Positions 1 through 33,845 of a stretch of 33,845 nt of DNA are shown here, one piece after another. Source of the stretch: an archaeon (GTDB lineage Archaea; Nanobdellota; Nanobdellia; Woesearchaeales; GW2011-AR9); the NCBI GenBank assembly GCA_023259115.1, contig JAHFQW010000010.1, positions 10,180 to 44,024 on the forward strand. Direction: 5' to 3'. Positions within the stretch are counted from its first letter, which is position 1. Each line of letters starts with the position of its first letter. A model generated the notes under the pieces. The model saw nothing but the letters and a program-made list of their open reading frames with translations, had not been told where the DNA came from and did not search any database. The translations under genes and the position numbers were made by a program.

Positions 1-381
1 AGAACTCACAGCTACCGCCGCCGCGCTCTGCGCCGCAGAACTACTACCGGCAGTAGATGTATCACTTGCAGAAGATCCACTAGAAGACCCCCCAGAACCA
101 ATCGTTGAACCATCTGACGCAGGCGTCGACGCAGTCACAGCAGATGTTTTAGCTACAGGTGTACTCACCGTTGCCACAGCAGTCGCTTTACTACTCGAAC
201 TGCTACTTCCCCCGCCTCCACCTCCTCCGCCGCTTGAAGAAGAACTACTAGAACTCGACGAACTAGAAGAACTACTCGACGAAGAACTACTGCTCGTTCC
301 TGGCTGCTGCAATCCATATGCCCCAAACACAATTGACGCCGCAAGTAAACCGACAATTAAAAAAACAAATAATTTTTTCAT
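1..381 (-). CDS. Exported Ser-rich low-complexity protein, C-terminus beyond window
   Basis: The reading frame opens with ATG at 381 and stays open to base 1, so only the first 127 residues are seen. Residues 1-22 form a signal peptide or membrane anchor (MKKLFVFLIVGLLAASIVFG). A run of about 18 Ser, a Gly run, and then a Ser/Thr/Ala-rich linker follow. A GGGGGTG ribosome-binding sequence sits just upstream, overlapping the end of the preceding gene. The stop codon of that gene (383-385) lies one base before this ATG, so the two are almost certainly co-transcribed and translationally coupled. The Ser/Gly linker resembles the linker before the PGF-pre-PGF domain in the gene at 6874, so this may be another surface protein of that type. 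The functional domain is out of view and no function can be assigned. Confidence 0.75.
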   Translation of the reverse strand, partial: MKKLFVFLIVGLLAASIVFGAYGLQQPGTSSSSSSSSSSSSSSSSSSSSSGGGGGGGGSSSSSSKATAVATVSTPVAKTSAVTASTPASDGSTIGSGGSSSGSSASDTSTAGSSSAAQSAAAVAVSS

Positions 382-382
382 C

Positions 383-3300
383 CTAACACCCCCACTCAGA
401 TGGAACTTGCCACAGTGTCATATTTAACGTCACATTAAATCCAACGAGCGTAGCATTTGAAGCCCGATTAGTACAATTACCCAACGCCCCAGAAGAACAT
501 TGCCACAACTGCGTTGTAATATTGCCTGGCACACCTAACTCCAATCGCTTAGGTCGCAACGCATTAACCAACGACTGACACTTCGACGAACTCAACCCAA
601 TAAATGTCCCATTACTCGTCGCATTAAACTGAATATCAGATCCTCCTGTAAAATTCTGCACATCCGTAGATATTTTACCAGAGATACTTGCATTGATAAA
701 TGTTACTCTCCATTTTGAAACATTAGGGGCAGATGGATTCTCAACCACCAGGTTAAAATTTCTCGATGCGGTGTAATTCAACTGTGATCCCGAACCCGCA
801 TTCGCACCCAGTAACGTTTGTGTTCCATCCGCAAGTGTAAATTTGAAACTCAAATTACCCATCGGATTAGTAACTCCCGCACCACTTGGAGGCGCAAATG
901 GAAACGTAAACGTCGATGCACAACTCTTACACGAAGACAACAACGCTTTGGTTGTAAAATTCAAACAAGCACTCACCGCACAATTTGCATTAATATCACA
1001 CACCGTCATCTTATAAAAATACGTCGTATCATTAGCCAAATAGCCCACTTTCTGCACATTAAAATTCATATTATCAATTGGCGCATCATGCCAAACACGA
1101 TAATCAGGAACAATTGGATCAATTAATCCATAATCTAAAATAGTCTTATTCAATGCGCTGCATGTCGTATTCAGGCCATAAAATGAAACAGTCCCATTGG
1201 CTGGCTCATTGGTATCAAACGTCACAGATGCCCCATCAGGAAATGTATCCATTTGTAGCCATGTAATTTTAGGAGCAGTTTTATCCGCAGCATCTCTCGC
1301 AACGACCCCTGAGCCTCCACAAACAGGCTCCGCTTTACATCCATCATCCCCACAATCCGTTAAGCCATCCCCATCATTATCTTGATTATCTCCACACTGA
1401 AATCCCGTCTCTGAAGGAACATACCCAAACTTATTATACATCTGACAATCCGGATCATTACTCGCTGTCAAACCATCACCATCCGCATCTCCTCCTGAAT
1501 TTGAACAATCCTCAAATTTAACATCAATAGAACCAGGAGAATAAAACAGTGGTCCAACCGTATCATTCACTCGACTCTCATTCACAATACTCACCGCATC
1601 GCCCACCGTTGCATAGAGCCGTAAGTTTTTAGATTTGTTATATAAATCTTTAAACTTATACAAATCTTTCTTACTCACCCCTGCCATTCCACCTTGAATC
1701 AAAGCGCACATTTTCTGAGGCACAGAAAATAAAGGTACAGGTACAGGTCCCCAACTCCCATTCACACATTGAAATGATGCTAAACCCTCTGTTAAAGCCG
1801 CACCCCATTGCACTTGATATTTAAACGAAAATTCAAATCCCGCAATCGAACTATTATCTCTTGCCACACAATGATTTGTTGTATTACCATCCGTATCAAC
1901 ATACCAAAAAAACGTATAATTCTGAATCCCTGCGCCAATCGAACGATTTACTAACACTTTTCCATTACATGCCGCACTCTGATCAAAATTAACAATATTC
2001 GTTCCAAACACCATATTCGATGGATCATCTCGTAAACCTACATTATTAATATCCCAATAATCATTAATTACCGCATCCGCTCCATCACTTCCTAAAATGG
2101 TTGGTGGTGTATCACCCATTAAATTAAACATTTTTACCTCTCCTTTAGATTTACACCAGCCCGTCTCTGTCGTGTTACCATTTCCCGCCGCGGAATCATC
2201 ATAAAACTGACATGTCGCATTAAACTCGCTCTGACATCTAGTCTTATTACCATTCGCATTAACACATCCTCCTCCAAACGATTTTGGTGAACAGTACCCC
2301 GTTGTTAATTGACACACCCCTCGACTAGAACCCTGACAATCAACCGCCGCACCTGCGCGACTAAAACATATCGGATTGCAACGTCCCCCATTTGGCGAGA
2401 ACGGATCTATTGTCCAAGAACACACCTGCGTTGAAAGACTTTTCACCGTTGTATTCTGTTCACAACTCACCTGATTTGAAAATCTGGTCTCATTACCAAA
2501 GCACTGTGAAAACACCATTGGTTCACATCGCCCTCGACTTGTATTAAAATGATCCGTTGACCAACCACATCCCGCAATATTCTCACAATTCCCTTGAGTT
2601 GATTGAGGGAAACAAGAATTAAATAATGAACTATTCTGGCCACAAGTATTACTACTTAGTCCATTCCAATTACAGCCAGACGTATTTTGACACGAAGATT
2701 GGTCATTAACTATTCCACACTGCGCACCGGGAAAATCACAATGCCCTGCACTCGCCCCCCCAAAATTATCTTCAAATGAACTCTTCGCCCATTGGCATTT
2801 ATTAGAACTACACGTCGCATTACTCGTAAATGAAGGACAATCAGTATTAAATCCTTTTGCCAACGCTTCTCCTCCACAAAACTTATCCGTAGAACATGTC
2901 GGATCTTTACAATCAATCAACCCATTATTATCATTATCTTTCCCATCAAAACACACTTCACCAGTAAATCCTGTAGGCTTACAAAATATTCCCGCCACAT
3001 CCCACGTACATGCCCCCGCTCCACCCTTACCAGTAAAAGTACAAGTGTTTGAGTCATAACAACTAAAACAATCATTCCCACAATACTTCTCACTCTTCCC
3101 ATAACAATATCCCACCCCATTTGGCGCATTAGTATCTGCTACCCATGCACAACCTCTCGTACTATTCTGACACTTTGCCTGTGGAATATTTGTAGATTCA
3201 CATGCACCACACTCATCCGTGCAACTCTTTGCTCCACCGTCTACAAAACTCTGCTTGGGATTACACCATCCTAATCCATTTGGCGCATTACTATCCCCCC

Positions 3301-4534
3301 GGTAATCACAATATCCTAGCGCCGAATTCTGACAAAAAGATTGTGCTTGAGAAGAACTATTCCCTTTAGTTTTTGACACCCCTGCCTCACACGCCCAACA
3401 TGCTGAATCACAATTTCCCCCTCCTGACGCCATACCTCCTTTAAACCCAAAATTAAATTCACAAAACGTATCGGATTTTACAGAACCAGAACCATCAGTA
3501 AATTGTTGTGTTTTCCACGTTCCTCCTGAACTCTTACAGCCCGTCTCCGTACTCATTTCACTAAACTTCCCACCAGCACCACCCCCACTACCACTTGCCG
3601 TTCCCCCAAATCCCGCACTATTAAAATGACATTGATTTGTCACATTATCCCACTTACAAGGTAAGTAATAGGGCGTTGTCGAAATCTGGTTACATAACGT
3701 TTGACTACTAAACGCATTATAATCCTCGCAAAACGTTGCCCCCGCAGGCAAACTAGGAACTTTACTATAACATCCTTTATCAAACGACGTTGAACAATTA
3801 GTTCCATTCCAATTACAACACGACGAGAATAACGTAAAATCCGGACACATTGTCTTATTCAATAGAGAACAACTCATTCCACCAGTATTACCTGTACAAA
3901 TAGAAAAACCACTATCCCAACTACACCCACTAATCCCCGCACATATTTTTTGATTTGTAATAACTTGACACCCCGGATTATTATTCGCCCCCGTCTGGGA
4001 AGCAAATCCTCCCACCGGATCATTACACAAACTAGAACTACTATTCCAATTACAGAAAAAAGTATTATAACACCCATTAGCATTTCCGTTGTAATCAGCA
4101 CATTTACTGCCAAAGAACCCCCCTCCTATCGGATTACACGTACTCGTGCCTACCGACCACGTACACGATTGATTAAAACTCGTCTTTAACGTCGTCTCAC
4201 AAAACGTTTGATTTGTTCCATCTGCATTAAAACAACCCCACCGCTCACAATAACTACCCACAGAATTCCACTTACACCCTAAACTCCCATTATTATTACA
4301 CGCCGTTTGCGAAGAAAACGACCAACATTCAACAACATCTGAAACACTACTCGCAACAGTAATACTTTGTAACCCTGTTACTGCACCAGTAAGCAAACTA
4401 GGACTCGAAACTGACGTCTTATAAGATAACGATGTATGCTGAGATTGAAAGAATTGCCCATAAGTACTCAAACCAACTATACTTACAAAAAATAATAACA
4501 CCACTCCAAACACTACCTTATCCGACGTCTTCAT
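383..4534 (-). CDS. Giant secreted Cys-rich repeat surface protein
   Basis: 1383 residues. Residues 7-26 are a hydrophobic signal or anchor. Residues about 65-830 hold about 15 units of 35-50 residues with the pattern C...C....C-x-W...C (for example GCKWNSV, FCNWNSS, GCNWNGL), suggesting a disulfide-stabilised rod. Asp/Asn-rich loops of the calcium-binding thrombospondin-3 or dockerin kind lie near residues 530 (DNDNNGLIDC), 1020 (DADGDGLTASNDPDC) and 1048 (DNQDNDGDGLTDC). Residues about 1090-1205 look like a fibronectin-III domain. Many N-x-S/T sequons are present. The protein ends in a Cys with no C-terminal membrane segment or sorting motif. Start: ATG preceded by GAGGTG at 5 nt. It is followed one base later by the Ser-rich exported gene. 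A role in the cell envelope or adhesion is inference. Confidence 0.85.
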   Translation of the reverse strand: MKTSDKVVFGVVLLFFVSIVGLSTYGQFFQSQHTSLSYKTSVSSPSLLTGAVTGLQSITVASSVSDVVECWSFSSQTACNNNGSLGCKWNSVGSYCERWGCFNADGTNQTFCETTLKTSFNQSCTWSVGTSTCNPIGGGFFGSKCADYNGNANGCYNTFFCNWNSSSSLCNDPVGGFASQTGANNNPGCQVITNQKICAGISGCSWDSGFSICTGNTGGMSCSLLNKTMCPDFTLFSSCCNWNGTNCSTSFDKGCYSKVPSLPAGATFCEDYNAFSSQTLCNQISTTPYYLPCKWDNVTNQCHFNSAGFGGTASGSGGGAGGKFSEMSTETGCKSSGGTWKTQQFTDGSGSVKSDTFCEFNFGFKGGMASGGGNCDSACWACEAGVSKTKGNSSSQAQSFCQNSALGYCDYRGDSNAPNGLGWCNPKQSFVDGGAKSCTDECGACESTNIPQAKCQNSTRGCAWVADTNAPNGVGYCYGKSEKYCGNDCFSCYDSNTCTFTGKGGAGACTWDVAGIFCKPTGFTGEVCFDGKDNDNNGLIDCKDPTCSTDKFCGGEALAKGFNTDCPSFTSNATCSSNKCQWAKSSFEDNFGGASAGHCDFPGAQCGIVNDQSSCQNTSGCNWNGLSSNTCGQNSSLFNSCFPQSTQGNCENIAGCGWSTDHFNTSRGRCEPMVFSQCFGNETRFSNQVSCEQNTTVKSLSTQVCSWTIDPFSPNGGRCNPICFSRAGAAVDCQGSSRGVCQLTTGYCSPKSFGGGCVNANGNKTRCQSEFNATCQFYDDSAAGNGNTTETGWCKSKGEVKMFNLMGDTPPTILGSDGADAVINDYWDINNVGLRDDPSNMVFGTNIVNFDQSAACNGKVLVNRSIGAGIQNYTFFWYVDTDGNTTNHCVARDNSSIAGFEFSFKYQVQWGAALTEGLASFQCVNGSWGPVPVPLFSVPQKMCALIQGGMAGVSKKDLYKFKDLYNKSKNLRLYATVGDAVSIVNESRVNDTVGPLFYSPGSIDVKFEDCSNSGGDADGDGLTASNDPDCQMYNKFGYVPSETGFQCGDNQDNDGDGLTDCGDDGCKAEPVCGGSGVVARDAADKTAPKITWLQMDTFPDGASVTFDTNEPANGTVSFYGLNTTCSALNKTILDYGLIDPIVPDYRVWHDAPIDNMNFNVQKVGYLANDTTYFYKMTVCDINANCAVSACLNFTTKALLSSCKSCASTFTFPFAPPSGAGVTNPMGNLSFKFTLADGTQTLLGANAGSGSQLNYTASRNFNLVVENPSAPNVSKWRVTFINASISGKISTDVQNFTGGSDIQFNATSNGTFIGLSSSKCQSLVNALRPKRLELGVPGNITTQLWQCSSGALGNCTNRASNATLVGFNVTLNMTLWQVPSEWGC

Positions 4535-4566
4535 GTTAACACCTCTACAACCTCTTTTTTGAACTA

Positions 4567-4584
4567 CTCCCTAGCAGTTGGGAG
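4567..4584 (-). promoter_or_regulatory. Hairpin in the leader of the giant Cys-rich gene
   Basis: CTCCC, an 8-nt loop, then GGGAG form a perfect 5-bp stem, 33-50 nt upstream of the ATG at 4534. It lies between the T-rich end of the upstream gene and the GAGGTG ribosome-binding site. It could be a 5'-UTR structure, but a 5-bp stem can occur by chance. No convincing TATA element is visible in the 158-bp gap 4535-4692, so read-through from the upstream gene is possible. Confidence 0.3.
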
Positions 4585-4660
4585 AAACAAGCAAAAACTA
4601 ACCCGATTAACAGGGAGGAACTTAAACAAAACTACACATCAACCTAGCAACGTAAAATAA

Positions 4661-4692
4661 CTAAATAAAAAATAAACAAAAAAATAATTTAA
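4661..4692 (-). terminator. T-rich terminator after first PGF-pre-PGF gene
   Basis: Read on the minus strand, the sequence after the stop codon at 4693 carries two runs of six to seven T separated by a few bases. This is the usual intrinsic or FttA-assisted terminator form in archaea. No stem precedes it. Confidence 0.5.
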
Positions 4693-6615
4693 TTACTTCT
4701 TCTTGGAGTGAGCTTCTTCTCTAGGAGTTCTCTTCTTCTGAGAGCGAAGCGCCCACCAGACAACCCCAATGACAACCACAAGCACAACAATTGCAACCAA
4801 CCACGCACTTGAAGATATTCCTTCCCCACCCATCACTTGAACATTTCCTGCCCCAGACTCAGGCGTTGTTGAAACCCCGCTTCCCGAAGCAGTAGAAGAG
4901 TCTGAAGAACTCTCTGAAGCCTTCGTCGTAGATTGCTTCTCACTCACAGGAGTAGGCGTTGCTTTTCCTTGTGCAATCGCAAAGTAACTAAACCCTGGTG
5001 TCTCCGCCGTATAACTTACATACGTACCATCATCTTCGCCAAACGTCGTCTTTAATGCCGCCCATTGACCATTTGCATAATGCATTAAAGACACATCTTC
5101 TTTTGTTAATCCCTGCTCCGCAAGCCACGTCTTAGCAACTTTAAAGTCAACTTTAGCAACACCATCAAGTGCTTTGCCCACATTGGTTTCAGACATCTTC
5201 AAGTATCTATACACTTTTGTATCTAAAGATTTAACTTCCATTGGTAACATCACAAGCCTCTGAACCTGTACATTAGCGCCATACACATTCTCAGATACGC
5301 CAAATTGAATACTAGTAACCCCAATCTCTGCATCTTTTGTAACAATTGTCGCTGTTTCACCTTTATTAATCGACGTCCATGTTTTCTTCTCAAACTGTCC
5401 AGCAACACCCGTTGATACTCCTTTATCAGTTCCACCAGGACCACTACCTGACTGAGTTGACGCTGCGGCCATACTCCAAGTACTTGTTGCTGTATTTCTG
5501 TTATCGGCATTATCTACCGCTGTACACACACTAGACGTAAATGAACCTACACCTGTTGCTGTTGTAGACTCTGAAGTTACTCCTCCTGTAAACGCTTTAG
5601 ACGCCACCCCATAGGTATCTGATGCCGTACACGTACACGTCACCGTCTCCCCCGGAGTAGGATTTGAAGGACTACACGAAACCGTAACCGTTGGATTAGT
5701 CCGATCAACCGTAAACGTAAACTTCTGGGTATTATTCAAATTATTCAACGAATCATTTGCCACAACAGAGATATAATAAGTTCCTTCTGCAAGAGCAGAA
5801 ACATTAACCGCCGCAGACATATTACCATTAGCGCCCGCCGTATTGGCATTTAAAGACCCATTTGCCGTATACAACCCATTATAAGATAGATTTCCAATGT
5901 AAAAATAACCCGGATTTGTTGAATTGCTAAATACCGTTCCTGAACTATTAGTCACATTAAAATAAACCTTTGTCGTAGATAACAACGAATCATTAATAAC
6001 CGCACTAACATTCAACAAATAATTTCCCGTCACCGAAGCTACCCCTGCACCTAAATAAGCATTATCAGTAATATTCCCCACAATAATAGATGAAACAGCA
6101 GGAGCCGTTCTATCAATTCTTACATTTAATGCCGCAGTATAATTCACATAAGGTTGTTCCCCATTTGTTTGTAGAGCTCCAGTTACGTTTTCAACATAGA
6201 CACTCACATTATAAATCCCTTCTGGAAGAGAATTGGTATTAAACATAGACGTATTAAACGTAGAATTGTAACCTTGTTGAGTATTGTTGGAAGTAATATT
6301 AGAAACCGTTTGATTTAACATGAAACTAGCATTTCCCCATAACTGCCAAGAGAAAATTACATTTGCATATTGCCCATGAGAATTGTTATATTTAAGAGAA
6401 ATATTAACCATAATAAGATTACTACTAAAATTAGCAAAATTAAGCTGGGTATTGTTTGTATACAACCCAGAAGTTGTTCTATAGACAAACCCATTTGGCG
6501 TCGTATTAACAACATTAGGAGAAACTAAACTACCCACATCAGCCAAGACAAAAACAGCAACAAAAAGAGATACAACCAAAGTAAACAACACAAAACGACT
6601 CACATTAATTTTCAT
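4693..6615 (-). CDS. PGF-pre-PGF domain surface protein with C-terminal membrane anchor (paralogue A)
   Basis: 640 residues. Residues 1-26 are a signal peptide. Residues about 30-300 are two or more beta-rich Ig-like domains dense in N-x-S/T sequons. A Cys-containing Ig-like domain (CSPSNPTPGETVTCTC) starts near 310. Residues about 407-547 are a PGF-pre-PGF domain ending in the diagnostic ETPGFSYFAIA. A Ser/Thr linker, a TM helix at about 600-623 and a Lys/Arg-rich tail finish the protein. It lacks a PGF-CTERM archaeosortase signal; the TM plus basic tail should hold it in the membrane. Start: ATG with GGGTGGT upstream; the MKIN opening matches paralogue B. Domain order matches the gene at 6874, so the two arose by tandem duplication. 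A cell-surface role is inferred from the family. Confidence 0.88.
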   Translation of the reverse strand: MKINVSRFVLFTLVVSLFVAVFVLADVGSLVSPNVVNTTPNGFVYRTTSGLYTNNTQLNFANFSSNLIMVNISLKYNNSHGQYANVIFSWQLWGNASFMLNQTVSNITSNNTQQGYNSTFNTSMFNTNSLPEGIYNVSVYVENVTGALQTNGEQPYVNYTAALNVRIDRTAPAVSSIIVGNITDNAYLGAGVASVTGNYLLNVSAVINDSLLSTTKVYFNVTNSSGTVFSNSTNPGYFYIGNLSYNGLYTANGSLNANTAGANGNMSAAVNVSALAEGTYYISVVANDSLNNLNNTQKFTFTVDRTNPTVTVSCSPSNPTPGETVTCTCTASDTYGVASKAFTGGVTSESTTATGVGSFTSSVCTAVDNADNRNTATSTWSMAAASTQSGSGPGGTDKGVSTGVAGQFEKKTWTSINKGETATIVTKDAEIGVTSIQFGVSENVYGANVQVQRLVMLPMEVKSLDTKVYRYLKMSETNVGKALDGVAKVDFKVAKTWLAEQGLTKEDVSLMHYANGQWAALKTTFGEDDGTYVSYTAETPGFSYFAIAQGKATPTPVSEKQSTTKASESSSDSSTASGSGVSTTPESGAGNVQVMGGEGISSSAWLVAIVVLVVVIGVVWWALRSQKKRTPREEAHSKKK

Positions 6616-6650
6616 AAATAACCACCCATTTGTTTTTAATTAATAATTAT

Positions 6651-6661
6651 GAACTAAGTTC
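6651..6661 (-). promoter_or_regulatory. Palindromic operator candidate GAACTNAGTTC at start of transcription (paralogue A)
   Basis: GAACTAAGTTC is a perfect inverted repeat around one central base. On the minus strand it lies 16-17 bp downstream of a TTTATAAA box (6677-6684), where transcription should begin, and 36 bp before the ATG. The 18-base block GAACTWAGTTCTAGAAAA recurs at the same place before paralogue B (9171). This position suits a repressor that blocks polymerase. The regulator is unknown. Confidence 0.65.
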
Positions 6662-6676
6662 TAGAAAAGAAACTTA

Positions 6677-6684
6677 TTTATAAA
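6677..6684 (-). promoter_or_regulatory. TATA box of PGF-pre-PGF paralogue A
   Basis: TTTATAAA read on the minus strand. A start about 26 nt downstream falls near 6654, inside the palindrome. The rest of the 258-bp gap 6616-6873 is A/T-rich and shows no other gene. Confidence 0.6.
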
Positions 6685-6836
6685 GATTTAGTTTTACCAT
6701 AAAGGAGTAAAAAATAGGAATTAAAGAACAACATAAAGTACTAGAAGAGTTTGACAAGAATTTAATAAATATCAAAGATAATAACAAAAACACAAAATTA
6801 GAAAACATCATCTCAAAACCCAAAATATATAACCCT

Positions 6837-6873
6837 TAAAAAAAAGAGACTAAAAAAAATAATAAATAAAAAA
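6837..6873 (-). terminator. T-rich terminator after PGF-pre-PGF paralogue B
   Basis: Minus-strand sequence directly after the stop of the 754-codon frame contains several T runs of six to eight, interrupted by short AT-rich spacers. No stem is evident. This is typical of archaeal intrinsic termination. Confidence 0.5.
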
Positions 6874-9132
6874 CTATTTTTTCAACCACCAGTAGACAAC
6901 CAGTACAACAACCCCAATCGCCAGCACAAATACAATCCACACCCAGGTGGATGTACCTGTCGTAGCAGCTTGTTCAGCCTCACTCACCGGAGTTGCTTGC
7001 GCAGTTGTTGCACCTGCCTCAGACGTTGATGGAGCACTTGGCGTAGCACCACTTTCCTTCTTCCCTTCCGCTACCTTGCTTGCAGCCGGTGCCGCAACCG
7101 TTGCCGCACCCTGCCCAATCGCAAAATAACTAAATCCGGGAGTCTCCGCCGTATAACTCACATAGGTGCCATCATCCGCACCAACAGTAGTTTTAAGTGC
7201 CGTCCATTTATTATCCACATTACGATACAGCACAACCTGCTCTTTGCCAAGATTGTTTTGCTTCAACCAATCTTTTGTGACTTTAAAGTCAATTTTTGCC
7301 ACACCATCAATTGCTTTATCCACATTACTCTGCGTAATCTTCACATACTTATACACTTTCTGAGTCACTCCCGTAATAGTAGTGGGTAACGTTGCAACCT
7401 TCTCCACTTGTAATGTCACACCGTACGTCGCTTCTCTCGCCGTGAACTGCACTTGCGTGACACCAAGTTCACCATCTTTGGTAGTAATCGTTGCCGTTTC
7501 TCCTTTATTCAAAGAAGTCCACACTTTCTTCTCAAACTGATTAGCAACACCCGTGGACACTCCTCCACCAGACCCACCACCGCCTCCTCCTCCTCCACCG
7601 CCAGAACTCGAGGAAGCAAGCGTCCAACTGCCTGTTCCCGTCTGTCGATTACCAACATAATCCGTCGCACTACACGTACTTGATGTTCCACTTGCCGTTG
7701 CAGTAGTTGATTCAGATGTGCCTCCTCCTGAAAACGCAGCTGCAACTTGAAGACCCGTACCACTATCACTCGCCGTACACGTACAACTCACCGTTTGTCC
7801 CGACGTAGGATTCGAAGGACTACAACTCACACTAACCGTAGGATTAGTTCTATCTATCGTAAACGTAAAATTTTCTGTTAAGTTTACATTATTTAACGTA
7901 TCATTTGCCCACACTTTAACCGTATAACTTCCCTCTGGAAGCGCTGACAGATTAATTGCCCCCGATAAATTACCATAAGGCCCACCAACTTGTGCTAATG
8001 TACCATTCGCATAATACGTTCCGGAATAATTATTTCCATAAGTAGCAGTAAGATTAGTTGCAAAGAAGTACCCTTGTGCAGAAGAGGTACTAAACACCGT
8101 GCCCGTATTATTTGTTACGTTAAAGTAAACCGTTCCCGTTTTCGTGAATGAATCATTAACAATAACAGAGAGATTTAAAAGAGAGTTACCCGTTGTAGGA
8201 GCTAAACCCGCACTTAAATTCACCCCACTACTATAATTACCAACTAATATACTTGTAACATTCGGACCTGTTCGATCTATGGTAAACGTAACGTTACTAG
8301 TACTATTCATATTGCTAACCACATCATTGGCATACGCCGTACCCGTATAAACACCCTCGGAAAGCGTTGCAGTAACTAACGTACCCGTCCAATAATACAT
8401 TTGCCTACTTAATGTAACATTTTGTTCCGTTCCATTACCCTGCCTAAATCCAACCAGAACAGCTTGATCTCTGGTAACCGAATCATTAACATACACCGTA
8501 AAATTCAAATTACTAAGCGTACTAGAAGTAAAATTAACCCCCACACTATAATTACCCAATCCGAAATGATTGATTGTCGGACCAAGATTATCCACCGCAA
8601 TATAATACCCTCTGCTAAAATTCACCAAAAGAGCACTCCCCGGAGCTTCAGGCGTAGCATTCTGAAAATGGATTGTGATATTATACAAACCTTGCGTAAT
8701 CGTTGCCGTATTGAAAGATAAATTCCACACCGACTGATTAGCGGTAGTATTTGTAGCTAATGTCTGATTGAATGTTTCACTTAAATTTGACGCAAGAATC
8801 CATGAAAAAGTCATATTAACATAATTACCATGAGACCCATTAACTAGAAGACTTAAATTAATATTTGCCCACTTACTCAAATTAACCACCGAAACTGCAC
8901 CCACATAGCCAAAATTTTGTGTAACAGATAACGCTGCCAACGAAGTACCATTTGTGGTAATACCATTATTGCAATAAACCACAAAACCACCTCCTTGAGA
9001 AGCAGTACCATTAGAAGCATTAACTATCTCGTTACCAATCATATTACTATTAGGTAATGCATACGCCATCATAGTCACTAAAGAAAAAATAAACAACAAA
9101 CAAAACATAAATTTAATACGATTAATTTTCAT
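6874..9132 (-). CDS. PGF-pre-PGF domain surface protein with C-terminal membrane anchor (paralogue B)
   Basis: 752 residues from the chosen ATG. Order: signal peptide (1-25), sequon-rich Ig-like beta domains (about 30-420), a Cys-containing Ig-like domain (CSPSNPTSGQTVSCTC, about 430), a Gly10 linker near 510, a PGF-pre-PGF domain (about 532-674, ending ETPGFSYFAIG), an Ala/Thr/Ser linker, a TM helix and a short KK tail. As in paralogue A, no PGF-CTERM sorting motif is present. The frame extends upstream to a TTG (9136-9138) and another ATG (9133-9135). The ATG at 9132 is preferred because AGGTGA (9139-9144) is 6 nt away and the resulting MKIN matches paralogue A. It is longer than A by extra Ig-like repeats. 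A structural or adhesive surface role is inferred. Confidence 0.88.
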   Translation of the reverse strand: MKINRIKFMFCLLFIFSLVTMMAYALPNSNMIGNEIVNASNGTASQGGGFVVYCNNGITTNGTSLAALSVTQNFGYVGAVSVVNLSKWANINLSLLVNGSHGNYVNMTFSWILASNLSETFNQTLATNTTANQSVWNLSFNTATITQGLYNITIHFQNATPEAPGSALLVNFSRGYYIAVDNLGPTINHFGLGNYSVGVNFTSSTLSNLNFTVYVNDSVTRDQAVLVGFRQGNGTEQNVTLSRQMYYWTGTLVTATLSEGVYTGTAYANDVVSNMNSTSNVTFTIDRTGPNVTSILVGNYSSGVNLSAGLAPTTGNSLLNLSVIVNDSFTKTGTVYFNVTNNTGTVFSTSSAQGYFFATNLTATYGNNYSGTYYANGTLAQVGGPYGNLSGAINLSALPEGSYTVKVWANDTLNNVNLTENFTFTIDRTNPTVSVSCSPSNPTSGQTVSCTCTASDSGTGLQVAAAFSGGGTSESTTATASGTSSTCSATDYVGNRQTGTGSWTLASSSSGGGGGGGGGGSGGGVSTGVANQFEKKVWTSLNKGETATITTKDGELGVTQVQFTAREATYGVTLQVEKVATLPTTITGVTQKVYKYVKITQSNVDKAIDGVAKIDFKVTKDWLKQNNLGKEQVVLYRNVDNKWTALKTTVGADDGTYVSYTAETPGFSYFAIGQGAATVAAPAASKVAEGKKESGATPSAPSTSEAGATTAQATPVSEAEQAATTGTSTWVWIVFVLAIGVVVLVVYWWLKK

Positions 9133-9170
9133 CATCAATCACCTTTCTTTTTTTCACGAAACATAATCAC

Positions 9171-9181
9171 GAACTTAGTTC
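9171..9181 (-). promoter_or_regulatory. Palindromic operator candidate GAACTNAGTTC at start of transcription (paralogue B)
   Basis: GAACTTAGTTC differs from the copy before paralogue A only at the central base. It sits 17 bp downstream of TTTATAAA (9198-9205) and 39 bp upstream of the ATG. The flanking TAGAAAA is also shared. Conservation of the site and its spacing, while surrounding DNA differs, points to a common regulator. Confidence 0.65.
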
Positions 9182-9197
9182 TAGAAAACAAAACAGA

Positions 9198-9205
9198 TTT
9201 ATAAA
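9198..9205 (-). promoter_or_regulatory. TATA box of PGF-pre-PGF paralogue B
   Basis: TTTATAAA on the minus strand. The predicted transcription start falls near 9175, within the palindrome. Confidence 0.6.
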
Positions 9206-9270
9206 TATTTGGTTCCACTTAAAAATAGTTACTTCAAAACAGAAAAAAAATAACCCCCATTAAGCTAAAA

Positions 9271-9308
9271 ATAATTGCATTTAACATCATTGATAATTAC
9301 ATTTAACA
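9271..9308. repeat. Two 16-bp direct repeats upstream of pgk
   Basis: ATAATTGCATTTAACA (9271-9286) and ATAATTACATTTAACA (9293-9308) match at 15 of 16 positions with a 22-bp period, two helical turns. They lie just upstream of the pgk TATA element in the divergent 223-bp region 9133-9355. They may bind a regulator of pgk; AT-rich composition makes chance similarity possible. Confidence 0.4.
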
Positions 9309-9324
9309 AAGAAAAAATAAAAAC

Positions 9325-9333
9325 AAATATAAA
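9325..9333 (+). promoter_or_regulatory. TATA box of pgk, leaderless
   Basis: AAATATAAA is centred 27 nt upstream of the ATG at 9356, so transcription is expected to begin at or next to the start codon. This decides the start codon of pgk. Confidence 0.6.
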
Positions 9334-9355
9334 CCTACAAAAAATTCAAATAACC

Positions 9356-10540
9356 ATGCGTCCCCTCTCCCAATACATCATCAGCAATCAAACGATTTTC
9401 CTTCGCGTAGATTACAACGTTCCTCTAAAAAACCACATTATCCAAGACACCACAAAAATAAAATCATCAATAAAAACCATAAATTATCTCCTCAAACACC
9501 ACAACAAAATCATTCTTGCAACCCATCTTGGCCGTCCTGACGGAAAATTTCAAAAAGAATTTTCCACCGCTCAGCTTCTCCCGAGCATTCAAGAATACTT
9601 CCCAAAAGAAAAAATCACCTTCCTCCCCGACTGTATTGGTAAAAACATCCACTCAACCATCCAAAAATCATCCTCCAAAATCTTCTTATTAGAAAACCTT
9701 CGCTTTTACAAAGAAGAAGAACAAAACAACACTCACTTTGCTCACTCCCTTGCCTCAGTATCAAATAGCTACGTCAACGATGCCTTCGCCGTATCTCACC
9801 GAGCACACGCCTCAGTACACTCAATCACCCAATTTCTCCCAAGTTACGCCGGCTTTCAACTAGAAACCGAAATCAATCAACTCAAACTCGCGCTCAACCC
9901 CAAACGTCCTTGTATTTGGATAATCGGCGGCGCAAAGCTAGACAAAATCAATCTAATCAACCAAGCCTTCAAAAAAGCAGATTATATTCTCATAGGCGGT
10001 GCCCTCTCCTTCGCCTTCCTGCGTGCCAAAAATATCCCCATCGGCCAATCAAAAACAGACACAAAATCCATCACCATTGCCAAAACCATTCTCAAAACCA
10101 AGTACGCCAAGAAACTAATTCTCCCTCAAGATTTCATCGTAACCCAAACCATGTCCCCCGCCGCAAAATCATCTTTTGTAAAATATAACGAAATACAACC
10201 AAACCAAATCGCCCTCGACCTTGGACCAGAAACCATCAAAATCTTCAAACATTTCCTGCGAAAAGCCTACACCATTGTTTGGAATGGCCCACTTGGTTAT
10301 TATGAGTGGGCAAAATATGCCACCGCAACAAAAGAAATCGGCCGCTTCCTTGGCACATTAACTGCAACCACCATTGTTGGTGGCGGCGAAACTGCCGATG
10401 CCATGCATAAATTTCATCTAGCATACAACCTCACCCATGTCTCAACCGGTGGCGGTGCCTCATTAGAATTCCTCAGTGGAAAAATATTACCTGGAATTCA
10501 AGCCCTCCACGACAACGAAAAGAAATTCAAACTTAAATAA
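9356..10540 (+). CDS. pgk: Phosphoglycerate kinase
   Basis: 394 residues, normal family length. It interconverts 3-phosphoglycerate and 1,3-bisphosphoglycerate with ADP/ATP in glycolysis and gluconeogenesis (cytoplasm). Motifs: RVDYNVPL near the N-terminus, HLGRPDG, LLENLRF, SHRAHASVHS (substrate side), IGGAKLDKI, ALDLGPET, VWNGPLGYYE, VGGGETADA and STGGGASLEF (nucleotide side). Two small departures are seen by eye: GGAKLDK lacks the VS of the common GGAKVSDK, and GGGETA has Glu where GGGDTA is common. The frame extends upstream to 9275, but ATG 9356 begins directly before the family core and has a leaderless TATA. It is divergent from the surface-protein gene. Confidence 0.95.
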   Translation: MRPLSQYIISNQTIFLRVDYNVPLKNHIIQDTTKIKSSIKTINYLLKHHNKIILATHLGRPDGKFQKEFSTAQLLPSIQEYFPKEKITFLPDCIGKNIHSTIQKSSSKIFLLENLRFYKEEEQNNTHFAHSLASVSNSYVNDAFAVSHRAHASVHSITQFLPSYAGFQLETEINQLKLALNPKRPCIWIIGGAKLDKINLINQAFKKADYILIGGALSFAFLRAKNIPIGQSKTDTKSITIAKTILKTKYAKKLILPQDFIVTQTMSPAAKSSFVKYNEIQPNQIALDLGPETIKIFKHFLRKAYTIVWNGPLGYYEWAKYATATKEIGRFLGTLTATTIVGGGETADAMHKFHLAYNLTHVSTGGGASLEFLSGKILPGIQALHDNEKKFKLK

Positions 10541-10569
10541 TAATAGTAATAGTAAAGATATTTAATAAC

Positions 10570-11862
10570 TCACCTCACCACCACATTCTTTCCCAAAGAC
10601 ACTTTTGCCAATTCACAAAACAACTGCTTCTCTCGCTCAAAACGTTGCACCGCCAGATTCATCTCCTCTTCCACCTGTGCAAACTCTTCTTCTAACTTCT
10701 TAATTTGCGCCGCAAAATGCTCCACCCGATAATGCGCCTCCTGCACTTTAAACAAAAAATATCTATTACGCATCGAACTCTCAAGCATCTCAAGCTCTCG
10801 CTTCACCTGTGATAAATCCCTATGTTTCTCTCTCAAAAACCCATTGTGAATCTTCTCACCATACCCTAGAAACACATTAACCTCCTCTGTTGGAAATAAA
10901 AACCGCTCTTGTAATATCCCTGTATGAATATGATCTAGCACATGCATAATCCCCACATTCTCATCCTCAACAAACCCTTTCACCGGATCATCCAAATAAC
11001 CTAATACCAACCCATTTCCATCATACTGCTGTGCATACCGCTTCAAGATTGGTTTAATTTTAGAAAAAAACAAATACACACAATCCTGCAACTCTTCCAA
11101 TTTAACCACCAGCGCTTCTCGCTGCCCATACACCTCTTGTAACCCTTCATAACTCGGATCTGCTTTTAACAACTCCACTTCTTTCTCTTTCTCCTCTTTT
11201 TTCTGCACCGCAAATTGTAACCTCTCCTTTTTTTCCTGCCATCGCTGGCGCAATTTTTGCGCATTTCCTAAACTCTCTTGCAACACGACACTCTTCTCTT
11301 GCAATTTTGCCAGCGTCTGATAACCACTCTCCGCCAGAAACTGTTCCGCCTCTCGTTGCCACAATTGCAACATCGTAATCTGCTCAAGCAGCGGATGTAC
11401 TTCATCACCCTCATCCTCAAGTAACTCTTCTCCTAAACTCTCAACCTCATCCAACAGCCAATGCGCATCAGAAACAAACTCCGTCTTATCCATCTTTCGT
11501 ATAAGTATCATGAGCGCTGAATCAAATACTATTAAAAACGCCCCCAGTTCATTTACACCTCTCTGCATCTCAGGCAGCATACTCTCCACCCGCTTAACTA
11601 AACCCAATACCCCCATAACCTCTTCTTGTACCGAACCTTGTAACGCATACATTTTCTTCTCAATAACTTTTACGAGCTCAGCAATATTCTTTTTATGTAA
11701 TCTTCCCTTCGCCCAGATACCCTCCACTCTCATCCCCATTTCCTCCCGCTGCATAAAATAATTAATTTGACCATCAACCCATCCCCTCAAATCATCAACG
11801 CAGAGCTCCAACATCTCAGAACGCTCCTCCTTCTTTCCAAAAAAAAGTTGTAATAGACCCAT
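10570..11862 (-). CDS. Coiled-coil protein of unknown function
   Basis: 430 residues, very rich in Glu/Lys/Gln/Leu. Long helices are predicted by eye throughout, with heptad-like coiled-coil stretches at about 190-265 and 370-425. No signal peptide, TM segment, Cys motif or nucleotide-binding motif is visible. The N-terminal MGLLQLFFGKKEE could be a short amphipathic or membrane-touching helix. A TTAAAAAG element centred about 27 nt upstream of the ATG suggests a leaderless start. It converges with pgk, leaving 29 bp between the stops. I do not recognise the family. A structural or scaffold role, as in ESCRT-like or SMC-like helical proteins, is conceivable but unsupported. Confidence 0.75.
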   Translation of the reverse strand: MGLLQLFFGKKEERSEMLELCVDDLRGWVDGQINYFMQREEMGMRVEGIWAKGRLHKKNIAELVKVIEKKMYALQGSVQEEVMGVLGLVKRVESMLPEMQRGVNELGAFLIVFDSALMILIRKMDKTEFVSDAHWLLDEVESLGEELLEDEGDEVHPLLEQITMLQLWQREAEQFLAESGYQTLAKLQEKSVVLQESLGNAQKLRQRWQEKKERLQFAVQKKEEKEKEVELLKADPSYEGLQEVYGQREALVVKLEELQDCVYLFFSKIKPILKRYAQQYDGNGLVLGYLDDPVKGFVEDENVGIMHVLDHIHTGILQERFLFPTEEVNVFLGYGEKIHNGFLREKHRDLSQVKRELEMLESSMRNRYFLFKVQEAHYRVEHFAAQIKKLEEEFAQVEEEMNLAVQRFEREKQLFCELAKVSLGKNVVVR

Positions 11863-11979
11863 CGTAAAAGTTCAACCAATACTCGCTTTTTAATCATTTC
11901 CATACATCAGAAGATAAGTAATAAAAAAATAAAGAGAATAGGAAATAGACAAAGAAAAAAATAGGAAAACAAAAAAGAA

Positions 11980-12684
11980 TTAAAATTGCGTAAAATGAAC
12001 TAACTTCTCCTCCTCCTCCTCAATAACTACTTGCACTAAATCAGATTTCTTATCCAGCAAATGAGAAATCATAAAATAATCCGAAGGAATAATCTTATCT
12101 TTTTCTAACATGTGTATATCAAACCATTGTACGCTCCCCTCTTCAGAAGATCTTATCTTCCCCGCAATAACATTGGCCGTAACCAAAAACAAAACAAACG
12201 TATGCTTAAAAATACTTTTCTCTTTAAGTCGTTCATGCACCACAGAATTAATAGCTACAAATTCACAATCCAAACCCGTTTCTTCCTTCGCTTCCCGTAT
12301 TGCTGTTTCTTCAATACTCTCCCCATTCTTCAATTTTCCCCCAATCAACCCCCAATAGCTTTGATACGGTCTCTTTTCCCTTTTAAGCAAACAAATTTTT
12401 TCCCCATCACGTATCGCCACCAAAACAACAGATAACGCCCCCACTTCCTTCCCACGCAGATGCGCAAAAAAAGGCAACATCTTCTCCATCTTTAAAGTCA
12501 ACACATAAAAATCTCCCCTCTTTTCAATCAACTCCTCTGTAAGCATCTGCTCCAAATGATACGCCAAAAGATTCGATCTCAATCCCGACAATTGTTCCAT
12601 TTCAGAAAAACGTAACGATTTATTCTTGACAAAAAAATCAAGAATCTTCTCTCGCTCAAACGGTATATTTTTTTTAGATTCCAT
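11980..12684 (-). CDS. Winged-helix plus Nudix hydrolase protein
   Basis: 234 residues. Residues about 8-63 form an ArsR/MarR-like winged helix (REKILDFFVK ... LLAYHLEQML ... GDFYVL). Residues about 80-220 are a Nudix domain with a perfect box: G116-x5-E122-x7-R130 EAKEETGL. Nudix enzymes cleave nucleoside diphosphates linked to another group, using metal held by the RExxEE glutamates. The HTH fusion recalls NrtR-like regulators, although here the HTH is N-terminal. Start: an upstream GTG/ATG extension to 12774 would overlap the next gene. ATG 12684 is preferred because a perfect TTTATATA element (12705-12715) is centred 27 nt upstream, giving a leaderless mRNA. Substrate unknown. Confidence 0.85.
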   Translation of the reverse strand: MESKKNIPFEREKILDFFVKNKSLRFSEMEQLSGLRSNLLAYHLEQMLTEELIEKRGDFYVLTLKMEKMLPFFAHLRGKEVGALSVVLVAIRDGEKICLLKREKRPYQSYWGLIGGKLKNGESIEETAIREAKEETGLDCEFVAINSVVHERLKEKSIFKHTFVLFLVTANVIAGKIRSSEEGSVQWFDIHMLEKDKIIPSDYFMISHLLDKKSDLVQVVIEEEEEKLVHFTQF

Positions 12685-12704
12685 AAAATAACCCAAAAAC
12701 AAAG

Positions 12705-12715
12705 AAATATATAAA
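12705..12715 (-). promoter_or_regulatory. TATA box of the HTH-Nudix gene, leaderless
   Basis: TTTATATATTT on the minus strand is an ideal archaeal box A. It sits in the 73-bp gap after the YchF-type GTPase gene, 27 nt before the ATG at 12684, so this gene has its own promoter. Confidence 0.7.
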
Positions 12716-12757
12716 GAATTCCTCAAGAGATCTTGACCAAATATCTCCAATCTCTTT

Positions 12758-13963
12758 CTATCTTCCCGCCACAATTTCTATAACATCTCGATGTTGCAGC
12801 AAATGTTCCTTCCCAACCGTCCTCTTTGTCCGCACATCTTTCGCGCAAATAAAATTCTTCCCTAAATCCGTATGCAGCTTATACGCAAAATCCAGTGCCG
12901 TACTTGCTCGAGGAAGCAAAAAACAATCAGGCAAACATCTGCCTTCCTTATCTTCCAGCTTCGCCACCCCTCCCGGATAAATCGCCATATACCCCAACAA
13001 ATTAAACACCGCCGAATCTAACACCTGCTGTATCCCCGTACTGCCAAACACATCTAAGACATTCTTTTGAATAAAAGTAAGTGCACCCAACTGCCGCTCA
13101 TTCAACTTCTCTCGCCCAGCCGACGTCACTTCAAACTTCGCACTACCGGGCACATAGGCAATCAACCCCGCCCTTGCCGCCTCACGCAACGCCAACTCAC
13201 TATCCGCAGAGCAAGCAACAAAAATATAATTTGGAAAAGTCTTACGCAACTTTTCCACATTTTCTTTTCCAATAGGAATATCCACTTTATTACATGCCAC
13301 AATCATCGGTTTTGTTTTCTCTCGCAACACTCGTGCCAATTTCAATAACTCTTCTTCACTCCATCCCACCGGCTTCTCCTTATCTAATTTCAACTGATCA
13401 ATCACCTCTTCAACTAACATCTCTGTGACCCCTAACCCCGATAGCTGTGTTGCCAATGCAATATGAATCTGTTTTTTCTCTTGCACAACCGTTCTCGCAA
13501 ACTTCTCCCAACCTTTCTTAAGAATTCCTACATACCACATATCCAATTCCACTTCTAAAAATCGCACATCTTCCACCGGATCATATCCGCCCGGCTCAAT
13601 CGACTCCCCTTTTTCATTCGTTGTTCCCGCCGCATCAATCACATGCACAAGCACATCCGCTTGCCGTAAATCATCTAAAAATTGATTCCCCATTCCTCTC
13701 CCTTCATGCGCCCCCGGAACAAGTCCCGCCACATCAATCATCTGAATGGGCACAAATCGTAATCCCTGCACACAATACCCCGTTCTCGGATGACACTGCT
13801 TGCCAAACTCCTTATCCGCACAATCCACTCGAATAAATCCCACTCCCGTATTTGGCTTAATTGTCGCAAACGGATAATTCGCAATCTCCGCATCCGCAAG
13901 TGTTGCTGCCTTAAAGAGCGTACTCTTCCCCACATTAGGTTTACCTACAACGCCTACAAGCAT
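12758..13963 (-). CDS. ychF: YchF/OLA1-family translation-associated GTPase
   Basis: 401 residues, usual for the archaeal COG0012 branch. Order: G1 GKPNVGKST (7-15), G2 region NYPFATIKPNTG, G3 DVAGLVPGAHEGRG (about 77-90), G4 ACNKVD (about 225), and a C-terminal TGS domain (AYKLHTDLGKNFICAKD ... HRDVIEIVAG). These proteins bind ribosomes and affect translation. Bacterial and human members prefer ATP because the NKxD motif is altered; here NKVD is intact, so GTP is the likely nucleotide. Start: ATG with AGGTGATG 4 nt upstream. A TTTATAAA box at 14046-14053 predicts a leader of about 60 nt. It is upstream of the HTH-Nudix gene but that gene has its own promoter. Confidence 0.92.
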   Translation of the reverse strand: MLVGVVGKPNVGKSTLFKAATLADAEIANYPFATIKPNTGVGFIRVDCADKEFGKQCHPRTGYCVQGLRFVPIQMIDVAGLVPGAHEGRGMGNQFLDDLRQADVLVHVIDAAGTTNEKGESIEPGGYDPVEDVRFLEVELDMWYVGILKKGWEKFARTVVQEKKQIHIALATQLSGLGVTEMLVEEVIDQLKLDKEKPVGWSEEELLKLARVLREKTKPMIVACNKVDIPIGKENVEKLRKTFPNYIFVACSADSELALREAARAGLIAYVPGSAKFEVTSAGREKLNERQLGALTFIQKNVLDVFGSTGIQQVLDSAVFNLLGYMAIYPGGVAKLEDKEGRCLPDCFLLPRASTALDFAYKLHTDLGKNFICAKDVRTKRTVGKEHLLQHRDVIEIVAGR

Positions 13964-14045
13964 AGAGCATCACCTTTTAACGCTTGTAAATTCCAAATAT
14001 CAATGAGGTTAACAACTAACATAGTACACTCAACAACGCATTTTA

Positions 14046-14053
14046 TTTATAAA
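14046..14053 (-). promoter_or_regulatory. TATA box of ychF
   Basis: TTTATAAA on the minus strand, followed by about 60 nt of leader and an AGGTGATG ribosome-binding site. The 250-bp gap 13964-14213 otherwise shows only an antisense open frame that I do not accept as a gene. Confidence 0.5.
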
Positions 14054-14213
14054 ACTTCACTCACAAATCATCCCCTAAAAAAAATGAAGAAAGACCGAAC
14101 AAAAATACATCATCTTTATAACAAACTCTTCACAAAATCTAGATAAATCAATCAAAAGAGAATCAGAAATTCAAATTGTATTTGAGTGGAGATAATAAAT
14201 TTTTTAGGAATCG

Positions 14214-14885
14214 TCACCATTTATACACATCTCTTGGATGAAGTAAACAGCTCATCAACAAATAATTTTTATACAGCTCCTCTGCCTCGACCACTCGAGA
14301 ATATAAACTATCTAAATCTTCCTTTGTTCCTTTTGTAACAATTCCCCAGAATGAATTTGCTCGAGAGAAACTTTCAGATGTAGTAGGATCAGGAGTAAAC
14401 TTAAGTCCACGCTCTTGCGCAATACGCAAACCGATTAACAAATCATCATAACCTAAACCAAGACATGATTTAAAATAACGGGGCTCAATCTTCAGTTCCA
14501 CTTCACAATGTGTAGAATTAAAAACAAAATAGATATCTGGATAAGAACTATTATTAAATTTATGATCACGTATATCACGATTAAATAATCTATTGCAAGA
14601 ATCAAGAATCTTTTCTGAATGTTCCGGAGATTTCCCCATCGATTCAGATAAACGATACATAATTTCCCCATACTTCTCTTTTTTCTTTCTTTGAATCTGT
14701 TGATTTAAATAACGCATCCCAAACCCCCCCACAACACCACCTACCATAAAACCAGAAAAGCAGATAATCTCATCATCAGTGAACAGACTAGTAATAGAAC
14801 CAACAATAAAACTTGTTGAAATAGCACTAACATTCGTAACAAGTTGAGAATATTCACGCACAATCTCATCCAATAACTTTGCCAT
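14214..14885 (-). CDS. Membrane-anchored protein of unknown function
   Basis: 223 residues. Residues about 20-62 contain one or two hydrophobic helices (ISTSFIVGSITSLF and FSGFMVGGVVGGFGMRYL), followed by a basic segment QQIQRKKKEKYG that should stay in the cytoplasm. The C-terminal 150 residues are soluble, with a Cys/Asn-rich middle (YFVFNSTHCEVELKIEPRYFKSCLGLGYDDLL). No family recognised. An in-frame GTG at 14903 extends the frame, but TTTATAAA (14907-14914) is centred 26 nt before ATG 14885, which fits a leaderless start there. It is divergent from the membrane hydrolase gene, with about 100 bp between the starts holding both promoters. Confidence 0.7.
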   Translation of the reverse strand: MAKLLDEIVREYSQLVTNVSAISTSFIVGSITSLFTDDEIICFSGFMVGGVVGGFGMRYLNQQIQRKKKEKYGEIMYRLSESMGKSPEHSEKILDSCNRLFNRDIRDHKFNNSSYPDIYFVFNSTHCEVELKIEPRYFKSCLGLGYDDLLIGLRIAQERGLKFTPDPTTSESFSRANSFWGIVTKGTKEDLDSLYSRVVEAEELYKNYLLMSCLLHPRDVYKW

Positions 14886-14906
14886 AAGCCCATAAAAGAA
14901 CACTCA

Positions 14907-14914
14907 TTTATAAA
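14907..14914 (-). promoter_or_regulatory. TATA box, leaderless start at 14885
   Basis: TTTATAAA, minus strand, centred 26 nt from the ATG at 14885. Confidence 0.55.
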
Positions 14915-14955
14915 TATTTTGTTTCTTTAAAGTGACAACATTATCTCCCATCACC

Positions 14956-14963
14956 TATATAAA
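14956..14963 (+). promoter_or_regulatory. TATA box, leaderless start at 14986
   Basis: TATATAAA, plus strand, centred 26 nt from the ATG at 14986. It lies inside the longer frame that begins with GTG at 14932, arguing against that start. Confidence 0.6.
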
Positions 14964-14985
14964 CTCCACATCATCCTCTCCATTC

Positions 14986-15510
14986 ATGACCTTCGCCTTC
15001 GGCCACTTAATTGGCGCCTGGATACCCGGAAAGATCTACGAGAAAATTAAACACATCAAACTCTCACACTACACCTGGTTCTTTCTCATCCTTGGAGGCA
15101 TTCTCCCCGACGCAGATTTCATTCTCGAATGGACATTGCACAACGATGCACATCGCACATTTACACACAGTATATTCTTTCTCATCACTGCCCCGCTCTT
15201 CATCTACCTTTTCTTCAAATATCTCAAACACAACAAAGAATCATCTCAATACGCCCTCGCCCTAGCAAGCGGCATTGCCATGCACCTAGTATTAGACATG
15301 GCCACATCGTATTATGGCATTCCACTCTTCTGGCCTAATCTCACACATATCTCATTTTATCATATCGGACTAATTGATCATGCTAGTCCCTCTTTCCTAG
15401 ATTCATCCGCACAAAACCTCCATAAATCCCTTAAACTCGCCATCCTCGACATGGGTCTTGGCACTACTTGGATATTCTATCTCTGGTACAAAAAACAAGT
15501 ACAATTCTAA
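14986..15510 (+). CDS. YdjM/DUF457-type membrane-bound metal-dependent hydrolase
   Basis: 174 residues. The family pattern is clear: N-terminal FGHLIGAW, then GGILPDADFILEW, HRTFTHSIFFLI (His/Asp metal-binding region), a TM segment, and ASGIAMHLVLDMATSYYGIPLFWP. Four hydrophobic segments are visible. Members are integral membrane proteins of unsettled substrate, called LexA-regulated YdjM in enterobacteria. The frame could begin at GTG 14932, but ATG 14986 gives the conserved N-terminus and has a TATA element 26 nt upstream. No operon partner is evident. Confidence 0.85.
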   Translation: MTFAFGHLIGAWIPGKIYEKIKHIKLSHYTWFFLILGGILPDADFILEWTLHNDAHRTFTHSIFFLITAPLFIYLFFKYLKHNKESSQYALALASGIAMHLVLDMATSYYGIPLFWPNLTHISFYHIGLIDHASPSFLDSSAQNLHKSLKLAILDMGLGTTWIFYLWYKKQVQF

Positions 15511-15559
15511 AGAAAGAAAATAATATTCAAACCAAACTCCCCTAAGCCTTCCAAAAACA

Positions 15560-15567
15560 TTTATATA
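15560..15567 (+). promoter_or_regulatory. TATA box, leaderless start at 15589
   Basis: TTTATATA, plus strand, centred 26 nt upstream of the ATG at 15589. Confidence 0.65.
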
Positions 15568-15588
15568 CATTCCTACCTTCCTTCACAT

Positions 15589-16209
15589 ATGCCCAAAAAG
15601 CTCATTAGCAACACATTTCCCGCATTTCCTGGTTTCAAAGTCAAATACAAAGACGTCTTCGATTTCAAAGAATTCTACACCGCCCTGCAAGAATGGTTGC
15701 TCGAACACGAATGGATGGATCCCGAAGATAAAGGAGATGGCAAAGACCATTGGGAATCATTCTACGGCGAACGTATCGCTCAAGATGGATCAAAAGAAAT
15801 TTGGATTCGCTGGCGTATGTACAAACCCGCACCACAAGCCGCCTTCTTAAATTACTATCTTGACTTTGACTATCACTGTCTTGCCCTCTCCGGCACCGAA
15901 ATAGTCAAAGAAGGACGTAAAATGAAAGTCCACAAAGGAGAAGTCGAACTCGAAATAAAAGGAAACATCGAAGAAGTCTACAAATCTAAATTTGATCAAG
16001 ACCAATTTCTCAAAGAGATCAAAGAAATTTTTGCCAAACGGATTTATCGTAAAACACTTGAGCAGCGCAAAAAAGAATACTACCAAGAAGCCTACGAACT
16101 GCAAAACTTCATCAAACAATGGTTCAAGCTCAAACGCTACCTGCCCTACGAAGAAGTCAAGAATTTCTTCCCATCACAAGCCTGGCCATCGCACTTGAAA
16201 GAAGAATAA
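15589..16209 (+). CDS. Conserved-looking soluble protein of unknown function
   Basis: 206 residues, highly charged and aromatic-rich (many Lys/Glu/Tyr/Trp), with no signal or TM segment. The N-terminal half looks alpha/beta (KVKYKDVFDFKEFYTALQEWLLEHEW ... WIRWRMYKP ... YLDFDYHCLAL). The C-terminal half is helical with basic stretches (KRIYRKTLEQRKKEYYQEAYELQNF). The composition resembles small archaeal proteins often annotated only as hypothetical. The leaderless promoter and dense, unbroken coding character support a real gene. No function can be given. Confidence 0.75.
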   Translation: MPKKLISNTFPAFPGFKVKYKDVFDFKEFYTALQEWLLEHEWMDPEDKGDGKDHWESFYGERIAQDGSKEIWIRWRMYKPAPQAAFLNYYLDFDYHCLALSGTEIVKEGRKMKVHKGEVELEIKGNIEEVYKSKFDQDQFLKEIKEIFAKRIYRKTLEQRKKEYYQEAYELQNFIKQWFKLKRYLPYEEVKNFFPSQAWPSHLKEE

Positions 16210-16317
16210 ATTTTGTGTTTTACTTTTTTTCCCCAGTCTTAACTTTTAAGAAATTCACCAATAACCCCAAAAAAGAAGAAAACCTTAATAAATAAATAAC
16301 CTAAATTCTATACCAAA

Positions 16318-16432
16318 GCCCCAGTAGCTTAACGGTCGAGCACCTGACTTGTACTTATTTACACACGTTAAGAATGACGTAATAGCATAAGAAGATATCA
16401 GGAGGTTCCGCGTTCAAATCGCGGCTGGGGCT
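16318..16432 (+). tRNA. tRNA-Thr (anticodon TGT) with one intron
   Basis: The acceptor stem GCCCCAG/CTGGGGC pairs perfectly. D stem GCTT/GAGC, anticodon stem CCTGA/TCAGG, T arm CCGCG-TTCAAAT-CGCGG, discriminator T. The mature anticodon loop is CTTGTAA with TGT at 16350-16352, reading ACA (and ACG). A 43-nt intron separates positions 37 and 38. The mature length is 72 nt; CCA is not encoded. A poly-T run follows at 16436-16442, and a protein frame starts 13 nt after the tRNA end. Confidence 0.93.
16354..16396 (+). other. tRNA-Thr intron at canonical position 37/38
   Basis: 43 nt. The outer helix is CCTGA/TCAGG. The central helix CTTG/GAAG has a G-G mismatch at its inner end. The 3-nt bulges are TAC and ATA, with an inner helix TTAT/ATAA. 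Cutting each bulge after its second base restores the 7-nt loop. This is a slightly relaxed bulge-helix-bulge motif. Confidence 0.85.
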
Positions 16433-16435
16433 CTC

Positions 16436-16442
16436 TTTTTTT
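16436..16442 (+). terminator. T7 run between tRNA-Thr and the next gene
   Basis: Seven T four bases after the tRNA end. It may terminate tRNA transcription fully or partly; the next frame opens 4 bases later. Confidence 0.45.
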
Positions 16443-16445
16443 ACT

Positions 16446-16904
16446 ATGAAAGACATCTACATAGAAGCAAAAGAAAATATGGGACCACTTCATTACATCG
16501 TAACTCTCCTTAGTCCTCAATATTACGAAGCAAATAATATCCAAGACTTCGTAGACCATCGTCACAACACGCAAAAAACCAGAAACCTATCGTTGTTATA
16601 CACCGGTTTTATTTCAGAGCCCGCCATCATTTTTGAAAATGTGCGATTGCAATGTAAACCCTATGGTTATCATCTATCCGATAGAACAAACACCCTATTT
16701 GTCTTCGAACCACCAAATATATTATTTCCTTGTTTTTCTTCACTCAAAGAAAATATTCAGCCCGGTTGGTTTGATGAAGTGATAATCTTATATCACAAAG
16801 AACGTGATTACGCCAGTTTGTTAGCAACAACAAAAGAACTCACTTGGAAAAGAAAGAGAGAACCAACACTAAACCTAGAAATAAAATTGCAGGAATCATT
16901 TTAG
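16446..16904 (+). CDS. Small protein of unknown function directly after tRNA-Thr
   Basis: 152 residues, soluble, mixed alpha/beta by eye, with no signal, TM segment or Cys-pair motif. It contains NLSLLYTGFISEPAIIFEN and GWFDEVIILYHKERDY. No family recognised. The ATG lies 13 nt after the tRNA-Thr 3' end, past a T7 run, and no TATA element lies 26 nt upstream because that position is inside the tRNA. Co-transcription with the tRNA, released by tRNA 3' processing, is therefore plausible. A later start at the Met of MGPLHYIV (16479) cannot be excluded. Confidence 0.6.
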   Translation: MKDIYIEAKENMGPLHYIVTLLSPQYYEANNIQDFVDHRHNTQKTRNLSLLYTGFISEPAIIFENVRLQCKPYGYHLSDRTNTLFVFEPPNILFPCFSSLKENIQPGWFDEVIILYHKERDYASLLATTKELTWKRKREPTLNLEIKLQESF

Positions 16905-16965
16905 TCCAGCAAATTCACAACTACACTATCAAAAAGATTATATACTAACTCCCCCTAATAAAATC

Positions 16966-17709
16966 ATGGCAGATGGAAACACAAAATATACGTTGGAACC
17001 AACTCTAAAACGCACCTATGAATTACAAGATCTCGATATTCTACCCAAAGACTACGGCTCTTTTCTCGCAGAATGTGCACAAATTTATCATGAACAAACA
17101 GGAATCAAGAAAATTAATGACGATGCCATCTTCAAATCCAGTTTTACCATTGTAGGACAAATTAGCTACGCATCTCCTGATGACCAAACAAAAGAAATCC
17201 ATCCCCGAATTATCAGAAATCACACGTACTATGAAAATCTAGGAGAGAATGGTAAACTACCCTTTGAAGGTCAAGTAAGTTTACAGCAAGATGATTTTGC
17301 GCAACCCATCAAATCTCTTGTGCAACAAATCAATACACAACTCGATACACGTTTTCCACAACGAGAAGGACAATTTCCCATGACCTACTTCAAAGAATTC
17401 GATCTCTCATCCAAAGAGCTAGAGGTCTGGACACGCTTTTACAATGAATTAGTACCATTGTCAATGTACATCACCCTAAAAGCAGAAAGCAGTAGTATGA
17501 CCAATTATCAAAAACGAACATATATGTATGTCGGCGAACCATTACTCTCCATTGAGATTCATGATAAATGCAGTGAATATAGCACACTCGAATCAATAGC
17601 CAATAGTATTGAAACACATCTCACACAACGCTACGCCTTCCAAGAACGCAAAACACAACAGGGACGCACCGAACGTAGAACTGTTGAACTAGCGGGTCTT
17701 TGTCTTTGA
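16966..17709 (+). CDS. Soluble protein of unknown function
   Basis: 247 residues, hydrophilic, alpha/beta by eye, with no signal peptide or TM helix. Segments such as KSSFTIVGQISYASPDD, LEVWTRFYNELVPLSMYITLK and RTYMYVGEPLLSIEIHDKC suggest a beta-sheet fold. No catalytic signature is recognised. Start: ATG with ATTATATA (16937-16944) 26 nt upstream, so leaderless. The 3' end overlaps the convergent gene at 17689 by 21 bp, so both transcripts end within each other's coding sequence. Confidence 0.7.
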   Translation: MADGNTKYTLEPTLKRTYELQDLDILPKDYGSFLAECAQIYHEQTGIKKINDDAIFKSSFTIVGQISYASPDDQTKEIHPRIIRNHTYYENLGENGKLPFEGQVSLQQDDFAQPIKSLVQQINTQLDTRFPQREGQFPMTYFKEFDLSSKELEVWTRFYNELVPLSMYITLKAESSSMTNYQKRTYMYVGEPLLSIEIHDKCSEYSTLESIANSIETHLTQRYAFQERKTQQGRTERRTVELAGLCL

Positions 17710-18177
17710 AAACGTATCAACAATACGTTCTATGCCTAACATTTTAGTCGATTGAGGAATGTATCTTTGTTTTTTCTCTTCTTGTAAAAATCGTATTCTT
17801 TGGGGGAAAACCGCCACTTTCGGAAGTCGAAAATAGAATTGATCAATTGAAAGATCAATATACAATCCATGAGAAGAATCATAATTCCACATATGAGGTT
17901 TTATGAGTCCCAACGTCTCTTCCCACAAAAAATTACCAATCACTTCTTCCACACCATAACGTAATTCCAAAACTTCCCTCACCAATCGTGAAGCATGCTC
18001 ACAATAATCATACGGATACAAAAAAAACTCCCGTTCAAGTACCGAACGCAACGCAACTAAAGTGGGATAATACGGAAGCCCTTGACTTAGTTGAGCCGAA
18101 AGTATAGGAATCTTCTCTGAGAAAACAGAAAGATCACTAATAGAATCAGCATCTACATTTTGTCGCAGCAACACCAT
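17689..18177 (-). CDS. Candidate Cys-His-Asp (transglutaminase/papain-like) protein
   Basis: 162 residues. It contains the ordered set C59 (YDYCEHASRLV, start of a helix), H95 (IKPHMWNYD) and D108 (YIDLSIDQF). The spacing and contexts (C at a helix start, HxW, then iDLTxdQF) are typical of transglutaminase-like or papain-fold Cys hydrolases. I recognise the pattern, not a named family. The function could be a peptidase, amidase or an inactive relative. Start: ATG overlaps the stop of the upstream gene as TAATG, so it is the third gene of the operon 19408-17689 with the endonuclease V homologue and a membrane protein. It overlaps its convergent neighbour by 21 bp. Confidence 0.7.
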   Translation of the reverse strand: MVLLRQNVDADSISDLSVFSEKIPILSAQLSQGLPYYPTLVALRSVLEREFFLYPYDYCEHASRLVREVLELRYGVEEVIGNFLWEETLGLIKPHMWNYDSSHGLYIDLSIDQFYFRLPKVAVFPQRIRFLQEEKKQRYIPQSTKMLGIERIVDTFSKTKTR

Positions 18178-18791
18178 TAGACAATCTCCTCAATCGAATA
18201 ACGCGCATTTGTACTCTGTTGTAACCTCTTTCCCCTCACTCGTTCATACAATGAATATAACAAAGGTGTAGTCGAAGAAGGCAGCTTAGGAATCTGATCA
18301 CGAAAATACCATGCCGATTCTAACGCAAAAAGATAACACCCCACACTAACATCTAAAAGACCATTTAATAATACTGAATCACTCTTTGATTTCAACATCA
18401 AAAATCCCACGCCACACGCTCCACTAAATCCACTGAACAACATTCCAGATACTCGAAGAGAAGAAAATGCTGGCGGAAAAAGTATCCCTTGCTCCAACTG
18501 ACGCGCTTCTCTCTGAGCTCTTTTATAATCTAATTTTGTAGTGGAATAAGCATAAGGAGCCGAACCTAAGTACATTCCACTTAACATTAATTGCAGTAAA
18601 TCATCATTCTGCCAAAAAAGCAGTCCCTCATACACCCCCGCTCCCAATACTCCCGCCATTGTCACAGTAGTACTCGCATTCACCAAATCCCACTTATCCC
18701 ACCCCATCGTTTTCTCCGCAAAATGTGTCACCTTCTCATACTGCGTCCAAATTAATTCATCCAATGACTCTAATTTTCGTGTGAGACTCAT
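18177..18791 (-). CDS. Multi-pass membrane protein of unknown function
   Basis: 204 residues with about four hydrophobic helices (about 40-58, 65-85, 108-132, 138-158) and a basic C-terminus. The N-terminal helix (LESLDELIWTQYEKVTHFAEKTMGWDKWDLV) is soluble or amphipathic. No family recognised. The gene is the second of three: its ATG overlaps the endonuclease V stop as ATGA, and its own TAA overlaps the next ATG. Tight coupling with a DNA/RNA-repair-like protein and a Cys-His-Asp candidate suggests linked roles, but the nature of the link is unknown. Confidence 0.7.
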   Translation of the reverse strand: MSLTRKLESLDELIWTQYEKVTHFAEKTMGWDKWDLVNASTTVTMAGVLGAGVYEGLLFWQNDDLLQLMLSGMYLGSAPYAYSTTKLDYKRAQREARQLEQGILFPPAFSSLRVSGMLFSGFSGACGVGFLMLKSKSDSVLLNGLLDVSVGCYLFALESAWYFRDQIPKLPSSTTPLLYSLYERVRGKRLQQSTNARYSIEEIV

Positions 18792-19408
18792 TTCTCCTCC
18801 CGATTCATCTTCCTCAGAATCTTATGTGCCAAATGAATTGGCTCAGGCATCTTATGCGGATACACCATACACTGTCGTAGTAATTCCACCGCGCGCTCCA
18901 CACTCACCAAATGTCCTGGAGAAACATACACCCCTTTTGCATACTCTCGCGTCACAATTTCCATACCTCGCACTTCACCATGAAATACAATTTTTCCTTC
19001 ATCAACAACTCCGCAAGATAACCTATCACTCACCCCAACCGTTGGCACTCGCAACACCACTCCTACATGCGATGCAATCCCACATCGTCGAGGATGTGCA
19101 ATTCCTTCGCCCTCAACAAACAACACATCTGGCTCCACATTCAACTGATTATACGCCTCAATAATCGCCGGCATTTCTCGATACGCCAAAAACCCCGCAT
19201 AATAAGGAAGCGGATCATGCAACAGATATTGCCCAAACCCAAGCAATTTAAAAGAAGGAAACTCACACACCACAACACATGCCATCAAATCCTTCCCCTT
19301 AACACAACACGCTACCCCCCCAATCGTCTTCACAGTAGAAAAACCATCCTGCAGCTGCACTTTCTGTGCCAATCGTAACTGTTCCCGCTCTAATTCAAAA
19401 AAATCCAT
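18788..19408 (-). CDS. nfi: Endonuclease V homologue with altered catalytic residues
   Basis: 206 residues, normal length. Endonuclease V cuts DNA or RNA next to deoxyinosine or inosine. Family landmarks: IGGVACCV (normally aGvDvSy), LPYYAGFLAYREMP, DVLFVEGEGIAHPRRCGIASHVGV, PTVGVSDRLSCG (normally iGVAKs.L.G), SPGHLVSVERAVEL and PEPIHLAHK. By eye against the Thermotoga enzyme, D43 is Ala33, E89 is Glu78, D110 is Glu99 and K139 is Asp128; the spacing (45, 21 and 29 residues) supports this register. Loss of one metal ligand and the Lys suggests weakened, changed or lost cleavage. Start: ATG with GGGTGATG 7 nt upstream and TATA TTTATAAA at 19452-19459. First gene of a three-gene coupled operon. 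Confidence 0.88.
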   Translation of the reverse strand: MDFFELEREQLRLAQKVQLQDGFSTVKTIGGVACCVKGKDLMACVVVCEFPSFKLLGFGQYLLHDPLPYYAGFLAYREMPAIIEAYNQLNVEPDVLFVEGEGIAHPRRCGIASHVGVVLRVPTVGVSDRLSCGVVDEGKIVFHGEVRGMEIVTREYAKGVYVSPGHLVSVERAVELLRQCMVYPHKMPEPIHLAHKILRKMNREEK

Positions 19409-19451
19409 TTCACTACATCACCCATTTTCTACTTCAAAAAACGCAATTTTA

Positions 19452-19459
19452 TTTATAAA
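19452..19459 (-). promoter_or_regulatory. TATA box of the endonuclease V operon
   Basis: TTTATAAA on the minus strand, with a predicted leader of about 20 nt carrying GGGTGATG. A plus-strand promoter for the 7-TM gene lies 50 bp away, so this is a divergent promoter region. Confidence 0.55.
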
Positions 19460-19506
19460 TCTTTCGATGAATAACCACTTTAAAGTAACACTTTAAAATC
19501 AATAAA

Positions 19507-19514
19507 TATATAAA
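19507..19514 (+). promoter_or_regulatory. TATA box, leaderless GTG start at 19537
   Basis: TATATAAA is centred 26 nt upstream of the GTG at 19537, supporting GTG as the true start. Confidence 0.6.
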
Positions 19515-19536
19515 TCAAACTTTACTACCTAAATTA

Positions 19537-20244
19537 GTGGTAGACGCAACTTATCTCAATGATGCAATATTACGCCCTCTCGTTGCCATTGTCGCAACAA
19601 TCGCCGGCATTGGAGGAATCTTTGTTATACAAAGTTTTTTTGGCCACAAACTCAAAGAATTATTTGAAGACAGAAATTATCAAATTCTCTTTTTTCTCGC
19701 CGCGGGGTATTTTATTTACGCACTAGGCGAAGTATCCTATTACCTATCCAAAGACATCTTTCTAGACAAATCAGATTTAGGAATAGCTGATTTATATTAC
19801 TCCATTGGTTTAGTCTGCGTCGTTATTTCATTTTTCATGTTCACCCGTCAACTTGCCCAAAGAAAACCCAAAAACAACAACCTAACCATTACGTATGGCA
19901 TAGCTGCCCTGCTCCTCATTACATTTATCTTTAAAATAAACACCCAAGGCGATGCGTTTTTCACCTACTTCTACCCCATCATGAGTGCCATTGCCGTAAC
20001 ATTTGGTATAACTTGTATACTCAATATATCAGAATTTGAAAGTATTCGTGTACCACTAGAACTCTTCACCCTCGCCAATGCCCTTATTTTATGTGGGGAT
20101 ATTATCTACACATTAAATCCCCTGCAATTCTCAGCTGACACAATTCAAATTGTATATAACCCCTTTTATATAATAGGATACGCCACCAGTTTCTTTGCAT
20201 TTATTACACTAAGAAATAATCTAACTCATATGAATAAGAAATAA
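19537..20244 (+). CDS. Seven-TM membrane protein of unknown function
   Basis: 235 residues with seven hydrophobic helices (about 12-34, 48-70, 84-104, 116-134, 143-162, 172-190, 204-225) and short charged loops. The layout resembles the 7-TM sensor modules that precede histidine kinases, but no kinase or other output domain follows. Start: GTG at 19537 (GTG GTA GAC ...), supported by a leaderless TATA. The pilin-like gene follows 58 bp later on the same strand. A link to the pilus is possible but rests only on proximity. Confidence 0.7.
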   Translation: MVDATYLNDAILRPLVAIVATIAGIGGIFVIQSFFGHKLKELFEDRNYQILFFLAAGYFIYALGEVSYYLSKDIFLDKSDLGIADLYYSIGLVCVVISFFMFTRQLAQRKPKNNNLTITYGIAALLLITFIFKINTQGDAFFTYFYPIMSAIAVTFGITCILNISEFESIRVPLELFTLANALILCGDIIYTLNPLQFSADTIQIVYNPFYIIGYATSFFAFITLRNNLTHMNKK

Positions 20245-20302
20245 TGCAAATATCTATAGAATCATCTATGATAACTCCCCATCAAATCTAATTAGAATAA
20301 AT

Positions 20303-20791
20303 ATGAAATTTCGCTACCCACCCTATCTTCGGAAAAAAGGGATAACTCCATTAATGGGAACCCTTCTACTTATTTCTTTCGCAACAGCTGTAAGTAATAC
20401 CGTTATGAACTTTGGAAGTGCACAAGTAGAAGACCAAGCCCAGTGTGCCATCGACATCAACATGAAACTCGCCATCATTAGCAGTCAAGAAGACATTTGT
20501 GTTGACAATACAAAAAATCTTGTTCGCTACACCATAGAAAACGGCAAAAACATCAACATTGACGGTCTCACCATCAATATCATTGGTGTAGAAAAGACCG
20601 AAAGTAAAGAATTTCCTGATGCAAAAATTGTCAAAGCCGGTTCATACTCTGGAAAAGCCCCGTATGATAAAACCACCGCCGGTGACATCCGCCAAATCAA
20701 AATAATTCCCACCGTCACCTTCTCCGATACTCCTCAGATTTGTACCGAAAAAGCACTTGTCATTGAAAAAGATAAAATCAAACAATGTTAA
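20303..20791 (+). CDS. Type IV pilin-like/archaellin-like secreted protein
   Basis: 162 residues. The N-terminus RKKGITPLMGTLLLISFATAV is a class III signal: a basic leader, Gly13, then a hydrophobic helix with Pro and small residues, as in archaeal pilins (cleavage expected after KKG, by a prepilin peptidase not in this window). The C-terminal domain is beta-rich with four Cys (C48, C66, C147, C162), probably two disulfides, and the pattern ICVDN ... YTIENGKNINIDGLTINIIG seen in DPANN pilin-like proteins. Only one pilin gene and no assembly ATPase are nearby, so it may be a minor pilin or a surface subunit whose machinery is encoded elsewhere. Confidence 0.8.
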   Translation: MKFRYPPYLRKKGITPLMGTLLLISFATAVSNTVMNFGSAQVEDQAQCAIDINMKLAIISSQEDICVDNTKNLVRYTIENGKNINIDGLTINIIGVEKTESKEFPDAKIVKAGSYSGKAPYDKTTAGDIRQIKIIPTVTFSDTPQICTEKALVIEKDKIKQC

Positions 20792-20848
20792 TAATAGTAT
20801 GTAACTTACCAATTCATTCTCCTTTCTCCCTTCAGATTCAAGCCATTC

Positions 20849-20945
20849 TATAGAGGACTTTGAATAACCCTATTTTGGTCAATTATTCAAAGTACTTCTT
20901 AGAGGGGTTTGAGGAATTTTAGATGGTTATTCAAACCCCTCTATA
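20849..20945. repeat. Nested inverted-repeat element (two perfect hairpins inside outer arms)
   Basis: Outer arms TATAGAGG-AC-TTTGAATAACC (20849-20869) and its inverted match 20925-20945 agree at 19 of 21 positions. Inside are two perfect hairpins: ACTTTGAATAA/TTATTCAAAGT (20857-20867/20883-20893) and AGAGGGGTTTGA/TCAAACCCCTCT (20901-20912/20931-20942). A related half-motif thus appears four times in alternating orientation. It fills the 206-bp gap between the pilin-like and SET genes. It may be a small non-coding mobile or repetitive element, or a structured terminator/leader. Confidence 0.75.
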
Positions 20946-20997
20946 TTCTAAACCCCCAAAATATTAATAAAGCATAACTAAAAATATCAAACACAAT

Positions 20998-21828
20998 ATG
21001 CTCATCAATTATGGAGAAGAATTAATTCTAGACTTACAAGGCTGTAACCCTACGCAATTCAGCGAAGAAAACATTCGCAAATTTCTCATAGAACTCTGTG
21101 ATCTCATCAAAATGAAACGCCACGGCGATCCGTTATTTTGGCATGACTATACCCAAACACCCCATTTAAAAGGCGTCTCCGTCATGCAATTCATTGAAAC
21201 AAGCGATATTGTCATACACGGATTAGACTTTTTGGAAACCGCTTTAATCAACATCTTCTCATGCAAAAAATTTGATACACAAATCGCCATCCATTTCTCC
21301 AAAGAATTTTTCCAAGCCAAAACCCATCACCATACATTAGTCCTAAGAAAAACCAAAGCATTTGACAACCCCAAAGTCGAAGTAAGAACTCACCCCGAAC
21401 ATGGCCAAGGCCTCTTCGCCAAAGAAAAAATATATGATGGAGAAACCATCGCCGTATTTGATGGCAAAATAATCACCGCCCAAAAAGCCTCAGACATACC
21501 AAACCTTCCCCCAACCCATATCCGAGATCACTCCATCCAATTTGCCAAGGATAAATACCGCATCTCCCAAGGTATTGCTTCCTACGCAAACCATTCCTGT
21601 TCTCCTAACTGCGGCATCCAAAACAAATTCAAAATTGTCAGCATGCAAGAAATTGAACCAAACGAAGAGATTACGTTTGATTACGACATGAGCGAAAATT
21701 CTGATTGGTCCATGCAGTGTAGTTGTAACAGCAAAGAATGCCGTAAAACTATCCATGGTCATCAATATCTGCCTCAAGAAAAAAAAATACAATACCAAAA
21801 CTTTATCTCAGAATGGTTAACCAAATAA
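20998..21828 (+). CDS. Fusion of AdoMet-decarboxylase-like domain and SET-domain lysine methyltransferase
   Basis: 276 residues. Residues 1-118 match the AdoMet decarboxylase-related family: LILDLQGCNP, then S69-IVI-H74 and C89 (NIFSC). The Ser-His-Cys spacing (5 and 15) equals that of the bacterial/archaeal enzyme, but the usual Glu before the pyruvoyl Ser is Thr68 and the next His is Asp70. Residues about 125-235 are a SET domain: HGQGLFAKEKI, YANHSCSPNC (196-205) and EEITFDYD (223-230, Tyr229). A post-SET zinc motif C241-x-C243-x4-C248 completes it. SET proteins methylate lysines of histones, ribosomal or other proteins with AdoMet. The substrate here is unknown, and no histone gene lies in the window. 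It is unclear whether the first domain self-cleaves. Confidence 0.85.
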   Translation: MLINYGEELILDLQGCNPTQFSEENIRKFLIELCDLIKMKRHGDPLFWHDYTQTPHLKGVSVMQFIETSDIVIHGLDFLETALINIFSCKKFDTQIAIHFSKEFFQAKTHHHTLVLRKTKAFDNPKVEVRTHPEHGQGLFAKEKIYDGETIAVFDGKIITAQKASDIPNLPPTHIRDHSIQFAKDKYRISQGIASYANHSCSPNCGIQNKFKIVSMQEIEPNEEITFDYDMSENSDWSMQCSCNSKECRKTIHGHQYLPQEKKIQYQNFISEWLTK

Positions 21829-21870
21829 TACTCCTCATTCTTCCAACCAATTATTCTTTCAATCAATTTC

Positions 21871-22191
21871 TCAATCAATTCCTACTCTACTCATCTCCTC
21901 CCCAATCACTTTTTTAATATCTTCAACAGTCAGCAACCCTTTCACAAACCTCCCCTGAGGATACACACACATAACCCCTCCATCAGTACTGCAAAACCCT
22001 AAACATTTCACCAGCGTGCAATAAACCACAGAAGTAAGCCCTCTCATCCGCAGCCACAACTTCACCTCTTTCACCATCTCCGGTGTAATCGTAGGTCCAC
22101 AACTTGGCTTTATATTCCCCGCAATCCCGCACCGATTATTCACACACACAAACACATGTATTCGTGGCCTCACATTAACAATATCTTCCAT
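21871..22191 (-). CDS. Thioredoxin-like [2Fe-2S] ferredoxin
   Basis: 106 residues. Family pattern: HVFVC16, SCGP (C31), then VKC63LGFC67 followed by GGVMCVYPQGRFVKGLLTVEDIKKVI. The four Cys C16, C31, C63 and C67 are the probable cluster ligands; C21, C58 and C75 are extra. Such proteins (COG3411) carry electrons and resemble the NuoE subunit fold. An upstream frame reaches 22236, but ATG 22191 gives the normal N-terminus, and TTTATTTAAAT (22213-22224) is centred 27 nt before it (leaderless). No redox partner is adjacent, so its electron donor and acceptor are unknown. Confidence 0.85.
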   Translation of the reverse strand: MEDIVNVRPRIHVFVCVNNRCGIAGNIKPSCGPTITPEMVKEVKLWLRMRGLTSVVYCTLVKCLGFCSTDGGVMCVYPQGRFVKGLLTVEDIKKVIGEEMSRVGID

Positions 22192-22243
22192 AACCCAAAA
22201 AATCAGATGACCATTTAAATAAATTCCGCATAACATTTATAAG

Positions 22244-22285
22244 AACTCTAAATAAGAAACTCTAAATAGAAATTTAAATCTAAAT
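22244..22285. repeat. Short direct repeats upstream of the NFACT-R gene
   Basis: AACTCTAAATA occurs at 22244-22254 and 22258-22268 (14-bp period). A third CTAAAT is at 22280-22285. They lie in the divergent region between the ferredoxin and NFACT-R genes, just upstream of the latter's ATTTAAAT promoter element. They may be regulator sites, but low-complexity DNA is an alternative. Confidence 0.35.
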
Positions 22286-22304
22286 CCCCAAACAGCCTAC
22301 AAAC

Positions 22305-23096
22305 ATGGAACTCGAAATCGACCTGCAAAAATCCGTAGACGAAAACGCCTCGCACTACTTCGAACTCTCCAAAAAAGCCAAAAAGAAACTCGCCGGAGCC
22401 AACGCCGCGATCGATGACAGCAGAAAAAAGCTGCAAAAACTCCTCAAAGAAGAAACCAAATTTCTCACAGAAGAACAACAGCGTCAAGACGAAAAACTTC
22501 GCTCCGCCACACGAAAAAAAGAATGGTATGAAAAATTCCACTGGTTCATCTCCTCAAACGAATTTCTCTGCATCGGCGGCAAAGACGCCACAAGTAACGA
22601 AATCGTCATCAAAAAACATCTCGAAAAAGACGACATTGTCTTTCATACAGAAGCTGCAGGTTCACCTTTCTTCATCATCAAAAACGGCCAATCCGCCCCG
22701 CAAGCCACCTTGCAAGAATGTGCTCAAGCCGTCGCCGTCTACTCCAAAGCCTGGAAACATAGCCATACCATCGCTGACGTTTTCTACGTATTACCTGAAC
22801 AAGTCAGCAAAGAAGCAAAATCAGGAGAATATCTCCAAAAAGGTTCATTTATGATTTATGGGAAAACCACCCCCATCCAACCAAAACTAGAATACGCCAT
22901 CGCTCTTCTTGACAATCAAATCATCGCAGGTCCCGTCATCGCTATTTCCCAGCGCACAAAAGAATACATCACAATCATTCCCGGTGAAGAAAAGAAAAGT
23001 GATCTCGCCAAAAAAATAAGGCATAAACTAGGATCCGGCGATCTCGATGACATCATCAAATTTCTCCCCGCTGGTGGCGGACAGATAAAGAAATAA
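22305..23096 (+). CDS. Stand-alone NFACT-R domain protein (RqcH/NEMF C-terminal part)
   Basis: 263 residues. Residues about 15-75 are a coiled coil. Residues about 73-195 are the NFACT-R (DUF814) domain with WYEKFHWFISSNEFLCIGGKDA, EIVIKKHLEKDD, ATLQECAQAVAVYSKAW, EQVSKEAKSGEYL and KGSFMIYGK. In full-length archaeal RqcH/NEMF (about 650-700 residues), which binds stalled 50S subunits and tRNA, these follow an NFACT-N domain absent here. The upstream DNA is an intergenic promoter region with no remnant, so this is a true short gene, not a truncation. The N-terminal half may be encoded elsewhere. An ATTTAAAT element lies about 29 nt before the ATG. Confidence 0.88.
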   Translation: MELEIDLQKSVDENASHYFELSKKAKKKLAGANAAIDDSRKKLQKLLKEETKFLTEEQQRQDEKLRSATRKKEWYEKFHWFISSNEFLCIGGKDATSNEIVIKKHLEKDDIVFHTEAAGSPFFIIKNGQSAPQATLQECAQAVAVYSKAWKHSHTIADVFYVLPEQVSKEAKSGEYLQKGSFMIYGKTTPIQPKLEYAIALLDNQIIAGPVIAISQRTKEYITIIPGEEKKSDLAKKIRHKLGSGDLDDIIKFLPAGGGQIKK

Positions 23097-23104
23097 AAAA
23101 TACC

Positions 23105-23356
23105 TCAAAAATCATAAACATCTTTTCGATGTGCAACCTTTAGAACGAGAACAAAGAGTTTACTATTATCAATATCTAAGATAACTCTATAATCTCCCAC
23201 ACGAAAACTATACGCAGAAATACCCACTAAACGTTTCACAAATGCTTCCGGTCGTATTCGAATCCTCTCCAAACTATGAAGTATTCTCTCTTGTAATTCA
23301 AAAGATAATTTTTTTAACTGCTTTCGTGCCGTATCTGAAAAAATAATCTCGTACAC
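23105..23356 (-). CDS. RelE/ParE-superfamily toxin
   Basis: 83 residues, normal for the family. Pattern: N-terminal YEIIFSDTARKQLKKL, a helical hairpin, then the beta core RLVGISAYSFRVGDYRVILDID, FVLVLKVAHRKDVY. The Arg in RVGDYR and the HRKDVY tail match RelE-type mRNA interferases, which cut ribosome-bound mRNA. It is 8 bp downstream of its antitoxin gene in one operon. It converges with the NFACT-R gene, leaving 8 bp. Activity is inferred from conserved residues. Confidence 0.88.
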   Translation of the reverse strand: MYEIIFSDTARKQLKKLSFELQERILHSLERIRIRPEAFVKRLVGISAYSFRVGDYRVILDIDNSKLFVLVLKVAHRKDVYDF

Positions 23357-23364
23357 ATCTTCAC

Positions 23365-23583
23365 CTACATCCCTAATTCTTTTTTAACCTGATCAAAAGT
23401 ATAAAATTTCCCTAATTTTATTTCCTCACGTGCCGCTTCAACTTCTTTCTTAGTTTGAACACCCAGCTCCATCGTATCCTCTAGTAAATCCCAGATCACT
23501 TCCTCATAACTCTCTTTATCATAGATCTTTCGTTTCTTTAATTCCAATACTAGATCTTCACTTACCTGAATTGTCGTTGCCAT
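23365..23583 (-). CDS. Ribbon-helix-helix-like antitoxin of the RelE pair
   Basis: 72 residues. The N-terminus ATTIQVSEDLVLELKKRKIYDKESYEEVIWDLLE fits an archaeal VapB/RelB-like ribbon-helix-helix DNA-binding segment. The C-terminal acidic/basic helix (KKEVEAAREEIKLGKFYTFDQV) would wrap the toxin. It is first in the operon, as expected. ATG 23583 is leaderless: TTTATAAA (23607-23614) is centred 27 nt upstream. A palindrome between TATA and start suggests autoregulation. Confidence 0.85.
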   Translation of the reverse strand: MATTIQVSEDLVLELKKRKIYDKESYEEVIWDLLEDTMELGVQTKKEVEAAREEIKLGKFYTFDQVKKELGM

Positions 23584-23591
23584 AGCAAGTT

Positions 23592-23614
23592 ATATAATAA
23601 CTATAGTTTATAAA
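23592..23614 (-). promoter_or_regulatory. Promoter and palindromic operator of the toxin-antitoxin pair
   Basis: AACTATAGTT (23599-23608) is a perfect 10-bp palindrome that overlaps the end of TTTATAAA (23607-23614) and lies upstream of the start codon. Beside it is the imperfect dyad GTTAT-ATA-ATAAC. The position suits repression by the antitoxin or toxin-antitoxin complex, as in other RelBE systems. Confidence 0.6.
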
Positions 23615-23696
23615 TTTTTCTCTATAAAAATATAAATCATATGCTCGAAAAATCACCCTATACATTTTTAAATAAACCTCTTTTTAAACCTCTCAA

Positions 23697-23800
23697 GCCC
23701 TCGTAGTCTAGCCTGGATATAACAACATGGCAGAAATATAAGGCACATAGGACACGAGCTTGCGGAGCTTGGAGCCGGAGTTCGAATCTCCGCGAGGGCG
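23697..23800 (+). tRNA. tRNA-Arg (anticodon GCG) with an intron in the D loop
   Basis: Acceptor GCCCTCG/CGAGGGC, anticodon arm CGAGC-TTGCGGA-GCTTG with GCG at 23762-23764, T arm CGGAG-TTCGAAT-CTCCG, discriminator G. The D stem GTCT/GGAC closes only if 30 nt are removed. The mature D loop is then AGCCTGGATA, with A20, an arginine identity base. Mature length 74 nt; CCA not encoded. A T8 run and a protein gene follow, with the ATG 13 nt after the tRNA. Confidence 0.93.
23717..23746 (+). other. tRNA-Arg intron at non-canonical D-loop position 19/20
   Basis: 30 nt. Textbook bulge-helix-bulge: outer helix CTA/TAG (23708-23710/23748-23750), central helix GCCT/AGGC (23711-23714/23741-23744), bulges GGA and ACA, inner helix TATA/TATA. 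Cutting both bulges after the second base yields the normal D loop. The exact junction is ambiguous by up to three bases because ATA occurs at both ends, but the product is the same. Confidence 0.9.
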
Positions 23801-23801
23801 C

Positions 23802-23809
23802 TTTTTTTT
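23802..23809 (+). terminator. T8 run between tRNA-Arg and the S4 gene
   Basis: Eight T starting two bases after the tRNA. It is a possible (partial) terminator; the next ATG is 5 bases beyond. Confidence 0.45.
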
Positions 23810-23813
23810 CAAA

Positions 23814-24056
23814 ATGTCCACTGAACCCTCAACCGACCCCTACATTGAACTCAACGCATTTGTCAAACTCAAAAATCTTGCAACCACTGGTGGCCAAGCC
23901 AAAAATCTCATTCGCTCCGGTGTCATCTCCGTAAACGGCATCCCTGAGACTCGCAACCGAAAAAAACTCCACGCCGGAGATAGAATAACCTTTGGCAACC
24001 AAACCTACATTCTAGAAACAGCCATGATAAAACCGCACCAAAAAGCAGAAAAGTAA
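23814..24056 (+). CDS. S4-domain RNA-binding protein (YbcJ/YaaA type)
   Basis: 80 residues. The S4 fold pattern is clear: YIELNAFVKLKNLATTGGQAKNLIRSGVISVNGIPETRNRKKLHAGDRITF, close to bacterial YbcJ/YaaA (COG2501). It should bind structured RNA, probably rRNA or tRNA; the precise role is unknown. The frame extends upstream into tRNA-Arg, but ATG 23814 is the first start outside the tRNA and sits directly before the domain. There is no TATA at the leaderless distance (it would be within the tRNA T arm), so it probably depends on the tRNA-Arg promoter. Confidence 0.85.
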   Translation: MSTEPSTDPYIELNAFVKLKNLATTGGQAKNLIRSGVISVNGIPETRNRKKLHAGDRITFGNQTYILETAMIKPHQKAEK

Positions 24057-24071
24057 TCAACCCAAAATAAC

Positions 24072-24461
24072 TCACCACGCAAACAGAAAATACCGCACAA
24101 CCACGAGCACCAGCGTCACAAGCAACGCCACATTAACCCCTTTGTAATTTAGTGAAACACCAATTCTCTCACAAAACTCCGCAATAAACGAATGCCCATA
24201 ATTCTTCTCTGATGTTCGCGGATACCCCCTCAAAGATTGCATAAGCGTTGTCACCGGACAAATAATATCCACTCGATGAATCATTGGCCAAAACGTCAAC
24301 CCCCACAAAAATTGCACAAACATAATACTTACAATATACCAAAAATGAAACGCCACAACCCCTCCCCACAAAGACTTCGGCACCAAAAATAACCCAAACC
24401 ACAACAGCACTATAGGTAGATGCAGCCAAAACACTATCTCTATCCACACTTTTTTAACCAT
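24072..24461 (-). CDS. DUF2784-like small membrane protein
   Basis: 129 residues, four hydrophobic segments (about 5-28, 33-58, a short one near 60-70, 105-128). The loop IICPVTTLMQSLRGY ... YGHSFIAEFCERIG matches the CPLTxxEnxLR...sFIxxyL signature of DUF2784 membrane proteins; the function of that family is unknown. Start: in-frame GTG 24470 and ATG 24467 also exist, but ATG 24461 lies 8 nt after GAGGTG. It follows the zinc-ribbon gene by 46 bp on the same strand and may be co-transcribed. Confidence 0.72.
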   Translation of the reverse strand: MVKKVWIEIVFWLHLPIVLLWFGLFLVPKSLWGGVVAFHFWYIVSIMFVQFLWGLTFWPMIHRVDIICPVTTLMQSLRGYPRTSEKNYGHSFIAEFCERIGVSLNYKGVNVALLVTLVLVVVRYFLFAW

Positions 24462-24507
24462 GTACATCACACCTCATAAAGACCCGATACAAAAAAAACT
24501 CAACAAC

Positions 24508-24924
24508 TCACGCCACATCCGACGCCCGATACCTCGGCACCGGCCCATTACAATATGGACACGCCTGCGGCATTCTCTTAAATGGATCATACTTATAAGA
24601 ATACTTACAATTAGGACAATTACACTTCACCAAATCAGACCCCGCAACACGTGAAAAATAACCTGAAGACTGCTCCTTACGCATTCTCGCCACCCGATCC
24701 AAATAATCATCTTCCTTATCCCACCCCGCCGGTTTAGGTGGTTCTTCTGGTTCTTTTTTCACTTCATCATTCTTAACCCCTTTAAACGAAGTCTTACCAG
24801 AATAACATCCCTGACATACCATCTGCTTCAATTGAAAATGTAACTTAAATTGATCCGCCGGAGAAAAATTACCACACACCTTACATTGTGCCTTCACCCC
24901 TTGTCCTAAATTTATTGCTGCCAT
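24508..24924 (-). CDS. Double zinc-ribbon protein (paralogue 1)
   Basis: 138 residues. N-terminal ribbon C14-x2-C17 / C37-x2-C40, a charged, Pro-rich linker with a conserved-looking DDYLDRVARMRKEQ helix, and a C-terminal ribbon C103-x2-C106 / C122-x2-C125 with CKYSYKYDPF and ACPYC. Each set of four Cys should bind one zinc. Such proteins in archaea often bind nucleic acid or translation factors, but this one is not assigned. A TATATAAA element near 24950-24957 predicts a leader of a few bases. Two proteins of the same layout lie at 27058 and 27793. Confidence 0.8.
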   Translation of the reverse strand: MAAINLGQGVKAQCKVCGNFSPADQFKLHFQLKQMVCQGCYSGKTSFKGVKNDEVKKEPEEPPKPAGWDKEDDYLDRVARMRKEQSSGYFSRVAGSDLVKCNCPNCKYSYKYDPFKRMPQACPYCNGPVPRYRASDVA

Positions 24925-25056
24925 ATGACCCTGAAAAGAGAGGAAGTGGTTTATATAGTTTTGGATGGCCCAATGTATACAAAAAATACCAACATCCCCT
25001 CTCTTTTACAACTTTCTACAAAAATAATTCAAAAAAAAAGAAATTGCTACTCTTAA

Positions 25057-25656
25057 ATGTATAAACACCCTTTTAAAACCACAAAAGAATACAACCCCAT
25101 GAATGAATTTTGGGAAAAAGTAGAACAGTACAATGGCAAACTCATCCCTTTCGCTCTCGTTCTACTTTTTGTAATCATCATCTTTGAACTCTTCATCCAC
25201 ATTGAAAACCTCACATTTCAAACGGCACTGGAGATCGCTGATTATATTGTCATTGCCATTTTTGCCATTGACCTCACCTTCCTCTCCCTCAAAGCAAAAA
25301 GTGCTAAATTATTCTTTAAAAAAAATTGGTTAGATCTACTCGCTATAATACCCTTCGCCATCCTCTTTCGCGCCGCAGAAGAAGCATTCCTCCTCTTTCG
25401 TGCCAGCGAACAAATCGCCGTAGGCCAAGCCGTACTCCACGAAACCATTGAAGTAAGTAAAGCCACAAAAATTGAACGTCTCGCCGCTGTAGAGCGCTTC
25501 ACCAAAATAGGCCGTGGCATTAAAATCATTGCCCGTTCTTTGCGTTTAGGTTCAAAAACCAGCAGCGTTATCCGTTTTCAACGAAAAAAAATCAGCCACA
25601 AAAAAGACATGCAAACTAAAAATAAAAATCATAACAGTAAAACACAAATCATATAG
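25057..25656 (+). CDS. Voltage-sensor-like membrane protein without pore domain
   Basis: 199 residues. Helices at about 27-48 (S1-like), 57-80 (S2-like, IADYIVIAIFAIDLTFLSL with acidic Asp), 87-108 (S3-like, KKNWLDLLAIIPFAILF), then a helix with spaced Arg (FRAAEEAFLLFRASEQ) and long basic helices (RFTKIGRGIKIIARSLRL). NWLDLLAIIPF is characteristic of S3 in voltage-gated K+ channels. No S5-S6 or selectivity filter (TVGYG) follows. The start is uncertain: ATG 25057 lies inside a possible TATA (TGTATAAA, 25058-25065), so ATG 25099 (MNEFWEKV) may be the real one. Confidence 0.7.
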   Translation: MYKHPFKTTKEYNPMNEFWEKVEQYNGKLIPFALVLLFVIIIFELFIHIENLTFQTALEIADYIVIAIFAIDLTFLSLKAKSAKLFFKKNWLDLLAIIPFAILFRAAEEAFLLFRASEQIAVGQAVLHETIEVSKATKIERLAAVERFTKIGRGIKIIARSLRLGSKTSSVIRFQRKKISHKKDMQTKNKNHNSKTQII

Positions 25657-25671
25657 TAAACAGCAAAAAAC

Positions 25672-26949
25672 CTAACACACCTTCACCAAATCCACTTTCT
25701 TCACCCGTTCACGTACATACACATCTCTCAAAAGCACTTTTACAACTTCTTTTAAACCCGTATACTCTCGTTCCACAGACGCGTACAACCGCCCTTCTTT
25801 CACAAATATTGCCTTATCTTTATACTTCGCTCGAAATTTCTGCGCAAATTCCGTCATCTGTACTGTAGGTCCTCCTCGCACCATCTTTTTATCCAACTCT
25901 TTGAGCGAAACAACAAAATACATCACAACTCTACCTTCCCACTCCCAACCACTCTCAACCACACCAAATTCACCCAATCCCTCACGTAAGAACTCAAACA
26001 CTCTCAACAACTTAACCCCCACAACATCCTCTTTTCCTTCCAACGACTCTAATTCTAAATAAACAATCTCTTTCCCCCTCTTTTCTTGTTGTAACTTCTC
26101 AACCAAAATTCTCGCTCGCTCAAAAAATCTGACACTCGGCTTTGCCAAATACTCTTTTGCCCTCTGCGTAAATAATTTCCACTTCTCCAAAGATAACGCC
26201 GCCGCCGCATTACGAGTCTTATCTACCGGATCAATCACAATAAGTGGTGAGACCAACTTAGATTTGTTCAATTCAAAGAGCACATTTTTGCTTTTATAAT
26301 AACCCGCCGCATCCACCACCTCTTTCTCTTTCCATTTAACTGCCGCACGTAACAACTTCTCAAACGAACCATAATAAATCACCAGAATTTCCAGCACATA
26401 CCCGCTAAAACCATTAATATACGACTCCGCCCCATACAACTGTTGTGACTTGCAAAACTGCTTTGCCAAACGAATTTCATCTTTCAATCTCTTTCCCGAT
26501 TTGTTAATCCACCGCGCATGGAGCGGTGAAATGTCGGTAATATTTTTCGCCTCTCTCGCGCTTGAAATCTTCAAGATTGGTACAACCTCAAACCACAACC
26601 CCTCATATTCCATCCTAAAATAATCTCGACTCCCATGTAATCGCTCTCGTTTAATATTAGGAAAACCACTCTGCAGTGCACTCTCAAGCATCTCAGAGAG
26701 TTCCATTGATCTTGCCGCATATTTACCATAATCATACAACACAAAAATATCAATATCCGCAGCCGCAGCAAGCCATGTATCCTTCGCCCCGCTGCCTCCT
26801 AAAATAGCCTCCCCATTAACAACTACTTTATTCAAACTCTGTAAAAACAATGAAATTGCCTTCTCACGTTGCGCTCTCTGCGCCAAACTAGGTACAACTC
26901 TCTTTGTAATCTCCTCTATAACCTTATTCATACCTGTAATCTTACTCAT
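25672..26949 (-). CDS. cca: Archaeal class I CCA-adding tRNA nucleotidyltransferase
   Basis: 425 residues, near the family's usual 430-450. It adds CCA to tRNA 3' ends, needed because none of the three tRNA genes here encodes CCA. Head domain: ILGGSGAKDTWLAAAADIDIFVLYD (about 50-75), with the GS of polymerase-beta nucleotidyltransferases and the DxD metal-binding aspartates; the third carboxylate is likely in WFEVVPI. Central domain: ESYINGFSGYVLEILVIYYGSF; DPVDKTRNAAAALS. Tail domain: MVRGGPTVQM and following. A TTG (26958) extends the frame; ATG 26949 is chosen because a TTAATATAA-like element is centred 26 nt upstream (leaderless). Confidence 0.95.
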   Translation of the reverse strand: MSKITGMNKVIEEITKRVVPSLAQRAQREKAISLFLQSLNKVVVNGEAILGGSGAKDTWLAAAADIDIFVLYDYGKYAARSMELSEMLESALQSGFPNIKRERLHGSRDYFRMEYEGLWFEVVPILKISSAREAKNITDISPLHARWINKSGKRLKDEIRLAKQFCKSQQLYGAESYINGFSGYVLEILVIYYGSFEKLLRAAVKWKEKEVVDAAGYYKSKNVLFELNKSKLVSPLIVIDPVDKTRNAAAALSLEKWKLFTQRAKEYLAKPSVRFFERARILVEKLQQEKRGKEIVYLELESLEGKEDVVGVKLLRVFEFLREGLGEFGVVESGWEWEGRVVMYFVVSLKELDKKMVRGGPTVQMTEFAQKFRAKYKDKAIFVKEGRLYASVEREYTGLKEVVKVLLRDVYVRERVKKVDLVKVC

Positions 26950-27057
26950 AAAACCCAATCAATCACAAGATTATATTAACTTTTGGGTCAAATAGAGATA
27001 TTTGTTTATCTTCAGGGGTAACAACAATTTTTAAACTCGCCCCCTTTCTAGCATAAC

Positions 27058-27348
27058 ATGATAGACTTTGGTACAACAAAAGTAAGCTGTATAACATGCG
27101 AAAAAAACGTAGATACACTCCAAGCTCGCAGCCTCACTCTGAGCGGTAAACAAAAATATGAATGCTTCAACTGCTATCGCCAAAATAAAAATTCACCCTC
27201 AAGTTCATCCCAAGAACGTAATACAAAATTAGATTTATTCTGTGCACGCTGTAAATACAAATTTCACTCCCGTGATTTACTCTGCCCCTACTGTTCGCAA
27301 AGTGACTTGGTAACTCGTGCCGATTTATCCGTCAAAGACTTTTTATAA
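27058..27348 (+). CDS. Double zinc-ribbon protein (paralogue 2)
   Basis: 96 residues. Ribbon 1: C11-x2-C14 / C36-x2-C39. A Ser/Gln linker (about 42-58) follows. Ribbon 2: C62-x2-C65 / C76-x2-C79, with FCARCKYKFHSRDLLCPYC. It shares the second-ribbon signature CxxCxYKF...CPYC with the proteins at 24508 and 27793. It probably binds nucleic acid or protein through zinc; no specific role is known. A TTTTTAAAC element about 26 nt upstream suggests a leaderless start. It stands just after the divergent cca gene. Confidence 0.8.
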   Translation: MIDFGTTKVSCITCEKNVDTLQARSLTLSGKQKYECFNCYRQNKNSPSSSSQERNTKLDLFCARCKYKFHSRDLLCPYCSQSDLVTRADLSVKDFL

Positions 27349-27387
27349 AAAAAGTGTGATATAGATAAGTACAACAATATAACAGTC

Positions 27388-27789
27388 ATGCCTTCCTACA
27401 ACTTTTCCTCGAAATTCTATATAGGAATATTTTTCATTCTACTCAGCTTTACGCTTGGCAAAATTGCCACGATCACTTTTGTATGGTATTTTACAGACGC
27501 AACCCTGCGCTGGCTCTCGGTAGGGATATACATCCTAAGCTGGCCCCTTCTAATTGTAGGAATCATCTGGGTTGGCAAAGAATACGCTCAAACTATTCAA
27601 AAATATATTTCCTATCAATACTATCACGAGACAATAAAGAGTAGAACACAAAAAGCTTTTTATAAGACAAAAGAAATAAGCCAAAATGTACATGAAAAAG
27701 TAAAAAATCAATTAGATGAAATTAAAAAAAAGAAAATCATATTAAAAGAAAAAATTAATAAAAGAAAGAAGTCGAAAAACGAGGTATAA
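27388..27789 (+). CDS. Two-TM membrane protein with basic coiled-coil tail
   Basis: 133 residues. Two TM helices (about 9-33 and 42-64) with a short loop, then a long Lys-rich cytoplasmic helix (about 70-133, ending KKKKIILKEKINKRKKSKNEV). No family recognised. The basic tail could bind nucleic acid or acidic membrane lipids. The zinc-ribbon gene starts 3 bp after its stop, and the Nudix gene follows, so this heads a likely three-gene operon (27388-28731). A weak GATATAG element lies about 26 nt upstream. Confidence 0.68.
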   Translation: MPSYNFSSKFYIGIFFILLSFTLGKIATITFVWYFTDATLRWLSVGIYILSWPLLIVGIIWVGKEYAQTIQKYISYQYYHETIKSRTQKAFYKTKEISQNVHEKVKNQLDEIKKKKIILKEKINKRKKSKNEV

Positions 27790-27792
27790 AAC

Positions 27793-28185
27793 ATGGACGA
27801 AGACTTTAACAGCTTAGTAATGGAATGTAACAACTGCCATTTAAAATTTAGGGCCACCGAATTAAAAATCGACCCATTAAAAAACGCCCTCGTTTGTTCT
27901 AACTGCCTCGCTTTTCCCGGCAGTAAAGTGATGATTATTAAAGATGACAGCATACGCAAAAAACGACCTGAAGTAAAAACTGAAATAATCCCAGAACGTA
28001 AACCAATCACGCAAGCTAAACCTCTTTTACAAAACAAAACCGAACAAAAAAAAGACATGGATGAAATACCAGAAGGCTATAAAGCATTTAAATGCAGCCA
28101 CTGTAACTACAAATTCACCCGGAAAAATAATTGGCAAGGCAACTGCCCCTACTGTGCCAAGAATACCGCAAAACCATTGAAATAA
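27793..28185 (+). CDS. Double zinc-ribbon protein (paralogue 3)
   Basis: 130 residues. Ribbon 1: C12-x2-C15 / C35-x2-C38. A long Lys/Pro/Glu linker (about 45-92) follows. Ribbon 2: C101-x2-C104 / C118-x2-C121 with FKCSHCNYKFTRKNNWQGNCPYC. It is the third protein of this architecture in 3.7 kb. The start ATG has GAGGT 8 nt upstream, as expected for an internal operon gene, unlike leaderless neighbours. It sits between the two-TM protein and the Nudix gene. Zinc binding is near certain; function unknown. Confidence 0.8.
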   Translation: MDEDFNSLVMECNNCHLKFRATELKIDPLKNALVCSNCLAFPGSKVMIIKDDSIRKKRPEVKTEIIPERKPITQAKPLLQNKTEQKKDMDEIPEGYKAFKCSHCNYKFTRKNNWQGNCPYCAKNTAKPLK

Positions 28186-28200
28186 TTTTTTCACATCATC

Positions 28201-28731
28201 ATGACCGCACAAGAAATAAGCTTGCAGCACGCAAAATCAGATAAATTATTTTATCTTGTTGCTAATATCATAATCTATCGCCAGCAAGATCAGCGTTGTT
28301 TAATTCTTAAACGTAGTTCCACAGAAAAAGTACATCCCAATAAATACTGTGTTCCCGGCGGCAAGTTGGAATGGAAAGATCTCCCCCTAGATTCTCCTAC
28401 AAGACATAACGGCGACGTCCTAGACTATGAAAACGCTGTAGAATTATTGTTAGCTCGTGAAGCCAAAGAAGAAGCAGGTATAGAAATCGACCTAAGCTCA
28501 AAACTCAAATACATCAACAGCGTAGCTTTCATAAGACCAGATGGCATCCCCGTTCTCTTAGTCAAATTCGCCGCATACTACAAAAGCGGAGAAATTGCTC
28601 TAGAGAATGGCTCATTCACTAATTACGCCTGGGTCAACACAGATGAGATAAAAAAATATGACTGTATTCAGGGAATTGCTCAAGAAATTACTCAAACAAT
28701 AGAGCACTTTAAAGACAATCAAAAAAACTAA
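28201..28731 (+). CDS. Nudix hydrolase with insertion in the Nudix box
   Basis: 176 residues. Nudix fold: FYLVANIIIYRQQDQRCLILKRSS, YCVPGGKLEWKD, then an insert of about 20 residues (LPLDSPTRHNGDVLDYE), then NAVELLLAREAKEEAGIEI. The catalytic REAKEEAG (86-93) is intact, but GX5E is separated from it by the insert, which is unlike the usual 23-residue box. Nudix proteins hydrolyse nucleoside diphosphate derivatives; the substrate is unknown. Its ATG is 16 nt past the stop of the zinc-ribbon gene, so it is probably the last gene of that operon. Confidence 0.85.
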   Translation: MTAQEISLQHAKSDKLFYLVANIIIYRQQDQRCLILKRSSTEKVHPNKYCVPGGKLEWKDLPLDSPTRHNGDVLDYENAVELLLAREAKEEAGIEIDLSSKLKYINSVAFIRPDGIPVLLVKFAAYYKSGEIALENGSFTNYAWVNTDEIKKYDCIQGIAQEITQTIEHFKDNQKN

Positions 28732-28808
28732 ACAACACCAATTTTTAACAAAATTTTATAAAGAGTTCGCAAAATCTTCTTATCCAAGCCAACGTCGCAT
28801 AACTCGGT

Positions 28809-28831
28809 ACTTTCCCAAAAGAAAGCGAGAT
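28809..28831 (+). other. tRNA-Ser intron 1, D loop (position 20/21)
   Basis: 23 nt. Perfect bulge-helix-bulge: central helix CTCG/CGAG (28803-28806/28826-28829), bulges GTA and ATA, inner helix CTTTC/GAAAG. Cutting after the second bulge base restores the D loop AACTCGGTA. Confidence 0.9.
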
Positions 28832-28848
28832 ATTGCGCAGGTCTTGAA

Positions 28849-28879
28849 CCCTCTTTAGAAAAACTAAAGAACCAGAGCA
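28849..28879 (+). other. tRNA-Ser intron 2, anticodon loop (position 37/38)
   Basis: 31 nt. Outer helix CAGGT/ACCTG. The central helix CTTG/AGAG is relaxed (one G-T wobble, one mismatch). Bulges AAC and CAA, then an inner hairpin TCTTTAG/CTAAAGA with an A5 loop. It is excised to give the seven-base loop CTTGAAA. Confidence 0.85.
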
Positions 28880-28909
28880 AACCTGTCCCTTGTGGATTCC
28901 CAGTTCAAA

Positions 28910-28953
28910 TATTGACGCCCGAACCAACAATATCTCGAACGTCAATGAGAATG
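28910..28953 (+). other. tRNA-Ser intron 3, T loop (position 59/60)
   Basis: 44 nt. Outer helix is the T stem itself (CCCAG/CTGGG). Central helix TTC/GAA, bulges AAT and TGT, and a perfect inner 7-bp helix ATTGACG/CGTCAAT. The product T loop is TTCAAAT. The junction may be shifted by one base with the same product. Confidence 0.85.
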
Positions 28954-28968
28954 TCTGGGCGTTGGCGC

Positions 28969-28975
28969 TTTTTTT
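28969..28975 (+). terminator. T7 terminator of tRNA-Ser
   Basis: Seven T one base after the tRNA-Ser end. The next gene is on the opposite strand, so this is a plain transcription end. Confidence 0.6.
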
Positions 28976-28979
28976 AGCC

Positions 28980-29426
28980 CTAAATCTTTCTATCCATCCA
29001 CATATATTGATGTCCTTTCGCAAACTTTCGTTTTGTCAGAAAACGAATCATCGAATTATCACATTCCACATTCGCCCAACTATAAATATGTGTAATACCT
29101 TTTTTGTGTAACAATCCCAATGCCGTATCATATAACTTCCCCGCAATACCTTTTCGTCTATAATCAGCATCTACTACCAGATAAACCAAACAAGCATACT
29201 TATTCTTCAACAACCTATCTTTATCATTTATGCCAAACAGAATAAAACCAATTATCCTAGAATCCAATTCTGCCAGCAAAAAAACATCCTCGTTATTTGT
29301 TATACGTAACAAAAACTCATCTCTATCCATAAACGATTCATCCGCACTCACTCGAAATTCCACAATCATAGAACCAAAAGAAAATAATTGCTCAAAATCA
29401 TCCTCCGTTGCAGCTCGAATAATCAT
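28980..29426 (-). CDS. GNAT-family N-acetyltransferase
   Basis: 148 residues. Motif A YLVVDADYRRKGIAGKLYDTAL (the acetyl-CoA-binding R/Q-x-x-G-x-G/A is RRKGIAG), with C-terminal WANVECDNSMIRFLTKRKFAKG as in RimI-like enzymes. It transfers acetyl from acetyl-CoA to an amine; the target (protein N-terminus or small molecule) is unknown. The frame extends to 29444, but ATG 29426 begins at MIIRAATEDDF, the usual GNAT N-terminus, and a CTTTTAAAAAG element is centred 26 nt upstream. It converges with tRNA-Ser. Confidence 0.88.
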   Translation of the reverse strand: MIIRAATEDDFEQLFSFGSMIVEFRVSADESFMDRDEFLLRITNNEDVFLLAELDSRIIGFILFGINDKDRLLKNKYACLVYLVVDADYRRKGIAGKLYDTALGLLHKKGITHIYSWANVECDNSMIRFLTKRKFAKGHQYMWMDRKI

Positions 29427-29566
29427 AACAAAAATAGTGAACAACTCTTTTTAAAAGTTACTGATAATAAACTGCGTGGGACGCCACACCTAAATCATCA
29501 CAGTTTAATTACCAAAAATACAAAAACTATCGTATTTCTGTACAAAAAAAAATAACAACAATCCCT

Positions 29567-31453
29567 CTACTTAATCCGAATCACATCCAAATTTTTTGGT
29601 GCCACAGTCTCAATTCTAAACTGCTGATGAATTGATGCCGCCAAATCTAAACAGCGGCTGCTCTCCCCATGCACAATAATCACTTTACGTGGCTGTGGAT
29701 TACATCTCTTAATGAAATTCATCAACTGTCGTCGATCAGAATGATTCGTAATCTCCACACGATGTACATCCATATTTATCTTCATCACATACGATTTTCC
29801 ATCATTCATCATAATCTCTTTTTCTCCTTCACGAATGCGATGTCCCAGAGAACCAGGTGGTTGATAACAGCTAAAAATCAATGAATGCTTACTCCCCTCT
29901 GCCAAATTCTTCAAATACTCAACCGACGGCCCGCCTTGCAGCATACCTGACGTTGCAAGAATTAAACACGGCCCTTCTTCTTGGATAATTTGCTGTCGCT
30001 CTTTATTTGACCCAACCTGCTTAAAAATATCAGACAAAAACGGATTTCCCTCTGTTCCATAAAACGATTGCCGAACATTCCGATTCAAAAATTCCGGATA
30101 CGCCGTATGAATCGCTGTAATATCCCAAAGCATCCCATCCACATACACCGGCGCTTTAGGAATTCTTCCCTCGCGCGATAACCGCTCCACAATCATCATC
30201 ACTTCCTGCGCTCGTCCAGAACCAAGCACAGGCATCAATACTTTCCCACCGCGCTCAAACGTATCTTTAATCACCTTCACCATGTAATCATCCGCTTCTG
30301 TTTCCGCCATGATGTTTCCCTTCCCACCATACGTCGATTCAATCATCAGCGTTTCTAATCGTGCAAATTGCGTATTTCCTGCCTCCAGCAAATTCGTTCG
30401 CGCATACTTCAAATCACCCGTATACGCCAAATTATGTAAGCCATTTCCTATATTAAAATGTACAATCGCACTACCAATCACGTGCCCTGCATTATACAGT
30501 GTCAAACGAACATCAGGAGTGATATCCGTCACTTCCTCATAATCTAAACAAATCGTATGCAGCACCATCTTACGAATCTCTTCTGTTGTAAAAATCGGAT
30601 CTTTCCCTTCATTACGTTGAATTTTAATCATATCCAACTGCAAGAGCGCCATAACGTCTCGTGTCGGCGCCGTACAATAAATTGGCCCATTATAACCAAA
30701 CTTAAACAGATACGGAATCAAGCCAGAATGATCTAAATGTGAATGCGTCACAACCACTGCATCAATCTCGCTAATATTGAATTCTGGCGCATCTAAATAA
30801 GGATAGCTCTCTGTTCCTTCTTCACTCGGATCAATCCCGCAATCAATTAAAATACGTGATTCTGGCGTCTGTAAAAGAAAACATGTCCGCCCAACCTGTC
30901 TTGCCGCGCCTAAAAATGAAACTCTAACCCACTCATGTTTTTTCTCTCGCAACCAACCATCATATACTCGATGTCCCGTCTTATCCAAAAACTTCTTACG
31001 ATAATCCGCATTCTCATATAATACAGAGCGGATACTCTCAATTAATTTTGATCTAATCGGTGGCACTCTCTTCACAACTGTCACCCAATTCGTTTTCGCA
31101 GAAATCTCCCGCAAAATCTCCCCCTGTTTACCAATCGCAACACCCGGCTTCTCCGCATGAATAATCAACTGTGACCGCGGGGGATCGAAAATAAACTGCG
31201 TAACCCCTGCTTCTTTGGGAATCATTTTCTCAATTTCTTTCTCAGCCTTCACCGGATCCATACAAATCGACGGATCAGGGCGCAGCTCCATTCGCTTCTT
31301 AAACTGCTGTACCGCTTCGCGAATCGTTCCTTTATTATCTAAGAAATATTCTTTATCTTTTGTATAGAGCACTATATTTGCTCCCTCAAACGCAATATCT
31401 GATATTTTATCTGCGGGTAATACTTTTAATACTTCCTTTTGTATATCTGCCAT
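29567..31453 (-). CDS. fttA: aCPSF1/FttA transcription termination RNase
   Basis: 628 residues, normal for archaeal aCPSF1. It is the CPSF73-like beta-CASP nuclease that ends archaeal transcription by cutting nascent RNA at U-rich sites. Residues about 1-145: two KH-like domains (VAIGKQGEILREI is the GxxG-type loop). Residues about 178 onward: metallo-beta-lactamase fold with THSHLDHSG (about 238-246), NAGHVIGSA and YTGDLKY. The beta-CASP insert follows (ESTYGG, PVLGSGRAQEVM, ILATSGMLQGGPS). End: NHSDRRQL and IVHGE, zinc ligands. Start ATG has a TATTATAG element about 26 nt upstream, preceded by a duplicated CACGTG unit and a long hairpin-rich region. Confidence 0.96.
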   Translation of the reverse strand: MADIQKEVLKVLPADKISDIAFEGANIVLYTKDKEYFLDNKGTIREAVQQFKKRMELRPDPSICMDPVKAEKEIEKMIPKEAGVTQFIFDPPRSQLIIHAEKPGVAIGKQGEILREISAKTNWVTVVKRVPPIRSKLIESIRSVLYENADYRKKFLDKTGHRVYDGWLREKKHEWVRVSFLGAARQVGRTCFLLQTPESRILIDCGIDPSEEGTESYPYLDAPEFNISEIDAVVVTHSHLDHSGLIPYLFKFGYNGPIYCTAPTRDVMALLQLDMIKIQRNEGKDPIFTTEEIRKMVLHTICLDYEEVTDITPDVRLTLYNAGHVIGSAIVHFNIGNGLHNLAYTGDLKYARTNLLEAGNTQFARLETLMIESTYGGKGNIMAETEADDYMVKVIKDTFERGGKVLMPVLGSGRAQEVMMIVERLSREGRIPKAPVYVDGMLWDITAIHTAYPEFLNRNVRQSFYGTEGNPFLSDIFKQVGSNKERQQIIQEEGPCLILATSGMLQGGPSVEYLKNLAEGSKHSLIFSCYQPPGSLGHRIREGEKEIMMNDGKSYVMKINMDVHRVEITNHSDRRQLMNFIKRCNPQPRKVIIVHGESSRCLDLAASIHQQFRIETVAPKNLDVIRIK

Positions 31454-31480
31454 TGTTCTAAAAACCTCTACGTTTCTATA

Positions 31481-31509
31481 ATATCACGTGTAAAATATCA
31501 CGTGTAAAA
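31481..31509 (-). promoter_or_regulatory. Tandem CACGTG repeat upstream of fttA
   Basis: ATATCACGTGTAAA occurs twice in direct tandem (14-bp unit, plus one extra A). Each unit contains the palindrome CACGTG. The pair lies at and just upstream of the predicted fttA TATA position (about 31474-31484), where BRE-binding TFB or a regulator would bind. It may be a duplicated operator. Confidence 0.55.
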
Positions 31510-31520
31510 ACCTAAAACCA

Positions 31521-31695
31521 TAACGAAAGAATCGTTATAGTAAATGAATGAAATAATCGAATATTAAACCATACATTTACTTACAAGAAATGTGAAAGCT
31601 ACCACATTTCTGTACAGAAAATGAGTCATTACTCATTTTCTTGTATTAATAATGGTGAACAAACATTCGAAAAATTCGAAAACTATTCACCATTA
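31521..31695. repeat. Array of four hairpins between psmB and fttA
   Basis: Successive perfect inverted repeats: TAACGA/TCGTTA (31521-31537), AGAAATGTG/CACATTTCT (31586-31611), GAAAATGAGT/ACTCATTTTC (31617-31640) and TAATGGTGAA/TTCACCATTA (31650-31695, enclosing TTCGAA-AAA-TTCGAA). The 15-mer AACGAAAGAATCGTT of the first recurs at 31727. With the CACGTG repeats they fill nearly all of the 294-bp gap. They may act as RNA structures after psmB and before fttA, or as protein sites. Confidence 0.75.
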
Positions 31696-31721
31696 CTATA
31701 TGATCCTAATTGAATTGAAAA

Positions 31722-31741
31722 GGAAAAACGAAAGAATCGTT
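31722..31741 (-). terminator. Hairpin and T5 run after psmB
   Basis: On the minus strand, AACGA-TTCTT-TCGTT is followed by T runs, 6 nt past the psmB stop codon. It looks like a rho-independent-type terminator. The same hairpin sequence recurs at 31522-31536 without the T run. Confidence 0.55.
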
Positions 31742-31747
31742 AACCAA

Positions 31748-32380
31748 TTACAACAAACTCACTTCAACTTCCTTTGCTAATACTCTCTTAATTTCTTTCT
31801 CTGAAATAACCAACACATCTACACCATTTCCTGATGCACTATCCCGTTGCAACGCTGTATTAATTGCACGCACCACTAACTTCACACCCTCAGCCGTAGT
31901 CATACCTTCCTTATACTGCGTCTCTAAAACTCCCAACGCAAACACCGAACCTGAACCTGAAGACACAAAATCTCGTATAGGCGTCACACTGCCATCAGGG
32001 AATAAATCATACAAATACGTTCCTGCCGCATCTTTTGCACCCATTAAAAAATGCACAACCCCCGGCATCATACTCATCTGTCGAATATTGGAAAATAACA
32101 AACCACCCAGTAAATTTGCCGCTTCTTTAGCCGAAGGCTTCTTACCCGTTCTCACTTCTTTCAACTTCAACTCCGCTCTCCCTAATTTAATAAGTAACTG
32201 CGCATCGGACACCATTCCTGCAATTGTCACCGCCACATCATCAGTAAGAACGTGAACTTTCTCTGCACGCTTATCCACAATCATCGTGCCCGCCGTAGCT
32301 CGCTTATCCGCCGCAATCACCACGCCATCTTTACATACAATACCAACGGTCGTTGTTCCAGTCTTTAATCGTTCATCCAT
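31748..32380 (-). CDS. psmB: Proteasome beta subunit
   Basis: 210 residues. Catalytic subunit of the 20S proteasome. A short propeptide MDERLKTG ends before Thr9 (TTTVGIVCKDGVVIAADKRAT). The Thr9 nucleophile, Asp25 and the later Lys of VDKRAEKV fit the family; the SGSGSVFALGVLE loop is the conserved SGSG motif. Autocleavage after Gly8 should expose Thr. The alpha subunit is not in this window. Start: ATG with GAGGTAA about 6 nt upstream. TTTAAAAAG near 32452-32460 predicts a leader of about 50 nt. Confidence 0.96.
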   Translation of the reverse strand: MDERLKTGTTTVGIVCKDGVVIAADKRATAGTMIVDKRAEKVHVLTDDVAVTIAGMVSDAQLLIKLGRAELKLKEVRTGKKPSAKEAANLLGGLLFSNIRQMSMMPGVVHFLMGAKDAAGTYLYDLFPDGSVTPIRDFVSSGSGSVFALGVLETQYKEGMTTAEGVKLVVRAINTALQRDSASGNGVDVLVISEKEIKRVLAKEVEVSLL

Positions 32381-32585
32381 GGTAATTACCTCTTAAGCAG
32401 TGTGAGAAATTTCACCTATATCCTCTTATTTTTGTTAGTAAAAACAACCCTACTTTTTAAACTTTTCGCCACGAAAAAGCACAAGTTTACCACTAAATAA
32501 AGAGAAAATAAGCGAAAACTATATAAACCCCACACTCAAAAAAAGAAAGACATATACAGAATATACTCACGTACGCAAAAACACC

Positions 32586-33008
32586 ATGACCGATTTAAAC
32601 CCAACACATAAAATATTAATCGCAGAAGACGATCCAACAATACAAAGATTATACGAAGCCATATTAAGCCCTATTGCCCGTGTAACACTTGTAAAAAATG
32701 GAAAAGAAGCAAAAGATCTTCTCAGCCAAGGTAGCAATTATCATCTCATCATCACAGACCGAGAAATGCCTGTTATGTGTGGATTAAAACTATTAACCTC
32801 CATTCAACACCAAACAACTCCTCGTTTAATGATCAGTGGAACCAGTACTCCTCACGATTTACATCTAGAAGTAAGACAATACGGTGCATTAGGATTATAC
32901 CAAAAACCATTCCCCATCCAAGAATTTAGAACCATTGCCTCAGAATTCCTCAGCAACGGAAACTCTCCCACCCTAGAAGCCTATTTTAACTCCAAATATG
33001 TAAATTAA
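32586..33008 (+). CDS. Orphan CheY-like response-regulator receiver protein
   Basis: 140 residues, receiver domain only. Acidic pocket E14 D15 D16, phospho-acceptor D58 (ITDREMP), the S/T position in MISGTS (84-87) and K107 (YQKPF) are all present, so phosphorylation is possible. No output domain follows; the last 20 residues are a short tail. No histidine kinase is next to it. An ATATAC-like element lies about 26 nt upstream. It converges with mutL, with 7 bp between the stops. Confidence 0.85.
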   Translation: MTDLNPTHKILIAEDDPTIQRLYEAILSPIARVTLVKNGKEAKDLLSQGSNYHLIITDREMPVMCGLKLLTSIQHQTTPRLMISGTSTPHDLHLEVRQYGALGLYQKPFPIQEFRTIASEFLSNGNSPTLEAYFNSKYVN

Positions 33009-33015
33009 ATCAAAA

Positions 33016-33845
33016 CTAGCCTTTGCGCCTAAACTTCTTCTCCAACTCTTCTTTCACTGTTGTAATAATCGTCGGTCGTCCATGCGGACACGTATACGGA
33101 TTCTTCACTTTCCCAAGTTGCCTAACCAACTCCTCCATACGAAAAACACTTACCTCCTCCCCCGCCATCACCGCCGCTCGACACGCCATACGTGTAATAA
33201 TCATCTCTTGCACTCTTGCCACTCCACTACCTCTCTCTTCTTTCAACTCTTCGAGCACCACAAAAAATAATTCTCTGCTCTGCACACGTCCAAACACCTC
33301 TGGAATCGTTTTCAACACATACGAATTACCTTCAAAATGTTCAACTTGAAATCCCATCTTAGTAAGCAACTCAATATACTCCTCAACTATCACTTTCTGC
33401 CCTGCCAACAATTCTAAAATCTCGCCTTGCAACAACTCCTGTACCTCCACTTTTCGCAACATCAACTCCTCCATGAATTTCTCATACAAAATTCTCTCAT
33501 GCACCGCATGTTGATCTAAATACGCCACTCCTCCCTGCATCTCCGCCACAAAAAAAGTCTTATGCACCTGCCCTAAAATTTTAAGAAGCGGCAATCGAGA
33601 CAATAAAGATGTCCTTTCAGAAGTTACATTAACCATCTTTGAACCAACAGTACTCTCCCCACTCTTTTCTTCTTGTACTTCATCATCTTGTACTGCCTCC
33701 TCTTGCAAACCAACATCAACCAAACCAATATCTACCCCCGCCCTCCCAACAGCACCATACCCCGCACATCCACTCTCTCCCACTTGCAACATCTCTTGCG
33801 TGCTTGTTTCAAACGGATACAACTCTCGCCCAACTTTTTTCTTCA
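33016..33845 (-). CDS. mutL: DNA mismatch-repair MutL, C-terminal part (5' end beyond window)
   Basis: At least 276 residues; the frame runs open to the window edge (... KKKVGRELYPF), so the N-terminal GHKL ATPase domain is off-window. A Glu-rich linker leads to the C-terminal dimerisation/endonuclease domain: DQHAVHERILYE (the DQHAx2Ex4E nicking motif), MACRAAVMAG (ACR-like) and TCPHGRPT (CPHGRP). These metal-binding motifs are complete, so it should be a nicking-type MutL, as in bacteria lacking MutH. MutL is patchy in archaea and usually accompanies a MutS, here not visible. Internal TTG or GTG codons are not real starts. Confidence 0.93.
   Translation of the reverse strand, partial: KKKVGRELYPFETSTQEMLQVGESGCAGYGAVGRAGVDIGLVDVGLQEEAVQDDEVQEEKSGESTVGSKMVNVTSERTSLLSRLPLLKILGQVHKTFFVAEMQGGVAYLDQHAVHERILYEKFMEELMLRKVEVQELLQGEILELLAGQKVIVEEYIELLTKMGFQVEHFEGNSYVLKTIPEVFGRVQSRELFFVVLEELKEERGSGVARVQEMIITRMACRAAVMAGEEVSVFRMEELVRQLGKVKNPYTCPHGRPTIITTVKEELEKKFRRKG

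Follow-up and report, generated by a model that had tools for sequence, protein, structure and literature searches.

Among the closest described counterparts of the locus presented here are tRNA genes of the Thermoproteales. In this order, according to Sugahara 2008 and Fujishima 2010 as summarized in PMC4033280 and PMC4090602, a single tRNA can have up to three introns, position 59/60 is among the insertion sites, and introns undergo transposition. The mechanism by which archaeal tRNA introns move has been called unknown (PMC4090602). In 2024, introns were reported in 92-95% of the tRNA genes of the Asgard archaea Atabeyarchaeia and Freyarchaeia, many of them non-canonical and multiple, and the available portion of that report describes no repeated intron family (PMC11291895). 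In Cyanidioschyzon merolae, introns likewise interrupt all three arms (D, anticodon, and T) of one gene, that for tRNA-Ile(UAU); the tRNA itself is unrelated, and the host, a red alga, splices with eukaryotic enzymes (PMC9602550).

Here, we describe a tRNA-Ser(UGA) gene (28788..28967, + strand) in the window, that is, the whole 33,845-nt stretch of DNA analyzed, which corresponds to contig 22 of a 1.57-Mb genome that is 96% complete. As in the Thermoproteales, there are up to three introns per tRNA, 59/60 is one of the sites, similar introns occur in different tRNAs, and their gain is patchy; as in the Asgard genomes, more than 90% of the tRNA genes have introns, and many of these are non-canonical and multiple. 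Unlike what is described for the Thermoproteales, the host is a Woesearchaeota-type DPANN archaeon, and a single structured intron family, which we call R1, is found nearly always at one T-loop site, where it pairs with invariant bases. An earlier note on this DNA had already suspected a DPANN context, and the relatives of the neighboring aCPSF1/FttA beta-CASP ribonuclease bear it out. This gene (29567..31453, - strand; Pfam KH_TffA and Beta-Casp; 51 relatives) served as the syntenic anchor for the tRNA, which many relatives carry next to it, and the nearest named relatives of its protein belong to Candidatus Woesearchaeota, with the locus L019, from a genome of the same genus (G001), at 86%. 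The same note regarded multi-intron tRNAs as mainly a trait of the Thermoproteales, which is too narrow given the Asgard genomes and the intron-rich genome described below. Thus, 59/60 introns and intron transposition were already known, and what is new is the lineage and the R1 variant. A search of the open literature, with subscription papers and preprints outside its scope, found no report of such introns in Woesearchaeota, and massive tRNA intron gain is here extended to archaea of this type.

Structure and boundaries of the tRNA-Ser(UGA) gene

A perfect 7-bp acceptor stem (GCCAACG/CGTTGGC), which the earlier note had read correctly, encloses 180 nt, with a G at 28967. Exon 1 (28788..28808) holds the acceptor 5′ strand and the first part of the D arm, has 22 nt identical to the congener L019, and is followed by a 23-nt D-loop intron, ACTTTCCCAAAAGAAAGCGAGAT (28809..28831). 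Exon 2 (28832..28848), with an 18-nt exact match to L019, supplies the end of the D arm, the 5′ strand of the anticodon stem, the UGA anticodon, and position 37, after which comes a 31-nt intron at the canonical 37/38 site (28849..28879). The anticodon stem 3′ strand, a long variable arm, the T-stem 5′ strand, and TTCAAA make up exon 3 (28880..28909), delimited by orthologues and ARAGORN, and the 44-nt T-loop intron at 59/60 (28910..28953) scores 59.1 bits with the R1 covariance model. Exon 4 (28954..28967), placed from the sequence and ARAGORN, contributes U60, the T-stem and acceptor 3′ strands, and the discriminator G73, which is included in the 82 nt of the mature product. All of these features lie on the + strand, as do the flanking elements, namely a putative TATA box, TTTATAAA (28755..28762), whose center precedes the mature 5′ end by about 29 nt, and a T-run immediately 3′ of the gene (28969..28975) that is probably a terminator. 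In several orthologues (L020, L034, L066), TTTATAAA is also present some 30-40 nt upstream of the tRNA.

The three introns, as placed by the earlier note, proved correct to the base, and their boundaries rest on orthologues that lack them as well as on folding, since orthologues without the D or the T intron show the predicted junctions. When the 8 splice combinations were submitted to ARAGORN, only the triple-spliced 82-mer was called as tRNA-Ser(tga), and one partially spliced form was called as a spurious intron-containing tRNA-Ala. A blind search that tried 26,399 ways of removing the two 5′ introns, after the T intron had been taken out, ranked the 23 plus 31 nt solution first. In L019, the orthologue beside aCPSF1/FttA in the congener, the D intron is absent, and the sequence there is CTCGGTATTGCG, which is the predicted joined sequence, and four other orthologous tRNAs (L023, L024, L028, L035) have different insertions at the same D-loop site. 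The T intron is missing in five orthologues (L023, L024, L032, L033, L046), which read GTTCAAATC or GTTCGAATC. Every orthologue inspected has a 37/38 intron within CTTGAA^...^AACC, and these introns are unrelated in sequence and range from 18 to 135 nt. We take the comparative data to be the decisive evidence for the boundaries, and their pattern is that expected of introns rather than of a decayed gene.

All three junctions lie in a bulge-helix-bulge (BHB) or relaxed form of this motif, as had been proposed, and removal of the introns restores a canonical tRNA by ARAGORN, by the blind search, and by the junctions of the intronless orthologues. The D intron forms a strict BHB (score 4+4), with a 4-bp helix CUCG/CGAG (28803-28806 and 28826-28829), 3-nt bulges GU^A and AU^A, and a 5-bp inner helix CUUUC/GAAAG. 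At the T intron, the helix UUC/GAA (28904-28906 and 28949-28951) has 3 of 4 pairs and is accompanied by an inner helix; the bulges are AA^U and UG^U. Orthologues that have G57, or that have other T introns, often regain the fourth pair, which joins position 57 to the preceding intron base (as G-U, G-C, or A-U). The anticodon intron motif is relaxed, with three of the four helix pairs. An unguided minimum-energy fold of the precursor shows both the D-intron BHB and a BHB-like motif at the T intron. We also observed that CGAGATATTG (28826-28835), at the 3′ splice site of the D intron, is perfectly complementary over 10 bp to CAATATCTCG in the T intron (around 28926-28935), a post-hoc observation equaled in 21 of 20,000 shuffles; such pairing might be an alternative to the D splice motif that competes with it, or might influence the order of splicing.

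Other classes of interrupted gene fit poorly. No catalytic core of a group I intron was found by covariance model, and 44 nt would be too short for one; neither the window nor the local region matched an intron model of Rfam. A split or permuted tRNA is rejected by the four exons, which lie in order within 180 nt with the acceptor strands at the two ends.

A further possibility is that the locus is a decayed tRNA pseudogene with random insertions and no splicing. ARAGORN and Rfam give nothing on the unspliced gene, as the earlier note had expected of standard annotation, and this would agree with such a relic. Nevertheless, the exons are undamaged and conserved, the acceptor and T stems are perfect, and the ends of the insertions coincide exactly with the joins of intronless orthologues. 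Furthermore, the check for another tRNA-Ser(TGA) that the note had called for found no second copy in this 96% complete genome, in which the gene thus appears to be the only tRNA-Ser(UGA), and most of the other essential tRNAs of the genome are built likewise. Given that no second gene was found, that the exons are conserved, and that the gene lies between an archaeal TATA box and a terminal T-run, we consider that a pseudogene is very improbable.

tRNA introns and splicing enzymes of the genome

The tRNA-Ser(UGA) gene is not exceptional in its genome. Rfam reports only 7 tRNAs above its cut-off, whereas a pattern for T-loop introns matched 20 times, compared with 4 times when it was reversed. 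Of the 20 matches, 19 are tRNA genes that have a complete T stem and the intron at 59/60, one gene being cut by a contig end. With the addition of genes that have an intact T loop, 33 tRNA genes were recognized, around 30 of which have at least one intron, and only those for the Cys, Trp, and His tRNAs appear to be intron-free. The total, estimated by eye, is about 55 introns in these 33 genes, which is comparable to the 71 introns in 46 tRNA genes of Pyrobaculum calidifontis (PMC8450103). In the other multi-intron genes, brute-force splicing allowed too many solutions to pin down the D and anticodon introns, so these were counted by eye. A regular-expression survey of T-loop introns in 279 genomes was too noisy for counting outside intron-rich genomes. 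Given the 7 tRNAs of Rfam against at least 33 recognized genes, we suggest that tRNA annotation and tRNA-based completeness counts are too low in genomes of this kind.

Other tRNA genes of this genome deserve mention. For instance, the window contains a sequence that does not reach the Rfam cut-off but is probably a tRNA-Arg(GCG) whose D loop holds an intron (23697-23800), and a tRNA-Thr(TGT) with a long 37/38 intron, which is the sole tRNA in the window reported by Rfam (16318-16432). On contig 24 (L160, around 20,000), a tRNA-Ser(GGA), when compared with the intact gene in L125, seems to be interrupted within the anticodon stem, at 37/38, and within the T loop.

Since the genome encodes both EndA and RtcB, the standard archaeal splicing pathway is available. 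The earlier note had predicted an endonuclease of broad specificity, and the enzyme found does not match the classes known for this. The genome has one PF01974 match and one PF02778 match at E values up to 10, both in the same 262-codon frame, so that its sole EndA is of the alpha type, with one N-terminal and one catalytic domain. It has neither the Crenarchaea-type loop nor any insertion where Aeropyrum pernix has its extra loop, and a second (beta) subunit was not found at E values up to 10. Thus, neither the beta subunit of an (alpha-beta)2 enzyme nor the three-unit chain with specific loop of an epsilon2 enzyme was detected, and only these two classes have been reported to cut relaxed motifs efficiently (PMC6379350). 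Its closest solved relative is NEQ205, the catalytic EndA subunit of Nanoarchaeum equitans (PDB 3iey, E 5e-42), an organism that does have a beta subunit, NEQ261. There is, therefore, a mismatch between the relaxed anticodon motif and the T helix with 3 of 4 pairs, on the one hand, and an EndA outside the classes known to process relaxed motifs, on the other. It is possible that a subunit is missing from the 96% complete genome or has diverged; either this is the case or the published rule on relaxed motifs fails here. The case thus questions the notion that such motifs need a two-subunit or three-unit EndA. The EndA, encoded on contig 38 (L018), also has an acidic extension at its N terminus, after which comes a stretch of lysines (DDSEDKKKKKK).

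The R1 intron family and its probable spread

Introns matching the 44-nt T intron occur in further tRNAs, both of this genome and of others, a property of the locus that the earlier note had overlooked. The R1 covariance model contains 13 covarying pairs, with 94% of the cells paired, against about 21-38% when the partners are slid. It finds 3 copies in this genome (in the Ser-UGA, Val-UAC, and Arg-UCG genes) and hits in 22 of 288 genomes of the order; in a sample of the phylum, 21 of 371 genomes have it, a single one of them outside the order. We examined 48 copies from 26 genomes, all of which lie in tRNA genes, for 15 amino acids by anticodons read by eye. Of these copies, 46 are at 59/60, and the other two are at 37/38 (Ile-GAU in L218 and Thr-GGU in L139). 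In the genome under study, the tRNA-Ile(GAT) gene on contig 13 (L006/L114, 10643-10757) has a weakly R1-like 37/38 intron (E 0.35), a likeness that is clearer in L218, from another genome.

These introns could be old and vertically inherited, with many losses, their likeness being kept by splicing constraint. Several positions are invariant, sister species share some copies in their orthologous Ser(UGA) genes (the window and L019), and loss together with a strong constraint on the sequence might also account for the likeness between distant genomes. Against this, the presence of R1 is patchy (the 22 of 288 genomes above), and similarity is not predicted by tRNA identity. Among the 43 copies compared, which are alike in tRNAs of different identity for 15 amino acids, mean similarity is 0.78 between different tRNAs of one genome and 0.73 between the same isoacceptors across genomes. 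By label shuffles, likeness within a genome has p ~0.001 and likeness within an isoacceptor p ~0.71, values that treat copies as exchangeable, and the same-genome signal leans on few genomes; the contrast is weaker at the amino-acid level (0.754 vs 0.736). Near-identical copies are also found in different tRNAs of one genome. Finally, the genome under study has other T-loop introns with 59/60 junctions whose sequences are unrelated, which means that the R1 sequence is not a requirement for splicing. R1 copies thus seem to resemble each other by genome and not by tRNA identity, and we consider purely vertical descent unlikely.

The breadth of R1 hosts can be understood from the splice motif. 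The R1 splice helix would pair only with U54-U55-C56 and, loosely, with position 57, bases of the T loop that nearly all tRNAs share, and R1 should therefore be removable from almost any host tRNA, while anticodon introns need an isoacceptor-specific loop. The precursor would be cut by EndA at the BHB-like motifs and sealed by RtcB to give the 82-nt tRNA, and R1 would have spread between tRNA genes and between species. On the evidence of sequence comparison, we are confident, if not certain, that the gene is a functional and apparently sole tRNA-Ser(UGA) spliced in this way and that its T intron is a copy of a dispersed family that moves between tRNA genes and species, although transcription, splicing, mobility, and the copying route are all inferred.

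As for how R1 is copied, one alternative is a route at the DNA level, in which homologous recombination or gene conversion carries it from one T arm to another and RNA plays no part. Short homology is common to the T arms of all tRNAs, and recombination and mobile-element integration have been proposed for Caldiarchaeum (PMC3293823). Two loci, L125 (G185, contig 74) and L104 (G016, contig 3), resemble DNA-level rearrangements: behind an intact tRNA-Ser, both have a duplicate of the T arm and acceptor 3′ end, and the duplicate in L125 carries R1. These duplications may be a trace of the entry of introns or elements into tRNA genes. On the other side, an identical 46-nt intron is found in a Gln-type and a Ser gene of G202, whose exons keep differences 2-3 nt from each junction, so conversion tracts would have to end almost at the splice sites. 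Such exact junctions and unconverted flanks favor a step acting at the splice sites, and we regard spread as DNA as quite possible, if not the reading to be expected.

It has also to be considered whether R1 could be a DNA hairpin that an IS200/IS605-like transposase mobilizes in trans, with TTCAAA as the target. The hairpin is compact, the target sequence is fixed, and there is no target duplication. Nevertheless, the examined copies, 48 of 48, lie in tRNA genes, the two in anticodon loops have other flanks, and R1 was found neither in phage and plasmid records nor, as a full copy, in the scanned viral contigs, all of which makes a transposase highly unlikely. A 20-base match to R1 in one viral contig lies in a region without a tRNA and looks like chance, and none of 73 viral loci matching a short R1 prefix scored better than E 0.7.

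A copying step acting on tRNAs fits the sequence data best. For example, the excised intron might be ligated into another cleaved tRNA, and the product might then recombine into the genome. In a bolder version of this route, R1 would be a protein-free mobile RNA of DPANN archaea, whose excised 44-nt introns are ligated into tRNA T loops by EndA and RtcB, copied to DNA, and spread across species, a proposal that we put forward as tentative and somewhat doubtful. With one site, one recognizable element, and recent identical copies, R1 offers a clean system for testing how archaeal tRNA introns move. Two further copies, L141 (in G249) and L142 (in G273), have extra sequence in the apical loop of R1, possibly introns nested within the intron.
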